This document shows positions 1-64,000 of a stretch of 64,000 nt of DNA, piece by piece. Positions within the stretch are counted from its first letter, which is position 1. Each line of letters opens with the position of its first letter. Source of the DNA: Pseudomonas sp. FEN. GTDB taxonomy: Bacteria; Pseudomonadota; Gammaproteobacteria; Pseudomonadales; Pseudomonadaceae. The notes beneath the pieces are model-generated. The model saw only the letters and a program-made list of their open reading frames with translations. It was not told where the DNA came from and did not search any database. The translations under genes were made by a program, and so were the position numbers. The stretch is taken from NCBI RefSeq assembly GCF_904067045.1, contig NZ_CAJFDC010000036.1, positions 1,194,001-1,258,000 on the forward strand, given 5' to 3'.

Positions 1-635
1 CAGCGCCCGTCCCACGCGGCGAAGTTCTGCAGCAATTGCAGGCCATGGGTATGACTTTTCTCCGGGTGGAACTGCACGGCGAAACGCGAACCCTCGGCCA
101 GCGCCGCGGCGAAGTCGACGCCATAGTGCCCGCCGCCCACCACCTGCCGTGGATTACCGGCGGCGATGTAGTAGCTGTGCACGAAATAGAAACGCGCCAG
201 GTCCGGGATGTTGTGCCACAGCGGGTGATCCACCGCCTGCTGCACTTCGTTCCAGCCCATGTGCGGCACTTTCAGGTGCTCGCCATCCTCGTGCAGGTCC
301 TTGCCGAAGAGCTTCACCTGGCCAGGAAACAGGCCGATGCAGTCGACGCCAGCGTTCTCCTCGCTATGGTCGAGCAAAGCCTGCATGCCAACACAGATGC
401 CGAGGAAGGGGCGATCCTGGCTGACTTCGCGCACCAGCGCGTCGAAACCCAGGCGACGGATCTCGGCCATGCAGTCGCGAATCGCGCCGACGCCGGGGAA
501 TACCACCCGGTCGGCTTCGCGAATCACATTGGCATCACTGGTGATCAGCACCTTGCCGGCGCCCACGTGCTCGAGGGCCTTGGCCACCGAGTGCAGGTTA
601 CCCATGCCGTAATCGATAACCGCGACCGTCTGCAT
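1..635 (-). CDS. hisH: Imidazole glycerol phosphate synthase, glutaminase subunit HisH (3' end at window edge)
   Basis: Glutamine amidotransferase that supplies ammonia to HisF in histidine biosynthesis. Seen: the reverse strand from the ATG at 635 reads [17 protein letters not shown], then GVGAIRDCM, the nucleophile motif GICVGMQ (Cys near residue 80) and, close to the end, the catalytic His-Glu pair in QFHPEKS. About 211 codons are present, which is the family's usual length, so only the last codon or the stop lies outside the window. Its start overlaps the hisB stop (ATGA), as expected for translationally coupled his genes. Confidence is high; only the exact 3' end cannot be seen. Confidence 0.95.
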
Positions 636-1228
636 CAGAGTACGCCCTTGGTCGACGGCATCTGCCCGGCCATGCGCTCATCGAGTTCGACGGCCATGCG
701 CAGGGCGCGACCGAAAGCCTTGAACACGGTCTCGATCTGGTGGTGGGTGTTGCTGCCACGCAGATTGTCGATATGCAGGCTGACCAGCGCGTGGTTGACG
801 AAGCCCTGGAAGAACTCCTGGAACAGGTCGACATCGAAACCGCCCACGGTGGCCCGGGTGTAGGGCACGTGCATCTGCAGGCCAGGACGGCCGGAGAAGT
901 CGATGACCACCCGCGACAACGCCTCGTCCAACGGCACATAGGCGTGGCCGTAGCGACGGATGCCTTTTTTGTCGCCGATGGCTTTGGCGAAAGCCTGACC
1001 CAGGGTGATACCGACGTCTTCCACGGTGTGGTGATCGTCGATATGCAGGTCGCCCTTGCACTCGATATCCAGGTCGATCAGCCCGTGACGGGCGATCTGG
1101 TCGAGCATGTGTTCAAGAAAAGGCACACCGATATCGAATCGGGCCTTTCCGGTGCCATCCAGGTTGATCGAGGCTTTGATCTGGGTTTCCAGAGTGTCGC
1201 GCTCGACGGACGCCTTACGTTCGGCCAT
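635..1228 (-). CDS. hisB: Imidazoleglycerol-phosphate dehydratase HisB
   Basis: Dehydrates imidazole glycerol phosphate to imidazole acetol phosphate in histidine synthesis. Seen: 197 residues, the standard length of the monofunctional bacterial enzyme, with the metal-binding motifs [12 protein letters not shown] and SNTHHQIE that form the manganese sites of the family. I chose the ATG at 1228 ([12 protein letters not shown]) over the upstream one at 1264 because it has a GGAG ribosome site a few bases before it and gives the usual length. It is the first visible gene of a leftward his operon and overlaps hisH by four bases. Confidence 0.95.
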
Positions 1229-1359
1229 CACCAGCTCCGCAAAATCATTGGGCGAAAAAGGCAACCATTATAGGGGCGCGGACGGCAAACAGAAACACGC
1301 AAGGTGAACTCCCGGACGGGCTGAATCCGGGGGTGTCGGGGATATACCTGTCAGGACCC

Positions 1360-1384
1360 GTAGGAGCGAGCTCGCTCGCGATGG
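1360..1384. repeat. REP element
   Basis: GTAGGAGCGAGCTCGCTCGC followed by ATGG is the typical Pseudomonas REP sequence, with the palindrome GCGAGCTCGC. It lies in the 235-bp gap between hisB and the MFS gene. A weaker inverted partner (around 1430-1455) suggests a decayed REPIN. Confidence 0.7.
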
Positions 1385-1463
1385 ACGTCAACGATAACGC
1401 GGGGGCCTGATACCCCGCGATGCCTGGACGATCATCGCCAGCCAGCCGGCTCCTCCGGGCTGC

Positions 1464-3125
1464 TTAGTGGAACAACACCGCCGTCTTCTGCAGGGTAATC
1501 CACACGCCCCACGCCAGCGGAATACCTACCACCAGCCAGGCGGCAATCGCCAGCGGCTTGCTGCCCGCGGAGGCCTGCCACTCCAGCACGGTGCTGCTGT
1601 CGGCCCCTTTGTCATGACCCAGCGCCTGCTCGACGGCCAGTTCCGCGTCGGTCATGAAGTACTTGTCGGCCACCGGACGCACCAGCAGGTTGCAGATAAA
1701 GCCCAGCACCAGCAAGCCGGCGAGGATGTACAAGGTGATGTCATAGGCCGCGGCGCGCTCGACGCCGATGCTCAGTTGATACTCACGCAGGTAGTTCACC
1801 AGTACCGGCCCCAGCACCCCGGCAGCCGCCCAGGCGGTCAGCAGGCGCCCATGGATTGCACCGACCATCTGCGTACCGAACAGGTCCGCCAGGTAGGCCG
1901 GCACCGTGGCGAAGCCACCGCCGTACATCGACAGGATCACGCAGAACGCCGCCACGAACAGCGCGACGCTACCCAGGTGACCGAGGCTCGGCACCGCCGC
2001 ATAGAGCGCGAGGCCCAGGGCGAAGAACACGAAGTAGGTCGCCTTGCGGCCGATATGGTCCGAGCACGACGCCCAGAAGAACCGTCCGCCGATGTTGAAC
2101 AGGCTGAGCAAACCGGTGAAGCCGGCCGCGATCGCCGCGATCTGGCCCAATTGCGTGGCGTCCAGTTGGCCGAAGGTCAGGCCATTGCCCAGCAATTTAC
2201 CGGCAAAAACCTCCTGCAACAGTGGCGAAGCCATGCCGAGGATGCCGATACCGGCGGAGACGTTCAGGCACAGCACCAGCCACACCAGACGGAACTGCGG
2301 GGTTTTCCACGCCACGTTCACGTGCACATGGCCGTGAGTGATCATCGCGTTGCCGGCCTTCTTCACTGGCGCGGTCCAGCCCTCGGGCTTCCAGCCGGTC
2401 GGCGGGACGCGGTACGACAGCGCGCCGCCGATCATGAAGACGAAGTAGATCAAGGCCATCACCACGAAGCTCTGCCAAACGCCGACACTGGTGGGCGAAG
2501 CGAAATGTCCCATCAGGGCTGCCGCCAGCGGTGCACCGACCATCGCGCCGCCGCCGAAGCCCATGATCGCCATGCCGGTGGCCATGCCACGCTTGTCCGG
2601 AAACCACTTGATCAGGGTCGATACCGGCGAGATGTAGCCCAGGCCCAGGCCGATACCGCCGATGACTCCGGAACCTATCCACATCAGCCAGATCTGATGG
2701 ATATAGACCCCCAACGCCGAGATCAGCAGGCCACCGCACCAGCACAGCGCGGAGACCACACCGGCCTTGCGTGGCCCGGCATGTTCCAGCCAGCCACCCC
2801 AGATGGCTGCCGAGCAACCGAGGAAGATGAAGAACAGGGTGTAGATCCAGCCAAGCATGGAGATCGGCCAATCACACTGCGACGAGAACACTTGCGCGAT
2901 AAAGCTCATGTCCGGCGCGCAAGCGACCGCTGCGGAAATGCCCAAGGCCTTGGACAGCGGCAACCAGAACACCGAGAAGCCATAGGCCATGCCGATGCAC
3001 AGGTGGATGGCCAGGGCGGCCGGTGGAACCAGCCAGCGGTTGAAACCGGGCTTGGCGATGATGCGCTCCTTTGACAGGAACGCAGGCTCAGCGGCATAAG
3101 CGTCCGCCGTAATGCTGGTGCTCAT
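1464..3125 (-). CDS. OFA-family MFS transporter
   Basis: Inner-membrane major facilitator of the oxalate/formate antiporter (OFA) family, probably moving small organic anions; the substrate cannot be read from the sequence. Seen: 553 residues, many hydrophobic helices, the early helix AIHLCIGMAYGFSVFWLPL typical of OFA proteins, and the MFS loop signatures GGWLEHAGPRKAG and DHIGRKATYF. The C-terminus ends in a final hydrophobic helix and then LQKTAVLFH. It is longer than a minimal 12-helix carrier (about 400-450 residues), with a central soluble insert around 240-270. It stands alone between two REP-bearing gaps. Confidence 0.85.
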   Translation of the reverse strand: MSTSITADAYAAEPAFLSKERIIAKPGFNRWLVPPAALAIHLCIGMAYGFSVFWLPLSKALGISAAVACAPDMSFIAQVFSSQCDWPISMLGWIYTLFFIFLGCSAAIWGGWLEHAGPRKAGVVSALCWCGGLLISALGVYIHQIWLMWIGSGVIGGIGLGLGYISPVSTLIKWFPDKRGMATGMAIMGFGGGAMVGAPLAAALMGHFASPTSVGVWQSFVVMALIYFVFMIGGALSYRVPPTGWKPEGWTAPVKKAGNAMITHGHVHVNVAWKTPQFRLVWLVLCLNVSAGIGILGMASPLLQEVFAGKLLGNGLTFGQLDATQLGQIAAIAAGFTGLLSLFNIGGRFFWASCSDHIGRKATYFVFFALGLALYAAVPSLGHLGSVALFVAAFCVILSMYGGGFATVPAYLADLFGTQMVGAIHGRLLTAWAAAGVLGPVLVNYLREYQLSIGVERAAAYDITLYILAGLLVLGFICNLLVRPVADKYFMTDAELAVEQALGHDKGADSSTVLEWQASAGSKPLAIAAWLVVGIPLAWGVWITLQKTAVLFH

Positions 3126-3350
3126 GAAGTGTCTCCCCCAATTGGAATAATGGCTCGCAGGCCACAGGCATCACTCCCGGCCTTGGTGCACGCAGGCTTG
3201 GCCGTTTTTATCGAGTGGTGCTGGTTGCGCGACAATAAGTCGCAGAAGGACTGACGAACCGGGAAAGGTTACCATCTACCCATGACAGAGCAACCAGACT
3301 GATACGCTCTTTATTTCATGCAACTGCCCTGCTTTTGACATCGCCCTCCT

Positions 3351-3446
3351 TGTAGGAGCAGCCGGTCGAGGCTCGATTGCTCGCGATCCGCCGCAGGCGG
3401 CCATCCCCCGGATGATAGGTGGCACCCGAAAGCTCGCTCCCACAGA
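3351..3446. repeat. REPIN-like pair of REP sequences
   Basis: A GTAGGAGCAGCC...GATTGCTCGCGAT unit (3351-3386) is followed by an inverted partner AAGCTCGCTCCCACAG (3431-3446). Two REPs facing each other about 60 bp apart is the standard REPIN arrangement in Pseudomonas. It sits just upstream of panM. Confidence 0.6.
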
Positions 3447-3475
3447 AAACCCCGTCGCGGATATTCGAGGATTTT

Positions 3476-3874
3476 ATGCCCATCGTTGTCGAGTCCCTCA
3501 CCGAAGCCACCTACCAGGACCAACAGGACCTGCAGAAGATCTACCAGGATGCGCCCGCCTGGCTCTTCGCACCGCAAGCCGACGGCCAGCAACTGATTGA
3601 AACCGCCCTGGCCGATGGCAGCCTGATCGCCGGACGCTTCAACGACCGACTGCTGGGCGCGGCGCGCCTGGAGCGGCGCGCGGATTTCTGGCTTTTGTCG
3701 CAACTTTGCGTCAGAAAAGTCACTAGGCGCCGTGGGGTAGCAGAACGACTGGTGGCAGAAGCTTCACGAATGGCCAAACTGTCAGGAGCGCAACTGCGAC
3801 TCCTGGCGCCGGTCGGGCATCTCGAGGCCCAGGCGCTGGCCGCCAAGCTGCGGATCCCCCTGGACCCGCAGTAG
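3476..3874 (+). CDS. panM: PanM/PanZ-family acetyltransferase, PanD maturation factor
   Basis: Small GNAT-fold protein of the PanM/PanZ family. In enterobacteria this family binds aspartate decarboxylase PanD and promotes its self-cleavage in an acetyl-CoA dependent way, which controls pantothenate synthesis. Seen: 132 residues beginning MPIVVESLTEATYQDQQDL, a central strand LLSQLCVRKVTRRRGVAERL resembling the GNAT acetyl-CoA loop (R-R-x-G-V-A), and a short C-terminus. The start at 3476 has GAGG five bases upstream; a longer frame from 3419 would run into the REP element. The family call rests on overall resemblance, and the PanD link here is inferred. Confidence 0.75.
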   Translation: MPIVVESLTEATYQDQQDLQKIYQDAPAWLFAPQADGQQLIETALADGSLIAGRFNDRLLGAARLERRADFWLLSQLCVRKVTRRRGVAERLVAEASRMAKLSGAQLRLLAPVGHLEAQALAAKLRIPLDPQ

Positions 3875-3958
3875 GGATCATCCCTGCCCTGCCGCCAGCC
3901 CCGTGAGGCTATACTCGCGGGCTAAATTTCAAATTCGACTGACTACAAGGACTCGCCC

Positions 3959-6172
3959 ATGAAAGCGTTCGGCAAAATCCTGGGTCTGGGGCTTCTCGGA
4001 TTGTTGCTGATCATCGTGGCGGCAGGCTTTGCCCTGACCCACCTGTTCAATCCCAACGACTACAAAAACGAGATTCGCCAGATTGCCCGCGACAAGGCCC
4101 ACATTGAGCTGACCCTCAATGGCGACATCGGCTGGAGCCTTTTCCCCTGGCTGGGCCTGGAACTGCACGATGCCAGCGTGGCGACCCTGACCACCCCGAC
4201 CCAGCCGTTCGCCGACCTGCAGATGCTCGGCCTGTCGGTGCGGGTTCTGCCGCTGCTGCGCCGCGAAGTGCAGATGAGCGACGTCCGCGTCGAAGGCTTG
4301 AACCTGCGGCTCAACCGCGACAAGGACGGCCACGGCAACTGGCAGGACATCGGCCGCCCGGCCCCCGGGGTCAGCGCCACCGTGCAGAGCGACAAGGCCG
4401 CCGAACCGGCCAGCGCCGACACCGAGGAAAAACCCTCGCAACCGATCCGCCTGGACATCGACAGCCTGACCATCAATAACGCCCGGATCGAATTCAACGA
4501 TGAAAAGACCGGGCGCCAGATCACCTCGGAAAGCATCCAGCTAAGCACTGGCGCGGTGCATGACGGCAAGGAGATCCCGGTCAAGTTCACCGCGTTCTTC
4601 GGCACCAACCAGCCGGTCCTGCGGGCACGCACCGAGCTCAACGGCAACCTGCGTTTCGACCGCGTGCTCAAGCGCTACCAGTTCGAAGACATGCGTTTCT
4701 CCGGCGAACTGTCGGGCGACCCGCTGCAAGGCAAACCGTTGACCTTCTCCGCCCAGGGCCAGTTGCTGGTGGACATGGCGGCGAACGTCGCCGAATGGAC
4801 CAGCCTGAAATTGTCCGCCAACCAGTTGCGCGCCCTCGGCGAGCTGAAAGCCAACGACCTGAACAAGACCCCGCAACTCAACGGTACGCTGTCGATTGCC
4901 CAGCTGGACCTGATGAAATTCCTCGACAGTATCGGCCAGCCCCTGCCGAGCGTGGCGGACGGTAGCCTGAGCAAGGTCGAGCTAGTGACCCACCTCGCCG
5001 GCACGCCGAACAGCCTGGTGCTGGACGGCCTCAACCTGAAGCTCGATGACAGCAACTTCAGTGGCCGCGTCGCCATCGAGGATTTCGCCAAGCAATCCCT
5101 GCGCGTACAGCTCAAGGCCGACAAGTTCGACGCCGACCGCTACCTGCCGGCGAAATCGGCCGACGCCGACAGCGCCGCGAAAGTCCGCCAGGCCGAGGTA
5201 ATGAGCAGCGAAGCCAACGCCATCGCCAGTAACTCGCCACTGCCGGAGCCCCCGACCAAGGGCGCCTGGAGCAGCGACAAGCTGCTGCCCATCGAGCGCC
5301 TGCGCAGCCTCGACATCGACGCCGATCTGAACTTCGACCAGTTGACCCTGAAGAAACTGCCGATCAACAACGCCGCCCTCAAGGCCACCGGCCTGGGTGG
5401 CGTGCTGACCCTGAGCGAGCTGCGTGGCGAGCTCTACAATGGCAGCTTCAACGCCAAGGGCAGCCTCGACGTTCGCCCCGAGGTACCGCACCTGAGCCTG
5501 CAAACCCGACTGAACCGGGTGCCGGTCGAACGCATCCTGCAAGCCCAGGGGCAAAAGCCGCCGCTCAAGGGCGCCCTGACCCTCGGCAGCGACATCACCA
5601 GCACCGGCAACAGCCAGAAAGCCCTGATCGACAGCCTCAATGGCAACGCCAGCTTCACCCTCAACGACGGCGTGCTGCTCAATGCCAACCTCGAACAGCA
5701 ACTGTGCACCGGCATCGCCACTCTCAACCGCAAGCCCCTCAGTGGCGAACCGCGCGGCAAGGACACACCGTTCCAGGAGCTCAAGGGCAACCTGAACCTG
5801 CACAATGGCGTGGCCAGCAACCCGGACCTGAAAGTCCGGATTCCGGGCCTGAGCGTGAATGGCAACGGCGATATCGACCTGCGCGTGCTGGGCATGGACT
5901 ACCGCATCGGCATTGTCGTCGAAGGCGACAAGAGCGACATGCCGGACCCGGCCTGCCAGGTCAACGAGCGCTTCGCCGGGATCGAATGGCCGCTGCGCTG
6001 CCGGGGTCCGCTGGAGCTCGGCGCCAAGGCCTGCCGCATCGACAAGGACGGCCTCGGCCAGGTGGCCGCGCGCATGGCCGGCAACAAGCTCAGCGACAAG
6101 CTTGAAGAGAAGCTCGGCGACAAGGTCAGTCCCGAGCTCAAGGACGCACTCAAGGGGCTGTTCAAGCGATGA
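3959..6172 (+). CDS. asmA: AsmA family protein
   Basis: Inner-membrane-anchored periplasmic protein of the AsmA family, whose members are implicated in outer-membrane assembly and lipid transport. Seen: 737 residues, one N-terminal hydrophobic segment (about residues 8-27, GLGLLGLLLIIVAAGFALTH), then a long beta-rich body with the typical opening (FNPNDYKNEIRQIARDKAHIELTLNGDIGWSLFPWLGLELHDA), a charged linker around residues 140-165 and a C-terminal AsmA_2-type domain ending in a lysine/glutamate-rich helix. AAGGA lies eight bases before the ATG. The last four bases overlap mutY (ATGA), so the genes are translationally coupled. Confidence 0.9.
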   Translation: MKAFGKILGLGLLGLLLIIVAAGFALTHLFNPNDYKNEIRQIARDKAHIELTLNGDIGWSLFPWLGLELHDASVATLTTPTQPFADLQMLGLSVRVLPLLRREVQMSDVRVEGLNLRLNRDKDGHGNWQDIGRPAPGVSATVQSDKAAEPASADTEEKPSQPIRLDIDSLTINNARIEFNDEKTGRQITSESIQLSTGAVHDGKEIPVKFTAFFGTNQPVLRARTELNGNLRFDRVLKRYQFEDMRFSGELSGDPLQGKPLTFSAQGQLLVDMAANVAEWTSLKLSANQLRALGELKANDLNKTPQLNGTLSIAQLDLMKFLDSIGQPLPSVADGSLSKVELVTHLAGTPNSLVLDGLNLKLDDSNFSGRVAIEDFAKQSLRVQLKADKFDADRYLPAKSADADSAAKVRQAEVMSSEANAIASNSPLPEPPTKGAWSSDKLLPIERLRSLDIDADLNFDQLTLKKLPINNAALKATGLGGVLTLSELRGELYNGSFNAKGSLDVRPEVPHLSLQTRLNRVPVERILQAQGQKPPLKGALTLGSDITSTGNSQKALIDSLNGNASFTLNDGVLLNANLEQQLCTGIATLNRKPLSGEPRGKDTPFQELKGNLNLHNGVASNPDLKVRIPGLSVNGNGDIDLRVLGMDYRIGIVVEGDKSDMPDPACQVNERFAGIEWPLRCRGPLELGAKACRIDKDGLGQVAARMAGNKLSDKLEEKLGDKVSPELKDALKGLFKR

Positions 6173-7236
6173 GAGCCGAGCAGTTTTCCAGCGCCGTGCT
6201 GGATTGGTATGACCGTCATGGCCGCCACGATCTGCCCTGGCAGCAGGAGATCACGCCCTATCGGGTGTGGGTGTCGGAAATCATGTTGCAGCAGACCCAG
6301 GTCAGCACCGTGCTGAACTACTTCGACCGCTTCATGGCCGCGCTGCCGACGGTCGAAGCCCTGGCCGCCGCGCCGGAAGATGAAGTGCTGCACCTGTGGA
6401 CCGGCCTGGGCTACTACACCCGGGCACGCAACCTGCAGAAGACCGCGAAGATCGTCGTTGCCGAGCATGGCGGCGAATTTCCCCGCGATGTCGAGAAGCT
6501 CACCGGGCTGCCAGGTATCGGCCTGTCCACCGCCGGCGCCATCGCCAGTATCAGCATGGGCCTGCGCGCGGCGATCCTCGACGGCAACGTCAAGCGGGTG
6601 CTGGCGCGCTACACCGCCCAGGAAGGCTACCCGGGCGAACCCAAGGTGGCCAGGCAGCTCTGGGCCAACGCCGAGCGCTTCACCCCTGATACCCGGGTCA
6701 ACCACTACACCCAGGCGATGATGGACCTGGGCGCGACCTTGTGCACCCGTAGCAAGCCCAGCTGCCTGCTGTGCCCGCTGAAAACCGGCTGCGAAGCGCA
6801 CATGCTCGGCCTGGAAACCCGCTACCCGATTCCCAAGCCGCGCAAGAGCGTGCCGCAAAAGCGCACCCTGATGCCGTTGCTCGCCAACCGCGATGGCGCC
6901 ATCCTGCTTTACCGGCGCCCTTCCAGCGGCCTCTGGGGCGGTTTGTGGAGCCTGCCGGAGCTGGACGACCTCGACGACCTGCCGCACCTGGCGTTGCAGC
7001 ACTCGCTGGAACTGGGCCGGCAACAGGCGCTACCGAACCTGACCCACACCTTCAGCCACTTCCAGTTGGCCATCGAGCCGTGGCTGGTACGGGTCGAAGC
7101 GGATGTCCATCACGTGGCCGAGGCCGACTGGCTCTGGTATAACCTCGCCACCCCGCCGCGCCTGGGCCTTGCCGCCCCGGTGAAAAAGCTGCTCAAACGG
7201 GCAGCCGACGTTTTGAATGCAGGAGAGTCGTCATGA
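6169..7236 (+). CDS. mutY: A/G-specific adenine glycosylase MutY
   Basis: Removes adenine mispaired with 8-oxoguanine in base excision repair. Seen: 355 residues, the catalytic region [11 protein letters not shown] (Glu near 37), helix-hairpin-helix [15 protein letters not shown], the catalytic aspartate in [13 protein letters not shown], a four-cysteine [4Fe-4S] loop (C-x6-C-x2-C-x5-C, in [17 protein letters not shown]) and a C-terminal NUDIX-like domain ([17 protein letters not shown]) that recognises 8-oxoG. The length is standard. The start overlaps asmA and the stop overlaps yggX, both by ATGA; mutY-yggX linkage is common in gammaproteobacteria. Confidence 0.97.
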
Positions 7237-7505
7237 CCCGCACCGTAATGTGCCGCAAGTACCACGAAGAACTGCCAGGCCTTGAGCGCCCTCCGTATCC
7301 GGGCGCCAAGGGCCAGGACATTTTCGAACATATTTCGCAGAAAGCCTGGGGCGACTGGTTGAAGCACCAGACCCTGCTGATCAACGAAAAACGCCTGAAC
7401 ATGATGAACGGCGAAGATCGCAAATACATCCAGGGCGAGATGGACAAGTTCTTTTCCGGCGAGGAATACGCCAAGGCCGAGGGCTATGTTCCGCCGGCCG
7501 AATAA
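7233..7505 (+). CDS. yggX: Probable Fe(2+)-trafficking protein YggX
   Basis: Small cytosolic protein linked to protection of iron-sulfur clusters from oxidative damage. Seen: 90 residues, the conserved opening [20 protein letters not shown] with the single Cys near position 7, and the family core [19 protein letters not shown] followed by [12 protein letters not shown]. The start overlaps the mutY stop (ATGA). Its position after mutY fits a shared role in handling oxidative damage: MutY itself carries an iron-sulfur cluster. Confidence 0.95.
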
Positions 7506-7569
7506 TCCCGGCTGGAACAGCTTTGGGTCGTAAGCGACGGTAATAATTAAATATTTTTTGAAATCGTGC

Positions 7570-7598
7570 TTGACGACCCCTCGAAAAACCCGTTTAAT
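7570..7598 (+). promoter_or_regulatory. tRNA-Phe promoter
   Basis: TTGACG (7570-7575) and TTTAAT (7593-7598) are separated by 17 bases and end 11 bases before the tRNA. This is a good sigma-70 promoter for a stable RNA. Confidence 0.75.
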
Positions 7599-7608
7599 GC
7601 GCCCCGTT

Positions 7609-7684
7609 GCCCAGATAGCTCAGTCGGTAGAGCAGGGGATTGAAAATCCCCGTGTCGGCGGTTCGATTCCGTCTCTGGGCACCA
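7609..7684 (+). tRNA. tRNA-Phe (anticodon GAA)
   Basis: 76 nt including an encoded CCA. The acceptor arms GCCCAGA/TCTGGGC pair, the D-arm is GCTCAGTCGGTAGAGC, the anticodon arm is GGGGATTGAAAATCCCC with anticodon GAA, and the T-arm loop is GGTTCGATTCC. Its 3' part (from 7639) is the left attachment copy of the element that follows. The gene remains intact because the element restores the same sequence. Confidence 0.98.
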
Positions 7685-7685
7685 C
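7639..7685 (+). repeat. Left direct repeat (attL-like) in tRNA-Phe
   Basis: 47 bp from the anticodon loop to one base past CCA, identical to 12661-12707. The bases just outside differ (G before the left copy, A before the right), so the limits are clear. Confidence 0.9.
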
Positions 7686-7727
7686 CTTTCGTTTTCAGGT
7701 GGTGCCAAGCACACCTGAAGACACACA

Positions 7728-7753
7728 AAAAGCCCGCCTCGTGCGGGCTTTTT
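7728..7753 (+). terminator. Terminator after tRNA-Phe (element copy)
   Basis: AAGCCCGC-CTCGT-GCGGGCTT hairpin followed by five T. A diverged version stands after the right repeat at 12752-12775, so the element brought its own terminator. Confidence 0.85.
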
Positions 7754-7796
7754 GCTTTCTACGGTTCCCAAGCGTTCTCTTGTAAGCCCAAACATA

Positions 7797-7834
7797 TGTG
7801 AGTAGATCCAGTTCGGTCTAGAAATCTACTCACA
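7797..7834. repeat. Perfect 11-bp inverted repeat
   Basis: TGTGAGTAGAT (7797-7807) and ATCTACTCACA (7824-7834) with a 16-bp spacer. It lies in the 390-bp gene-free left end of the element. It could be a protein-binding site or a remnant of attachment-site architecture; no T-run follows, so a terminator is unlikely. Confidence 0.6.
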
Positions 7835-7966
7835 CTACGGCAACAAAAAGCACGCCCAGTGCAGCCTGCAAGGGGGCTGCTTTGCCACTCTCAGATACCA
7901 CCATCCCGCTGCTTTGTACCAACCTTGAGAACTGAATTTTCGTGCAGCCACGAGCCCTTGCCACCC

Positions 7967-8010
7967 ACCCTCGACACGCTGCGGCAGCAAAGCTGCCTTG
8001 GTCTCGGGTT
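7967..8010. repeat. Left 44-bp inverted repeat bracketing the methylase/nuclease module
   Basis: Matches the reverse complement of 12410-12453 at 40 of 44 positions. Each arm contains a small palindrome GCTGCGGCAGC and a hairpin GGCAGC-AAA-GCTGCC. It stops about 60 bp before the regulator gene. The differences fall in the hairpin loop and in one spacer dinucleotide, so the folding capacity is kept. Confidence 0.8.
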
Positions 8011-8051
8011 TAAACTATGAAAAACCACGCTGCTGCGTGACACATACTCAG

Positions 8052-8074
8052 ATCTGCGTCTAACATACGCAGAT
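8052..8074. promoter_or_regulatory. Operator-like palindrome overlapping the regulator start codon
   Basis: ATCTGCGT (8052-8059) and ACGCAGAT (8067-8074) are exact inverted arms with a 7-bp spacer; the right arm covers the first two bases of the ATG at 8073. This position is typical of autorepression. The binder is presumably the encoded HTH protein, which is inference. Confidence 0.6.
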
Positions 8075-8618
8075 GAAAACCAAGCCTATAACATCCGCTG
8101 ACATTGCGAACGTAACGGGATATACCCGGCACCAGCTGCGCGGATTACTGAACGAATTACCTGCATATCAGGCAAAAGCTGAGCGTGCGCGGGTTGCCCG
8201 TGAATACTCCAAGCATGATCTGGCAGTGATCACTATTTGCTGCGAGCTTGAGGCTCGTTTTGGGCTCCGCAGGGACGCTATTGTCTCTTTAAGCCAAGAT
8301 CTCGCACGAGCCCTTCTTGGCCCGCGACCAAACACCCAAGAGGCATATCTGATCATCCAGGTTTGCCCTTCAGCCGTTCAGTTTGTGGAGCATGTGCCAA
8401 GCACCCTGAGAGAGGGTCTGGTCATTTCTTTACGAGAGATCTTTGCTCGAGTAGACGGCTACCTAGTAGCCGATTACCTACCGGGACTATCTCAACAGCA
8501 ATTGCTTGACCTTGGCCTGCAATCAGTGACTCCAAATCGGAAAAAAAACAGAGTGCAGACTTTCAACGCTTCTGAGACGGCCGTCAAAGCCGGAGCGCGT
8601 AGGCAGCGTAAACAATGA
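8073..8618 (+). CDS. MerR-like HTH protein, probable regulator of the methylase/nuclease module
   Basis: 181-residue protein. Seen: the N-terminus ITSADIANVTGYTRHQLRGLL looks like a MerR-type helix-turn-helix, followed by a helical part (ITICCELEARFGLRRDAIVSL) and a basic tail ending GARRQRKQ. No effector domain is recognisable. It is the first gene of the module, directly after an operator-like palindrome that overlaps its start, and its stop overlaps an ATG at 8615 in the usual position for the next gene (ATGA). An A8 tract at 8541-8548 lies in its last quarter. Proposed role: control of methylase and nuclease expression, as C proteins do in restriction systems; this is inferred from position only. 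Confidence 0.6.
   Translation: MKTKPITSADIANVTGYTRHQLRGLLNELPAYQAKAERARVAREYSKHDLAVITICCELEARFGLRRDAIVSLSQDLARALLGPRPNTQEAYLIIQVCPSAVQFVEHVPSTLREGLVISLREIFARVDGYLVADYLPGLSQQQLLDLGLQSVTPNRKKNRVQTFNASETAVKAGARRQRKQ
8541..8548 (+). other. A8 tract, candidate slippage site
   Basis: Eight consecutive A, read as AAA AAA AAC in the regulator. The methylase frame is already open here: its last upstream stop is the TGA at 8527-8529. Loss of one A in transcript or gene would fuse the regulator in frame to the methylase. No ATG, GTG or TTG occurs in that frame before 8740. Confidence 0.35.
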
Positions 8619-8739
8619 ACGAGAACATTACTTTGAGCGCTGGTTAGAAGTTCTCGGATATAGCCATGCCCAAGGGCTCCACATTGAGTCTGCGGATATT
8701 AGCCTCAGCCACAGGTATAGAAGTGAGCTTAACGAGCTG

Positions 8740-11673
8740 TTGCGTCCTGACGGCCAAGTTCGTGCAAAAGCTGTGTTTGAAGTAGATGGCGTGCCTGCGG
8801 TCGCTTTTTTTGATGACGCGCTATCACTCTCGACTGAAGACTTAAATCGAATTCGTCAAAAGATCTGGAATCAAAACCTGATTTCGTTGGTCATTGTGAT
8901 GGACGATTCAAGCTTAACTGCGTACCCGCCGGCGAAAAACGTGCCCATTGGCACCACCCTAAGTGCTAAAGAAGCCATCACTACAGGCTATTTCTCATTA
9001 GCCGAAGTCTCGTCAAGTGATGTTCAACGTAGACTACCAAAATGGTTTTCCCCAGGAGACAGAGTCGATCGACAACTTCTTAAAAACTTGGGACTTGCAA
9101 TTGAACAGCTAACGAAAGCCAGTGTAGCTCGAGCGGCAGCACAGGGACTTTTAGGACAGATACTTTTTATCTCTTATCTTGAGCATAGAAATATCGTAAG
9201 CGAAATCTACCGCACCCAACGAAATGTCGAGCCTCTACACTCGTTAGTCGCCAGTCATAATACCCGCGGCATTGAAAAACTGATCGAGGCGCTTAGGAAA
9301 GACTTTAATGGTGATTTTCTTTCGCTGGACCATACAAACTCTGACTGGTGGTCACTGGTCAGCTCCAAGGGTTTAGACATACTTGGCCGGTTCCTTGACC
9401 AGGTCGATCTAGACAGCGGTCAGCTATCACTGTGGAATTATGACTTTAGCTTCATTCCTGTAGAGCTACTGTCCGGAATTTACGAATCATTTATAGGGGA
9501 ACGACAGAGCATATTGTCGGCCTATTATACGCCTCGTCATCTTGCAAATTTTGTAATTGATGAAGCATTCCATACGTCTCTGAATCCAGCAAATGAAACG
9601 GTTTTCGATCCAGCCTGCGGCTCTGGCATTTTGCTTACTACCGCATACCGGCGCCTTCTTCAAATACAAGAGGGTCAAACAGGTGAATGCCTAGATCTCG
9701 CAGGCCGTATAAAACTTTTAAAGGGACACATTTTTGGCGCTGACATTAGTGAGGCCGCCTGTCGTGTTACTGCTTTCAGTTTATACCTTTCGCTTCTTGA
9801 GGATCTGAAACCTGCCGATATTGCTCTACTCCAGGAGAGTGAACAGGTTAAGCTTCCGACACTTCGAGGTATAAACTTACTGTGCGGCGAACAGCACGGG
9901 GACTTTTTCGCGCCTGAAAACCTGTTTGCTACATCACAAAGATTCAGCCTCATAATCTCGAATCCTCCTTGGAGTGAGCCTGCCGGAAGCGCATGGAGCT
10001 CGGCGGATGTTTGGGCAAAGAAAAAAGGAGTGCCAAGAGCGCGTCGCCAACTGGCGGGCGACTTTGCGTTTAGAGCATTGGAGAGTGTATCGCCAAATGG
10101 CCGTATATGCTTGATTATGCCAATCAGCCTACTAATTGCGTCCACTAGCCGACCATTTATTCAGGGCTGGCTTGCCTTTGCAAAAATTGATCGATTTATA
10201 AATTTTGGAGACCTCCATAACTTTATATTTGAGACAGCAGAACACAGCTGTGCTGTTATTACTTCTCGCCCTAGAACGGGCACACAGTCATGGTCAATAC
10301 CAGCAGATGAGCAAATTGAATACTGGGCCCCAAAAGTTGATGCTAGCTTAGCCTTTGGCCGTCTGGCCCTTTCTCCAGCGGACCGTCACCTGGTGCCCGC
10401 ACAGGCTTACTACAATGATCCCACTCGTCTTGTCACACTGATGTGGGGCAATGAGTTCGATATAGCCCTATGTGAACGACTTAGAGCTATAGGTCAAGTT
10501 AAAGACTTGTTCAACAACGGAAAAAACAGCTGGCGCACCCGCAAAGGTGTTCACCTTAAAGACAAACACGCAAAGTTTACTTCAGATGCGGCCCCCCTAA
10601 GAAGAATCGGGCATATACTAGTTGAATCATTGAAATCCAGCTCGCCTGTTCTCTTGGATGACGAAATACAGAGTTTTCCAGAAGGTATTGAATCCGTTGT
10701 AAATCTCACAGACGATTTATGGGATGTTTTTCAGGGCCCTCGTATATTGTTTACTGATGGTTTCGATAGCAGTAAACAAATCCGAGCGGCTTATATTGAA
10801 AAGCCGGCTTCATTCACCAGCAGCATAGGGGTAATTTCAGGCCCAGAAAGCGATAGAGAACTTTTGCGCTTTATGGCTGCATATCTACGCTCCGACCTTG
10901 CTACCTATTTCCTGTTGATGAGGGCGTTTCAAGTTACCTGTGACCGCAACCGAGTAACATTGGGTGATATAGAACAGTTTCCTTTTTTCGCTCCCGATAA
11001 TCACTTCGATCCAAGCCGAGCCAGAGAAATAATATCTGAAATATCTTTAGCACTCGGAAACATTGAGAGACCTGAGTTCCTAAGAGCACAAAACCATAGC
11101 GCCCAAATACAGAAACACATAAACACCTTGATTCACGATTATTTCGGATTGAGTGCCGAAGAGTCTGCTCTCGTCACAGAAGCAAACACTATACTAGTCC
11201 CTTCAGTGCGTCCTCGCGGCTATAAAAGCATCAATACTGAAGTATACAAAATCATCACAAAAAATGAGCTCAAAGATTACGCAGATACTTTGAGCCAAGA
11301 ACTCGGCATATGGCGCTCCCATTTAAATGGCGAGGGTTCCATTGTAGTTAAGGCTTGGACGGTAAACTCTGCAGTTGGTCGAGTAGCAGTAGCGGCTATT
11401 ACTCTCTCTGAGCCTGAGAAGACTACCGACTTCGACGAGAAAAAATTAGAAATTTGGGTTAAGAAAACTATGGAAGGTCTAAACTCCCAAGGACTACTAC
11501 CAGCTCATCGAGCTGAAACTGTTGCCTTCCTCCCGGACGTAACAATTCAAGCGCCAGGTGCTTTCTTGCTTCTTCGTCCACCTTTCCGTCGGATGTGGCT
11601 AAAACGATCTGCAATGCGCGATGCGCGCTCTATCGTAGAGCTTATTCACCGTGAAAAGGTGTCTGCTGAATGA
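8740..11673 (+). CDS. Large N6-adenine DNA methyltransferase (type I/IIG-like); true start uncertain
   Basis: Seen: about 977 residues from the TTG at 8740, with the gamma-class adenine methylase order: motif X-like SAYYTPRHLANFVIDEA near 265, motif I FDPACGSGILL near 289 and the catalytic motif IV SNPPW near 408, then a long C-terminal half that should hold target recognition. The coding-like frame continues upstream (EHYFERWLEVLGYSHAQGLHI) to 8623 and beyond without any start codon. The ATG at 8615, ideally placed to overlap the regulator stop, is in another frame and hits a stop after ten codons. A one-base loss near 8624 would explain this. The N-terminal 150 residues may be a degenerate nuclease domain (inference). 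The 3' end overlaps the nuclease gene (ATGA). Confidence 0.8.
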   Translation: MRPDGQVRAKAVFEVDGVPAVAFFDDALSLSTEDLNRIRQKIWNQNLISLVIVMDDSSLTAYPPAKNVPIGTTLSAKEAITTGYFSLAEVSSSDVQRRLPKWFSPGDRVDRQLLKNLGLAIEQLTKASVARAAAQGLLGQILFISYLEHRNIVSEIYRTQRNVEPLHSLVASHNTRGIEKLIEALRKDFNGDFLSLDHTNSDWWSLVSSKGLDILGRFLDQVDLDSGQLSLWNYDFSFIPVELLSGIYESFIGERQSILSAYYTPRHLANFVIDEAFHTSLNPANETVFDPACGSGILLTTAYRRLLQIQEGQTGECLDLAGRIKLLKGHIFGADISEAACRVTAFSLYLSLLEDLKPADIALLQESEQVKLPTLRGINLLCGEQHGDFFAPENLFATSQRFSLIISNPPWSEPAGSAWSSADVWAKKKGVPRARRQLAGDFAFRALESVSPNGRICLIMPISLLIASTSRPFIQGWLAFAKIDRFINFGDLHNFIFETAEHSCAVITSRPRTGTQSWSIPADEQIEYWAPKVDASLAFGRLALSPADRHLVPAQAYYNDPTRLVTLMWGNEFDIALCERLRAIGQVKDLFNNGKNSWRTRKGVHLKDKHAKFTSDAAPLRRIGHILVESLKSSSPVLLDDEIQSFPEGIESVVNLTDDLWDVFQGPRILFTDGFDSSKQIRAAYIEKPASFTSSIGVISGPESDRELLRFMAAYLRSDLATYFLLMRAFQVTCDRNRVTLGDIEQFPFFAPDNHFDPSRAREIISEISLALGNIERPEFLRAQNHSAQIQKHINTLIHDYFGLSAEESALVTEANTILVPSVRPRGYKSINTEVYKIITKNELKDYADTLSQELGIWRSHLNGEGSIVVKAWTVNSAVGRVAVAAITLSEPEKTTDFDEKKLEIWVKKTMEGLNSQGLLPAHRAETVAFLPDVTIQAPGAFLLLRPPFRRMWLKRSAMRDARSIVELIHREKVSAE

Positions 11674-12386
11674 GTAATAGCATCCCATTGGACTGGTTGA
11701 AAACCTTCCCTCACCAGCAGGCAAAACAGGCAGTCGACGCGCTTTCAGAAACATGGAAGCTCCTGGCTAGACGCCACCAGGATGGTTTTAATAGAGCAAA
11801 AAAAGAGCCTGACCTAACTCTAGTCCTTTGCTCTCGAGTGCGAGACTTGCACCCTAGATTGCTCGGAAACTGGTCCGCGGAACCTGTTCACGTCATCGTA
11901 GATCCAAACACTCTGAATATTCAATCTCGTACACGTACGGATATTGAATATACTTGGAATGACTCAAATAACTGGAAAATTGTTTTTGAGTTTAAAAAAC
12001 TAAAAAGGACTGCCAGTAGTTATAAGGAATATTGGGGGAGCGACGGTCTGGGTCGTTTCGTCGATGGTTCCTATAGCTTTGGAGATCCTGTGGCCTGCAT
12101 GGTAGGTATAATCATCGATGACTACTCAGAATGTGTGGATCCCATTCGTCAGGCCTTAGGTGGTAGTCCAGATGTTCAGACCAACCTCAGAATTCAACCC
12201 TCAAGCGATGGCGCTCACCTGCAAGCGCCGTCCGTTCTTTTTCCATCAGCGGCGGCGTTTGACACGGTCCATCTTCGCCCCGCCGCAAGCGCCCCACCAC
12301 ACGGCAGCATCCACGTAGCACACTTCTTCCTAGAGTTTGGTTACTCCTCACCTGCTCCGCAAAGTCGCGGGAAGAAAAAAGTATGA
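11670..12386 (+). CDS. Putative PD-(D/E)XK nuclease partner of the methylase
   Basis: 238 residues, unknown family. Seen: a central block TRTDIEYTWNDSNNWKIVFEFKKLKR in which an aspartate is followed, after a beta strand, by E-F-K; this spacing resembles the D...ExK core of PD-(D/E)XK nucleases. The C-terminal 60 residues are proline/serine-rich and probably disordered. It overlaps the methylase by ATGA, so the two are translationally coupled, as in restriction-modification pairs. Alternative: a specificity or accessory subunit. The nuclease call is an inference from one motif. Confidence 0.5.
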   Translation: MSNSIPLDWLKTFPHQQAKQAVDALSETWKLLARRHQDGFNRAKKEPDLTLVLCSRVRDLHPRLLGNWSAEPVHVIVDPNTLNIQSRTRTDIEYTWNDSNNWKIVFEFKKLKRTASSYKEYWGSDGLGRFVDGSYSFGDPVACMVGIIIDDYSECVDPIRQALGGSPDVQTNLRIQPSSDGAHLQAPSVLFPSAAAFDTVHLRPAASAPPHGSIHVAHFFLEFGYSSPAPQSRGKKKV

Positions 12387-12409
12387 ACGATAGTTTCGCC
12401 TTACCGCAT

Positions 12410-12453
12410 AACCCGAGACCAAGGCAGCTCCGCTGCCGCAGCAAGTCGAGGGT
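12410..12453. repeat. Right 44-bp inverted repeat
   Basis: Inverted counterpart of 7967-8010 (40/44 identical), beginning 24 bp after the nuclease stop. The hairpin here is GGCAGC-TCC-GCTGCC. With its partner it encloses exactly the three-gene module. Confidence 0.8.
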
Positions 12454-12660
12454 TGGTAAGCAGATCCTGAGCCAAGCGCTGAGACACCAGCCCCAAGCCA
12501 GGCTCCGCTCCATGTGTTTTCAGGTACACCAGCGGTACAGCACGAACGAGCTCGAACGTAACGTACCGTACGCTAAAGCACTGTTTGATAAGTACTTTAC
12601 CGTGTTGTACCTTACTCAAGCGAACGCCAGTGTAATCTAGCGTTGCAACGACATTGGCGA
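12454..12660. other. Gene-free right end of the tRNA-Phe element
   Basis: I see no credible gene here. A short frame that starts at 12383 with an ATGA overlap runs through the inverted repeat and has no recognisable protein features. Confidence 0.4.
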
Positions 12661-12707
12661 ATTGAAAATCCCCGTGTCGGCGGTTCGATTCCGTCTCTGG
12701 GCACCAC
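12661..12707 (+). repeat. Right direct repeat (attR-like)
   Basis: Exact 47-bp copy of the tRNA-Phe 3' end. It lacks the 5' half, so it is not a second tRNA gene. Confidence 0.9.
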
Positions 12708-12751
12708 TAATTAGTTTCAGGTGGTGTCAAAGTCATCTGAAAGCCCTCAAG

Positions 12752-12775
12752 AAACCCGCCTGGTGCGGGTTTTTT
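12752..12775 (+). terminator. Original chromosomal terminator of tRNA-Phe
   Basis: AACCCGC-CTGGT-GCGGGTT hairpin and six T. It is a homologue of the hairpin at 7728-7753 and also shares the CAGGTGGTG sequence upstream, so this is probably the pre-insertion flank. Confidence 0.8.
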
Positions 12776-12825
12776 GTTGCCTGAAAAAAGAGCGTGAAGC
12801 CGGCCATCGACAAATCGAAATGGCC

Positions 12826-13731
12826 TCAAGCCGCTTCGGTCACGGGCGCCACCTTCTCCGGCGGCTTGATTGAGCCGATGTACACCGCAAAGAGGGTCAA
12901 CAACGCACCCGCGATCTGCATCGATGAACTGGCCTTGCCGAGAAACACCACATCGACGAAGTAGGTGATCACCGGCTCCAGTAACAGAATCAGCCCCGCC
13001 AGTCCCAGGCTGATAGCGCCGATCGAACGGTTGACCAGCAGCCAGCCCACGAACTGCACCATCACCCCGTAGATAATCAGCATCAACAAAGTCCGTCCGT
13101 CAACAATCGCCAACCTTTCGCCAGTGGCCAGGGCGTACACCAGCAGCACCAGCGCGGCCCACACGCTCAGGTTGAGCATCTGCGCGATCTTGTCGCCACC
13201 GCCATCAGGCAGCTGCGTGTTGACCTTGAGGAAATACACGCAAACGGCGTAGGCCAGCCCCGACAACACACCGAACGCCACCCCCTTGATGCCTACCGCA
13301 CTGGTCATTTCCGGTAAAAGCAGCAGGTACAGCCCGACAAACGCCAGGGTGATGGAGATCAGAAAGTAGAACGACGGTTTCTCCTTCAGCAGGTACAGGC
13401 CCAGCAAGGTCATGAAGAACACCTGACAATTGGTCAGGATCGAGCCGATGCCCGGGCCAACGATGTAGATGCTCTGATGCCAGAGCACCAGGTCAATAGC
13501 CAGGAATACCCCGGCCAACGCCGTGTACAGCTGCGCCTTGGCGCTCTTGAGCAACACTGGGGTGCGCCGCGCCTTGAGCAACAAGAAGAACAGGATCGAA
13601 GCGAACAGCATTCGGTAGAACCCGGCTCCGCCAGCACCGATATTGGCAAAGGCCACCGCCAGCGCCGACAAGCTGAGCATCAGTCCGCCAATCGTCAACT
13701 CGATGATGGCGCGATTGGTATTAGTCGACAT
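12826..13731 (-). CDS. EamA/DMT-family transporter
   Basis: Inner-membrane drug/metabolite-type exporter. Seen: about 301 residues, ten hydrophobic helices in two repeated EamA halves (first from IGGLMLSLSALAVAFANIGAGGAGFYRMLFA, second from VAFGVLSGLAYAVCVYFL), and a short polar C-terminus. I chose the ATG at 13731, which has GGAG eight bases upstream, over 13743. The substrate is unknown. The gene stands alone just outside the tRNA-Phe element and faces it. Confidence 0.85.
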   Translation of the reverse strand: MSTNTNRAIIELTIGGLMLSLSALAVAFANIGAGGAGFYRMLFASILFFLLLKARRTPVLLKSAKAQLYTALAGVFLAIDLVLWHQSIYIVGPGIGSILTNCQVFFMTLLGLYLLKEKPSFYFLISITLAFVGLYLLLLPEMTSAVGIKGVAFGVLSGLAYAVCVYFLKVNTQLPDGGGDKIAQMLNLSVWAALVLLVYALATGERLAIVDGRTLLMLIIYGVMVQFVGWLLVNRSIGAISLGLAGLILLLEPVITYFVDVVFLGKASSSMQIAGALLTLFAVYIGSIKPPEKVAPVTEAA

Positions 13732-13879
13732 GAGCGACTCCATTAATTAGCATTCACACGCTCCTCCCGTCAAAAGCCAGACTCGAGAGAACTGAAGAAA
13801 CAGCGGAATATTTACCGACCTCAGTCAAACATCCCTTCATGCTTAACCCGCAGTATTCTTTATATCCCGTCAGTCTTTC

Positions 13880-14503
13880 TCAAGCTTGCGCAACGGCCAA
13901 CTTCAGCCACTGTTGTACCGGCACATAAGCCAGAACTTCTTCGACATAAGTTTTAAGTTCCGTCGGCACGGCCACGCCATAACGACGAAACCGGAATACC
14001 ACCGGTACGAACATCGCATCAACGATGCCGAAGTCGCCGCACAGGAACTGCTTGGAGCCGCTGGCCTCACGCAGGTTGTTCCAGAGGGTGAAAATCCGTT
14101 GGATTTCTTCCTGAGTCTCGGCGGTCAGGGGCTCTGGGGTATCACCCGTGTTCAGGCCAAATGACAGCTGTGTGCGCAGGTTGACGAAACCCGAGTGCAT
14201 TTCCGCCGCGGCGCAGCGGGCTTGAGCCTTGATCAACGGATCCTGCGGCCACAGACCGGCCGCCGGGTAAACGTCGGCCACGTATTCGCAGATGGCGAGA
14301 CTATCGTTGATCACTACCTTGTCCAGCAGCAGCGCCGGTACCTTGCCAGACGGCGAGTAGCGCAGGATCTGCTGACGAGTGTCGTCCTGCTCCAACTTGA
14401 CCTGAAGAGTCTCGAAGGCGACGTCTGCCGCCACAAGAACCAACCATGCACGTAATGACCATGAAGATTTCTTGAAATCCCCAATCACTAGTTTTGTAGA
14501 CAT
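13880..14503 (-). CDS. Glutathione S-transferase family protein
   Basis: Cytosolic GST-like enzyme. Seen: 207 residues with an N-terminal thioredoxin-like domain (KLVIGDFKKSSWSLRAWLVL; cis-Pro motif KVPALLLD; glutathione-contacting NDSLAICEYV) and a helical C-terminal domain (residues 85-200) with the GST N-capping-type stretch GDFGIVDAMFVPV. The ATG at 14503 is preferred to a GTG at 14506 and follows an AGGGGAA ribosome site. It is transcribed divergently from the AraC regulator at 14588, with an 84-bp shared promoter region, so that regulator may control it. Confidence 0.85.
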   Translation of the reverse strand: MSTKLVIGDFKKSSWSLRAWLVLVAADVAFETLQVKLEQDDTRQQILRYSPSGKVPALLLDKVVINDSLAICEYVADVYPAAGLWPQDPLIKAQARCAAAEMHSGFVNLRTQLSFGLNTGDTPEPLTAETQEEIQRIFTLWNNLREASGSKQFLCGDFGIVDAMFVPVVFRFRRYGVAVPTELKTYVEEVLAYVPVQQWLKLAVAQA

Positions 14504-14587
14504 CACTTCCCCTGGCTTGCGTTATGAAATAAGTGCTAAATTTAGCAGCGCATTTTTTCAACGTATTGCACAAAACTGGACAACGTC

Positions 14588-15433
14588 ATGGATGAGCCCC
14601 GACGCCATAAAGCCATTAGCCAAGAGAAGGACTTCGTTCAGTTCTGGCGAATACCCGAAGGCGACTGCGAGTTGCTATCCGCGCGTTATAGCACTCAAAC
14701 TTTTGGCAGACACTCACATGATCGATATGCCGTTGGGGTTATCAGCAGCGGCGTTGAAAAACTCTTTTATCGGGGCTGCTACTATCTGGGGAGCGCCGGC
14801 AGTGTAGTGACCATTACCCCGGGAGAGATTCATGATGGTTTACCCGGACACGACCAGGGCTGGATGTACCGGATGCTTTACCTGGATACGGCTTGGGTCA
14901 ACCGAGCAATATTCCAGGGACGCTTTGGCGACGACCACATCCATCTTTTCCGAAGCGCCCTCAACCTCGACCCCAGCTTTGCGCTGAGCTTCCTGCAGCA
15001 ACATCAGATCGTTGAAAACTCCCCGCCCGGCCTCGAGCGAGAATCCATTCTCCTGGAACTGGTGAGCCAACTCTTCGAGCGTAGCGGCGCGCCCATCGTC
15101 GCCATTGCCAGCGCCGAACGCAGTGCGATCAAGCTCATCAAGAAAAATCTCGAAGACAAATTTGCCCAGAACATCCCCTTGGAAGAACTGGCGCAGTTGG
15201 TGGGCATGGACCCGCTGTACCTGATCCGCGTCTTCAAAAAAGCCGTGGGCGTATCCCCCCACAGCTATCAGATCCAGAAACGAGTGGCACAGGTACAAAA
15301 CCTGCTCCGCAGCGGGGCCAGCCTTGCAGAAGCCTCCTTCAGCTGTGGCTTTTTCGATCAGAGCCACATGAATCGAGCCTTCAAGAAAGTGGTCGGCATC
15401 ACCCCTGGCAGCTTCCGCAATAGCCGCGTCTGA
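14588..15433 (+). CDS. AraC-family transcriptional regulator
   Basis: Seen: 281 residues with an N-terminal cupin-like sensor (HSHDRYAVGVISSGVEKLFYRG, TITPGEIHDGLPG) and a C-terminal double HTH (about 180-275): first helix pair NIPLEELAQLVGMDPLYLIRVFKKAVG, second ASLAEASFSCGFFDQSHMNRAFKKVVG. This is the AraC-type arrangement of sugar or small-molecule sensors. It lies between a divergent GST and a downstream EamA exporter (15663); both are plausible targets. Ligand unknown. Confidence 0.9.
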   Translation: MDEPRRHKAISQEKDFVQFWRIPEGDCELLSARYSTQTFGRHSHDRYAVGVISSGVEKLFYRGCYYLGSAGSVVTITPGEIHDGLPGHDQGWMYRMLYLDTAWVNRAIFQGRFGDDHIHLFRSALNLDPSFALSFLQQHQIVENSPPGLERESILLELVSQLFERSGAPIVAIASAERSAIKLIKKNLEDKFAQNIPLEELAQLVGMDPLYLIRVFKKAVGVSPHSYQIQKRVAQVQNLLRSGASLAEASFSCGFFDQSHMNRAFKKVVGITPGSFRNSRV

Positions 15434-15662
15434 AGCACGCGGCCCTCCCCTCCAACTGTCATGGTCGGCAAACAAGACAGTTTGTTACACGCCCTTCCAA
15501 CCGTACCGGTACTCAGCCCATCAGGCTGATTAGTGTGTCCTCATCCTTCAGGCAGGCAGGAGCTGCGCCTGTGGTTGAAGGCCAGCACCAACGACAGCGG
15601 CGCGCCCTGAAGAACATTTCCACGAGCCCCCCCTCCCGCCCCCTCCCAAAGGAATTGTCAGC

Positions 15663-16562
15663 ATGACGCAAACCAACACAGCCAGTTTTCCAGAGACCAG
15701 GCATCAAGACCTGCAAGCCTATTTCCTCGGCCTGATCTCAGTAGCGGCTTTTGCCATGACCCTGCCCGCGGCGAAAATGCTCGCGGGCGATCTGAGCGCC
15801 GTCCAGGTCGGGATCTTCCGCTCGGTGATCGCGGCCTTTGCCGCAATCCCCTTTTTGCTGATTGGTCGCGCCAAGCTGCCCAGTCGTTCGCAGATCAAGC
15901 GCATGCTGCTGACCTCCACCGGGATCGTCTACGGCTTCCCGATCCTCACCGCGCTGGGTATGCAATATGTGCCCGTCAGCCACGGTGGCGTGGTCCTGGC
16001 CGCCTTGCCGCTGTCCACCGCGATCTTCGGCACCCTGATCACCGGCACACGCCCATCCAGGGCATTCTGGGTGATCTCCTGCCTGGGTTTCCTGGTGGTG
16101 ATGGCCTACACCGTGCTCCGCTCGAATGTTTCAGAGATCTACCTGGGTGACCTGGCCCTGCTCGGTGCCGTTGTGCTGGCCGGTTTCGGTTATGCCCAGG
16201 GCGGCGCGCTGTCCAAGGAACTGCCGGGCTGGCAGGTGATGTGCTGGACACTGGTCATCAGCCTGCCGGTGCTGCTACCGGCAAGCCTGTGGCTCTTTGA
16301 CAGCAACACCCTCGCCCATCTACCGGGCACCGGCGTGGCCGCCCTGCTGTTCCTGGCACTGGTCAATTCGCTGCTGGGCTTCTTTTCCTGGAACCGCGCC
16401 CTCGCACTCGGCGGTATCCAGCGGATCAGTCAGTTGCAGTTGTTGCAACCGTTCTTCACCTTCGGCTTCTCGATCTGGCTGATGGGTGAAACCTGGAACT
16501 GGCTGACACCATTTGTCTGCGCTATTGTCATCATCTTGGTATGGCTGTCCAAGCGAACCTGA
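15663..16562 (+). CDS. EamA/DMT-family transporter
   Basis: Seen: 299 residues, two EamA halves with ten predicted helices (start YFLGLISVAAFAMTLPAAKMLAG; second half YLGDLALLGAVVLAGFGYAQGG) and the ending IVIILVWLSKRT. AAGGAA lies upstream of the ATG. It follows the AraC gene after 229 bp, so it may be an exporter controlled by it. It is only distantly similar to the EamA protein at 12826. Confidence 0.88.
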   Translation: MTQTNTASFPETRHQDLQAYFLGLISVAAFAMTLPAAKMLAGDLSAVQVGIFRSVIAAFAAIPFLLIGRAKLPSRSQIKRMLLTSTGIVYGFPILTALGMQYVPVSHGGVVLAALPLSTAIFGTLITGTRPSRAFWVISCLGFLVVMAYTVLRSNVSEIYLGDLALLGAVVLAGFGYAQGGALSKELPGWQVMCWTLVISLPVLLPASLWLFDSNTLAHLPGTGVAALLFLALVNSLLGFFSWNRALALGGIQRISQLQLLQPFFTFGFSIWLMGETWNWLTPFVCAIVIILVWLSKRT

Positions 16563-16612
16563 GCCCCTGTCCGGCGGCGGAGCCGCTCTTATCCCTGAAT
16601 GGAATCTCAAGC

Positions 16613-17392
16613 ATGACTTCTTCGACATCTTCTTGTCCGAGCGGTGAATCGCAGCAGAGGGACACATTGCAGGATGAGCGTGACATCCGTTTGATCGACC
16701 ATCCCGTCAGGGCCGTCCTCGAACTGCTGGCCCCCAGGCCCGGGGAACGGCTCCTGGATATCGGCTGCGGCGACGGTCGCCTGAGCGAACAACTGCAACG
16801 CTACGGAAACCAGGTAGTGGGCTTCGACAACGACCTCAACCTGGTCTCGGCAGCCCGGGCCAGAGGGCTGGAGGTACGCCATGGCAATGCCGAGCAGTTG
16901 TACTTCTACCAGGAGTTCGACGCGGTCCTGAGCTATGACGCATTGCACTGGATGCAGCGCTCGGACCAGGTGGCCATCGGGATTTACGAAGCCCTGAAAC
17001 CGGGAGGACGCTTTGTCGGCGAGTTCGCCGGGGCCGGACACCAGAAGATCCTGCGACGCGCGCTGCGCGACTCCCTGACGCGCAGATCCCTTGACTTCGA
17101 AATCGCCGATCAGCTTTATCTGCCCACGGCCGGGGCCTATCAGCGGGTGCTGGAGGACACGGGTTTCCACGTGAGTTCCATTCATTGGTTCGAACGCCCG
17201 ACCCCTCTTGATTGTTCGATTACCCAATGGCTGAAAATGTTCGGTGGCCGCTACCTCGCGCTGCTACCCAGCGAATCGCAAGAAGCGTTTTTAAATGAAG
17301 TGGCCGAAGAGTTGGCCGCCGATTACCTGGACAGTAACAACCAGTGGACGCTGGACTGCACGTGCCTGCGCTTCAAGGCTGAAAAAAGATGA
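16613..17392 (+). CDS. Class I SAM-dependent methyltransferase
   Basis: Seen: about 259 residues with motif I LLDIGCGDGRLSEQL, acidic motif II VVGFDNDLNLV, and motif IV/post-I region FDAVLSYDALHWM, followed by LKPGGRFVGEFAG; this is a methyltransf_11/25-type small-molecule methylase. The C-terminal part (YLPTAGAYQRVLEDTGFHVSSIHWF) is typical of such enzymes. I prefer the ATG at 16613 (after GGAA) to one at 16541, which overlaps the transporter. Substrate unknown. It is convergent with the MocR regulator. Confidence 0.8.
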   Translation: MTSSTSSCPSGESQQRDTLQDERDIRLIDHPVRAVLELLAPRPGERLLDIGCGDGRLSEQLQRYGNQVVGFDNDLNLVSAARARGLEVRHGNAEQLYFYQEFDAVLSYDALHWMQRSDQVAIGIYEALKPGGRFVGEFAGAGHQKILRRALRDSLTRRSLDFEIADQLYLPTAGAYQRVLEDTGFHVSSIHWFERPTPLDCSITQWLKMFGGRYLALLPSESQEAFLNEVAEELAADYLDSNNQWTLDCTCLRFKAEKR

Positions 17393-17462
17393 GCGGGCGT
17401 TATCTGCCCATGTCGACGAGAACCACTGGAGACCAACGTCCGAGCAGGCAATCCCGACGCCC

Positions 17463-18893
17463 TCAGGCATAACGCTCGATGGCGAGCGCCGACACCGCGG
17501 CAGCGACATGCGCCTGGAAAAAGCGCTTGAATTCGGGATGATTGCAATGGCTCACATTGAAGCGGATGTGCTGGTCATACTCGCCGGTATTGCTGAACAA
17601 GGCGCCTGGCGCCAGCAATATACCCGCGTGATGGGCCTGTTCGACCAGATGCGGGACATTCACATGCCCGGGTAGACGCCCCCAGAGAAACAGGCCATCG
17701 GTGTTGTGCTCGTCAAACACCACACCAACCGCCCCCAGCCACTCCCGCGCCCTTGAGCGTTCCTGCATGACCCGCTGGCCCAGCGCATCCAGGTGATGCT
17801 GATAACGACCGGACTCCAGCGTGTAGGTCACGATGGTTTCGTCAATCGCCGAGCCGCAGAGCAAATTGTACATTTTCTGCTCAATCAGTCGTTCGACGAA
17901 GGCCACCGGCGCCACCACATAGCCCAGGCGCAGCGCCGGGCTCAGCACCTTGCTGAAACCGCTGATATAGAAAGTCCTGTCGCAGCCATCCAGGCTGGCC
18001 AGCCGCAGCGTCGGCCTGGACGAGAGCGCCCCGAAAACATCGTCCTCGACGATATGAAAATCATACTGGCGGGCCAGCGACAGCAGCTTGAAGCCCTTCT
18101 CTGGAGACGTACTGCCGCCAGTGGGGTTATGGACCAGGGTCTGGGTCAGGAACAGTTTCGGCCGATACTTGATCAGCATCGCTTCCATCGCCGCCAGGTC
18201 CGGGCCGTCATCCAGCCGGGGGACGGTGATGATCTTGAAGTTGCGCTCCTTGATCAGCCTGAGTTGCAGCAGCAGATAACTGGGGTCCTCCACCAGCAGG
18301 TAATCCCCGGGCCCTAACAGGATACTGCGCAACAGTGAAAACGCATGGGTCGCCCCCATGGTGACCACCACCTGACTGCTGGAAGCGTTGATATGGACCT
18401 CGCGCAATTTGCGCGCAATCACCACGCGCAATTCCTGGCTGCCGGCGGCGGGTGCCGGCGTGCTGCAGGAAAGCGTGTTGCGAATCAGCCGCCCGGTCAC
18501 GGAGGCCGGGACCGCGTCGGCGAGCCAGGCGGGTGGCAGGTAGCCTGAACTGACGGGAATTTCGTATTGCGTCGGATCCAGTGCGCGGAAAAGAAAACTC
18601 GAGTGCTCACTGGAAGGCGGCACCAGCGTATCAGTGTCCTTGAGCGAACCGACCGAATGGCAGGCCAGGATGAAATAGCCCGCGCCCGGACGCGACTCGA
18701 TGATCTGCTGCGCCACCAGGTCTTCATAGGCACTGCTCACCGTGAAGACACTGACGCCCAGTTGCCTGGCCAGCGCCCGGACAGAAGGCAGCCGTCCGCC
18801 CCGGACCCACTGGAAGGATTCAATACGGGCAATGATCGCGTTTCTGATCTGGTCCACCAGCAGCGTCTTGCTGTTGCGGTCTATCTGGAACAT
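17463..18893 (-). CDS. MocR/GntR-family regulator with aminotransferase-like domain
   Basis: Seen: 476 residues from the ATG at 18893, with an N-terminal GntR winged helix (LLVDQIRNAIIARI, RLPSVRALARQLGVSVFTVSSAYEDL) and a fold-type I PLP domain (VVVTMGATHAFSLL, VEDPSYLL, HNPTGGSTSPEKG, and the PLP-lysine region YISGFSKVLSPALRLGYVV). MocR proteins use the PLP domain as a sensor of an amino compound or PLP rather than as an enzyme. The chosen start has AAGGGA upstream; a longer frame to 19115 would collide with the divergent gene's start. Likely target: the divergent gene at 19109 or itself. Confidence 0.88.
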   Translation of the reverse strand: MFQIDRNSKTLLVDQIRNAIIARIESFQWVRGGRLPSVRALARQLGVSVFTVSSAYEDLVAQQIIESRPGAGYFILACHSVGSLKDTDTLVPPSSEHSSFLFRALDPTQYEIPVSSGYLPPAWLADAVPASVTGRLIRNTLSCSTPAPAAGSQELRVVIARKLREVHINASSSQVVVTMGATHAFSLLRSILLGPGDYLLVEDPSYLLLQLRLIKERNFKIITVPRLDDGPDLAAMEAMLIKYRPKLFLTQTLVHNPTGGSTSPEKGFKLLSLARQYDFHIVEDDVFGALSSRPTLRLASLDGCDRTFYISGFSKVLSPALRLGYVVAPVAFVERLIEQKMYNLLCGSAIDETIVTYTLESGRYQHHLDALGQRVMQERSRAREWLGAVGVVFDEHNTDGLFLWGRLPGHVNVPHLVEQAHHAGILLAPGALFSNTGEYDQHIRFNVSHCNHPEFKRFFQAHVAAAVSALAIERYA

Positions 18894-19108
18894 GGCATTC
18901 CCTTGTTGAAACAGCCGCGGCCCGAAGGCAAGCATTTCGTGCGCGGATAGCCATGGCAGTATCCGCGATCGATTCGCCCAGCTGCAAGCAGGCACTGTAC
19001 CGGGGTGCCAGTGCCACTCAAGGGTCAGACCGCTGCCACAGCATTGGAATTGCAGCGGTTCACGGGGGATAATTGCCCGCTTACCTTTTTGTGAAAGCAC
19101 CCGAGCCC

Positions 19109-19516
19109 ATGGCATCCCAGAACAAGCAAGACAAACGCGCGCAACGGGCGAAAGCCAAGGCCAAGCAGAACCGCACCCGACGGGCCAACGAGCCGGCCGA
19201 GGTGCTGCCGGTGGATGACGACCGGATCGACTTCGCGTCGGTCGACCTGACCGACCTGTTCAAGCGCATGCGCGACGCCGAAAACAGCAGCCAGCAGGCG
19301 ATGTGCGGCGTGTTCCTGGAGGATCCGCTGCTGGAACTGGTGCTGGAGCAGGAAGGCGAGGAGGAAGCGACGGACTTTATCCTGTCGGCACTGATCGAGT
19401 ACCGCCAGTGGTCCACCGAGGCCACCGAGGAAGCGGCCCTGGCCTGGATCGAGAGCGCGGCCTTCCAGGCCGACTATGTGGCGGCCTCGCAGGCGCTACA
19501 GAAAGCCGCCGGCTAG
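19109..19516 (+). CDS. Conserved hypothetical protein, acidic/basic two-part
   Basis: 135 residues of unknown function. Seen: a strongly basic N-terminus (MASQNKQDKRAQRAKAKAKQ, then RTRRAN) that could bind nucleic acid, and an acidic helical C-terminus (LELVLEQEGEEEATDFILSAL...). No enzyme motif and no membrane segment. The ATG at 19109 is chosen because the MASQNKQ start is typical; an upstream ATG at 19073 lies against the MocR gene. Codon use is like the backbone, so this is likely a real gene. Confidence 0.65.
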   Translation: MASQNKQDKRAQRAKAKAKQNRTRRANEPAEVLPVDDDRIDFASVDLTDLFKRMRDAENSSQQAMCGVFLEDPLLELVLEQEGEEEATDFILSALIEYRQWSTEATEEAALAWIESAAFQADYVAASQALQKAAG

Positions 19517-19529
19517 CCGCCACAACGCC

Positions 19530-20921
19530 TCAGTTCAACACCACCCGCCCGGCTTTCTCATGCCGGCGACGGCGCGCCACCAGCAAGCCGGCGGCCACCA
19601 CCAGCACACTGAGCAGGCCCGTGGCGAGGATTTCGACGCGATGGGCCTCCTGGCACAACATCACGCCCAACACCGCGACGATGAACACGATCACCGCCCA
19701 GGTCAGCCCCGGGAACAGCCACATCTTGAAGTCGATCTTCTCGCCCTTGGCTGTACGCTGGTGGCGCATGCGCAGCTGCGACACCGCAATCACCAGGTAC
19801 ACCAGCAGCGCAATAGCGCCGGAACTGGCCAACAGGAACTCGAACACCGCTGCCGGCGCAACATAGTTGGCGAACACCGCCAGAAAGGCCGCCGCCGTCG
19901 ACAACATCACCGCCCAGTAAGGCGTGCCGCTGTCATTGGTGCGCTTGGACACAGCCGGCGCATCGCCACGCTTGCCGAGGGAAAAGAGCATCCGCGAAGC
20001 GGTATACAGCGCCGAGTTCAGGCAACTGGTAACCGCCACCAGCACCACCAGGTCAACGATCAGCTTGGCATTCGGAATGCCCATGCGATCCAGTACCACC
20101 TGATAGGAACCGACCGCCGCCAGACTCGGGTCATTCCACGGCACCAGCGCCACCACGATAAAGATCGATACCAGGTAGAACAGGCCGATCCGCCAGATCA
20201 CCGAGTTGGTGGCCTTGCTGATCTGCTTGCCCGGGTCTTTCGACTCGGCGGCGGCGATGGTGACGATTTCCGTGCCCATGAACGAGAACATGGTGGTCAG
20301 CATCGCGGCCAATACCGCGCCCATGCCATGGGGCATGAAGCCCACGGTGTCCACCAGATGCGACACGCCGCTGACCTGGCTGGTCGGCAGCAGGCCAAAG
20401 ATGGCCAGCACACCCAGCACAATGAAACCGATGATCGCGATCACCTTGATCAACGCGAACCAGAACTCGAACTCGCCGTAGTTCTTCACGCTGAACAGGT
20501 TGGTCGCGGTCAGCAACAGGGTAATGATCAGGGTAAACGCCCAGATCGCCACGTTGGGGAACCAGGCATGCAGGATGGTCGCGGCGGCGTTGGCCTCCAA
20601 CGGGATCACCAACACCCAGAACCACCAGTACAACCAACCGATGGTGAAACCGGCCCAGTGCCCGATGGCACGGTCGGCGTAAGTCGAGAAAGACCCGGTA
20701 TCCGGCGAAGCCACGGCCATTTCGGCGAGCATGCGCATCACCAGCACCACCAGGGCCCCGGCAGCGGCGTAAGCCATCAGCACGGCGGGGCCGGCTTCGG
20801 CGATCGCGTGCCCGGAACCGACAAACAGGCCGGCACCGATCACCCCGGCAATCGACAGCATGGTCACATGCCGCGACTTGAGTCCTTGCTCCAGATTATT
20901 GGAAGTATGCGTACTACTCAT
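19530..20921 (-). CDS. gabP: GABA permease (amino-acid permease, APC family)
   Basis: Inner-membrane proton-coupled transporter of gamma-aminobutyrate. Seen: 463 residues, twelve hydrophobic helices, and long stretches that match the E. coli GabP pattern as I know it (LKSRHVTMLSIAGVIGAGLF, EMAVASPDTGSFSTYADRAIG, IGWLYWWFWVLVIPLEAN, LNSALYTASRMLFSLGKRGD). These are specific enough to prefer gabP over other APC permeases. It stands alone with a 527-bp promoter-side gap to the right. Confidence 0.9.
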   Translation of the reverse strand: MSSTHTSNNLEQGLKSRHVTMLSIAGVIGAGLFVGSGHAIAEAGPAVLMAYAAAGALVVLVMRMLAEMAVASPDTGSFSTYADRAIGHWAGFTIGWLYWWFWVLVIPLEANAAATILHAWFPNVAIWAFTLIITLLLTATNLFSVKNYGEFEFWFALIKVIAIIGFIVLGVLAIFGLLPTSQVSGVSHLVDTVGFMPHGMGAVLAAMLTTMFSFMGTEIVTIAAAESKDPGKQISKATNSVIWRIGLFYLVSIFIVVALVPWNDPSLAAVGSYQVVLDRMGIPNAKLIVDLVVLVAVTSCLNSALYTASRMLFSLGKRGDAPAVSKRTNDSGTPYWAVMLSTAAAFLAVFANYVAPAAVFEFLLASSGAIALLVYLVIAVSQLRMRHQRTAKGEKIDFKMWLFPGLTWAVIVFIVAVLGVMLCQEAHRVEILATGLLSVLVVAAGLLVARRRRHEKAGRVVLN

Positions 20922-21448
20922 TGAGATTACCTTTGCAATGAAGAGCGCGCCCTACACATTGGAATGTGTGTCAAATGAATCCAACGGGGGCGTATTTTAT
21001 TTTTTACGCAATATTTGCGCCAAAATGTTACAAAGCGCCGGTTTTCGCGGCCTGCAAGCCCATGCGGCCTTAAACCGTAACCTCTTGAGATTAATGGCTA
21101 TTTGCCAAAGCGTTACCGAGACACCCACATTCAGCCGCGCAGAGCGCACCAGAAACACTCAAAAAATAAAGTAACGCTCCATTTCAGGGCGAGCCCGTGC
21201 CCGCTCAGCCGGTTTACCCTTTCCACTCTTGGCCAAAGCTGGCACCATCGCGCCCTTTTTTAAGCGACTGCCGAGTCAGGACGACGGATCAAACAGGTGT
21301 TCGGTTGTTGATGGGGCGACAGACTGCTGTGCCGATGCGACAACCTGTCACACATCCGTCCTGTAGCGGCTTTTCCCTATGCTAGCTTGGCGCTCGCCAG
21401 GAAGGCCGCCAATAGCAGGAGCACGACAGAACACCATGAGGACCGCAC
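20922..21448. other. Intergenic region between gabP and the ABC transporter
   Basis: Divergent promoter region of more than 500 bp. Seen: an AT-rich stretch (20990-21030) that probably drives gabP, and a likely -10 TATGCT at 21378-21383 before the transporter operon. No protein of convincing composition and no RNA gene were recognised. Confidence 0.4.
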
Positions 21449-22222
21449 ATGGCTGAGGCCACGCCCGCGCTTGAAATCCGCAACCTGCATAAACGTTACG
21501 GTGAGCTGGAGGTACTGAAAGGCATCTCGCTGACCGCCCGCGACGGTGATGTGATCTCGATCCTGGGTTCCTCCGGTTCCGGCAAGTCGACCTTCCTGCG
21601 CTGCATCAACCTGCTGGAGAACCCGCACCAGGGCCAGATCCTGGTCAACGGCGAAGAACTCAAGCTCAAGTCCGCGAAGAACGGCGAGCTGATGGCCGCC
21701 GACGGCAAGCAGATCAACCGCCTGCGCAGCGAAATCGGCTTCGTGTTCCAGAACTTCAACCTCTGGCCGCACATGAGCATCCTCGACAACATCATCGAAG
21801 CACCACGACGGGTGCTCGGCCAGAGCAAGGCCGAGGCCATCGAGGTGGCCGAGGCGCTGCTGGCCAAGGTCGGCATCGCCGACAAGCGCCATGCCTACCC
21901 CTCCCAGTTGTCCGGCGGCCAGCAACAGCGCGCGGCCATTGCCCGGACCCTGGCGATGCAACCCAAGGTCATCCTGTTCGATGAGCCGACCTCGGCCCTC
22001 GACCCGGAAATGGTCCAGGAAGTCCTCAACGTGATCCGTGCCCTGGCCGAAGAAGGTCGCACCATGCTACTGGTCACCCATGAAATGGGCTTTGCCCGCC
22101 AGGTGTCCAGTGAAGTGGTGTTCCTGCACCAGGGCCTGGTGGAAGAACAAGGAAGCCCGCAGCAGGTTTTCGACAACCCGCTGTCGGCGCGCTGCAAACA
22201 ATTCATGTCCAGCAACCGCTAA
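21449..22222 (+). CDS. Polar amino-acid ABC transporter, ATP-binding protein
   Basis: Cytosolic ATPase subunit of a HisP/GlnQ-type importer. Seen: 257 residues, Walker A ILGSSGSGKSTFLRCINLLE, Q-loop FVFQNFNLWPH, signature LSGGQQQRAAIARTLAM, Walker B VILFDEPTSALDPE and H-loop LVTHEMGFA. Length and the Lys/Arg/ornithine/His-type insert AKNGELMAADGKQINRLR match the HisP group. It is the first gene of a four-gene operon with the binding protein and two permeases. A further in-frame ATG at 21437 is possible. Confidence 0.93.
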   Translation: MAEATPALEIRNLHKRYGELEVLKGISLTARDGDVISILGSSGSGKSTFLRCINLLENPHQGQILVNGEELKLKSAKNGELMAADGKQINRLRSEIGFVFQNFNLWPHMSILDNIIEAPRRVLGQSKAEAIEVAEALLAKVGIADKRHAYPSQLSGGQQQRAAIARTLAMQPKVILFDEPTSALDPEMVQEVLNVIRALAEEGRTMLLVTHEMGFARQVSSEVVFLHQGLVEEQGSPQQVFDNPLSARCKQFMSSNR

Positions 22223-22235
22223 CGGAGCAACCCGC

Positions 22236-22991
22236 ATGCAGACCTGCAAAAAATTCCTCCTGGCCGCGGCCGTCTCCATGGCCTTCAGCGCCAGCGCCTT
22301 CGCCGAGACCCTGAAAATGGGTATCGAGGCCGCCTACCCACCGTTCAACAACAAGGATGCCAGCGGCCAGGTCGTGGGCTTCGACAAGGACATCGGCGAC
22401 GCCCTGTGCGCCAGGATGAAGGTCGAGTGCAGCGTCGTGACGTCGGACTGGGACGGGATCATTCCGGCCCTGCAGACCAGGAAGTTCGACTTCCTGATCT
22501 CCTCGATGTCGATCACCGAAGAGCGCAAGCAGGCGGTCGACTTCACCGACCCGTACTACTCCAACAAGCTGCAATTCATCGCGGCGAAAAAAGACGCCGA
22601 GTTCAAGACCGACAAGGACTCGCTCAAGGGCAAGATCATCGGCGCACAGCGCTCGACCCTGGCCGGCAGCTGGCTGGAAGACCACCTGGGCGACGACGTC
22701 ACCATCAAGCTCTACGACACCCAGGAAAACGCCTACCTAGACCTGCAGGCCGGGCGCCTGGATGCCATCCTGGCGGACAAATACGTCAACTACGAGTGGC
22801 TGAAAAGCGAGGCCGGCAAGCCTTACGAGTTCAAGGGCAACCCGGTGGAAGAAAGCGACAAGATCGGCATCGCCGTGCGCAAGAAGGACGACGCCCTGCG
22901 TGAGAAGCTGAACGCCGCGCTGAAGGAAATCATCGCCGACGGTACTTACAAGAAGATCAACGACAAGTACTTCCCGTTCAGCATCCTCTGA
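22236..22991 (+). CDS. Periplasmic amino-acid binding protein
   Basis: Seen: 251 residues, a signal peptide (MQTCKKFLLAAAVSMAFSAS, cleavage after AFA-E) and the bacterial extracellular solute-binding protein family 3 fold: TLKMGIEAAYPPFN, GFDKDIGDALCARM, CSVVTSDWDGIIPALQ, DFLISSMSITEERKQAVDFTDPYY. These resemble the HisJ/ArgT/LAO group, so basic amino acids or opines are likely ligands. The start lies 13 bp after the ATPase stop. Confidence 0.92.
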   Translation: MQTCKKFLLAAAVSMAFSASAFAETLKMGIEAAYPPFNNKDASGQVVGFDKDIGDALCARMKVECSVVTSDWDGIIPALQTRKFDFLISSMSITEERKQAVDFTDPYYSNKLQFIAAKKDAEFKTDKDSLKGKIIGAQRSTLAGSWLEDHLGDDVTIKLYDTQENAYLDLQAGRLDAILADKYVNYEWLKSEAGKPYEFKGNPVEESDKIGIAVRKKDDALREKLNAALKEIIADGTYKKINDKYFPFSIL

Positions 22992-23057
22992 CCCGTCCCG
23001 ATGGCCGGCACCTCAACGCAAGGTGTCGGCTGTCCCTGGTAAAGCCTGCCTCTGCCC

Positions 23058-23750
23058 ATGAATATCGACCTCTATGGATTCGGCCCGGCGCTCGCCGCCG
23101 GCGCGCTGATGACCGTCAAGCTGGCGCTCTGCGCCTTGTGCCTGGGACTGCTGCTCGGGCTGCTCGGCGCCTTGGCCAAGACTTCACCGTACAAACCGCT
23201 GCAATGGCTGGGGGGCGCCTATTCGACCCTGGTCCGTGGCGTGCCGGAACTGCTCTGGGTGCTGCTGATGTACTACGGCACCGTCAATCTGATGAGCGCG
23301 CTGGGCGAGGCTTTCGGTAATCCCGAACTGGCCTTGAGTCCGTTCGCCGCCGGGGTCACGGCCCTGGGGCTGTGCTTTGGCGCCTACGCCACGGAAGTGT
23401 TTCGCGGGGCGATCCTGGCGATTCCCAAGGGGCACCGGGAAGCGGGGATTGCGCTGGGCATGTCCAAGGTGCGGATCTTCACCCGGCTGATCATGCCGCA
23501 GATGTGGCGCATCGCCCTGCCGGGCCTGGGCAATCTGTTCATGATCCTGATGAAGGACACCGCGCTGGTTTCGGTGATCAGCCTGGAAGACATCATGCGC
23601 CAGGCGCAGAACGCCGTGCTGTTCAGCAAGCTGCCGTTCACCTTTTACCTGGTGGCGGCCTTCATGTACCTGGGGCTGACCGTCCTGGCCATGGGTGGCA
23701 TGCATTTCCTGGAAAAACGCGCCGCTCGCGGTTTTGTGAGGACCACATAA
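23058..23750 (+). CDS. Polar amino-acid ABC transporter permease (HisQ-like)
   Basis: Inner-membrane permease. Seen: 230 residues, five helices, and the EAA-type loop HREAGIALGMSKVRIFTRLIMPQMWRIALPGL characteristic of the polar amino-acid uptake family, after the N-terminal helix GALMTVKLALCALCLGLLLGLLG. It overlaps the next permease by one base (TAATG). It forms the first half of the channel heterodimer. Confidence 0.92.
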   Translation: MNIDLYGFGPALAAGALMTVKLALCALCLGLLLGLLGALAKTSPYKPLQWLGGAYSTLVRGVPELLWVLLMYYGTVNLMSALGEAFGNPELALSPFAAGVTALGLCFGAYATEVFRGAILAIPKGHREAGIALGMSKVRIFTRLIMPQMWRIALPGLGNLFMILMKDTALVSVISLEDIMRQAQNAVLFSKLPFTFYLVAAFMYLGLTVLAMGGMHFLEKRAARGFVRTT

Positions 23751-24439
23751 TGGAATGGGAAGTCATCTTCAAATGGCTGCCGAAGTTCTTCCAGGGCGCG
23801 GTGCTGACCCTGGAGCTGGTAGGCATCGCCGTGGCGCTGGGGTTGATCCTGGCCGTGCCGATGGGTATCGCCCGGGCCTCGAAGCTCTGGTATGTGCGGT
23901 CACTGCCCTACGGCTATATCTTCTTTTTCCGTGGGACGCCGCTGCTGGTCCAGTTGTTCCTGGTGTATTACGGCCTGGCGCAATTCGACGCGATTCGCGA
24001 CAGCTTCATGTGGCCTTACCTGCGCAACCCGTTCTGGTGCGCGGCAGCGACCATGACCCTGCACACCACCGCGTACATCGCTGAAATCCTGCGCGGCGCG
24101 ATCCAGGCTATCCCGCCGGGCGAGATCGAAGCGGCGCGGGCGCTGGGCATGTCGCGGACCAAGGCGATGCTCTACATCATCCTGCCGCGCGCGGCGCGGA
24201 TCGGCCTGCCGGCCTACAGCAACGAAGTGATCCTGATGCTCAAGGCCAGCTCGCTGGCGAGTACCGTGACCCTGCTGGAGCTGACCGGCATGACCCGGAC
24301 CATCATTGCGCGCAACTACCTGACGGTGGATATGTTCTTCACCGCGGGGGTGTTCTACCTGGTGATCTCGTTCCTGCTGGTGCAGGCGTTCAAGCAGGTG
24401 GAGCGCTGGATGCGGGTGGATGCCTGCCAGGGCCGCTAG
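23750..24439 (+). CDS. Polar amino-acid ABC transporter permease (HisM-like)
   Basis: Seen: 229 residues with the HisM-like opening MEWEVIFKWLPKFFQGAVLT, FFRGTPLLVQLFLVYYGL, and the EAA loop IEAARALGMSRTKAMLYIILP. The ATG at 23750 is fused to the previous stop (TAATG), so the two permeases are translationally coupled. It ends the operon; the convergent HxlR gene follows. Confidence 0.92.
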   Translation: MEWEVIFKWLPKFFQGAVLTLELVGIAVALGLILAVPMGIARASKLWYVRSLPYGYIFFFRGTPLLVQLFLVYYGLAQFDAIRDSFMWPYLRNPFWCAAATMTLHTTAYIAEILRGAIQAIPPGEIEAARALGMSRTKAMLYIILPRAARIGLPAYSNEVILMLKASSLASTVTLLELTGMTRTIIARNYLTVDMFFTAGVFYLVISFLLVQAFKQVERWMRVDACQGR

Positions 24440-24488
24440 CGCCGCATCCACCAGATCGTCAACCTCCATTACCTCGGGCACCTGATCC

Positions 24489-24902
24489 TCAGGTCAGCTC
24501 TTTGTCCGCGATCGTGCTTTCTCTCCTGAACTGCATGATCTCGGGCAGGTTGTCTTCGATCCAGTCGACCATTGCTTCCACCTTGGCGGCGGCGGCTTTT
24601 CCCAGGGGCGTCAACCTGTATTCCACGTAGGGCGGCACTACCGGGCGAGAGAGCCGATGGACCAGCCCATCCCCCTCCAGCCCCTGAAGTGTCTGTGAAA
24701 GCATTTTCTCGCTCACTCCGCCGATTTTTCGGCGCAGTTCACTGAAACGATGAGTGCCCTCCAGCAGAACCACCAACACCAGCACGCCCCACCGGCTGGT
24801 CATATGTTTGAGGACCTCTCGCGATGGGCAATCGGCATGCAGGAGTTCACCGCGACGGACTTTTGCGGAAAAGGTGTGAGGAGGGTTTTCTGGGTGGCTC
24901 AT
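24489..24902 (-). CDS. HxlR-family redox/quinone-responsive regulator (QorR-like)
   Basis: Winged-helix regulator. Seen: 137 residues with the conserved early cysteine in HADCPSREVLKHMTSRWGVLVL, the HxlR core HRFSELRRKIGGVSEKMLSQTLQGLEGDGLVHR and VEYRLTPLGK. In QorR and YodB the single N-terminal cysteine senses quinones and diamide. It is divergent from the quinone reductase-like gene at 24989 with 86 bp between them, the standard ytfH/ytfG arrangement, so it most likely represses that gene. Confidence 0.88.
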   Translation of the reverse strand: MSHPENPPHTFSAKVRRGELLHADCPSREVLKHMTSRWGVLVLVVLLEGTHRFSELRRKIGGVSEKMLSQTLQGLEGDGLVHRLSRPVVPPYVEYRLTPLGKAAAAKVEAMVDWIEDNLPEIMQFRRESTIADKELT

Positions 24903-24917
24903 GACACTTACCTTTTT

Positions 24918-24925
24918 GTACGTAC
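24918..24925. promoter_or_regulatory. Candidate QorR-like operator
   Basis: The palindrome GTACGTAC lies in the short divergent region between the HxlR gene and the oxidoreductase, close to the HxlR start. HxlR proteins bind short inverted repeats in such positions. The assignment is weak. Confidence 0.3.
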
Positions 24926-24988
24926 TTACTATTGGTTAGCCTGAATCGTAAGATGACCATTCCTCCCATTGGAATCAAGGTACTTCTC

Positions 24989-25843
24989 ATGATTGCTGTC
25001 ACGGGTGCTACAGGCCAGTTGGGCCGCCTTGTTATTGACGAGTTGCTTAAAAGCGTCTCCCCGGACGAATTGGTCGCATTGGTACGCGATCCGCTCAAGG
25101 CGCAAGATCTCAGCGCCAAAGGCATCAATGTTCGCCAGGCAGAATATGGCCAACTCGAATCGCTCAATCGCGCTCTGGTCGGTGTAGATCGGCTGCTGCT
25201 TATTTCGTCCAGCGAAGTCGGACAACGCAGTGCACAGCATCGTGCGGTCATTCAGGCGGCTAAATCAGCAGGTGTGCATCTGTTGGCGTACACCAGCCTG
25301 CTACACGCAGACCGATCGACGCTGGGCTTGGCGGTCGAGCATCGGGACACCGAGCAAGCGCTGGCAGAGTCCGGGCTGGATTACGTATTGCTGCGTAATG
25401 GTTGGTACAGCGAGAATTACACAGCAGGTCTGGCGCCGGCGGTCGAGCATGGAGCCATTCTGGGAAGTGCCCAGGAGGGGCGAATCTCATCCGCTTCTCG
25501 AGCAGATTATGCCAAGGCGGCAGCCATTGTGCTGACCCGTGAAGGGCAAGCAGGCAAGGTTTACGAGTTGGCGGGTGACGAGAGCTACTCGTTATCGGAA
25601 CTGGCCACGGAAGTCGCCAGACAATCTGGTAAAGCCGTTGTCTACAACGATCTTCCCCAGGAGCAATACAAGGCAGCGCTCATCGGCATGGGCCTGCCGG
25701 AAGGGTTAGCGGCGTTGCTTGCCGATTCTGATGCCGCGGCAGCTAAAGGCGACCTGTTTGATGACTCCCGCCAACTGAGTCGCCTGCTGGGCCATCCAAC
25801 CACTCCGATTGCTGAATCGGTTAGCGTGGCGCTTAAGCACTAA
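24989..25843 (+). CDS. qorB: NAD(P)H:quinone oxidoreductase-like SDR (QorB/YtfG type)
   Basis: Seen: 284 residues from the ATG at 24989 with the nucleotide-binding motif MIAVTGATGQLGRLVIDEL, VALVRDPLKAQDL, VDRLLLISSSE, HLLAYTSLLHAD and the YtfG-type segment LRNGWYSENYTAGLAPAVEHGAILG. This family reduces quinones with NADPH. I prefer this start (AAGG upstream) to one at 24932. It is divergent from the HxlR regulator. Confidence 0.85.
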   Translation: MIAVTGATGQLGRLVIDELLKSVSPDELVALVRDPLKAQDLSAKGINVRQAEYGQLESLNRALVGVDRLLLISSSEVGQRSAQHRAVIQAAKSAGVHLLAYTSLLHADRSTLGLAVEHRDTEQALAESGLDYVLLRNGWYSENYTAGLAPAVEHGAILGSAQEGRISSASRADYAKAAAIVLTREGQAGKVYELAGDESYSLSELATEVARQSGKAVVYNDLPQEQYKAALIGMGLPEGLAALLADSDAAAAKGDLFDDSRQLSRLLGHPTTPIAESVSVALKH

Positions 25844-25945
25844 CCGTCGTTTCAGGCCGCCGCATCGAGCGGCGCCGTCGATCCCCGGCCACCGAGGAGC
25901 CTGGTTTCGCCAGCAAGCCGGCGCTCATTAAAAAAAGGCTAACCC

Positions 25946-25977
25946 ATTGACCTTGAAAAATCATTTTCAAGGTCAAT
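25946..25977. terminator. Perfect 14-bp hairpin after qorB
   Basis: A 14-bp stem (TTGACCTTGAAAA with its exact inverse plus an A-T pair) around a 4-nt loop, 103 bp after the gene. T residues follow only weakly, so it may be a terminator or a protein-binding site for the next gene. Confidence 0.5.
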
Positions 25978-26102
25978 TTAGCGCCCCGCCCAGTTCTTTG
26001 CGTGACAGCGCGGGGTCTTGGCGCCGAGACATCTCCTACATATCCCGTGATTGCTTTACATTGGCGCCTTACCCGCAAAGACTTCACCCCGGAACCCGCA
26101 GC

Positions 26103-27314
26103 ATGCCCGTCATCCTCCAAGGCCCCGCCCTGCACACCCGCTTCAAGGCCCTGGACGCATTCCTCTCGGCCCACCAGCCCCTCTGGCGCCCACGCCCCTT
26201 CACCCACCTGCAATTGCCGTGGGAAACCCAACACCCGGAACTCGCCACCTGGCTCCGCCAGCGCAGCCTCGACGACGCCGAAGCCAGCCACAACCACCCG
26301 GAACACCTCACCGCCCCCGCGCCCTTCCCCGCGTTGGCAGCCGAATCCGCGGCACTGGCCACTGTCGGAACACTCCCCGACAGCACCCTGCCCCCGGCCA
26401 ATCAGCGCCTGAACGTCGACGTCCCCGGGCGTAAATGGCAACAGATCGAAGCCTTCGCCGCCTGCCTCGACTTCGCCCAAGTGCCGAGCCACTGGCTCGA
26501 CTGGTGTTCCGGCAAAGGCCATCTCGGCCGCCGCCTGCTGCAACCCGGCCAACAGCTGACCTGCCTGGAATACGACCCGGCGCTGATCGCCAGCGGCCAG
26601 CAGCTCAGCCAGCACCACCGCCTGCCGGCCCGGCACCTGCAACAAGACGTCCTCGCCCTGGATGCCGCCGCCCGCCTGAGCGCCGAACACACCCCGGTCG
26701 CCCTCCACGCCTGCGGTGACCTGCACGTGCGCCTGATGCAACTCGCCAGCCACGCCGGCTGCCGGCAACTGGCAATCGCCCCTTGCTGCTACAACCGCAT
26801 CAATACGCCGACCTACCAAGCCTTGTCCGCCGCCGCGCAAGCCTCGGCCCTGCAGCTATCCCTGGACGACCTCGCCCTGCCCCTGAGCGAAACCGTCACC
26901 GCTGGCGCCCGGGTTCGTCGCCAACGCGACAGCTCCATGGCCCGCCGCCTGGCGTTCGACCTGCTGCAACGTCGTCTGCGACAAACCGACGACTACCTGC
27001 CAACGCCCTCATTGCCCAGCGCCTGGCTCGACAAGCCCTTTGCCGACTACTGCCGCGACCTGGCCGCGCTCAAGAAGTTATCCACAGTCGACGAACAGAA
27101 CTGGACGGAGCTGGAGGCCGCGGGCTGGCAGCGATTGGCGCAAGTGCGCAACCTGGAACTGGTCCGAGGCCTGTTCCGGCGCCCGCTGGAACTCTGGCTG
27201 GTGCTCGACCGTGCACTTTTCCTGGAGGAACAAGGCTACGCCGTGCGCCTGGGTCTTTTCTGCGAAAGCCCGCTGACGCCACGCAATCTAATGCTACTGG
27301 CAGAGCGCTATTAA
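26103..27314 (+). CDS. SAM-dependent methyltransferase (METTL25/Methyltransf_32-like)
   Basis: Seen: 403 residues from MPVILQGPALHTRF, with a methyltransferase core near residues 135-230: SHWLDWCSGKGHLGRRLLQ (motif I), TCLEYDPALIASG (acidic motif II), VALHACGDLHVRLM and IAPCCYNRI. This cysteine-containing CGD/PCC pattern is that of the Methyltransf_32 group, whose members include rRNA and protein methylases. The C-terminus (about 280-400) is helical and unassigned. Substrate unknown. No close neighbours share its strand. Confidence 0.8.
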   Translation: MPVILQGPALHTRFKALDAFLSAHQPLWRPRPFTHLQLPWETQHPELATWLRQRSLDDAEASHNHPEHLTAPAPFPALAAESAALATVGTLPDSTLPPANQRLNVDVPGRKWQQIEAFAACLDFAQVPSHWLDWCSGKGHLGRRLLQPGQQLTCLEYDPALIASGQQLSQHHRLPARHLQQDVLALDAAARLSAEHTPVALHACGDLHVRLMQLASHAGCRQLAIAPCCYNRINTPTYQALSAAAQASALQLSLDDLALPLSETVTAGARVRRQRDSSMARRLAFDLLQRRLRQTDDYLPTPSLPSAWLDKPFADYCRDLAALKKLSTVDEQNWTELEAAGWQRLAQVRNLELVRGLFRRPLELWLVLDRALFLEEQGYAVRLGLFCESPLTPRNLMLLAERY

Positions 27315-27627
27315 CCAGCCCGAGGCACTGCACAGCCTGTGGATAACTCTGTTGATGCTTTTCCCGGACAGGCCCATAAAACAGCACCTGTAGAGCAAAA
27401 AGCTGACTGATCATTTTTTGTTCATAAAATAAAGCATCAGAAAAACAGATAGTTGCGAGGTGCTGAGAACTCGCTCACAAATTCGCCCTCTCCCCCATAC
27501 CAGCGACCTATCACTTGTGCATAAGCGTTCTAGTCAACGGACATAATGCAGCCTTTTTCCAGGCCCGAAGCCCCTCTCGAAAACGCCACGCCTCCCTTGG
27601 AGCCCGCTTGCTGGCGATAGCGCCCGA
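27315..27627. other. Intergenic region with REP-like sequence
   Basis: 313 bp without a gene. The right part (about 27596-27622) contains GGAGCCCGCTTGCTGGCGAT, a REP-like fragment, and the left part is AT-rich. I see no RNA gene or strong promoter. Confidence 0.5.
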
Positions 27628-28278
27628 TCAGGCGAGACAAGACCCACAGGCCTCATCGCCAGCAATCGAGCGGCGACCGACTGTTCCTGCAAGCCCCCTC
27701 AGCAACGCCTCCCGAGCGGCCATCACACCTCGCTCAATCGCCTCACCACCACGAACGGAGCCTTGCAGATAGATGAACGTCAGTTGCTGAATGCCAATGC
27801 AACTGAGGATCGCCTTCAGATAAGGCGTGAGAAAGTCCGGCTGACGAGCTTGTTCACCCAGGATAAAACCCCCGGAACTGACCAGCACAAAGGTCGGGCG
27901 GTCCTTCAACAGCCCCACCTTCTCCCCCGCACTGTTCACCCCGAAACTGCGTTGAATACGCACCACCTGATCGATCCACAACTTCATGGCGGCGGGCAGC
28001 GTGAAATTATGCAGCGGCGTGCACAGCACCAGCAGATCGCTGCTTTCGAGCTCGACGATCTGCCGCTCGGACGCATGAATGGCCACATTGTCCATGCCCG
28101 CGACCGAGGTCACGGCCGTTGCATAGTCGCAGGTCAACGCGGACAGCGGCTCGCCACCCAGTTGGCGGTCGATGACCGTGCCGATGTCCGGCCAGTCCCG
28201 CAGCACTTCGGCAGCCAAGCGATAGGCCCGGGCTGCCTTGCCATGGGGGCTGAAGTTCAACAACAGGGCACGGCTCAT
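27628..28278 (-). CDS. Flavodoxin-like NAD(P)H oxidoreductase (AzoR-type)
   Basis: FMN-dependent NADH:quinone or azo reductase family. Seen: 216 residues, the opening MSRALLLNFSPHGKAARAYRLA (phosphate-binding type), LLVLCTPLHNFTLPAAMKLWIDQVVRIQRSFG and VSSGGFILGEQARQPDFLTPYLKAILSCIGI, all typical of the AzoR/Acp-type flavodoxin fold. It is the last gene of a three-gene leftward set with a GNAT protein and an AhpD-like protein, suggesting a redox/detoxification unit. Confidence 0.85.
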   Translation of the reverse strand: MSRALLLNFSPHGKAARAYRLAAEVLRDWPDIGTVIDRQLGGEPLSALTCDYATAVTSVAGMDNVAIHASERQIVELESSDLLVLCTPLHNFTLPAAMKLWIDQVVRIQRSFGVNSAGEKVGLLKDRPTFVLVSSGGFILGEQARQPDFLTPYLKAILSCIGIQQLTFIYLQGSVRGGEAIERGVMAAREALLRGLAGTVGRRSIAGDEACGSCLA

Positions 28279-28727
28279 ACCGTCGCTCCCACACCCAGGT
28301 CCTGGGAAAAATGCATGCCTTTGGCCAATAACCCCTGGCGGAAATAGAAACGTTGCGCCAGGGGCATATGCATACCGGTGTCGAGTATCAGATAGCGATA
28401 ACCCAAGGCCCGTGTGTGCCGACGCACTTCCTCCAGCAGCCCGGCACCCAACTGGCGCCGTTGCTGCGAAGCCGTCACCACCAGATCATCGACATAGATG
28501 AAGCGCCCATAGAGCAGATTCTCCGTCAGCCGAAAACCGGCCAGGCCAATCACCTGCCCGTGCTCACGCAGCGCCAGCAAGCGAAAGCCTTGCTCACGCT
28601 GACGGAAGACCTGTTCGACAAAGGACTCCACATCGGTCAAATGCGGCCGCAGTTCCTGCATCACCGCAAAACACTCGCGGCATTGGGCTTCGCTTTCGAT
28701 CAGCGCGTACTCAAGATCATTGCCCAT
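28275..28727 (-). CDS. GNAT-family N-acetyltransferase
   Basis: Seen: about 150 residues with the GNAT core GFRLTENLLYGRFIYVDDLVVT (strand 4), the acetyl-CoA loop VTASQQRRQLGAGLLEEVRRHTRALGYRYLILDTG and a final MPLAQRFYFRQGL. I take the ATG at 28727, inside the 3' end of the AhpD-like gene; the alternative at 28742 adds five residues. It overlaps the downstream oxidoreductase by four bases (ATGA). Confidence 0.82.
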   Translation of the reverse strand: MGNDLEYALIESEAQCRECFAVMQELRPHLTDVESFVEQVFRQREQGFRLLALREHGQVIGLAGFRLTENLLYGRFIYVDDLVVTASQQRRQLGAGLLEEVRRHTRALGYRYLILDTGMHMPLAQRFYFRQGLLAKGMHFSQDLGVGATV

Positions 28728-29193
28728 GGGACGTCTCTTCATGCTGGCGCACACCGGCCGGTACCAAGCGAAAGCTGACACCGACGCGGTTAAGCGCATT
28801 CATCAAGGCGACCGCCAGGGTCAGGTCGGCCAGTTCCTTTTCGCCGAACACCGCGGAAACGGCCTGGAAGTCCTCGTCCGGCACCTCGGTTTCCTGCACC
28901 CGGGTTACGCTTTCGGCCCAGGCCAGGGCGGCGCATTCACGGCGATCGAACAACGCGCCGCCTTCGCGCCAGACCGGCACCAGCAGGACCTTGTCGAGGC
29001 TCACGCCGAGTTTGATCAGGTCACGGGAATGCTGGCTGATGCAGAAGGCGCAGCCATTGATCTGCGAAACCCGCAGGTACACCAGATCGATCAGTTGCGG
29101 TTCGAGCCCGCAGCCTTGCAGATAGCTTTTAACCCCCAGCAGCGCTTTGTAGCCCAGGGGGGCGGCGTCGAAATAGTTGAGACGTTGAGTCAT
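28717..29193 (-). CDS. AhpD-like alkylhydroperoxidase / carboxymuconolactone decarboxylase family
   Basis: Seen: 158 residues from MTQRLNYFDAAPLGY with the AhpD cysteine motif NGCAFCISQHSRDLIK (CxxC-x3-H) and the helical tail ELADLTLAVALMNALNRVGVSFR. Proteins of this family are peroxide-reducing or carboxymuconolactone-like enzymes. The ATG at 29193 is chosen: it follows a GAACAGG-type site and the protein then has the standard length. It is divergent from the PdxR-like regulator at 29342, which may control the operon. Confidence 0.85.
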   Translation of the reverse strand: MTQRLNYFDAAPLGYKALLGVKSYLQGCGLEPQLIDLVYLRVSQINGCAFCISQHSRDLIKLGVSLDKVLLVPVWREGGALFDRRECAALAWAESVTRVQETEVPDEDFQAVSAVFGEKELADLTLAVALMNALNRVGVSFRLVPAGVRQHEETSHGQ

Positions 29194-29341
29194 GGCCTGT
29201 TCCCGTTTGAGGTTGGTGAATGAATGGCCTGCAGTCTGCGGTGCGTGGAAACCGGCCAACAGGGCCAAGATCGAGCAAGCCGTTTGGGACATGACCCGGC
29301 TGAATCCACCCGCTCATCGGTTTAGACTTGGGCGGTACTGC

Positions 29342-30790
29342 ATGACCACGGAAAAACCCATGCCTTCTGTCAACGTCGCCACCGAACCGGGGTTGCCCAA
29401 ATACCTGGTGGTCTATCGCCGTATTCGCAGCGCCATCGACGACGGCCAATTGCGCCCCGGTGACCGCGTGCCTTCGGTGCGCGCCCTGGCGGCAGAACTC
29501 AATCTGGCGCGGGGCACGGTCGAAACGGCTTATGAGCTGCTGATCAGCGAGGGCTACCTGACGGCGCGTGGGCAGGCCGGGACCATCATTGCCCTCGACC
29601 TGCCGGCGCTGACGATGACGAGCAGCCCTGCGGAAAACGCCGCACCGACCGAACGGAATCAACCGCTGGCCCTGCAAATGGGGCTGCCGGCATTGGATGC
29701 TTTTCCGCGAAAGCTCTGGAGCCGGTTGATCACCCAGCGCGCCCGGCAAACCGATATCGCTGGCCTGAGCTTCAGCGACCCGCGCGGCTATGCGCCGCTG
29801 CGCTCAGCTATCACCACGTACCTGGGGCTGTATCGAGGCGTGCAATGCACGCCGGACCAGGTGTTTATCTGCACCGGTTACAACGCCGTGCTCGAACTGG
29901 TCTGCGAAAGCCTGGAGATGGGCGGCCAGGGTTGCTGGTTCGAGGACCCTGGTTATGTACATGCGCGGCAGATCTTGCTCAATCGTGGCGTAGAGCTGAT
30001 ACCGCTGCCGGTGGATGGCGATGGTTTGCGGGTGGAGCACGGTATTCGTCTGCATCCGGCGGCGCGGCTGGCGCTGGTCACTCCCGCTCATCAAAGCCCG
30101 CTGGGCGTGGCCTTGAGCCCGGAACGGCGGCGGGCCTTGCTCGATTGGGCGCAGGCGCAGTCAAGCTGGGTGCTGGAAGACGACTATGACAGCGAGTTTC
30201 GCTATCGCGGTCGTCCGCTACCGGCGCTGAAGAGCCAAGACGTGCATGACCGCGCGCTGTACGCCGGGACCTTCAGCAAGATGCTGTTTCCGGGATTGCG
30301 CCTGGCGTATCTGGTGGTGCCGCGGGAACTGGTCGAGCGCTTTGAACAGGTTGCCCGGCTGTGGCGCAATCGCTGCCCGGAACTGCTGCAGGCGACGGTC
30401 AGCGATTTTCTGAGCCAGGGGCACTTCACTCGGCATTTGAAGAAAATGCGCCAGTTGTACAGCGTGCGTCGGGCGTTGCTGGTCAAGGCGCTGGAAGAGC
30501 TGGGCGGCGGGATAGTGAAGGTCGACCCGCAGGCTGGGGGGATCAATCTGCTGGTGCGGCTGTTGATTGGGGTGCCGGATTTCCGGATAGCCGAGCAGGC
30601 GCGGGTGGCGGGATTGTCGATTGAGCCGTTGTCGCGCTGGCAACTGCTGAGCGGAGAGGAAGGCGGGTTGTTGATGAGTTTTACCAACGTGGCGTCGGCC
30701 GAGCAGGCGGCTGAAATAGCGGGCCGGTTGCTGGCGGTGATCGCGGCGGCACGGGCGACGGATCAGGACAAGGCCCAAGGTTGTCGGTAG
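29342..30790 (+). CDS. MocR/PdxR-family regulator
   Basis: Seen: 482 residues, N-terminal GntR winged helix (PKYLVVYRRIRSAIDDGQLR, VRALAAELNLARGTVETAYELL) and a PLP-dependent aminotransferase-like domain (ICTGYNAVLELVCE, FEDPGYVHARQIL, YAGTFSKMLFPGLRLAYLVV with the PLP lysine). The PdxR group uses PLP as ligand for the pyridoxine pathway. It is divergent from the AhpD/GNAT/oxidoreductase operon, so local regulation of those genes is the simplest model. The start at 29342 has an alternative at 29360. Confidence 0.88.
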   Translation: MTTEKPMPSVNVATEPGLPKYLVVYRRIRSAIDDGQLRPGDRVPSVRALAAELNLARGTVETAYELLISEGYLTARGQAGTIIALDLPALTMTSSPAENAAPTERNQPLALQMGLPALDAFPRKLWSRLITQRARQTDIAGLSFSDPRGYAPLRSAITTYLGLYRGVQCTPDQVFICTGYNAVLELVCESLEMGGQGCWFEDPGYVHARQILLNRGVELIPLPVDGDGLRVEHGIRLHPAARLALVTPAHQSPLGVALSPERRRALLDWAQAQSSWVLEDDYDSEFRYRGRPLPALKSQDVHDRALYAGTFSKMLFPGLRLAYLVVPRELVERFEQVARLWRNRCPELLQATVSDFLSQGHFTRHLKKMRQLYSVRRALLVKALEELGGGIVKVDPQAGGINLLVRLLIGVPDFRIAEQARVAGLSIEPLSRWQLLSGEEGGLLMSFTNVASAEQAAEIAGRLLAVIAAARATDQDKAQGCR

Positions 30791-30840
30791 CGGCGGATCG
30801 CAAGAAAGCCGTCTTCGCAAAAATAGTCAAATATCAGGGG

Positions 30841-30868
30841 TTTACAGAACCTCGCCAATCGCTATAAT
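30841..30868 (+). promoter_or_regulatory. tRNA-Thr promoter
   Basis: TTTACA (30841-30846) and TATAAT (30863-30868), 16 bases apart, ending 14 bases before the tRNA. Strong sigma-70 form. Confidence 0.75.
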
Positions 30869-30882
30869 CGTCGCCCTAACAC

Positions 30883-30961
<79 letters not shown>

Positions 30962-30975
30962 AGATCAACGACTTA

Positions 30976-31000
30976 GGCTCACCTTACGGTGGGCCTTTTT
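30976..31000 (+). terminator. tRNA-Thr terminator supplied by the element
   Basis: GGCTCACC-TTAC-GGTGGGCC hairpin (one G-U pair) followed by T5. It replaces the original terminator, which is now at 37429-37461. Confidence 0.75.
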
Positions 31001-31007
31001 CGTTTTT

Positions 31008-31061
31008 GCTCAACACTTTGCTCAACACTTCTTTCGGGCTGCCCTTCTCTGCTCAACACTT
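31008..31061. repeat. Three copies of GCTCAACACTT (integrase arm-type sites, left)
   Basis: GCTCAACACTT at 31008-31018, 31020-31030 and 31051-31061; the first two have a 12-bp period. The same 11-mer occurs twice near the other end. Tandem short repeats close to both ends of a tyrosine-integrase element are the usual form of arm-type binding sites. Confidence 0.65.
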
Positions 31062-31344
31062 CACTGGGCCGCTCAGATGCGGGCAAGCCTCACACCTGCC
31101 AGGCTTGGTTGAAATAGCAACTGACCATTACGCGCGACCAATACGCGCGCGCGTAGTGCTTTGCCGTGCCCACTACCCGAAAACCACAGCGTGCTTGCCC
31201 TTTCAGCACACACGCAGCGACCTTAAGAAAACTCATGAATGTTAAGTGAGGATAAGGTGTCTAGCTGATCCTGAGCGATGCGTGCCCTGACCTTAGGATT
31301 GCTTAGGAATTGTTCGGGCCTCAAGGGCTTGCCCTACCTGAATA
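31062..31344. other. Gene-free left part of the tRNA-Thr element
   Basis: Between the arm-type repeats and the iteron-like region I see no credible gene. Short forward frames here have no protein-like features. Confidence 0.4.
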
Positions 31345-31538
31345 CTGAGGATTTTGAGAATTTTGCGGAAAGCCCCGCCATTGTTGGGTTTGCGACTGAG
31401 GAAGGTTTGCGGAAGGTTGAGGATTTTTTGGCGGCGGCGTCTTTTTCTCCACGCTTTCCGCACTTCTCCGCAAAACCTCCTCAACCGCTAAGGCCCGGTT
31501 TTACTAGCTTTCCGCTGTTTCCTCAAAATCCTCAGCCT
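31345..31538. repeat. Iteron-like repeat cluster, candidate origin
   Basis: The units CTGAGGATTTTGAG, TTGCGGAAAGC and TTGCGGAAGGTTGAGGATT occur in forward orientation (31345-31430) and their inverses (GCTTTCCGC, TCCGCAAAACC, CTCAAAATCCTCAG) between 31453 and 31538. The outermost pair forms an imperfect 29-bp inverted repeat. The right side overlaps the end of the DUF3987 gene. Such clusters mark replication origins in satellites; origin function is inferred. Confidence 0.45.
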
Positions 31539-33306
31539 CCACAGCCAGGTTAATGCTGAAGTGCTTGCCGTCAGTGGTTAGCAGGTGGTGATGCGCCGCC
31601 AGCACGGCCAGCAATCGGTCGCGCGCATTGGCACTCTTGCGGGTGGTGGGCGGCCCTGATTTGCCCAGCTTGTCGCGGTGGAACTCTTGCCAGTCACCCG
31701 CCCGCTTCGGGTCGCACAGCCACTCCATTAGCGCAGCTGCCTGCTGTAGTAACGGGTCAGTTGCAGCACTGTCCGTATACCGCCGCCATTCGGAAAGTGA
31801 GTGGCGGACTATCGCAGTAGCACGGCACATACACTTGTCGTCAATTTCGGTCTTACCTTCAAAGCAGGCAAAGACGGCAGCCAGGCGACGGACAATTTCA
31901 CCAGCGCGGCCAGCAAAGGGGCGCAGATTGGCAAACTTACCGAGGGCGGATTGCTCGCCCTCAACCTCATTGTAAAACTCAAGCCAATCCTGTTCGGCTT
32001 CATGGGTCAATTGCAGCACGGGCGGCTTAACTTCGCCTGTCTCGTGGTCAATCGCTTGGGGGGTTGCTGCAATAGCCTCACAACGCGCCCAGTAGCGCTG
32101 TAGTCGCGTGTCGGTATACGCCTTTCGGCCTAGCTGCTCAGCAGAGAGAAGGCGTGTCCCGGCAATACTGGCTGGGCTGGCGAACAGAAAGCGTGGCAAG
32201 AAGCCCTGACCACGCAACAGCGGATCTGCCAATGCGTCACACACCGTCACGGCCTGCGCCAGCAGGTTAAGGCTCAGGCGGCGGTGATAGGCACGCCCGG
32301 AACCTTCAGCGTTGCCGTTTGAGCGAGTGCGCTCAACGCCTCCAGTGTCAAACGCTTTGGTCAGGGCGCCCAGGGTTGCGGCGCGGGTGTCTGCTTTGAG
32401 CGATGCACCGCCCAGCACTTGGCCGCCCTCATCCGTGTCCCAGCAGGCGGCAGACATACCGCGAATAAATGCACCGGCAATCGGTTCAAAGGTGGCGTCC
32501 GTGAATTGCGTGCGCGGGTCGGCTGGCCGTGGGTTCTCTGCTAAGTGCTGCGCTAGCTCTTTGCCTTTAAGCCCCTGCGCAAACGAGTCCATTTCGGCGC
32601 AGGCTTTCTTGTGATCGCTATCAGCCTTCTTTTCGGCCTCATCTATCGTCTTGGAAGCCAAGGCTCGACACCCACTCTTACGGTCGCCAGAGTCGGCCAG
32701 AGTCAGCGTGAACAGAGAGCAAGGCATACCATCAGGGTTGTGAATATGTGGGGCGTTAACACGGGTCTGCGCCAAGTAGACAGCCGCGCCTATAACGCAC
32801 TGCGCAGCCAGCGCCAACGGTGCCTGTACATGCTCAGCAATGGCTCGGGCGGCATCACGCATAAGGGGCGGTAGTGCCTCGATAGGGTAGGGCTCTGCGG
32901 TCTCCAATTCAGGCAATAGCGGGCGCGGTTCGGGGCACGGCTCCAGTATTTCGACACTATTTAACCCTCCACGGGTTGTGTCTTTCTGGCTGGTGTATAT
33001 CTTTTTGGTAGCGATACCGTTAGCTGTAGCCGCTGCCATAAGCATCTCAGCCGTCCATTGCTTATCAGCAGGCAATCGGCCAGGGTCTGTTATAGCACTA
33101 GGCTCGTCGGCAGGCGGCTCAGGCTCCTTTGTTGGCGTATTGGAGTGCTCAGGTATTGGCAAGTTCTCACAATGCCCGATACCACTGTCAAAGTCGGCAT
33201 TAGACGCCACCACATACGTTTCTAGGGGGGGCACGTCTCTAGCGGGCATATTGCCAATGTCGGTGACGCCGTGCGGATCGTTGTCCGGCTCACAGGGCAT
33301 ATTCAT
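31504..33306 (-). CDS. DUF3987 (YfjI-like) protein, probable replication function
   Basis: Seen: 600 residues, with the block YPIEALPPLMRDAARAIAEHVQAPLALAAQCVIGAAVYLAQTRV around 135 and LTLADSGDRKSGCRALASKTI near 200, hallmarks of the DUF3987/YfjI group found in P4-like elements and cryptic prophages. The N-terminal 120 residues are acidic and low-complexity. The family is thought to act in element replication, but no Walker A of standard form is visible (the SGDRKSG loop is only suggestive). It sits next to the iteron-like repeats and ends the leftward gene set; the HTH gene upstream is four bases away. Confidence 0.75.
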   Translation of the reverse strand: MNMPCEPDNDPHGVTDIGNMPARDVPPLETYVVASNADFDSGIGHCENLPIPEHSNTPTKEPEPPADEPSAITDPGRLPADKQWTAEMLMAAATANGIATKKIYTSQKDTTRGGLNSVEILEPCPEPRPLLPELETAEPYPIEALPPLMRDAARAIAEHVQAPLALAAQCVIGAAVYLAQTRVNAPHIHNPDGMPCSLFTLTLADSGDRKSGCRALASKTIDEAEKKADSDHKKACAEMDSFAQGLKGKELAQHLAENPRPADPRTQFTDATFEPIAGAFIRGMSAACWDTDEGGQVLGGASLKADTRAATLGALTKAFDTGGVERTRSNGNAEGSGRAYHRRLSLNLLAQAVTVCDALADPLLRGQGFLPRFLFASPASIAGTRLLSAEQLGRKAYTDTRLQRYWARCEAIAATPQAIDHETGEVKPPVLQLTHEAEQDWLEFYNEVEGEQSALGKFANLRPFAGRAGEIVRRLAAVFACFEGKTEIDDKCMCRATAIVRHSLSEWRRYTDSAATDPLLQQAAALMEWLCDPKRAGDWQEFHRDKLGKSGPPTTRKSANARDRLLAVLAAHHHLLTTDGKHFSINLAVEAEDFEETAES

Positions 33307-33309
33307 TAT

Positions 33310-33603
33310 TTAGGTCGCCTCGCGCAATAATACATACAGCGCAACACCATGATGGGTGCGACCTTGGTCGTCGGTCGCACTAATACGCTGGGTGTGTATC
33401 GGGTGGCCGCGATCTTTAAGCTCTTTGATCCTGGCGGCAGGCATCAAGATATTCAGCTCGCTGCGGGCGGTCAGGGTGTCTATAGGACCGTTACTACGCA
33501 TCCAATTGAGCAACCGGCGACGTTGAGCACTACCGCTATCGCTAGTAGGATGGCTGGTGAATGTATTGTGGCTGGCCGTTTGGTCGGCCTTTTTTTTGTC
33601 CAT
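33310..33603 (-). CDS. Small helix-turn-helix protein (HTH_39-like)
   Basis: 97 residues. Seen: a winged-helix core RRRLLNWMRSNGPIDTLTAR then LNILMPAARIKELKDRGHPIHTQRI, matching the pattern of HTH_39 phage proteins that precede replication genes. The N-terminal 25 residues are polar and probably flexible. It lies between AlpA and the DUF3987 gene with gaps of two and three bases to its neighbours, so one transcript is likely. Exact role unknown. Confidence 0.65.
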   Translation of the reverse strand: MDKKKADQTASHNTFTSHPTSDSGSAQRRRLLNWMRSNGPIDTLTARSELNILMPAARIKELKDRGHPIHTQRISATDDQGRTHHGVALYVLLREAT

Positions 33604-33605
33604 GA

Positions 33606-33803
33606 TTAGGCCACCTCGCCCTGACGGGTAGCCAGCCAGGCATCAAGCTCGGACTTGCGATAGCCCACGGCACGGGTGCTCAGCTTGATTTTGCGAGGGA
33701 AGCCCTCAGTCTGGGAAAGACGCCAAAGGGTTACAAGCGAGATACCGCCCAGGTAGTCTGCGGCGGCTTTGTTGCGGTAAATGGTGTCGGTTGCTTGGTT
33801 CAT
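33606..33803 (-). CDS. AlpA-family phage regulator
   Basis: Seen: 65 residues from MNQATDTIYRNKAAADYLG, with the AlpA HTH ISLVTLWRLSQTEGFPRKIKL and the C-terminal GYRKSELDAWLATRQ. AlpA proteins activate excision or integrase genes in cryptic prophages such as CP4-57. I take the ATG at 33803 rather than 33818; GAGG stands nine bases upstream. It is the first gene of the replication cluster. Confidence 0.9.
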   Translation of the reverse strand: MNQATDTIYRNKAAADYLGGISLVTLWRLSQTEGFPRKIKLSTRAVGYRKSELDAWLATRQGEVA

Positions 33804-34053
33804 TTCATGAGGCCTCACATAATTAGCAGAGGCTCCATTTCAACGTTTTTACAAAGGCTCGTCGTTTGATGGATTGGTGAGCAACTGACCACCTTTCCGC
33901 CAAAGTATCTGGTCAACACACCTGCCTGCCCCCAAGGGCAATCCGGCGCAACGGGGGAATGCGATTGCCGTGTTGCTGCCGCACAGGTGGGCACGCGTTT
34001 AGTCGCGCAAGACGTGAGGGCGGACGTTTGCCACGCGGGTAAATGTCGCCATA
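33804..34053. other. Promoter-side gap between AlpA and the exported protein gene
   Basis: 250 bp, no gene seen. It probably holds the AlpA promoter. Confidence 0.4.
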
Positions 34054-34851
34054 CTACTGATTGAGGCAGAGAGGATAATTTCGATAGTCCGACCTGGAGT
34101 CAACTTTGCAGATTTGTTTTCCAGCAGCACTAAACAAATAAAGGACTTCATCCCTACCGTGATCCGGGGAAATCTCATTACGCCAGACCAGCACATTCCC
34201 AATATGTTTTGAAGAGTTACTGAGCCCAAAGTCAATCATCACGAAATCTACTCTACCTGGGCCCAAATATTTAGGGTGAGGTTTCTCCCCCTGAAGCACT
34301 GGCGACACTGGAAAGAAATATATTGCGTCACTAGTCGCCCATGCCGGGGTTTGGAAATAGACAATTTTGTTGAAATCGTCATATCCAGTGATATGAAAGT
34401 CATCAATGGATTTAGACGGGTCGTCATCTGGCTTTTGAGTCATAAGCTCCGTACGCATGAGACGCCCCGTATTTTCGTCTACACGCAGCAAAATCAGCGC
34501 GGCTCTATAGCCGCCTGCCGAGTAATCCTCCCCGCTTTTTAAACGCTGGTGAGCCGTAACAATAGCGGCAGATCCATTTTTAAAAAAACCATTCATTCCG
34601 GAGGTAACCTCCATTCCGGGGCCCGCAGCCCACTGGGTAACCTCCTCACCCGTGTAGCAAACCTGGTGAGTGTCAAACTGAGAGTTCATTTCTAACCCTG
34701 TATGCGGCAGCGCAATGAAGTGGTCTTTCCCACGCGATTTCAAAGATTCGAAGCCATCGAGGCAATCCTGCTTCTCGGCGAGAGCATAGTCAGAAATCAG
34801 AAAAACGATAGGGAGCAAAAGCACCCCTAGAGTTTTGTGGATGGGAGTCAT
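34054..34851 (-). CDS. Exported protein of unknown function (element cargo)
   Basis: 265 residues. Seen: an N-terminal signal peptide (IHKTLGVLLLPIVFLISDYALA-E, cleavage near residue 25), four cysteines in the mature part that could form disulfides (CLDGFES, QVCYTGEE, KQICKVDS, YPLCLNQ), and no recognisable domain. It is predicted to be periplasmic or secreted. Composition is AT-richer than the backbone. As cargo of a satellite it may be a fitness or exclusion factor; nothing in the sequence shows which. Confidence 0.6.
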   Translation of the reverse strand: MTPIHKTLGVLLLPIVFLISDYALAEKQDCLDGFESLKSRGKDHFIALPHTGLEMNSQFDTHQVCYTGEEVTQWAAGPGMEVTSGMNGFFKNGSAAIVTAHQRLKSGEDYSAGGYRAALILLRVDENTGRLMRTELMTQKPDDDPSKSIDDFHITGYDDFNKIVYFQTPAWATSDAIYFFPVSPVLQGEKPHPKYLGPGRVDFVMIDFGLSNSSKHIGNVLVWRNEISPDHGRDEVLYLFSAAGKQICKVDSRSDYRNYPLCLNQ

Positions 34852-35035
34852 GACGCAAGCTCTCCTTAGCGGTGGGGCGGGCCCGCTTTATCTAGGCCCT
34901 CCGGTGTTTGTAGGTGTCTGACATTACGCCAGTTAAAAGATCAGGTCGATTGTTCGCGGTAGTAATGGCAGCTACCTGCCCTCCCTCACAGATCCGTACA
35001 CCAGCAGCATTGGCACCATCGTTTTTAGATGGGGA

Positions 35036-35761
35036 TTAAGAAGCTGAACCTTCTCGCCAAATTTCCTCGGCCTCTCTAATCAGCGCCTCCAAGCCATTTT
35101 TCTTAATACCTACCGCCTTCAAGACTCCATCGCAAAATTCAGCAAATGGCCCCATTGCTCCACCTGCCGAGCCTTTTCGCTGAAATTTCGGCTCGCCATC
35201 ACCCGCCCGCGCCCAAATGGCAAGCAATGCGCGAATGGCCTCCTGCCGAACCATGTTCCCGCCTTTAACCTTTTGAGCGGGTTCAGTGGGCTTAACATCT
35301 GGTATTAAAGAAATTAAATCACCAAGTCGACACAGAAGCGACTTCTCCAGCGTTCGACTTCCGACTGTTCCTGCGGGGGTCAGAAACATGGCCTCCGTCG
35401 CACCAATTGCAGAACTCAACTCTAAAGGTGTTCTCCCTTCACTCAAGAGCTTATATAGCGTATCCGCAGAGTCTCTAATCTTTTTCAAGTGCATCTGGTG
35501 GTCAAAGTCGAACTCTTCAGGCACCACCCCCCCTTTCGGCAAGCCCTGATTCTCAAATTCCCGCCAAACAGCAAGGGGGCTTGCATTACATCTAGCCAAG
35601 TCATGAGCGAGTTCTGAAAGAGCAATATCAGGAGTCGCACCTTTCTCCTTCACCAAATAACCAAATAAATAACCTTCCAACCCATGAACCACATCGTAGT
35701 AGCTCCGAGGCTTGCGCATGACCGCCATTCTCTTTTCAAGACTCTTACTCCTGCTAACCAT
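35036..35761 (-). CDS. Unknown protein next to the integrase (element cargo)
   Basis: 241 residues, cytosolic, helical, with no family I recognise. Seen: a basic start (MVSRSKSLEKRMAVMRKPRS), a stretch SYYDVVHGLEGYLFGYLVKEKG and a C-terminal FAEFCDGVLKAVGIKKNGLEALIREAEEIW. It overlaps the integrase stop by eight bases, so it is translated from the integrase transcript. Position beside the integrase suggests an element-specific accessory (defence, or recombination helper); this is inference. Confidence 0.6.
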   Translation of the reverse strand: MVSRSKSLEKRMAVMRKPRSYYDVVHGLEGYLFGYLVKEKGATPDIALSELAHDLARCNASPLAVWREFENQGLPKGGVVPEEFDFDHQMHLKKIRDSADTLYKLLSEGRTPLELSSAIGATEAMFLTPAGTVGSRTLEKSLLCRLGDLISLIPDVKPTEPAQKVKGGNMVRQEAIRALLAIWARAGDGEPKFQRKGSAGGAMGPFAEFCDGVLKAVGIKKNGLEALIREAEEIWREGSAS

Positions 35762-37190
35762 GCCTACCCCTCAGTTGCACCACGTTGCCAGCAGGCACGA
35801 CTCCCACAAGCTCATCCAAGTAGCGCGCCCACTTGTCCAAATCAGCGCGCTTTTCCGGTAGATAGTTCCAACGGTCATAGTGCTTTGCCTGTACCCCGCT
35901 GCGGCCATGCGACAGCAGCCAGGCCCGACGCTGCTCATCGGTGCCCAGTTCGGCCAGGTGGGTTTCAACCGTGGCGCGTATGGTGCGCCAGGTGAATCGA
36001 CGGGTTAGGCCACGCTCGGCCAGGTCGTTGCCCAGTTCGCTGTAAATCTTGAGGGCGGTATCAGGCGAAAAGGGACGCGCCGCCAAAGCGAAAGGCCCGG
36101 CTAGTTTGCGCGGCTCGGCATCTTTCTCAGCCAGCAACGGAGCCAGCACCTCAGCCAGTCGGCCACCAATGGGCAGCAGGTGATCGCGTGGCGGGCTACC
36201 CTTGCCGCCTTTGTAATCCACAAGGCGCAACAGGGGGCCATGCTCGGGATCGTCTAGCAGGTCATCCCACGTCGCCCGACACAGCATCTCGACACGCTGC
36301 CCGGCTAGGTAAAGCATGGCCTTGGCAATCGACTGGCGGCGGCCTGGCAGATCCTCCAGGGCAGCCAGCAGGTGCCGCAATTCATCCTTGCTCAGCGCCT
36401 CGGTATTGGCGCGCTCTGCCCCTTCAATCGTCGGCATATCAGCCACGGGGTTATGCGACAGACCGAACTGCACGGCGTCACCGGAGCGCTGAGGGTTCAA
36501 GTCATGCTTGAGCCCAAAGGCAAAAGCTGCGCGCAGGTAGGCCCGCAAGCGGTTTGCAGTGGTGAGTTTTCCGTTGCTGGTGCTGGCGGTTGTCTTGCGC
36601 TGCCCTCGGCCTTTCTTGGCTGGCGGCCTGGTCAGGCAGTGACGCAGAATTTCCGTTATATCCCCGGGCTGAATTTCTTTTGCCTTGCAGGCAGCCAGCG
36701 CGGGAAAAGGGGTCAGCACGTTAAGCCGGAAAGAGCCTTGCACGTCTTTCGCGCTGCTCTTGCCCTTGCGCTGCATATCCTCAATATAGGCCGCCAGCAG
36801 TTGCTCGAAAGAGCCCTGGCGAGCCTCCAGGCTTGCCGCGCGCTCAGCCATTGCCGCTTGCTGGCGCTGGTGCTCATCGAAGGCCGCCAAGGTAGGGAAG
36901 CGGCGCACCTCTGCTGATACGCGCTCGGTTTCTTTTCGCCAGTAAGCAAGGCCACGGGTTAGGCCATCCTCGCCCATCTCCCCGAAGGTGCCCAGCTTGC
37001 GGCGCTCTTGCTTGCCGTCACGGCGCAGCGCCAGGTAAACCTCGACAACTCCAGTCGGGCGGCGCTCCAGCAGCATCGAACCCGCGCCACGCTCCCCCAA
37101 CTGCTCGGACAGGGTGCGCGCCGACAGGATCTCGCCCCCTTTTTTCGTTGTTCCGCTGATAACCCATGCTTTTACCTGGGTATCAGTCAT
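35754..37190 (-). CDS. Tyrosine-type site-specific integrase
   Basis: Seen: 478 residues from MTDTQVKAWVISG, with an N-terminal DUF4102-like arm-binding part, a core-binding domain (around 120-230) and a C-terminal catalytic domain carrying RVEMLCRATWDDL (first Arg), TWRTIRATVETHLAELG (second Arg region) and LLSHGRSGVQAKHYDRWNY (His and the nucleophilic Tyr). It drives integration into the adjacent tRNA-Thr. GCTCAACACTT repeats lie just upstream of its start. An alternative start at 37202 adds four residues. Confidence 0.92.
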   Translation of the reverse strand: MTDTQVKAWVISGTTKKGGEILSARTLSEQLGERGAGSMLLERRPTGVVEVYLALRRDGKQERRKLGTFGEMGEDGLTRGLAYWRKETERVSAEVRRFPTLAAFDEHQRQQAAMAERAASLEARQGSFEQLLAAYIEDMQRKGKSSAKDVQGSFRLNVLTPFPALAACKAKEIQPGDITEILRHCLTRPPAKKGRGQRKTTASTSNGKLTTANRLRAYLRAAFAFGLKHDLNPQRSGDAVQFGLSHNPVADMPTIEGAERANTEALSKDELRHLLAALEDLPGRRQSIAKAMLYLAGQRVEMLCRATWDDLLDDPEHGPLLRLVDYKGGKGSPPRDHLLPIGGRLAEVLAPLLAEKDAEPRKLAGPFALAARPFSPDTALKIYSELGNDLAERGLTRRFTWRTIRATVETHLAELGTDEQRRAWLLSHGRSGVQAKHYDRWNYLPEKRADLDKWARYLDELVGVVPAGNVVQLRGRHG

Positions 37191-37229
37191 CTTGAGCCCC
37201 ATTTCACACGCCCTCTAGACCGTTTTCAT

Positions 37230-37252
37230 GCTCAACACTTTGCTCAACACTT
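37230..37252. repeat. Two copies of GCTCAACACTT (integrase arm-type sites, right)
   Basis: GCTCAACACTT at 37230-37240 and 37242-37252, with the same 12-bp period as the first two left copies. They lie between the integrase start and attR. Confidence 0.65.
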
Positions 37253-37376
37253 CTCGGAAATACAAGGGAATCTTGCGTAATCCTCAGAAAGCACTAAAAC
37301 CCGACAAAGCCCATTAACTGCGGGACTTTCAGGCGTTTTAATGTTTCGTTGAATTTCTCAGGGTTTCGCTTGAAAA

Positions 37377-37427
37377 TGACTTGTAATCAGTAGGTCCCGG
37401 GTTCGACTCCTGGTGCCGGCACCATAT
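37377..37427 (+). repeat. Right direct repeat (att)
   Basis: Exact 51-bp copy of the tRNA-Thr 3' end. No 5' half, so not a functional tRNA gene. Confidence 0.95.
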
Positions 37428-37428
37428 T

Positions 37429-37461
37429 AAAAAGCCTTGCAGCGATGCGAGGCTTTTTTTT
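37429..37461 (+). terminator. Original tRNA-Thr terminator
   Basis: AAAGCCT-TGCAGCGATGCG-AGGCTTT hairpin followed by a long T run, directly after the right attachment copy. Confidence 0.85.
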
Positions 37462-37592
37462 GCCTGACGAAATGTCCTTCCAGCCCGGCCTTCGGTGGGA
37501 GCATCTCCCAAGGCGACAAGTAGCGCTGATGCAGAGCCAAACAGCTAGTTGAATAAGCTATACTCTCGGGCACACATCCGTGGAGAGCAGAC
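37462..37592. other. Promoter-side gap before ficA
   Basis: A short region that ends in a likely promoter for the Fic pair; the exact boxes are not clear. No other gene seen. Confidence 0.35.
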
Positions 37593-37760
37593 GTGGAAAA
37601 GCTGAGTTTTCAAGCCAAAAAAGCCTACTTCGCCAAACACCGTAAATCCAACTTCGCGGCCAGCTTGCGCCTCGAGGGTTTTACGACCTCTCCAAATGAC
37701 GATCACAAGCTTCCCACTCGCGAAGCTGCGCTCATGGCCGTTCGGCAAATCAAAGCTTGA
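37593..37760 (+). CDS. ficA: Fic antitoxin (YhfG/FicA family)
   Basis: 55 residues starting at a GTG: VEKLSFQAKKAYFAKHRKS, then NFAASLRLEGFTTSP. The helix contains SLRLEG, which fits the inhibitory motif [S/T]xxxE[G/N] of class I Fic antitoxins, whose glutamate blocks ATP binding in the toxin. Its stop overlaps the TTG start of the toxin by four bases (TTGA), the tight coupling expected of a toxin/antitoxin pair. The frame is too short for most gene finders but the motif and context make it convincing. Confidence 0.85.
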   Translation: MEKLSFQAKKAYFAKHRKSNFAASLRLEGFTTSPNDDHKLPTREAALMAVRQIKA

Positions 37761-38380
37761 GTAGTAATGACAAATACGGGGTCGATCAGGATCCCTACTG
37801 TTACCAGGGAACAGGTACCCTCAAAAACCTACTTGATTTGCATGATGAAGACGACCTCAACGAGGCCGAACGCTATCTCACCGAAGCTGCCGCAGAGCGG
37901 CTTGAGTTCATAGAGCCGCCATACAGCCTGGATACTCTGAAACAAATTCATCGTACCCTATTCTCGGCTATCTATAGTTGGGCCGGCGAGATCCGGACGG
38001 TAAAGATCAGCAAAGGTGGAAATCAGTTCTGCGTCCCTGACCGCATAGAGCCGGAAGCCGCCAGAGAATTCCGAAAAGTCGAGTCCTACGGCTGGCTTGA
38101 AGGCTATTCACGCGACTTACTGGTCAAAGCCGTCGCCGAGTCCTACGGTACGTTGAACGTCGCACATCCCTTCCGAGAAGGTAACGGACGAGCCCAGCGG
38201 ATGCTGTTCGAATGGATCATCGTCAACGCGGGTTACGAGATCAATTGGTGGGAAGTCGACAAACAAGAATGGATTGAAGCGAATCATCAGTCATTTCATG
38301 GCGACGATGGCCCGCTGATCCAGATATTTGATCGTTGCATTGGTCTGCCGATCATGGAAGACAATGCAGACGACGCCTGA
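37757..38380 (+). CDS. fic: Fic-domain AMP-transferase toxin
   Basis: Transfers AMP (or a related group) to target proteins; bacterial FicT toxins often modify gyrase and topoisomerase IV. Seen: 207 residues with the complete active-site motif HPFREGNGRAQR near residue 136 (His base, Gly-Asn-Gly-Arg anion hole) and a beta-hairpin flap GGNQFCVPD upstream. The start is TTG at 37757, overlapping the antitoxin gene. It follows the satellite element directly and may belong to an older island at the same tRNA. Confidence 0.92.
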   Translation: MSSNDKYGVDQDPYCYQGTGTLKNLLDLHDEDDLNEAERYLTEAAAERLEFIEPPYSLDTLKQIHRTLFSAIYSWAGEIRTVKISKGGNQFCVPDRIEPEAAREFRKVESYGWLEGYSRDLLVKAVAESYGTLNVAHPFREGNGRAQRMLFEWIIVNAGYEINWWEVDKQEWIEANHQSFHGDDGPLIQIFDRCIGLPIMEDNADDA

Positions 38381-38455
38381 TGGGGAGTGAACAAGCCCCA
38401 TGAAAGACAAGGCAGCGTTTCCCCCTTAACGATAAGCGATAGGCAAATGGAATGT

Positions 38456-38821
38456 TTATGGCCAGGCTACCCCATTGTTACCCGATTCCGCTCCCACCTC
38501 GGCGCCTTTGCCGGACAGGGGGGCGCTCTCCACGTCCAACATCAGCAACACCATTTCCGTCAACTCGGCGTCGGACTTGCGTCCCGCATAGAGGTCATGG
38601 AGTGCTTTGGCGAACGGAATGCGCAGGTCCTGGTTATCTTCGCGGGCGGTATCGCCGTATCGCATCAGTTCGCTGATGGCGCGCAGCACCGCCGCTTGCC
38701 ACCGGGCGGTGGTCCTAGGACCATCGCCGGTGATTGCAATCAAGTGATCCTTCGTCAGCTGGCGAAGGGCTGACTCCCGCAACGGCTCAGGCGGCCTTGG
38801 GTTGCGAGTGATTTTTGACAT
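38456..38821 (-). CDS. Small hypothetical partner of the AhpD-like gene
   Basis: 121 residues, unknown. Seen: a basic N-terminus, a helix AVLRAISELMRYGDTARED, then FAKALHDLYAGRKSDAELTEMVLLMLDVE. It starts inside the last 35 bases of the AhpD-like gene on the same strand, so coupling is likely. No motif identifies a function. Confidence 0.5.
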   Translation of the reverse strand: MSKITRNPRPPEPLRESALRQLTKDHLIAITGDGPRTTARWQAAVLRAISELMRYGDTAREDNQDLRIPFAKALHDLYAGRKSDAELTEMVLLMLDVESAPLSGKGAEVGAESGNNGVAWP

Positions 38822-39185
38822 AGCGGACGATACCCAGTGTTTCCTCGCGGAACTGCTCGTAGTCGATCTGCTGGGCGTTGATAAAGGTGCTGCCCATCAT
38901 GGTCACCGCGCCCATCAAGCTGGCTTCGGCAATTTCCTCGTCGCTGGCGCCAAACAAGCGCGCGGCTTCGGTATGGAACAGAGTGCAATACTTGCAACGG
39001 GTCGCCCCGGACACCGCCAGACCAATCAACTCCTTGTACTTATTAGGGATTTTGGTATCTGCCAGCCAAAAGTCCCGGGCCACGCCCCAGAATCCGTTCG
39101 CGCCACCTTCCGGCATCTGCTTGATCCACTCCGGTACCACACCGAGGGCCTCTTCAATTTCCCGATAAGTATCATAAATGGCCAT
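38787..39185 (-). CDS. AhpD-like / carboxymuconolactone decarboxylase family protein
   Basis: Seen: 132 residues with the AhpD-type motif CKYCTLFHTEAA (CxxC-x3-H) preceded by GLAVSGATR, and the helix ASDEEIAEASLMGAVTMMGSTF. Such proteins reduce peroxides through a cysteine pair or act as small redox helpers. It is less like the protein at 28717. It lies in the accessory zone between Fic and the lipoprotein gene. Confidence 0.8.
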   Translation of the reverse strand: MAIYDTYREIEEALGVVPEWIKQMPEGGANGFWGVARDFWLADTKIPNKYKELIGLAVSGATRCKYCTLFHTEAARLFGASDEEIAEASLMGAVTMMGSTFINAQQIDYEQFREETLGIVRYVKNHSQPKAA

Positions 39186-39599
39186 CTGACACCTCCTGAC
39201 CTCTCTGGAGACATCTGCTTCAGAGGTACAACCAGTTTAGTTCGCCGGCGGCCAGGCCCGAGCCGGCAGCAGGATGACTCCGGCAATAAACGTCTAAACA
39301 TCGTAGAAACAACAGGATGGATTTAGATTCTTTTGGCGCAATGACGTACCGCTAGGTACCTCGGGTTATTAACCGTGGCGAGGATAAGCCACGGCGTTAC
39401 CCTTTGCGCGAGCACCACTGAAAGCACATGGTTAATTCCGACTTTCTAAACCTTGATAATATCAATATGATGGCTCGAGCTTCTTTGGTCATTGGATTCG
39501 CTACCTATAGCACCTGCGCGCCCAACACCAAAGCCGCTGCCAGCGGCGCAACAACCGCCCGGCACTGAAGGAATCAGTACTCGATCTCAAGGACGACCG
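39186..39599. other. Intergenic region
   Basis: 414 bp with no clear gene. I see neither REP nor strong hairpin; it may hold the promoters of the divergent genes. Confidence 0.4.
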
Positions 39600-40169
39600 A
39601 TGTTCAAAATCTACGCAATGACGCCACTTAAATGGGCGGCATTGCTGCTCACAGTCGCATTGCTTGGCGGCTGTTCAGACTACCACTACAAAAATTATCA
39701 AGGCGACTGGGCTCCCGAACAGCTCAAGCCCTACGACCTGTCCGACAACGCCAGCGATGCCGCGCTCGTGTACTTCGATACGATTCGATATCGAGCCTTG
39801 GGCGTACCCTTTCATCGGCTGTTGCTCGCAACCGATGTGGATGGCCTGCGGATCAAGGGTGCCGGGCGCCGATCCATACTGGATGTCTCGGGCGAACAGG
39901 CGCTGAAGCTAAAGCCCGGCAAACACTCCCTGCGCTGGTGTTGGCTATCGATGAATGCCTTGGGCACAGGCGGGGCAATGTGCAACTTTGCCGCGGCTGA
40001 CGTTGAGTTCCGGCCTGGGCAGCGCTACGTCGTAACATTCCAAACCGACGAAAATATCAAAGGTCCGCCCGGTCGGGAGGAGTTGGAGATCAAGGTGCAG
40101 TCGAGCATCAAAAATCTCGACACCAAAGAGGTGATTTTCCCGCCAGCCACGATGGCTCAAACAGAGTGA
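39600..40169 (+). CDS. Predicted lipoprotein
   Basis: 189 residues. Seen: a signal peptide with lipobox TVALLGGC (Cys near residue 25), then YHYKNYQGDWAPEQLKPYDL and no enzyme motif; the C-terminus is rich in beta-type sequence (RYVVTFQTDENIKGPPGREELEIKVQSS). It should be anchored in the outer or inner membrane. The stop overlaps the NERD gene (TGATG), so they are translated together; this pairing is the only clue to function. Confidence 0.75.
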   Translation: MFKIYAMTPLKWAALLLTVALLGGCSDYHYKNYQGDWAPEQLKPYDLSDNASDAALVYFDTIRYRALGVPFHRLLLATDVDGLRIKGAGRRSILDVSGEQALKLKPGKHSLRWCWLSMNALGTGGAMCNFAAADVEFRPGQRYVVTFQTDENIKGPPGREELEIKVQSSIKNLDTKEVIFPPATMAQTE

Positions 40170-40945
40170 TGGCTATGAACTTCACCCCCATCATCGCTCA
40201 GCTCTGGAGCACGTTTGGCTGGTTGATCCCGCTGGCACTGCTGATCGGCCTGCTCAAGACGCCTTGGGCCAAGGGGCACATCGGCGAACTCCTGGTGCGT
40301 CTGTTCGCCCATTGGCAACTGGATAAGCAGACCTACCGCCGCCTGCACAACGTCACCCTGAACACACCTGATGGCACCACGCAGATCGACCACGTCTTCC
40401 TCTCGCCTTACGGCATCTTCGTGCTGGAAACGAAGAACATGCGCGGCTGGATCTTTGGCAGCGAGCAGCAGCCACAGTGGACGCAAAAGCTCTACAGGCG
40501 CCTGTTCAAGTTCCAGAACCCGCTGCGGCAGAACTACAAACACCTCAAAGCCCTGGAAGCCACCCTTGGCGTCAGCGCCGAGCATCTGCACTCGGTCATC
40601 ACCTTCGTCGGCGGCAGTACCTTCAAGACTCAGATGCCGGCCAACGTTACCCAGGGCATTGGCTTTATTCGCTACATCAAGTCATTCCAGCAGAGGGTGT
40701 TCACGGAGGCAGAGATCGACGGCCTCATGCATGCCCTGCAAACCAGCCGGCGCACGCCATCCCTCGCGACCCACCGCGAACATGTGCAAAATCTGAAACG
40801 CCGTAGCGACCCGACCGCTGAGCGGCAATGTCCGAAATGCGGTAGTGCTCTAGTGATCCGCACAGTGAGTTCTGGCCCGAAGGCGGGGCAGCAATTCTGG
40901 GGCTGTTCGACGTTTCCCAAGTGCAGAGTGATGCAAGGCCTGTAG
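40169..40945 (+). CDS. NERD-domain nuclease-like protein with zinc-ribbon
   Basis: 258 residues. Seen: N-terminal membrane helix (PLALLIGLLKTPWAKG), a NERD domain (GHIGELLV...DGTTQIDHVFLSPYGIFVLETKNMRGWIFG, where the D...E-x-K core of a PD-(D/E)XK nuclease is present as QIDH...VLETKN), and a C-terminal topoisomerase-type zinc ribbon CPKCGSALVIRT...FWGCSTFPKC (four Cys). NERD proteins are nuclease-related. Translationally coupled to the lipoprotein upstream. Alternative starts at 40166 and 40175. Confidence 0.88.
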   Translation: MAMNFTPIIAQLWSTFGWLIPLALLIGLLKTPWAKGHIGELLVRLFAHWQLDKQTYRRLHNVTLNTPDGTTQIDHVFLSPYGIFVLETKNMRGWIFGSEQQPQWTQKLYRRLFKFQNPLRQNYKHLKALEATLGVSAEHLHSVITFVGGSTFKTQMPANVTQGIGFIRYIKSFQQRVFTEAEIDGLMHALQTSRRTPSLATHREHVQNLKRRSDPTAERQCPKCGSALVIRTVSSGPKAGQQFWGCSTFPKCRVMQGL

Positions 40946-41141
40946 CTAGCTTTCGGATATGAGCTGACAGATATGGGCGGCTGGACTGTCAATCAGATCG
41001 GAAGACTCGACAAAGGTAGAAAATAAATCGGTCACCTTTTCTGTCACCTTTTCTCTGTACACCTGTTTCATCCCAACGCCCGGTGCATAGTCGCGGTAGG
41101 CGACCAGATATCCCAACCTGTCTGAAAAAGGACCTAGTTTG

Positions 41142-41660
41142 ATGGAAAATATTGCTCCGGCGCTCGTTGCGTTCACTGCTGCCGTTCTGGTGGGGTTTGG
41201 TAGTCACTTAGTCGCTGAAGACTACCGTCGATTCAGAGACAGCAAGGCTATAGCAGCAGCATTGGCTGGTGAGTTGCGATCGATAATGTTGTCACTCCCA
41301 GATCTGTACGACAGCCTTACTAAGATGAAAGGCTTGCTCGACAATCAGCAGAAAATTTCTTTGCCGGAGATGCCCGATCGGCCCAGTCCTATATTCGAAG
41401 CGAATGCTGAAAAAGTCGGTTTGTTGGGAGTTGAGCTAGCTGGTGAAGTCTCCTTTATCTATGATCAGATCGGTGCGTTCAGAACATCATTTCAACTGCT
41501 CTCGAAGCATCACACAACGATGGATCCTCCTTGGAGTAGCCTACTTGTTGGGCGCTGCATACAGCTCATCAAAGATAATCAACCGAAGGGAGATCCCATA
41601 GTCGAAGACCTTAAGGAGCATTCCAGAATCTGCTATGAGACCTCAAGACGATTGGGATAG
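41142..41660 (+). CDS. Hypothetical protein with one N-terminal membrane helix
   Basis: 172 residues, unknown. Seen: hydrophobic segment IAPALVAFTAAVLVGFGSHLVA at the start, then charged, helical sequence without a family motif. I take the ATG at 41142. Composition is AT-rich. The region downstream is decayed, so this may be the last intact gene of the older island. Confidence 0.5.
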   Translation: MENIAPALVAFTAAVLVGFGSHLVAEDYRRFRDSKAIAAALAGELRSIMLSLPDLYDSLTKMKGLLDNQQKISLPEMPDRPSPIFEANAEKVGLLGVELAGEVSFIYDQIGAFRTSFQLLSKHHTTMDPPWSSLLVGRCIQLIKDNQPKGDPIVEDLKEHSRICYETSRRLG

Positions 41661-42466
41661 CGGTGGTTTCTGTATTAACGATTATTTGCCTTAGTAGCTT
41701 GTTCGGAGCCATCTTCTGTGTTCGACCTACTTGATGAGAAAAGTCGAGGGCTGTGATCTTCAGCGATAGGTAAAAATAGTGTTGAGGCGACTCTGAAAGC
41801 ATCTATAACGAATAGAGAGTACCCACAAAACGCCCATATCTTTCGAGGAAGTACGCTGTATATCTCCCGTATAAGCCTTAAAAAACGTTGCAGTAGGACC
41901 AAGTGAACACAGGGCCCGTACCTGGGGATCGAATGGGGATGGATTTATTTTTGGTTATGTTCAAAATAAATCCGCCCCCTTTTTAGCGCTAGATGGATCA
42001 CATACAACTCGCAAGCGACACCTTCGCCAAGCAAACTTAATCCAGAACGCAATATATCAACGCTGGATGATTGACACCCCCTGGCGATGGAAGCAAAAAC
42101 ACTTAATTTGGTTCATAGCCACAAAACTAAAAAATCACAGCAGGCACAGCATTTACTATTACGCACTAACAATAAACATAATAGCGAAAAGACTAAGCAA
42201 GGACCAAACATGGGCGTGCCTTGCCCGCGATAAACACAGTTCAATTTGTGCAAGCTCAAACACAACCAGTAAAAGCACCAAACCATCACCGAACAAAATT
42301 CATTCACAAAAAATCAAAACTCCACAAAATAATACTAACCATACAAAAGTTCAGAGCAGTATGACCACACACAAGCCAATTTAAATACAACAAAAACAGC
42401 TGGCCAAATATATTCCGTCCAGCTAACATATCTCACAGGCACGAACCAAGAAAGGCGTGAAATAAC
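41661..42466. other. AT-rich decayed stretch
   Basis: About 800 bp of markedly low GC with no convincing gene; short frames here lack protein-like composition. It contains an 11-bp perfect inverted repeat (41941-41973). Confidence 0.5.
41941..41973. repeat. Perfect 11-bp inverted repeat
   Basis: GGATTTATTTT (41941-41951) and AAAATAAATCC (41963-41973) around an 11-nt spacer, followed by GCCCCCTTTTT. Similar GGATTTATTTT/AATAAATCC ends border some transposon remnants in Pseudomonas, so this may be the end of a dead element. Weak. Confidence 0.4.
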
Positions 42467-42697
42467 ATGAGTAATTTCGCCGTATCAAAAGTTAGCTTTT
42501 CAGGCTACAAAGCTTTTAAAGCCCCCCAAGAACTTGTAATTAAGCCAATAACAATTATATTCGGATACAACAACTCAGGAAAAAGCGCAGTAATCAGACT
42601 TTTACCCATGCTCGCAGCAAGCTTTGCAGAAAATAAGCGGGACACATTTATAAAAAGTCACTTAGACTACACCGCTCCGTGCTTAAGGAAACTCTGA
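42467..42697 (+). pseudogene. Truncated AAA-type ATPase (N-terminal 76 residues)
   Basis: Seen: MSNFAVSKVSFSGYKAFKAP, then IIFGYNNSGKSAVIRLLPML, a Walker A motif of the SMC/RecF or OLD-like AAA_15 group. The reading frame breaks off where IS sequence begins at about 42687. All downstream motifs (Walker B, signature) are missing, so it is inactive. It may have been a defence-type ATPase. Confidence 0.7.
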
Positions 42698-43068
42698 AAA
42701 ACACTTCCAAATTTGGTGAAATACCCGTCTCGTCCACACTGAACGGTTGAGCCCCGATGAAACAGATGTCCTTTGCCGATGCTGAGTATGCCGGTAAACG
42801 CAAACAGACCCGGCGTGAGCGCTTCCTGATTGAGATGGATCAGGTCGTACCCTGGAAGGGCCTGATTGCCTTGATCGAACCGCATTATCCAAAAGGTGAA
42901 GGCGGCCGTCCGGCGTACCCGCTGATGGCGATGTTGCGGGTTCATCTAATGCAGAACTGGTTCGGCTACAGCGACCCGGCGATGGAAGAAGCGCTCTACG
43001 AAACGACGATCTTGCGCCAGTTTTCAGGACTTCACCTGGACCGGATTCCCGATGAAACGACGATTTGA
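42687..43068 (+). mobile_element. Truncated IS5-family element
   Basis: The left end GGAAACTCTGAAAAACACTT (42687-42706) follows TTAA, which fits the YTAR target type of IS5 elements. The transposase frame begins at 42757. The element ends abruptly after ATGAAACGACGATT at 43068; no right end is present. The downstream sequence is AT-rich and unrelated. Confidence 0.75.
42757..43068 (+). pseudogene. IS5-family transposase, N-terminal fragment
   Basis: 103 residues: MKQMSFADAEYAGKRKQTRR, EMDQVVPWKGLIALIEPHYP, and PAYPLMAMLRVHLMQNWFGY followed by SDPAMEEALYETTILRQFSG, the standard N-terminal part of IS5-group transposases. The DDE catalytic domain is absent, so it is inactive. Confidence 0.85.
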
Positions 43069-43368
43069 AAAAGCGTACAAAAAACATTGGCAACCGACAT
43101 AACTTCAACTCAGTTAGAAGCAGTCTAATAAATTAGTTAACTAGTTGAACTTTCCATAGTTCTGTCCCTGCCCACAGATCTAGCACACTCCCTGACCCAA
43201 AAAACAAAGACCGCCATTGACTAATAGCTTCCCCTCAAAGCTCCTCTCGCAAGGAGCTGCAGCACCTTAATTTTTTATGTATTTACTAATGTTCATTAGG
43301 ATAGTTTTAGAGATAGCCTCTCTCACCTTAAATAAAAATCATAAATAAATCATATGGTTACAGGAAAA
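43069..43368. other. AT-rich remainder after the IS fragment
   Basis: 300 bp of low-GC sequence with no gene seen; probably debris of the interrupted island. Confidence 0.5.
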
Positions 43369-43389
43369 TTCGACTCTTGGTGCCGAACC
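43369..43389 (+). repeat. Degraded copy of the tRNA-Thr 3' end
   Basis: TTCGACTCTTGGTGCCGAACC differs from the tRNA-Thr 3' end by one substitution early and by a changed, shortened end (about 19 of 21 matching). It lies at the border between the AT-rich stretch and GC-rich backbone and is followed by a hairpin. It looks like the far attachment site of an older island at the same tRNA. Confidence 0.45.
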
Positions 43390-43393
43390 TTAC

Positions 43394-43424
43394 CGCCAAA
43401 GCCTCGGAATGCGGGGCTTTGGCG
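43394..43424 (+). terminator. Terminator-like hairpin after the degraded att copy
   Basis: CGCCAAAGCC-TCGGAATGCGG-GGCTTTGGCG, a perfect 10-bp stem, followed by TTT. It resembles the hairpins that follow tRNA genes, which supports the att interpretation. Confidence 0.55.
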
Positions 43425-43538
43425 TTTCCGGAGTATCAGATACTGCTTCATGTGTGTGGCTGGCGGTCCAATCTACTGATCACATCCCCAACCAATGCCA
43501 CCTCAATCAATCGGATGGTTGTCCAAAATGGGCAATGT

Positions 43539-43946
43539 CTAATGAGACGGGGATGCCCCCTCAAGCAGAGCATCCACCACCGCACGCGCCACTTCTACCG
43601 AATGCAGCATGCCCCAGAACAGCGCTCGCTCAACGGGATTGGTATGCAGGCTGATTTCATCGCCATTGAGTTCCGCCGTTTCGAGCAATCGAGACACGTA
43701 GGCCAGCGCATCCTGGGCACTCACGCCAGGCTGTATGGCAAACAGCGCAGGCTTGCAGGGATCTTCGGGGATAACTGGTTTGGAGCAAGTGAGCGCGAGG
43801 GTATCGAGCAAACGAGCCGTGCTGGATGGCTCCGGCTCCCCGTTGCTGAAGGGGACCTCAACGACTTTACGCAGGTACATGCTTTTCTCCGCTGCACTGG
43901 GAGCTTTACGAACGACCGGCGGATCGGGAACGAGTTTCTTGTCCAT
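43539..43946 (-). CDS. DUF6124 family protein
   Basis: 135 residues; small Pseudomonas-specific family. Seen: MDKKLVPDPPVVRKAPSAAE start, the conserved core PALFAIQPGVSAQDALAYVS followed by RLLETAEL, and the final helix VERALFWGMLHSVEVARAVV. Function unknown; members occur in variable numbers in Pseudomonas genomes. AGGAG stands seven bases before the ATG. Base composition is like the backbone. Confidence 0.8.
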   Translation of the reverse strand: MDKKLVPDPPVVRKAPSAAEKSMYLRKVVEVPFSNGEPEPSSTARLLDTLALTCSKPVIPEDPCKPALFAIQPGVSAQDALAYVSRLLETAELNGDEISLHTNPVERALFWGMLHSVEVARAVVDALLEGASPSH

Positions 43947-44094
43947 GTTGAATCTCCTGTTTGTGAAAGGAGTTCACCACGTTCGTGTCCAAGCGAATGG
44001 GTGGCGAACTGTGCGCAGGTTGGACAACCGGGAAAACAGGTAACCCGGCACACTCGAAAGTGTCCCGCACACAGCTCGCCATAAAAAGCGAAGA

Positions 44095-44115
44095 CAAAAA
44101 AGCCGCTTTCGCGGC
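44095..44115 (-). terminator. Terminator (reverse direction)
   Basis: On the minus strand GCCGCGAAAGCGGC is followed by a T6 run. It stands upstream of the DUF6124 start, so it could end leftward transcription entering from the right. Confidence 0.5.
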
Positions 44116-44354
44116 GCTGTGCGCCCTGTATTTCCCCGGGTGTCCAAGCCCGTATCGCTGAATTTGCAGCGACACTTGAACGGTAGCCCTGGCGTTTGGC
44201 GCACGCAATATTCTCCCATGCCTGAAACTCGTGGGAAATATGAGTTTTTTCAGCAGGCCATTTCGATAGAGTGTCTGCTGATCGCGGCCAACTCCATTCC
44301 CCTCACAAATTTACGCCTGCGCCCCTTCCAGCGATATCATATTGCCTTCACCCA

Positions 44355-45095
44355 ATGATCGTGAGAGCCGCAGTGAAGGAAGCAAAAACAAGGAAGCGTG
44401 TTTCTGTCGTTGGGAGGGACCCACTCCTGAAAAAAATACTGACCGCCTGGATCGCAACAATCGAACGTTACACAGACGGCTGCACGGACAATCCCTGGTG
44501 GTACAACGAACGCGCCTCGCTAAGCCTATTGGCCGGTGCGGCCTGGTCCATGGAGGGTTGGGTTGCCATGGAAGAGTTCAGTACTCAGAAGCGCTTCAGA
44601 ACATTGGCGCCCGGCGTCGACGCCGGTAGTCTTCGGCACGGGCGCTGCGATCTGTACATCGCCTGCCCGTCAAAAAAAGCCAGTTTTGCATTCGAAGCGA
44701 AGCAAGCCAATCAGCCCATTGGCAAGCGCGCCGATGGATACAGCTACATGCACAAGGCAATGAAAGCAGCCTGGAAAGACTCCGGAGATCTACATCGAGA
44801 CGAGGCCGATCGGCGCTTTGCTGCCACCTTTGTTGTTCCGACGCTTCGGTTGAAAGAAATCGCTCCAGAAGACGGAAAGCCAGGAGAAATTTGTCCTGAA
44901 CGTCTCGACGAGCACATAGCGGCCTGGCTGAAGGAAAATCCAAGATTTTTGGGCGAGTCCTGGAAAGAGACCTCTTACGCATACGTCTTTCCACAAATTG
45001 GAAATGAGCGCTATTCAGACGGCGTTCGTCATTTTCCAGGCGTCATCCTCATTCTGGAGGAACGTTACAAGGCTAACCGCTTGGTTACGTCCTAG
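44355..45095 (+). CDS. Unknown protein with possible PD-(D/E)XK nuclease-like core
   Basis: 246 residues from MIVRAAVKEAKTRKR. Seen: a central GRCDLYIACPSKKASFAFEAKQAN in which an Asp and, after a strand, E-A-K lie as in PD-(D/E)XK nucleases, and an N-terminal part YTDGCTDNPWWYNERASLSL then LAGAAWSMEGWVAMEEF. No family is certain. A 46-residue frame (44218-44358) overlaps its start by ATGA, so a short upstream gene is possible. It lies just left of the phenazine locus; nothing links the two functionally. Confidence 0.55.
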   Translation: MIVRAAVKEAKTRKRVSVVGRDPLLKKILTAWIATIERYTDGCTDNPWWYNERASLSLLAGAAWSMEGWVAMEEFSTQKRFRTLAPGVDAGSLRHGRCDLYIACPSKKASFAFEAKQANQPIGKRADGYSYMHKAMKAAWKDSGDLHRDEADRRFAATFVVPTLRLKEIAPEDGKPGEICPERLDEHIAAWLKENPRFLGESWKETSYAYVFPQIGNERYSDGVRHFPGVILILEERYKANRLVTS

Positions 45096-45265
45096 ACCGC
45101 CCGCTAGCCAATAACGCGAAGGGTATCCACTAAGGTCGCCACAGGCACGCCAGTCAAGCGAACGCTTTCATCGATTTCCCCTGTTTCAGCAAACGTTGAA
45201 GCAGGCCCAGACAGTGAAATGCTTTAATCACTCCACCGTCCAACATAAGCGCCCAAAGCCCCACC

Positions 45266-45283
45266 CCTACCAGATCTGGTAGG
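45266..45283. promoter_or_regulatory. phz box upstream of phzI
   Basis: CCTACCAGATCTGGTAGG is a perfect 18-bp palindrome of the LuxR/PhzR-box type. Its centre lies about 34 bp upstream of a -10 box (TATATA at 45306-45311), the usual place for an activator overlapping the -35 region. PhzR with an acyl-homoserine lactone should bind here and make phzI autoinducing. Confidence 0.9.
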
Positions 45284-45305
45284 TGCCAAACCCCCACCTC
45301 TGCTC

Positions 45306-45311
45306 TATATA
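45306..45311 (+). promoter_or_regulatory. phzI -10 box
   Basis: TATATA in an AT-rich stretch (CTCTATATAAAT); no -35 consensus, as expected for an activator-dependent promoter. The start codon follows 39 bp later. Confidence 0.55.
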
Positions 45312-45350
45312 AATCGACGCCCGCCGTCCTTTATCGATAGAGAAGCCCTT

Positions 45351-45938
45351 ATGCACATGGAAGAGCACACCCTGTCCTCAATGAGCGACAGTCTGCGGCA
45401 GTCACTCGGCCGATACCGCTATCAGCAGTTTGTCGAAAAGCTGGGTTGGCAACTGCCCCTGCCCCCGGATGCCCCGGGGTGTGAATGGGACGCCTACGAC
45501 CACGACCACGCCCGCTACCTCCTGGCCCTCAACCCGGCCCGCGAACTGATCGGCTGTGCCCGGCTGATTCCCACCACCGCCCCCAACCTGCTCGAAGGTG
45601 TCTTCAGGCACACTTGTGCCGAGGGTGTGCCCGCCAGCTCTTTCATCTGGGAAATGACCCGCTTCACCACCTCAACCCCGGAGCTGGCCATGCCGTTGTT
45701 CTGGAAGTGCCTGGAAACCGCGCATCACGCCGGCGCCGAATATATCGTCGGGATTGTCAGCAAGATCATGGAGCGCTACTACAGAAAGAACGGCGTCCAC
45801 TATGAACGCCTCGGCGAGATGATCCGCCACCAGGATGAACAGATTGTCGCGATACAACTGCCGACGGAACGTAAACGTCACTTCAGCAGTCTTGCGCCAG
45901 CGTTATTTATGCACGAGAAATTAAAACAAATCGCCTGA
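45351..45938 (+). CDS. phzI: Acyl-homoserine lactone synthase PhzI
   Basis: Makes the AHL signal that switches on phenazine production. Seen: 195 residues in the LuxI fold, with the N-terminal QQFVEKLGWQLP then WDAYDHDHARYLLALNP, RELIGCARLIPTTAPNLLEG and SSFIWEMTRFTT containing the conserved Arg, Glu and Asp residues. Its opening MHMEEHT is that of known PhzI proteins as I recall them. It is convergent with phzR (66 bp between the stops) and lies upstream of the phz operon. The phz box at 45266 indicates activation by PhzR. Confidence 0.96.
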   Translation: MHMEEHTLSSMSDSLRQSLGRYRYQQFVEKLGWQLPLPPDAPGCEWDAYDHDHARYLLALNPARELIGCARLIPTTAPNLLEGVFRHTCAEGVPASSFIWEMTRFTTSTPELAMPLFWKCLETAHHAGAEYIVGIVSKIMERYYRKNGVHYERLGEMIRHQDEQIVAIQLPTERKRHFSSLAPALFMHEKLKQIA

Positions 45939-46004
45939 CACGCCGAATGCCCTGTTGCAGAACAGGCCCGGCAAGCCTGTTCCGCAACAAGAGCCAAACC
46001 TTAG

Positions 46005-46727
46005 TTAGATATAACCCAGCGCCACCGCATAGGTCACCGCCTGCACCCGATTACTCGCGCCGATCTTGCGTTGAATATTCTTGTGATGATAATTAACCGT
46101 ATCCGTACACACCCCCATGATCACGCCAATCTCTTCTGAAGTCTTGCCATCCGCCGTCCAGCGCAATACTTCGCTTTCCCGCTCGGTAAACACGACATCA
46201 TTATCCCGCTCCAACATCCCCTCCAGATCCGACAACTTGGCATAGACGGCATCGGCAAAGGCCCTGGTAATGGGTGCCAACTCGGTAAACTCGTCGGCAC
46301 CGATCTTCTTGTCTTTACGCGCCAGGCTCAACAACCCCACCCGCCCTCGGGCATTGAACGAAGGTTGGGCCAGCCCATGACGCAGCTGCGAATCATTGGC
46401 CTCCGACCACAGGCCAGGGCTGCCCTTGAAGATGTCGTCGCTCCACAAGATCGGCGTCGAGGCCAGTCGGCTGTGCTTTACCGTGGGGTCGATCACCGCG
46501 TAGTTCATGCTTTTGTAACGTTCCACCCACTCCACTGGGTAGTTGCTGTACAGGTGGGTTTTCGGCCGCATGAACGGCGTCAGGCTGCACAGCCCATAGG
46601 CATAAAAATCGAATTTCAGATCGGTGATGGCGTTCAGTGCGATTCCGGTAAACTCCTCCATGTTCATGGCTTTGGCAAAAAGCGAATAGAAGTAAATATC
46701 CCACGCCCATAGCTGTGCTAATTCCAT
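46005..46727 (-). CDS. phzR: LuxR-family quorum-sensing regulator PhzR
   Basis: Binds the PhzI signal and activates phzI and the phz operon. Seen: 240 residues with an autoinducer-binding domain ([45 protein letters not shown] residues typical of LuxR pockets) and a C-terminal LuxR-type [23 protein letters not shown], then [21 protein letters not shown] take the ATG at 46727 (MELAQLWAW), which matches the usual PhzR start, over 46760. It is divergent from phzA with about 500 bp between the starts. Confidence 0.96.
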
Positions 46728-46974
46728 TTTAGCTACCCAAGATGAGAATCGGTTTGTCATCCTAGTCTAGCTGATCGCCCTGTCAATGGGGACATCCGTA
46801 AAAAAGCCATAACCATTTGTGCTAACTATAGAGCGACCTATTTTTATATTTACTAAGTGGCCATCTGCAATTACCGCCTGCAATTACCGCACCACCCGTT
46901 TATGCTGCAACAACACGCTCAGCGCCCATTTTCCAAGGGCGCGCGGAGGTTAAGCCGGGCGTAAAGGCTTCGCA

Positions 46975-46992
46975 CCTACAAAATCTGGTAGC
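46975..46992. promoter_or_regulatory. phz box upstream of phzA
   Basis: CCTACAAAATCTGGTAGC, an imperfect version of the palindrome before phzI (two inner positions and the last base differ). Its centre is about 34 bp upstream of a -10 (TATAAA, 47017-47022). The reduced symmetry suggests lower PhzR affinity than at phzI. It also lies in the phzR upstream region. Confidence 0.88.
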
Positions 46993-47016
46993 TTAACTTC
47001 TCCAATCGTCCCCCTG

Positions 47017-47022
47017 TATAAA
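47017..47022 (+). promoter_or_regulatory. phzA -10 box
   Basis: TATAAA in CTGTATAAATCC; transcription would start near 47030. The distance to the phz box is the same as at phzI. Confidence 0.55.
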
Positions 47023-47029
47023 TCCCTTC

Positions 47030-47233
47030 CAACAAGTTCGCTTCAACAGGAACGCACAGTCTCCCCGTGACCGACCGGTATTATTTATTACATAGCGTTT
47101 ACCATTTAACCCCAGTTTTCCTGGAACACGCCCGTTATATAAAAACGCTTTGATATTTCGCCGTCGCCGTCATGAAGCTGTCTTGTATTACTGAATAACC
47201 CGGCTGATTGAACACGCCCAAAGGAACATGAGC
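47030..47233 (+). promoter_or_regulatory. Long phz operon leader
   Basis: About 200 nt of leader before phzA, unusually long for an activated promoter. Seen: a GGA motif in CAACAGGAACG early on and another overlapping the ribosome site (CCCAAAGGAACATG), the type of sequence bound by RsmA/RsmE. A nine-codon frame at 47172-47198 has no ribosome site. Post-transcriptional control is therefore possible; it is inference. Confidence 0.45.
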
Positions 47234-47722
47234 ATGCCAACTACCGCGATCCAGACAGGCTTTGCCGACGCCCCGGAACTGCGGCGCAAGAACCGCGCCA
47301 CCGTCGAGCAGTACATGCACAGCCACGGCGCCGGCCGCCTGCGCCGTCACGAGCTGTTTACCGAGGACGGCTGCGGCGGTTCCTGGAACACCGCCAGCGC
47401 CACCCCGCTGGTCTTCCACGGCCGCGCCAAGCTGGCGGCCCTGGGTGTCTGGCTGGACCAGTGCTTCCCGGACTGGCAGTGGCACAACGTGCGGATCTTC
47501 GAAACCGCCGACCCGAATCACTTCTGGGTCGAAAGCGACGGGCGCGGCAGCGTGAATATGCCCGGCTACCCGAAGGGCTATTGCGAGAACCACTACATCC
47601 ATTCCTTCGAACTCGAGGATGGCCGGATCAAGCGCAACCGCGAGTTCATGAACCCCTTCCAGCAACTGCGCGCCCTCGGCATTCCCGTGCCGACCATTCG
47701 CCGCGCCGGCCTACCCGCTTAA
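47234..47722 (+). CDS. phzA: Phenazine biosynthesis protein PhzA
   Basis: NTF2-like protein of the PhzA/B pair, which promotes condensation of two C6 precursor molecules to the tricyclic phenazine. Seen: 162 residues; the family core LRRKNRATVEQYMHSHGAGR, then RLRRHELFTEDGC and PNHFWVESDGRGSVNMPGYP. At the position where PhzB has a histidine (AEHAVW) PhzA has a leucine-type sequence (AALGVW), as expected for the less active paralogue. Of two close ATGs I choose 47234, eight bases after AAGGA; 47228 is only two bases from it. First gene of the operon. Confidence 0.95.
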   Translation: MPTTAIQTGFADAPELRRKNRATVEQYMHSHGAGRLRRHELFTEDGCGGSWNTASATPLVFHGRAKLAALGVWLDQCFPDWQWHNVRIFETADPNHFWVESDGRGSVNMPGYPKGYCENHYIHSFELEDGRIKRNREFMNPFQQLRALGIPVPTIRRAGLPA

Positions 47723-47742
47723 TCCACAACAGAGGCAAGACC

Positions 47743-48231
47743 ATGTCCAATCCAGACAAACACGATGGGTTTGCAAGCAGCACCGAGCTTCGCCGCAAGA
47801 ACCGCCAGGTGGTCGAGCAGTACATGCAGACCAAGGGCCCGGCCCGCCTGCGCCGCCACGAACTGTTTACCGAAGACGGCAGCGGCGGCCTGTGGACCAC
47901 CGACACCGGCACGCCAATTGTCATTCGCGGCAAGGACAAGCTCGCCGAGCACGCGGTCTGGTCGTTGAAGTGCTTCCCGGATTGGGAATGGTATGACATC
48001 CGCATCTTCGAAACCGATGACCCGAACCACTTCTGGGTCGAGTGCGAAGGCCACGGGCAGATCCTCTTTCCCGGCTACCCGGACGGCTACTACGAAAACC
48101 ACTTCCTCCATTCCTTCGCCCTCGAGGACGGCAAGATCAAGCAAAACCGCGAGTTCATGAATGTGTTCCAGCAACTGCGGGCACTGAATATCCCGGTGCC
48201 CGAAATCAAACGCGAAGGCATACCCACCTAA
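47743..48231 (+). CDS. phzB: Phenazine biosynthesis protein PhzB
   Basis: Catalytically competent partner of PhzA in the condensation step. Seen: 162 residues, strongly similar to PhzA (LRRKNRQVVEQYMQTKGPAR), retaining His near residue 70 in AEHAVWSLKCFPDW and a glutamate in IKQNREFMN, the likely acid/base residues. It begins 20 bp after phzA stops. The two genes are clear products of a duplication. Confidence 0.95.
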   Translation: MSNPDKHDGFASSTELRRKNRQVVEQYMQTKGPARLRRHELFTEDGSGGLWTTDTGTPIVIRGKDKLAEHAVWSLKCFPDWEWYDIRIFETDDPNHFWVECEGHGQILFPGYPDGYYENHFLHSFALEDGKIKQNREFMNVFQQLRALNIPVPEIKREGIPT

Positions 48232-48255
48232 CGGCACTGCGCCAGGGGTCTCATC

Positions 48256-49449
48256 ATGGAAACGATTGTGCGACGGGTTCTGGGTTGTGAAGCATTGCAG
48301 CAACCCCAGTGGAGCGATCTCTCTCGCCTGAGGGACGTGCAGCAACACCTGAGAGACAGCCAGTCCTTGATCAGGGCCGAGGACATCCTGGCCCTGCGCG
48401 CGCTCCTGGCGCGAGTCGCCGAAGGCGAAGGCAAGGTCATCCAGTCCGGCGATTGCGCCGAGGACATCAACGACAACCAGCACGACGCCGTGGCCCGCAA
48501 GGCCGCGGTGCTGGAGATCCTCGCCGGGGCCTTTGGCCTGGTCACCCAGCAACCGGTGATCCGCGTCGGACGGATCGCCGGGCAGTACGCCAAGCCGCGC
48601 TCCAAACCCAGCGAACTGATTGGCGAGATCGAGTTGCCGGCGTATCGCGGCGATATGGTCAACAGCCACGCCGCCCACTCGGACAGCCGCCAACCCGATC
48701 CGCAACGCCTGCTCAAAGGCTATCAGGCCGCCCGCGAGATCATGGAACACCTGGGCTGGCAGGAGCGTCCCGGCCCCGGCGGCTCGCCGGTCTGGACCAG
48801 CCACGAGATGCTGCTGCTCGACTATGAATTGCCGATGCTGCGCGACGACGAGCAGGGCCGGACCTTTCTCGGCTCGACCCACTGGCCGTGGATCGGCGAA
48901 CGCACCCGCCAGGTGGACGGCGCCCATGTCGCCCTGCTGGCCGAGGTGCTGAACCCGGTGGCCTGCAAGGTTGGTCCCGATATGACTCCCGCACAGTTGC
49001 TGCGCCTGTGCGAACGCCTCGACCCGGCCCGCGAACCCGGACGCCTGACGCTGATCGCGCGGATGGGCGCGGAGAAGGTCGCCGAACGCTTGCCGCCCCT
49101 GGTGGAAGCGGTTCGCGCCACCGGGCACAAGGTCATCTGGCTGAGCGACCCGATGCACGGCAACACCATCCTCGCGCCCTGCGGCAACAAGACCCGCATG
49201 GTCGAGACCATCACCCGCGAAGTCAGCGCCTTCAAACATGCGGTGCTCTCGGCTGGCGGGATCGCCGGCGGCCTGCACCTGGAGACCACCCCGGACGATG
49301 TCACCGAGTGTGCTTCCGATGCCGCCGGGCTCCACCAGGTCAGCGTGCATTACACCAGCCTCTGCGACCCGCGGCTGACGCCCTGGCAGGCGATCACCAC
49401 CGTGCTGGCCTGGAAGAACCCACCCGCTAGCGCCCATGCAAGCTTTTGA
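48256..49449 (+). CDS. phzC: DAHP synthase PhzC (class II)
   Basis: Condenses PEP and erythrose 4-phosphate to DAHP, feeding the shikimate pathway towards chorismate for phenazine synthesis. Seen: 397 residues of the plant-type class II family: [15 protein letters not shown] (metal-binding Cys), [34 protein letters not shown] and [13 protein letters not shown]. Class II enzymes in phenazine clusters are expected to be less feedback-sensitive than housekeeping ones, which raises flux. It follows phzB by 24 bp. Confidence 0.95.
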
Positions 49450-49464
49450 CAGGAGTCTGTTGCC

Positions 49465-50088
49465 ATGACCGGTATCCCCGCGATCACCCCCTATGCGCTG
49501 CCCACCGCCCACGACCTGCCGGCCAATCTGGCCCGGTGGCGGATCGACCCGCAGCGCGCCGTGCTGCTGATCCACGATATGCAGCGCTACTTTCTCCGCC
49601 CGCTGCCCACGCCCTTGCGTGACGAGGTGATCGGCAATGCCGCGCGTATCCGCCGATGGGCCGCAAGCCAGGACATTCCGGTGGCCTATACCGCCCAGCC
49701 CGGGAGCATGACCGAGGCCCAACGCGGCCTGCTCAAGGACTTCTGGGGCGCCGGCATGCAGGCCAGTCCCGCCGACCGCGAGGTGGTCGACGCGCTCAAG
49801 CCCGCGCCCGGCGACTGGCTGCTGACCAAGTGGCGCTACAGCGCGTTTTTCAACTCGGATCTGTTGGAACGCATGCGCGCCCATGGTCGCGACCAGTTGA
49901 TCCTCTGCGGCGTGTACGCCCATGTCGGCGTGCTGATTTCCACGGTGGACGCCTACTCGAACGATATCCAGCCGTTCCTGGTGGCCGATGCCATCGCCGA
50001 CTTCAGCAAGGAACATCACTGGATGGCCCTGGAGTACGCCGCCAGCCGTTGCGCCATGGTCGTCACCACCGAGGAGGTGCTGCCATGA
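49465..50088 (+). CDS. phzD: Isochorismatase-like enzyme PhzD
   Basis: Hydrolyses ADIC (2-amino-2-deoxyisochorismate) to DHHA (trans-2,3-dihydro-3-hydroxyanthranilate). Seen: 207 residues; catalytic Asp38 in [12 protein letters not shown] and Lys122 in [12 protein letters not shown], both counted from the ATG. The usual isochorismatase nucleophile cysteine is replaced in [15 protein letters not shown], which is characteristic of PhzD. The stop overlaps phzE (ATGA). Confidence 0.96.
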
Positions 50089-51962
50089 GCCAGGCCGCCG
50101 AGCGTCTTGTTGCCCAGGTCCTGCGCGCGGACCCACCGCCCTTCGCCCTGTTGTACCGCCCGGAATCCAATGGCCCGGGTCTGGTGGATGTGCTGCTCGG
50201 TGAAGTCTCGCGGCCGCCGTCGCTGACGCGGATCGAGTTGCGCGAGCCGCTGGCTGGGGAAGCCCGGCTGGAAACCCTGGTGATCATTCCCTACCGGCAG
50301 ATCGCCGAGCGTGGCTTCGAGGCGGTCGACGATCAAGCTCCATTACTTTCCCTCCAAATAACCGAGCAGGCCCAGATCGGCCTCGACACCCTGCTCGAAC
50401 GTCTGCCCGAAATGCCCATCGCCTTGCTCAACGAGCGCTTCGACCTCAGTGACGCGGCCTATTCGGAGATTGTCAGCCGGGTGATCGACAACGAGATCGG
50501 CAGCGGCGAAGGCGCCAACTTCGTGATCAAGCGCACCTTCATGGCCGATATCGGCGACTACGGGATCAGCCGCGCCCTGACCTTTTTCCGCCATCTGCTG
50601 GAGCGGGAAAAGGGCGTCTACTGGACCTTCATCATCCACACCGGCGAGCGCACTTTTGTCGGCGCGTCACCCGAGCGGCATATCAGCCTCAAGGACGGCC
50701 TGGCGGTGATGAACCCCATCAGCGGCACCTACCGTTATCCGCCGACAGGCCCGAACCTGGCCGAAGTGATGCAGTTTCTCGCCGACCGCAAGGAGGCCGA
50801 CGAGCTGTACATGGTGGTGGACGAAGAGCTGAAGATGATGGCGCGGATCTGCGACGACGGCGGTCACGTGCTCGGCCCCTATCTCAAGGAAATGGCCCAT
50901 CTGGCCCACACCGAATATTTCATCGAAGGCCACACCCGCCGCGATGTGCGCGACATCCTGCGCGAAACCCTGTTCGCCCCCACCGTCACCGGCAGTCCAT
51001 TGGAAAGCGCCTGCCGGGTGATCCGCCGCCACGAACCCAAGGGCCGCGCCTATTACAGCGGCATCGCCGCGTTAATCGGCAGCGATGCACAAGGTACTCG
51101 TACGCTGGACTCGGCAATTCTGATCCGCACCGCCGATATCGACCGCGAAGGCCAATTGAAGATCAGCGTCGGCTCGACCATCGTCCGCCACTCCGAGCCC
51201 CAGGCCGAAGCCGCCGAAACCCGGGCCAAGGCCGCCGGGCTGATCGCGGCGCTGAAAAACCAGGCGCCCACCCGCTTCGGTTCGAATATCCAGGTGCGCG
51301 CCGCCCTGGCCAGTCGCAATGCGCTGATCGCCGATTTCTGGCTGAGCGATGCCCTGGAACGCCAGCAGTCGCAGGCCGATCTGTCGGGACGGCGGGTGCT
51401 GATCGTCGATGCCGAGGACACTTTCACTTCGATGATCGCCATGCAACTGCGCGCCCTCGGCCTGGCGGTCAGCGTGCGCAACTACAACGACGCCTATGCC
51501 TTCGACGGCTACGACATCGTCATCATGGGCCCGGGGCCGGGCAACCCGACGGCGGTCGAGCAACCGAAGATCGATCACCTGCATGTGGCCATCCGCTCGC
51601 TGCTGGATGAGCAGCGGCCGTTTCTCGCGGTGTGCCTGAGTCATCAGGTGCTCAGCCGCTGCCTGGGCCTGGACCTGCGACGCCGGACCATTCCCAACCA
51701 GGGCGTGCAGAAGCAGATCGACCTGTTCGGTGCCCGCGAGCGGGTCGGTTTCTACAACACCTTCGCCGCCCAGAGCCGCGAGGACCGCATCGAGGTCGAC
51801 GGCCTCGGGCTGGTGCAGGTCAGCCGCGACCGGGAAACCGGCGAGGTCCATGCGCTGCGCGGGCCGCATTTCGCCTCGATGCAGTTTCACCCCGAGTCGG
51901 TGCTGACCCAGGAGGGCCCGCGCATCATCGCCGACCTGATGCGCCACGCCTTGTCGGCGTAA
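50085..51962 (+). CDS. phzE: ADIC synthase PhzE
   Basis: Converts chorismate and glutamine to ADIC, the branch point into phenazines. Seen: 625 residues with an N-terminal chorismate-binding domain ([50 protein letters not shown], and [21 protein letters not shown]) and a C-terminal class I glutamine amidotransferase domain from about 440 ([34 protein letters not shown], nucleophile in [11 protein letters not shown], catalytic QFHPESV). The ATG at 50085 overlaps the phzD stop. Confidence 0.96.
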
Positions 51963-51998
51963 GCCAGCGCTACCCCCTTGAACACAATGGAGCAAGCC

Positions 51999-52835
51999 AT
52001 GCACAGGTATGTAGTGATCGACGCTTTCGCCAGCGTCCCGCTGGAGGGCAACCCGGTCGCGGTGTTTTTTGACAGCGATGACCTCCCCGCCCAGCGCATG
52101 CAACAGATTGCCCGGGAGATGAACCTGTCCGAGGTGACCTTCGTCCTGACCCCGCGCCACGGCGGCGATGCGCGTATCCGGATTTTCACCCCGGTCAACG
52201 AGCTGCCATTTGCCGGCCATCCGCTGCTGGGTACCGCGATTGCCCTGGGCGCCGAAACCGACAAGGACCATCTGCAACTGGAAACCGAGATGGGCACCAT
52301 CCCCTTCGCGCTGGAGCGCCAGAATGGCCGGGTGGTGGCGTGCAGCATGCAGCAGCCGATTCCGACCTGGGAGACTTTCGAGCGCATGCCGCAATTGCTC
52401 CGGGCCCTGGGGATCGCCGGCTCGACCTTTCCGGTGGAGATCTATCGCAATGGCCCCCGGCATGTATTCGTCGGTCTGGAGAGCGTCGCGGCGCTGTCGG
52501 CGCTGACCCCCGATCATCGCGCGCTGGGGCAGTTCCACGACATGGCCATCAACTGCTTCGCCGGCTCTGGCCGACGCTGGCGCAGCCGGATGTTCTCGCC
52601 GGCCTATGGGGTGGTCGAGGACGCGGCCACCGGTTCGGCGGCGGGGCCCTTGGCGATTCACCTGATCCGTCATGCCCAGGTCGACTACGGCCAGCAGATC
52701 GAAATTCTCCAGGGGGTGGAAATCGGTCGCCCTTCGCTGATGTTCGCCAGGGCCGAGGGGCACGGCGAGACGGTCACTGCCGTGCAGGTATCGGGCAATG
52801 GCGTGGCCTTCGCCCAAGGCACGATTTTCATATGA
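51999..52835 (+). CDS. phzF: DHHA isomerase PhzF
   Basis: Isomerises DHHA to the aminoketone that dimerises into phenazine. Seen: 278 residues, exactly the usual length; opening [20 protein letters not shown], catalytic Glu45 in [12 protein letters not shown] (counted), substrate loop [20 protein letters not shown], and the second-half [19 protein letters not shown]. The diaminopimelate-epimerase-like fold is typical. It starts 36 bp after phzE. Confidence 0.97.
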
Positions 52836-52860
52836 ACACCCAGGTCAACGGAGACTCCCA

Positions 52861-53502
52861 ATGAGCGCACATCTGCTGTCGGAATCCCTTACAGGCACCA
52901 TCGAGGCGCCGTTCCCGGAGTTCGCAACGCCACCCGCCAATCCCTTTGTCGTGCTGAACAACTGGCTGGAACGCGCCCGACGCTACGGCGTACGCGAGCC
53001 CAAGGCCCTGGCGCTGGCCACGGCGGACGCCCGGGGGCGGCCTTCGACGCGGATCGTGGTGATCGCTGAAGTGTCGGACGCCGGGTTGGTGTTCAGCACT
53101 CATGCTGGCAGCCAGAAAGGTCGCGAGCTGGTCGAGAACCCCTGGGCGTCCGGGGTGCTGTACTGGCGCGAGACCAGCCAGCAGATCGTGCTCAATGGCC
53201 GCGCCGAACGGCTCAGCGATGCCCGGGCCGACGCCGCCTGGCAAGGACGTCCCCACGTGACCCACCCGATGTCGGCGGTGTCGCGCCAGAGCGAAGAGCT
53301 GACCGATGTCGAAGCCCTGCGCGCCAGGGCCAAGGCGTTGTCAGGTACCCAGGCGCCCTTGCCGCGCCCGGACGGTTATTGCCTGTTCGAGCTGCGCCTG
53401 GAGTCGGTGGAATTCTGGGGCAACGGCCAGGACCGCCTGCACGAACGGCTGCGCTATGACCGCACCCCCGACGGCTGGGCGGTGCGGCGTTTACAGCCCT
53501 AG
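52861..53502 (+). CDS. phzG: FMN-dependent oxidase PhzG
   Basis: Pyridoxamine-oxidase-like flavoenzyme that oxidises the dihydrophenazine precursor. Seen: 213 residues with [40 protein letters not shown] (FMN-binding region of the PdxH fold), [20 protein letters not shown] and the C-terminal [19 protein letters not shown]. It ends the core operon; the next gene faces the other way and no tailoring enzyme follows. Confidence 0.95.
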
Positions 53503-53565
53503 ATAGCTTAGGAAAAGAGGGGGGAGGCTTGGATGATACAGACAGGCGAACGAGCCATCCCCCAA

Positions 53566-54684
53566 TTACTCCTCTTCCCCACCTCGATAAACCCCGCGCA
53601 AAAAACTCTCCAGCGCCTGCTCTTCAACCGACCATTGCCCGTGCCCAAGATTGGCAATCAGATCGCGCTTGCGCATCCGCTCCAACCCGGCCTGTACCTG
53701 CTGCGTAGTCGGTACCAACCCGCTCGGCAGCTCATCAGCCAGGGAGCGTCGATACTCATCGGCGTACAGCGACTCCCCGGTAACAATGCCCCTGAGCAGC
53801 AATTGATCCAGTGGCGGCAAGTCTTGCAGCAATGTCGTGAACTGGCCTTCGTCCACCATCCCCGCCCAGACAATCTTGTCGGCCTCCTTTACCGGAACTC
53901 CCTGGGTCAGGCTCGTGGTAAACAGCGTGCGCAGATAATGCGGCGTCATGCCCCGGGCGACATACAGGCGATAGGCCTGCTCCACGTCCCAAGCCTTGCC
54001 CGTGGTTTCCCGGTAAAGCCGACCGAAATGCTCCGAAAACTCTCTGCCCAGATCAGGGAAGTTCAGTTGTGAACCAAACTGATAGAACGGCGCTTTGCTG
54101 CGCCGGAAAATGTTCGTCAGAGCATCCTGGGAAGAACCGGTAAACACCGCGAAAACGCTGCCTTGGCTGGTCGTCAGCAAGGAACGGAGTGTGGCGGTGA
54201 AGTTTTCGAAGGCCCGGCGGGTGGCCAGGTGCTGCACCTCGTCAACGATCAACAACGCCTTGCCCTTGCCCGCGATGTTGAAGCGTTCGAATAACTCATG
54301 GATGGAAGGAATCCCGGCCTCCGCCAGCTCGGCTTCCGCAGAAGCAGAGTCCATTCCCAAACCGACCTTCATGCCCTTGAGCGAACGCTTTGGCCTGGCC
54401 CACCAGGTTTCAATCCGGGTTAGCAGACTGGTTTCGTGCAGCGCCTTGGCGAGCGCCGCGCAGATCACCCGTTCAGGATCGTCCTTGTTGGACCAAAGAT
54501 CCGCGTAGGCCACCACAAAGCCGCGCGCTTCGGCCAGAGGGACAAGGTCGCGCAGCAAAAATTGCGTTTTTCCTTTACGACGCGGGGCAAACAGCGTCGT
54601 GGCCTGCTGGAGCTGGTTCTCGAAGCCCATCAATACCTGCTGGGCAAGGACCGCGCGAGGGAAGTAGAGACGGTCAGGCGTCAT
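53566..54684 (-). CDS. AAA-type ATPase, function unknown
   Basis: 372 residues. Seen: a Walker A-type sequence APRRKGKTQFLLRDL near residue 33, Walker B KALLIVDEVQHLATRRAFEN near 145, a sensor region SVFAVFTGSSQDALTNIF, and a C-terminal helical part that could bind DNA (TTQQVQAGLERMRKRDLIANLGHG). The general layout is that of STAND/Orc1-Cdc6-like ATPases found in Pseudomonas accessory regions. Its promoter shows nested palindromes. It is convergent with phzG; no functional link to phenazines can be seen. Confidence 0.7.
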   Translation of the reverse strand: MTPDRLYFPRAVLAQQVLMGFENQLQQATTLFAPRRKGKTQFLLRDLVPLAEARGFVVAYADLWSNKDDPERVICAALAKALHETSLLTRIETWWARPKRSLKGMKVGLGMDSASAEAELAEAGIPSIHELFERFNIAGKGKALLIVDEVQHLATRRAFENFTATLRSLLTTSQGSVFAVFTGSSQDALTNIFRRSKAPFYQFGSQLNFPDLGREFSEHFGRLYRETTGKAWDVEQAYRLYVARGMTPHYLRTLFTTSLTQGVPVKEADKIVWAGMVDEGQFTTLLQDLPPLDQLLLRGIVTGESLYADEYRRSLADELPSGLVPTTQQVQAGLERMRKRDLIANLGHGQWSVEEQALESFLRGVYRGGEEE

Positions 54685-54686
54685 GG

Positions 54687-54733
54687 TTATGCCGAATTAT
54701 GTGAAAAAAACATAATTATGATTATTGGCATAA
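54687..54733. promoter_or_regulatory. Nested palindromes before the AAA ATPase gene
   Basis: Three symmetric elements within 47 bp: TTATGCC/GGCATAA (54687-54693, 54727-54733), AATTATGT/ACATAATT (54695-54702, 54710-54717) and the perfect palindrome CATAATTATG (54711-54720). The block begins three bases upstream of the start codon, so a regulator bound here would block the promoter or translation start. Confidence 0.6.
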
Positions 54734-54848
54734 TTCCACATATTGCAAGCCCGGCAATGATACGACCCTCCTTACGTCGCCGCGAGGAGGGCCGATATCA
54801 ACCATCACTTCATGTCTCAGCCAGCAGAAAAGGCTGATCTCTTTCGAC

Positions 54849-56915
54849 TCAATGATGCGCCCCCATCGTAGTCCCACCCGCCCCGTCCGGCAGCTCGATG
54901 CTCACGTTCTGCATCATCCCCTGATCCTCATGATCAAGAATGTGGCAGTGCAGCACGAACTCGCCGATATAGCGCTGGTAGCGGGTCCGCACATACAAGG
55001 TGTACACGCCGCTGTTATCGGTTTTGCCTTTGACGAACAGCGTGTCTTTCCACACCCCTTTCATCCCCGCATATTGCGCGTCGTTCTTGTCGGTCTTGTC
55101 CACCGCACCAGGCTCACTGAGATCCACCCCATCCGGACCGATGATTTTCTCGACCTGGAACGGGTTCACATGAATATGAAACGGATGACTGGCAAACGCC
55201 GATTGCAGAACCCAGGTTTGCGCGTCCCCCAGCTTCAGATGACGATCAACCACCCCCGGCTGATAAGGCACGGCATTTTCCGCGGTAGTGCCCACGGCGA
55301 ACTTGGTGTGGTCCGGATCCTTGAAGTCGATCAGGAACACCAGTTTCTGCTCACCCTTGATTTCGCTGTCGGTAATGCTCGGGTGCGGGATGAACTTGTC
55401 AAACCGCAGGTCCTTTTTCAGATCCGCCACCACCATGGCCTTGATGTCCGCCGGCATGTTGCGTTCCGCCGCCGCCACCAGCTCCTGGGTCAGGCGCGCC
55501 TTGGTGTCCGCCACTTTCGTCCCCGGCCCCACATCGACAAAGCCCAGCAGTTGAAGACCACTGGCCTCCTGGCCGACACCGCCCGAGGCCGTGGAAGCTT
55601 CATTGGTCACACAGTAGCGTCCCGGCTCGGGAAAGATGATCAGCAGGTCGTTGCGATAGCCCGGCTGCATGGTGATGACCTGACGACTCTGGGCCTGCTC
55701 CATGGTCAGGCCATCCGAGGCGATCACCTGGTAGTCGATCGGTTGGCCGGTGCATTTCTCCTTGATGAAGTCGGCGGAGGCCAGCGCCGCGATGCCCTTG
55801 TCGCTGTCCGCCTTGGCGTTGTCCTTGAGTTTACGGAACAGCGGCCGGATGGTGTCGCGGATCCCCGCGTGAACCAGGCGCCAGCGTTCGACCTGACCGG
55901 GCCGGGCATCCGTGAAGATCGGCTGCACCAGACCGTTGACGCTGGTATAGCGCCCTGAGTCGGTCCAGCTGGAAGGCTGCAATTGGTCGAACGATTCGAC
56001 AACCCCCACTTCGCCCGGCTTGCAGGTCCAGTCCAAGGTCATCTTGTCCTTGCCATCCTTGTCCTTGACGATATTGCCGTCCTTATCCTTCACCGGCTTG
56101 TAGCGGAAGTTGCCGGCCGCGTCCTTGCACGCATAGGGAATTTGCTGGAACACCAGCAAACGCTCCTTGAACGAGCGGCCATCAGCGCCCTTGAGCAGGG
56201 TGTCGATATCGCCATTGGCGTCACGGCTCGGCTTGCGATCGCCATGGATGATCAACGCGCCGGCCATGCCGCTGGCGACCTGGATCGCGGTGGAACCATG
56301 GCGATGCGGGTGGTACCAGAAGGTGCCCGCCGGGTGATCGGCCGGGATGTTGTACTCGTACTGGAAGCTGACCTGCGGGTTGATCGACAGCAACACGTTG
56401 TCGCTGTTGCCCGTGGGGCTGACCCACAAACCGTGGGAGTGCAGGTTGGTGCCGTTGAAGCAGTGCGGCACGTCCGGCTTGCTGTCGTGGGCGGTGCAAC
56501 TGGGGTCGGGTGGCAACTGGTTGTCGAGGCTGATGCGCACCGTGTCGCCGGGCGTGACATTGATGGTCGGCGCCACGAACGGCGCCGCCGGGTCGACATC
56601 GGTACCGGTATAGCTGCGCAGTGACACTGGGACATTCTGCCCGGTCGCCGGGTCGAAGATATGGTTATTGGTGTATTGGATCGTCAGGTCCAGTCGCCGC
56701 TCACGACCGGCATGGCTCTGCTCGGGGCCGGGAGCGGCAGTGGACTTGAGCAACAGGCTGCCCACCATCGGCTTGGGCGCCTCTTGTTGCAGGCCCGGCG
56801 GGTTATTGAACAATCGGGAAGGTTCTACCGCGAGTGCCGTGCCGCCGTGACCCATCACCGCCAGGGCGATCAGACCCAGCGCACAGCGGGCTTTATCCTT
56901 GCGCAATCCTGTCAT
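54849..56915 (-). CDS. Multicopper oxidase
   Basis: Exported copper enzyme. Seen: about 688 residues with an N-terminal hydrophobic signal (ALGLIALAVMGHGGTALAVE) and all four copper motifs: HSHGLW (type 2/3), FWYHPHRHG, HPFHIHVNPF and HCHILDHEDQGMM (type 1 and type 3). A lysine/aspartate-rich insert (KDKDGNIVKDKDGKDKM) lies near residue 290. Such enzymes oxidise phenols, metals or bilirubin-like compounds. I take the ATG at 56915 rather than 56936. Neighbours give no clear substrate. Confidence 0.9.
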   Translation of the reverse strand: MTGLRKDKARCALGLIALAVMGHGGTALAVEPSRLFNNPPGLQQEAPKPMVGSLLLKSTAAPGPEQSHAGRERRLDLTIQYTNNHIFDPATGQNVPVSLRSYTGTDVDPAAPFVAPTINVTPGDTVRISLDNQLPPDPSCTAHDSKPDVPHCFNGTNLHSHGLWVSPTGNSDNVLLSINPQVSFQYEYNIPADHPAGTFWYHPHRHGSTAIQVASGMAGALIIHGDRKPSRDANGDIDTLLKGADGRSFKERLLVFQQIPYACKDAAGNFRYKPVKDKDGNIVKDKDGKDKMTLDWTCKPGEVGVVESFDQLQPSSWTDSGRYTSVNGLVQPIFTDARPGQVERWRLVHAGIRDTIRPLFRKLKDNAKADSDKGIAALASADFIKEKCTGQPIDYQVIASDGLTMEQAQSRQVITMQPGYRNDLLIIFPEPGRYCVTNEASTASGGVGQEASGLQLLGFVDVGPGTKVADTKARLTQELVAAAERNMPADIKAMVVADLKKDLRFDKFIPHPSITDSEIKGEQKLVFLIDFKDPDHTKFAVGTTAENAVPYQPGVVDRHLKLGDAQTWVLQSAFASHPFHIHVNPFQVEKIIGPDGVDLSEPGAVDKTDKNDAQYAGMKGVWKDTLFVKGKTDNSGVYTLYVRTRYQRYIGEFVLHCHILDHEDQGMMQNVSIELPDGAGGTTMGAHH

Positions 56916-57092
56916 GGTACTGCTCCTGCAAATCAACCGTGAACTTCAGGGGGTTGGCACAGGACAGGCCGAGAAACACCGGTGCGACAGCATCCGTTTC
57001 AGACAGCAGCAATCCGTGCTGGCGTAAAGCTAGTAGCTTATGCGCGGAATGCAATGTTTGCGGGGGATCGCCGCGTGTTTTGGCCTGGAAAG

Positions 57093-57995
57093 TCAGCGTG
57101 CCGCGGGCGAGGCAAAGCCTTCGAAGGCCAGCCGCAGGGCCTTGGCATATTCACGGCTGCCCAGGGTCATGCTGTTGATATGGTTGCCGCCTTTTATCAG
57201 CAGCAATTGCTTGGGCTGCGCGGCGGCTTCATACAGGGCCTTGCTGAAACGCGAGGGGACGTAGGGGTCGTCGGTGCCATGGACGATCAGCAGCGGGATG
57301 TCGATCTGGTTGATCTTGTCGATGGTGTCAAATTTCTCCGAGAGAATCCAGCTGACCGGCAATGCGGTCGGGATCGCCGCCCGAGCCGCGTCGCCCAGGT
57401 CGGTAAAGGTCGACTCGATGATCAGCCCCGCGGCCTTGGGCGCCTCCTTGCCGCTGGCCAGGCGCTCGGCGAGATCCACCGCCACCGCGCCGCCGAGGGA
57501 GTGGCCGTAGATATAGCGCTTGCGGGCATCGGGTTGCAGTTGTACCAGGCGCTGCCAGGCATTGCCCGCGTCCTGGTACACGCTGTGTTCGGAAGGCAGG
57601 CTACCGGGGCTATCGCCGAAACCGCGATAATCGATGGCCAGTACCGAGAAGCCCAGATCGCGCAATTGCGTGATCCGTCCGACCTGCGCCGTCAGGTTCC
57701 AACGGGTGCCGTGCAGGTACAGGATGGCCGGCGCATTCGCCCGGCTCGATGGCCACCACCAGGCATGCAGGTAGTCGGCGCCGGCCACTCCGTCGCGGAG
57801 CGGAATCCGCAGTTCCTTGACCCCCGCCGGTACGCCGTTGAACCAGCTCGCGGTGCCTGGCTGGATATTGAACAGCAGTTCACGCTCTTTATAAGCCAGC
57901 CGCGAACAGCCATAAGGCAGGCCGACGGCGAGAAACACCGCCAGCAATCCCAAGGACAACCAACGGCGGCGGGCGATAAAGGTTCTGACGGTCAT
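57093..57995 (-). CDS. Alpha/beta hydrolase, membrane-anchored
   Basis: Seen: 300 residues with an N-terminal hydrophobic segment (LSLGLLAVFLAVGLPYGCSR, possible lipobox-like Cys), and an alpha/beta-hydrolase core: ILYLHGTRWNLT, YIYGHSLGGAVAVDLAERLA (nucleophile Ser in GHSLGG), LIVHGTDDPYVP (Asp) and KGGNHINSM (His). This is a dienelactone hydrolase/BEM46-like type of unknown substrate. It is transcribed in the same direction as the multicopper oxidase. Confidence 0.88.
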   Translation of the reverse strand: MTVRTFIARRRWLSLGLLAVFLAVGLPYGCSRLAYKERELLFNIQPGTASWFNGVPAGVKELRIPLRDGVAGADYLHAWWWPSSRANAPAILYLHGTRWNLTAQVGRITQLRDLGFSVLAIDYRGFGDSPGSLPSEHSVYQDAGNAWQRLVQLQPDARKRYIYGHSLGGAVAVDLAERLASGKEAPKAAGLIIESTFTDLGDAARAAIPTALPVSWILSEKFDTIDKINQIDIPLLIVHGTDDPYVPSRFSKALYEAAAQPKQLLLIKGGNHINSMTLGSREYAKALRLAFEGFASPAAR

Positions 57996-58070
57996 GGCGC
58001 CCGGGTCTCGGTCTCAAGGAAAGCGTCGGCTCACAAGCCCCATAGATTACTCGCAAGCTCGTGCACAAAC

Positions 58071-58103
58071 AAAAACGCCCCGAACCAGTCGGGGCGTTTT
58101 TTT
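58071..58103. terminator. Bidirectional terminator
   Basis: AACGCCCCGA-CCAG-TCGGGGCGTT-type hairpin (AAAAACGCCCC...GGGGCGTTTTTTT) with T runs on both strands. It follows the oprD-like gene (stop 58141). Confidence 0.85.
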
Positions 58104-58140
58104 CAACCTGGGATCAGGTGGCTACAGCCTTGTCGCTCGA

Positions 58141-59427
58141 TCAGAACACGCTGATCGGGTAGTCGACGTACACACGGACTTCGTTGCCGCTCACGTTGTA
58201 CTCGCTGGATTTCTCCGACACACGCAGGATCGAGCTACGCAGCTTCACGCTCAGGTCCTTGGCCGGGCCACTCTGGACCACGTACTTGACCTGGTTGAAG
58301 AACTCACGCTCGGTACCGCCGGTGCTGGTGGAGGTGGTGATGTTGTCGCCACGCACGTAGGCCACGTTGTAGGTCAGGCCCGGAACGCCGAAGGCGCCGA
58401 AGTCCAAGCCGTAGCCCAGCTGCCAGGAGCGCTCGTCGGGGGCGTTGAAGTCCGACCAGTAGGAGTTCGCCAGGTTGATGGTGTTGCCACCGTCGCCGAC
58501 GCTCCGCTGATCCTGCTGGTAGCCGCCGTACGGATAGCCCAACAGGCTGCCGCCGGTGCTGCTCTGGTGCGCGAGGGTGAAGGAGTGAGCGCCCAGGGCG
58601 TAGGTAGCGGCCAGGCTCCAGATGCGGTTGTCACGACCTTCGGCATTCTTTTCCGCCGCGTAGCCACGGTCCAGCTGGGTACGGTAGCCGTTGAAGTCCA
58701 GGGTCAGGGACTGGTCCGAGGCGATCGGGAACACGTAGTTCAGGTTCAGGTACTGCTTCTTCAGCACCTCGTCGACGTCGGAGGCATACAGCGCCGCCTT
58801 GAACTCCTTGGTGAACTGGTAGCTACCACCCAGGATGTCGATGCCTTTCAGGCCGCCACTGTCACGACCTTCGGCGCTCTTGCGCGACTCGGCGGTGAAG
58901 TGACCAGCGTTCAGCTCCAGGCCTTCGATCTCCTTGGAGGTGATCAGGGTACCGGTGTAGCTTTCCGGCAACAGGCGCGAGTTGTCGTAGTTCAGCAGCG
59001 GCAGGGCCGGCATCTGGTCACCGTAGGTCAGCACGGTGTTGGACAGACGGAATTTCACCGCAGCGCCGCCCTTGGCCAGGTCCTTGGCCGGATCCTTGTT
59101 GTTGTCCTGCTTGAAGAAATCGATACCTGATGCGCCGGTTTCGCCGCGACCGCCGTCCAGACGCAGTGCATACAGGCCAAAGGCGTCAACGCCCACGCCC
59201 ACGGTACCCTGGGTGAAGCCGGACTGGAAGGTGCCGATGGCCGCCTGGCCCCATTCGATCTTGTCCTGGTTGCCGTTTTTGTAATCACGGTTGATGTAGG
59301 CGTTACGCAGCAGGACGTTCAGGTGACTGTCGTCAACAAAACCCTTGGAGTCCGATTGATCGCTGGCCATGGCCTGGGTAGCGCCGAGAATGCCCAATGC
59401 GAGCAGGCCGATTCGTTTGTTCAACAT
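58141..59427 (-). CDS. OprD-family outer-membrane porin
   Basis: Specific porin of the outer membrane. Seen: 428 residues from MLNKRIGLLALGILGATQAM, a signal peptide, then the OprD signature (GFVDDSHLNVLLRNAYINRDYKN, IEWGQAAIGTFQSGFTQGTVGVGVDAFGLYALRLDGG) and many amphipathic beta strands, with a C-terminal EVRVYVDYPISVF ending in Phe. OprD members import small carboxylates, amino acids or peptides; the exact substrate is open. I choose the ATG at 59427 because the longer frame (to 59499) lacks a signal. Confidence 0.93.
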   Translation of the reverse strand: MLNKRIGLLALGILGATQAMASDQSDSKGFVDDSHLNVLLRNAYINRDYKNGNQDKIEWGQAAIGTFQSGFTQGTVGVGVDAFGLYALRLDGGRGETGASGIDFFKQDNNKDPAKDLAKGGAAVKFRLSNTVLTYGDQMPALPLLNYDNSRLLPESYTGTLITSKEIEGLELNAGHFTAESRKSAEGRDSGGLKGIDILGGSYQFTKEFKAALYASDVDEVLKKQYLNLNYVFPIASDQSLTLDFNGYRTQLDRGYAAEKNAEGRDNRIWSLAATYALGAHSFTLAHQSSTGGSLLGYPYGGYQQDQRSVGDGGNTINLANSYWSDFNAPDERSWQLGYGLDFGAFGVPGLTYNVAYVRGDNITTSTSTGGTEREFFNQVKYVVQSGPAKDLSVKLRSSILRVSEKSSEYNVSGNEVRVYVDYPISVF

Positions 59428-59732
59428 GTTTTGTTCCTTATCGCTGGAAGAAACGCCCTGCGGCTTCGAGCTGGAATGTTGTGTTGGTGCTTCGCGCACA
59501 AACGAAAAGACCCGCCGGCAATCGTCGCAGCGGGCCTTTTATTATTCTAGGTATATGGCGTATAGCCACAGGCGTGGGGCGAATCCTATCCGCGACACGG
59601 CTATTGTGTCAATTTCGTGAAACCTCAGTGAATATAAGGGATTACCCGGCCAACCTCGCAAAAAGACATATCCACCAACGACGGCCTCCATATCGCCGGG
59701 CGACATGAAATGCCCCCAGGGCTCGCATTTTC
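59428..59732. other. Intergenic region
   Basis: 305 bp. A possible hairpin (about 59509-59538, CCCGC...GCGGG followed by T) and AT-rich sequence that may hold the porin promoter. No gene seen. Confidence 0.4.
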
Positions 59733-60425
59733 TCAGGGGGAACAGCCGTCCAGATCACAGGATGGCCCCACGGCGGCGACTGGCGCGCAAGCCACCGATT
59801 GGCCGAGCCAGGCGGCGAACGCTTCGGGTTTGCCGAGGAAAGGACTGATATCGATCAGGCTGAAACGGCCCTCCTTTTCCAGCGCCAAGGTCGGAAAACC
59901 CTGGCCGCCGACCCGGGACAACAAGCCGCGGCTGTACTTGAAGTGCTCTGCCGCCAGCGCATCGCTGTTCTGTTCAAAAGCGGCCTTGAAGGCTTCGGCT
60001 TCGAAGCCCAACTCAGCGGCCAATGCCAGCAGCACGTCGACATCGACCAGGTGCCGCCCCTCGACGTAGTGCGCGACCTGCAGGCGCTGCAGCATATCCA
60101 GCCCACGCCCTTGCAGTTGTTCGGCGGCAAGGACCGCGCGGGTGGGCGGCGTGGAGTCGAAGACCACCGACGAATCACGCAACAATCCCTCGAAATAGTC
60201 CTGGCCAAACGGCTGGCCGGTGTACTCGGCAATCCGCCGGTCGTGGGGCATGATGTAATCGCGCAGGCTCGAGGAGACGAACTGGCGGTTGTTACCCGCC
60301 ATCATGCCCCCACCATGCAGGACCACGGGTAACACCTGTCGGGCAGCCTGGATCAGTGGCTCGGCACCGTAGCACCAGCCGCACAACGGATCGTAGATAT
60401 AGTGAAGGGCGGTTGAGGCAGCCAT
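59733..60425 (-). CDS. DsbA-family protein (FrnE/2-hydroxychromene isomerase type)
   Basis: Seen: 230 residues beginning HYIYDPLCGWCYGAEPLIQA, a thioredoxin-fold CGWC active site near residue 15, then the helical insertion (FVSSSLRDYIMPHDRRIAEYTG) and GGQGFPTLALEKEGRF with a cis-Pro at the usual place. No signal peptide, so it is cytosolic. These proteins act in disulfide exchange or as glutathione-dependent isomerases; the substrate is unknown. Confidence 0.85.
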   Translation of the reverse strand: MAASTALHYIYDPLCGWCYGAEPLIQAARQVLPVVLHGGGMMAGNNRQFVSSSLRDYIMPHDRRIAEYTGQPFGQDYFEGLLRDSSVVFDSTPPTRAVLAAEQLQGRGLDMLQRLQVAHYVEGRHLVDVDVLLALAAELGFEAEAFKAAFEQNSDALAAEHFKYSRGLLSRVGGQGFPTLALEKEGRFSLIDISPFLGKPEAFAAWLGQSVACAPVAAVGPSCDLDGCSP

Positions 60426-60580
60426 GGAAATCTCCCGAAGGTGTCAATGCAGCGATACCTTCAGACTAGTCGCCCATGACCAATCGAAAAACCCCGGAAT
60501 GGAGCCTGGTGTGTTGCGCAAATCGGGCGAATCAAAAAAACTGATGCTCAGCGGCGCCCTCCGCCCAACAATCGCCCATA

Positions 60581-60621
60581 AAAAACGCCGTTGCCCGGAT
60601 CACTCCGGCCAACGGCGTTTT
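60581..60621. terminator. Terminator
   Basis: AACGCCGTTG...CAACGGCGTT long hairpin (AAAAACGCCGTTGCCCGG / CCGGCCAACGGCGTTTT) with an A/T run at each side. It follows the small gene at 60635. Confidence 0.8.
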
Positions 60622-60634
60622 GTCCAAAGTCCTT

Positions 60635-60856
60635 TTAACCCTGCAAAACCCCTAGCAAGGCCTCCAGTTCAGCGTCGCTGAACAGGCCCTCGGGGTAACG
60701 GTCGATAATTATCCGACGAGGATCCTGACCACGGGTCGTGCGCGTTCCATTGCTTTTCAACCATTGGGCCAGGATCTGAAGCGACTCGCTCGTCACCGAC
60801 AGGGGGTGCGAAACCCGCTCACTGGCTACGTTCATTCCGGCGCTCTCCTGGTTCAT
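60635..60856 (-). CDS. Small hypothetical protein
   Basis: 73 residues: soluble, mixed charge, MNQESAGMNVASERVSHPLS..., with a C-terminal helix DAELEALLGVLQG. No motif. The presence of a terminator right after the stop and a codon use like the backbone support a real gene. The alternative start is the second ATG, seven residues later. Confidence 0.55.
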   Translation of the reverse strand: MNQESAGMNVASERVSHPLSVTSESLQILAQWLKSNGTRTTRGQDPRRIIIDRYPEGLFSDAELEALLGVLQG

Positions 60857-60974
60857 GAGCGGCTAACTTACTCAAGGTTTATGACAAAACGTCGCACCCT
60901 AAAAGACACTACGTCATACAAACAAACCCGATACAAGAGCTATGCCAAAACGCCAGTTCAGCAGCCGAAAAACC

Positions 60975-61008
60975 TAAAAAAACCCGCAGTCCATAAGGGC
61001 TGCGGGTT
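60975..61008 (-). terminator. aguA terminator
   Basis: On the minus strand AAACCCGCAGCCC...GGACTGCGGGTTT, followed by a T run; it lies 70 bp after the aguA stop. Confidence 0.8.
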
Positions 61009-61077
61009 TGATGGGGGATCGCTCAACAGTGATGCAAAAACGCCATCATTTGTAGCGTTACACTAATTGTTACAGCT

Positions 61078-62187
61078 TCACTCACCTTTGTGGGGGGCGG
61101 GTTGCTGTTGTGTAAGGCAATGGATATTCCCACCACCCAGTAACAACTCGCGCCCTGGCACCATGACCACCTCATGTTGCGGGAAAAGGTTCTGCAGGAT
61201 TGCCTTTGCCACGCTGTCCAGCGGGTCATCGAAGCTCGGCGCGATGATGCCGCCGTTGACGATCAGGAAGTTCACGTAGGAACCGGCCAACCGCACCGAA
61301 GGGTTGCGCTCCTGGCTGCCCGTCACCGCATCGATCCCGGCACACTCTTCTTCGGTGGCATACAACGGCCCCGGAATCGGCATTTTGTGCACTATGAAGG
61401 AGCGCCCCTTGGCGTCACGGCTGCTTTCCAGCACATTCATCGCCGCCTGGCAGCGCGGGTAGTTGGGGTTCTCGGGATCGTCGGTCCAGGCCAGCAGGAC
61501 TTCGCCCGGACGCACGTAGCAGCAGAAGTTATCCACATGGCCGTCGGTCTCGTCGTTGAACAAGCCGTCCGGCAGCCAGATCACCTTGTCCACCGCCAGG
61601 TGCTCGGCGAGTACCTGTTCGATGGCTTCGCGGCTCAGGTGCGGGTTGCGGTTGCGATTGAGCAGGCATTCCTCGGTGGTGATCAGCGTCCCTTCGCCAT
61701 CGACATGGATCGAGCCGCCCTCGAGGACGAAGCCTCCAGTCCGATAGCGCGGGCAGCGCTCGATTTCGAGGATCTTGCCGGCCACCTGTTCGTCGCGGTT
61801 CCATGGCGCATAGAGACCGCCATCGAAGCCACCCCAGGCGTTGAAGTCCCAGTCGACACCACGGACTTCGCCCTGGTCGTTGATGACGAAGGTCGGCCCG
61901 CTGTCGCGCACCCAGGCGTCATCGCTGGACATTTCCACCAGGCGGATATTCGGCACATCCAGGCGCGCCCGGGCGTTTTCATACTGTGCGGCGGACACCG
62001 CCACGGTCACCGGTTCGAAACGCGCAATGGCCCGGGCCACGGCGGCATGGGCGGCCTGCGCCGGCTTGCCGCCCAGGCGCCAGTTGTCCGGGCGCTCGGG
62101 CCAGATCATCCAGACCTGGGTTTGTGCCGCCCACTCGGCGGGCATATGGAAGCCGTCGGCGCGCGGCGTGCTGGGCAAAGTGGTCAT
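61078..62187 (-). CDS. aguA: Agmatine deiminase AguA
   Basis: Converts agmatine to N-carbamoylputrescine. Seen: 369 residues with [20 protein letters not shown], the substrate/catalytic stretches [15 protein letters not shown] and [60 protein letters not shown], and the nucleophile Cys near the end in [13 protein letters not shown]. The ATG at 62187 gives the standard length. It lies five bases after aguB stops, so both are one operon of arginine decarboxylase-pathway catabolism. Confidence 0.97.
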
Positions 62188-62191
62188 GCGA

Positions 62192-63070
62192 TCAGGACTC
62201 CAGGGAACCATCGAGGGTTTTCAGGGCAGCGTACAGGTTCGGTCGCCGGTCGCGGAACGAGCCCCAGGCGCTACGGGTATGTTCAAGTTCGTCGAGGTCG
62301 AAGCTGTGGACCAGGATGCCCTCTTCGGTTTCGTTGAGTTCCTCGACTTTCTCGCCGTACTGATTGGCGATGAACGATGAGCCATAAAAGGTAATGTCGT
62401 AGCCGTCCTGCTCTTCATTGCCGATGCGGTTGCTGGCGATCAGCGGCATCAGGTTGGCGCCGGCGTGACCTTGCTGCACGCGCTGCCAGTGGTCGCGGGA
62501 GGAAATGCTCTGGTCATGCGGCTCGCTGCCAATGGCGGTCGGATAGAACAGGATTTCCGCACCTTGCAGGGCCATGCTGCGGGCGCACTCGGGAAACCAC
62601 TGGTCCCAGCAGATACCCACGCCGATCTTCGCGTAGCGGGTGTTCCACACCTTGAAGCCGGTGTCGCCCGGGCTGAAGTAATACTTCTCGTGGTAGCCGG
62701 GGCCGTCCGGAATGTGGCTTTTACGATAAATCCCGAGGTTGCTGCCGTCGGCGTCGATGATCGCGATGCTGTTGAAGCGCGCGCGGCCGGCCAGTTCGAA
62801 GAAGCTGATGGGCAGCACCACCTGCAGTTCCCTGGCGACTTTCTGGAAGTGCTTGATGGCGACGTTGTCTTCCACCGGGGTGGCCAGCTGCAGGTAGTCC
62901 GGGTTCGGCTTCTGGCAGAAATATGGGGTTTCGAACAGCTCCTGGATCAGGATGATCTGCGCGCCCTTGGCGGCGGCTTCGCGCACCAGCCTCTCGGCGC
63001 TCTCGAGGTTGGCTTCGAGATCCCAGGAACAAGCCATCTGGGTGGCGGCGACGGTAACGATACGACTCAT
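62192..63070 (-). CDS. aguB: N-carbamoylputrescine amidohydrolase AguB
   Basis: Hydrolyses N-carbamoylputrescine to putrescine. Seen: 292 residues of the nitrilase superfamily: catalytic Glu in [13 protein letters not shown], Lys in [18 protein letters not shown] and Cys in [16 protein letters not shown]. First gene of the aguBA operon; a pair of CCGATAAAAATCGAT-type repeats lies 110-190 bp upstream and may be its operator. Confidence 0.97.
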
Positions 63071-63180
63071 GGATCATCTCCTGGGCGAATGCGCTGGGGC
63101 AATTCTAGGCATCGACCGATGACAGATTGAGAATAGCCGGGCATAGGGGGGGCTCGGCCGGGGCGATGGCGACTTTATAG

Positions 63181-63257
63181 CCGATAAAAATCGATAAATA
63201 AAGCGTAAATAGGATGCACAGAATATTTAAATGCAAATTTATCCGATATAAATCGAT
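63181..63257. promoter_or_regulatory. Two direct CCGATAwAAATCGAT repeats upstream of aguBA
   Basis: CCGATAAAAATCGAT (63181-63195) and CCGATATAAATCGAT (63243-63257), 62 bp apart, in an AT-rich segment. Each unit is itself a near palindrome (ATCGAT at one end). The spacing is close to six helical turns. A regulator that binds as a loop-forming dimer is plausible. Confidence 0.5.
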
Positions 63258-63281
63258 CTAATAGATCATCTGGCAGGACGC

Positions 63282-63370
63282 TTTCACGGGCAAGCCCGGC
63301 TCCTGCAGTGCAAGGTCGTCCACACATGTGTGTACGCCACAAAACTGTAGGAGCCGGGCTTGCCCGCGAA
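63282..63370. repeat. REPIN
   Basis: TTCACGGGCAAGCCCGGCTC then CTGCAG (63283-63308) and the inverted CTGTAGGAGCCGGGCTTGCC then CGCG (63345-63368), about 35 bp apart; the classic Pseudomonas REPIN arrangement, here with an almost perfect pair of arms. Confidence 0.85.
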
Positions 63371-63392
63371 AAGTGCGAAGCACTCAGCGATC

Positions 63393-64000
63393 TCAGAGCC
63401 CCTCGTCCAGCACCTTGGACAGCATGTCGACAAAGAAATCCACGCTCCGCCGGCTGGTGCACATCGGCGGTTTGATCTTGAGGATGTTCAGGTAGTCGCC
63501 AGTCGGCTGCATGAAAATCCCCAGCTCGCGCAGGCGCTCGCACAACAGCGCGGTCTCCTCGGTCGCCGGCTCCAGGGTTTCGCGGTTGCGGATCAGTTCC
63601 GCGCCGAGGTAGAAGCCGGAGCCGTGTACCGCGCCCACCAGTGGATGCCGCTCGATCAGCGCTTCCAGACGCTCCTTGAAATAGCCGCCCACCACCTCGG
63701 CGTTTTCCCAGAGTTTTTCCTCGGCCATCACATCGAGCACGGCGATACCGATACGGCAACTGACCGGGCTGCCGCCGGAGGACGAAAAGAAATACCCCTC
63801 GGCCTCCAGCGCCTCGGCGATCTCCCGGCGGGTGATCACCGCGCCCAGTGGCTGGCCGTTGCCCATGCCCTTGGCCATGGTAATGATATCGGGCACCACG
63901 CCCTGCTCCTCGAAGCCCCAGAAGAACTTGCCCATGCGCCCGTAACCCACCTGGATCTCATCGGCGATACACACGCCACCCCGGGCCCGGACCAGCGCAT
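63393..64000 (-). CDS. Class III PLP-dependent aminotransferase (3' part, runs off the window)
   Basis: Only the C-terminal 202 codons are inside. Seen: ALVRARGGVCIADEIQVGYG (the conserved Asp that contacts PLP), PDIITMAKGMGNGQPLGAVI containing the PLP lysine, then SSSGGSPVSCRIGIAVLDVM and MQPTGDYLNILKIKPPM. This is the ornithine/acetylornithine aminotransferase superfamily; the window edge cuts the N-terminal half, and many Pseudomonas homologues next to agu genes are fused to a kinase-like domain that I cannot see. Role in polyamine or amino-acid catabolism is likely. Confidence 0.88.
   Translation of the reverse strand, partial: ALVRARGGVCIADEIQVGYGRMGKFFWGFEEQGVVPDIITMAKGMGNGQPLGAVITRREIAEALEAEGYFFSSSGGSPVSCRIGIAVLDVMAEEKLWENAEVVGGYFKERLEALIERHPLVGAVHGSGFYLGAELIRNRETLEPATEETALLCERLRELGIFMQPTGDYLNILKIKPPMCTSRRSVDFFVDMLSKVLDEGL

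Follow-up and report, generated by a model that had tools for sequence, protein, structure and literature searches.

A small tRNA-Thr-borne element of Pseudomonas with a PICMI-like gene plan, a gene overlapping its integrase and a putative exported cargo protein

What are the two genes that lie next to an integrase gene in a 64-kb stretch of Pseudomonas DNA (the window)? The original prediction took both of them, here named A and B, as cargo of a phage satellite. Both genes are present as predicted (Table 1). Neither protein has a match above the curated cut-offs in Pfam or NCBIfam, up to E=1 in PADLOC (0 families) or up to E=0.1 in PHROGs, where the best match of A has E=0.13. This agrees with the proposal that they belong to no known family.

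Table 1. Features of the element and its target site (window coordinates).
Feature	Coordinates	Strand	Evidence
tRNA-Thr (tgt), integration target, stays complete	30883..30958	+	ARAGORN, Rfam RF00005
Left attachment repeat, 54 bp	30908..30961	+	direct repeat D1, spacing 6466
Presumed left arm sites for the integrase, TGCTCAACACTT in three copies	31007..31061	+	arm-site role inferred
Presumed primase/helicase for replication (DUF3987 protein of 600 aa)	31504..33306	-	PF13148 E=2.7e-51; phrog_2373 DNA helicase E=1e-40
Winged-helix protein HTH_39, 97 aa	33310..33603	-	PF14090 E=7.6e-17
AlpA-like regulator/excisionase, 70 aa	33606..33818	-	PF05930 E=1.2e-8, 35.1 bits vs cut-off 21
Gene A (cargo), 265 aa, exported protein with four cysteines	34054..34851	-	ORF list, relatives, sequence features
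Gene B, 241 aa, ATG start inside int stop region (8-nt overlap)	35036..35761	-	
Tyrosine integrase, 482 aa	35754..37202	-	PF00589 28 bits vs cut-off 27.1; phrog_1 integrase E=1.3e-28
Presumed right arm sites for the integrase, TGCTCAACACTT in two copies	37229..37252	+	
Right attachment repeat, 54 bp, 98% identical to left	37374..37427	+	

The two genes are part of a real, small, well-bounded and mobile element. It is 6.47 kb long and holds six minus-strand genes between 54-bp repeats, 6466 bp apart. The gene order is int, B, A, alpA, HTH_39 and DUF3987, which places A and B between the integrase (PF00589) and AlpA (PF05930). The compact integrated element that had been predicted, with its integrase, AlpA and primase/helicase-like genes, is contained within the repeats. 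The left repeat overlies the 3' part of tRNA-Thr(tgt). The two chromosomal flanks were joined (junction at position 142) and searched for in 29 genomes, the element's own and 28 others. An unbroken match over the junction was found in seven genomes of the same genus: G004 (1-171, 93%), G017 (1-174, 91%), G011 (1-182, 87%), G010 (1-174), G013 (20-174), G014 (38-178) and G001 (38-170). The remaining matches cover the tRNA side only. The uninterrupted sites in relatives indicate that the element is a real insertion.

Short repeats are found just inside both ends. TGCTCAACACTT has five matches in the 64-kb window, three on the left and two on the right, located only at the element ends; 0.19 would be expected by chance with at most one mismatch. 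This placement is what integrase arm sites would show, and we presume that role. Promoter and terminator scans gave only chance-level matches. Just beyond the right repeat is a YhfG-Fic pair (37593-38380; PF10832, PF02661; PADLOC candidate PDC-S04, E=1.1e-75). Further right, a 105-aa ORF (42067-42384) resembles by eye a 91-aa protein of tRNA-Thr/tmRNA islands (L076:3673-3948), and may mark the remnant of a second island.

Six genomes whose joined-flank match ended at tRNA-Thr were checked. Four of them (G006, G002, G016, G018) contain another, partial repeat, 16-17 bp long, at a distance of 6 to 12 kb; no second repeat was found within the stretch retrieved from G005 and G009. Unrelated islands occupy the same tRNA-Thr in four Pseudomonas genomes besides the window's own (L076, L078, L079, L081). 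Six island proteins from G006, G002, G016 and G018 were scanned for defence models. G002 has HamB and HamA of Hachiman, G006 matches a retron-type III-A model and G018 gives a weak match to PDC-S58 (6.8e-10); two proteins had no match. The Hachiman and retron-type matches indicate that this site receives defence islands. Such neighbours speak for a defence role of A, but this is guilt by association.

A sister element with the identical six genes in the same order is located beside tRNA-Met in genome G196, bounded by a 46-bp repeat, 6583 bp apart. The presence of near copies in two different tRNA genes, tRNA-Thr and tRNA-Met, indicates that the lineage moves. Protein identities between the two are 64% for the integrase, 94% for B, 72% for A, 97% for AlpA, 57% for HTH_39 and 80% for the DUF3987 protein. 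When the local sequence was simulated 5000 times with a first-order Markov model, an ORF of at least 200 aa began within an 80-nt stretch in 2 runs. These simulations, together with the relatives of A and B in G196, place both genes beyond chance. In the sister element TGCTCAACACTT has two matches with two mismatches versus 1.21 expected, meaning that the motif is absent. This is expected if its differing integrase uses other sites.

Comparison of the two elements in 100-column alignment blocks revealed a mosaic. Identity is 93-98% in a stretch that runs from 34894 across all of B into int, up to 35893, and 95-98% over most of alpA (33598-33796). It is 65-83% over A (34094-34893) and 30-72% over the remaining int. 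The synonymous divergence agrees with this pattern: 0.04 in B, 0.08 in alpA, 0.26 in DUF3987, 1.2 in int, 1.3 in HTH_39 and 1.4 in A. We read this as suggesting that the integrase body and the target were swapped jointly while B and the 3' end of int stayed, and that A is probably an old, constrained allele (dN/dS 0.127). The pair would illustrate how an int gene can gain a new body, and with it a new target, yet keep its 3' end and the gene overlapping it.

The overlap between the start of B and the stop of int reads ATGGTTAG in both known copies, and the G196 copy of B has equal length and start. The G+C content of B is 49.7%, compared to 62% for int. The two copies differ at 22 sites (6, 8 and 8 in the three codon positions), which change 15 amino acids, and dN/dS is 0.64. 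This gives no clear sign of purifying selection, and no strong constraint can be seen over so short a distance. B is present in 2 of 199 genus genomes including its own, and in its own genome only among 293 of the order. No homologue was found in scans of IMG/VR and genome contigs or in phage and plasmid records, and a sequence search of the PDB gave nothing up to E=1. The single-sequence model of B is unusable (pLDDT 46.6; nothing below E=1 in Foldseek). Sub-threshold matches to DUF1842 (Pfam, E=0.12) and AmcA (NCBIfam, E=0.018) were rejected. B as the excisionase was also rejected, because AlpA is already there and B has no helix-turn-helix match.

The position next to the int stop was inspected for ten integrases, that of the window among them: nine from a set of 12 integrase genomes (all but G010, G179 and G052) and that of G158. 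IMG/VR locus L069, with a 28% integrase, is outside this set. A gene of at least 200 aa starts at the int stop in three of the ten (window, G196 and G106). Among the other seven, one has 62- and 189-aa ORFs near the stop, one has a 66-aa ORF, and five have no ORF of at least 55 aa there. The G106 gene encodes 205 aa and overlaps int by 4 nt (ATGA), in an element at tRNA-Met with AlpA-like, HTH_39-like and primase-like proteins. It has no similarity to B (hhalign probability 0.9%). A check proposed with the original prediction was whether other elements with the same core have different cargo here; the closest element, G196, carries the same two genes, and G106 has another gene in the place of B and no A. 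The sole other genus match of the G106 gene, in G030 (E=7.8e-4), is inside a 3187-aa ORF on the opposite strand and was dropped as chance. Next to the nearest IMG/VR integrase (67%, on a phage-like contig), a 136-aa ORF begins 4 nt after the stop, without overlap. Beside that integrase a 257-aa protein (L066:7391-8164) is encoded that, judged by eye, looks similar to one of 274 aa in the window (44271-45095); no PHROG match was found.

Diverse genes at int stops are also the picture given for PICMIs in the portions of the PICMI report used here (PMC10803314). According to these, a gene termed iolg overlaps int and is essential for excision of PICMI115. It is found in 21 of 35 PICMI subfamilies, with overlaps of 1, 4 or 13 nt, and with contiguous genes comprises 13 families of unknown function. 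The int overlap in both copies and the PICMI115 precedent make integrase partner the likelier role for B, ahead of cargo. By this analogy, B is probably part of an excision module. The claim that both genes are cargo is supported for A; for B, in view of the overlap and the iolg position, it is not supported.

The predicted A protein begins with MTPIHKTLGVLLLPIVFLISDYALA followed by EKQDC. Its signal peptide was judged from two features rather than by a trained predictor: a hydrophobic segment, whose best mean hydropathy over 11 residues is 3.04, and an A-x-A site that ends at residue 25. Cysteines 30, 65, 248 and 262 are invariant in all five aligned relatives. An exported protein with four cysteines, as proposed, is consistent with these features. 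In the plasmid pAU10 copy the annotated start is inside the gene, and an upstream ATG gives the full signal peptide. The IMG/VR copy has a frame break between its signal-peptide segment and the remainder of the gene, at a short CTGCCTG tandem (L065:7960-8060) that is conceivably a phase-variable tract. Export is thus supported by the other four copies.

A is found in 3 of 398 genus genomes including its own, and among 185 genomes of the class in its own only. It is present in 1 of 72,556 plasmid records (pAU10), in 0 of 50,697 phage records, in one IMG/VR contig and in one species-genome contig, that of P. palleroniana LMG 23076 (counted with G158). Three of the five known copies are in tRNA-borne elements (window, G196, G158), one is in the prophage-like IMG/VR contig and one is in pAU10. 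All five are thus in mobile or extrachromosomal DNA. The G158 element measures about 21.7 kb, has a 47-bp repeat and, like the window's, ends in this tRNA-Thr. It encodes an integrase, primases, an HTH_39 protein and a tail assembly protein. There, A starts 100 bp after a match to the PADLOC defence candidate PDC-S64 (E=5.9e-49). In pAU10, an abortive-infection-family gene is about 2 kb from A, across the record start. In the IMG/VR contig, A follows a tail gene, genes that by eye are of lysis type, and a DNA methyltransferase gene. Three copies (window, G196, IMG/VR contig) have no recognised defence neighbour. With the pAU10 protein as query, IMG/VR and phage records gave nothing and plasmids only pAU10 itself. 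IMG/VR scans with A alone, the DUF3987 protein or int alone led nowhere, and a distant DNA search of the A and B genes on plasmids returned one 46-bp piece only. Homologues in a housekeeping context, named beforehand as the result that would speak against the original prediction, were seen in none of the searches made.

These observations show that A behaves as cargo. It has a low G+C content (47.7% versus 55.7% for the element), is exported, has invariant cysteines, and shows dN/dS of 0.13 in addition to its five mobile contexts; the dN/dS with the 72% relative in G196 is 0.127, and a second value is 0.164. A as a phage structural protein was rejected for lack of a PHROG match. We regard A as a small, constrained, exported cargo family whose envelope role is testable.

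A structural model of A was built from three sequences. It is weak and mostly beta (pLDDT 58.6, pTM 0.58). Its best Foldseek match in the PDB has E=7.7e-4 (TMq 0.36), and its best match in a viral structure library has E=2.6e-4 (TMq 0.35). The best VIA-align match has a Z score of 10.1, with 164 aligned residues and an rmsd of 3.7. Neighbours of the model include sialidase, oligogalacturonate lyase, peptidase and sugar-enzyme propellers. Most of the top-listed PDB neighbours are beta-propeller proteins from many unrelated families. By sequence, A has one PDB match at E=0.44 and none better. The model offers a hint that A may resemble a beta-propeller.

P4-like satellites and PICIs carry an integrase, an AlpA-type regulator, a replication gene and cargo, and redirect capsid or packaging through Sid, Psu, Delta or TerS. 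The element shares these four components with them. Searches of Pfam and PHROGs gave no match to Psu/Sid/Delta, TerS or other packaging genes among its six genes. PICMI115, as far as the portions of its report used here go (PMC10803314), likewise has no packaging or capsid-redirecting genes. The element also resembles PICMI115 in its size of about 6 kb, its integrase, int-stop-overlapping gene, AlpA and DUF3987-type primase, its single gene between alpA and prim, the absence of a capsid gene and its accessory cargo. PF00589, AlpA PF05930 and DUF3987 (PF13148; primase activity predicted), the last with DUF5906 as its alternative, help to define PICMIs and are all present, and an int-overlapping gene is present by position only (8 nt, two elements). 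Integration at fis, the PICMI hallmark (PMC10803314), is lacking, and the element was therefore rejected as a PICMI proper. Unlike PICMIs in that description, the element is at tRNA-Thr and its sister at tRNA-Met, the overlap is 8 nt, the host is Pseudomonas, and the cargo is located between the overlapping gene and alpA instead of between prim and the attachment site.

The element is PICMI-like in its set of genes and in their order. It extends a known kind rather than forming a new one. The same portions of the PICMI report (PMC10803314) count 135 int/alpA/prim elements in complete genomes, of which the 67 found in Vibrionaceae are the smaller ones, and describe complete PICMIs from Vibrio only, with incomplete variants elsewhere. 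They also name activation by virulent phage and concatemer packaging as PICMI traits. A literature search by title and the start of the abstract, with subscription papers outside its scope, gave no Pseudomonas element of this kind. The near-PICMI plan at tRNA genes in two Pseudomonas elements makes the Vibrio/fis boundary testable. The tmRNA islands I23, I44 and I55, in the part of their report used here (PMC12595487), are like the element in their Pseudomonas host, tyrosine integrase, AlpA, RNA-gene target, direct repeats, variable cargo and absence of transfer genes. They differ in being much larger, in the tmRNA target, in a YqaJ/RadC/Gp2-like core and in their known defence cargo. I55 was moved by a jumbo phage (PMC12595487).

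We propose that this is a minimal integrative element working as a PICMI-type satellite, with B as excision helper and A as envelope-defence cargo; we hold this reading to be about evenly balanced between right and wrong. The integrase would recombine the tRNA-Thr repeats, with AlpA triggering excision. B, translated together with the integrase, would aid the Int/AlpA excision complex, as PICMI115 iolg suggests. The DUF3987 protein would presumably replicate the excised circle, and a phage would carry it. We infer the phage satellite nature and the mobilisation by phage from the sequence. A would act in the periplasm and guard its lysogen-like host from other phages at the envelope (superinfection exclusion), probably with two disulfides and perhaps a beta-propeller fold; phage exclusion at the envelope is our best guess only for its function. 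Several findings argue against this proposal. The B overlap of 8 nt differs from the 1, 4 or 13 nt reported and the fis target is absent. Seven of the ten inspected integrases have no gene of at least 200 aa at the stop. PICMI defence cargo is described between prim and fis (PMC10803314), which is not the place of A. Further points against it are the lack of clear purifying selection in B, the missing overlap at the nearest IMG/VR integrase, the absence of PADLOC matches for A and B, the three copies of A with no recognised defence neighbour and the weak model of A.

It is rather unlikely that A and B are both cargo, as independent fitness or anti-phage genes with B captured directly behind int. 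The low G+C content of B, its rarity, which is like that of A, and the lack of clear purifying selection would fit such a capture, but the overlap is kept in two elements with different targets, G106 carries a different overlapping gene in the place of B, and PICMI115 iolg is a precedent. A somewhat better, though still tentative, case can be made for A as ordinary host-fitness cargo, such as a periplasmic binding, sugar-acting or stress protein. Its export and the enzymes among the neighbours of its weak model favour this, but structural matches of this type are generic for beta-propellers, the sequence match to a solved structure is no better than E=0.44, and all five copies are in mobile or extrachromosomal DNA. 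We consider it unlikely that the element is a small genomic island of the ordinary kind, immobile or moved by general transduction. The lack of packaging or capsid-redirecting matches would agree with such an island; however, the described PICMI115 has none either (PMC10803314), related elements with HTH_39 or similar integrases carry tail-assembly and head-protease genes (G158, G183), and the near copies in different tRNA genes speak for a moving lineage. A bolder extension of the PICMI-type satellite reading is that complete PICMI-type satellites exist beyond Vibrio, have changed from fis to tRNA by an integrase-body swap, and carry a new class of satellite cargo, an exported, disulfide-bonded, propeller-like periplasmic protein that stops rival phages at the envelope ahead of DNA entry; we regard this as improbable.

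A search of the element's own genome with phrog_2, which we take to be a terminase family, gave no match and is uninformative on helper prophages. In two related tRNA-borne elements, a tail assembly protein (phrog_32) is encoded near one end (L055:3611-6365; L007:7058-7660), and one of them also carries a head maturation protease (phrog_80). Through these phage genes the elements might hijack a helper or interfere with it.
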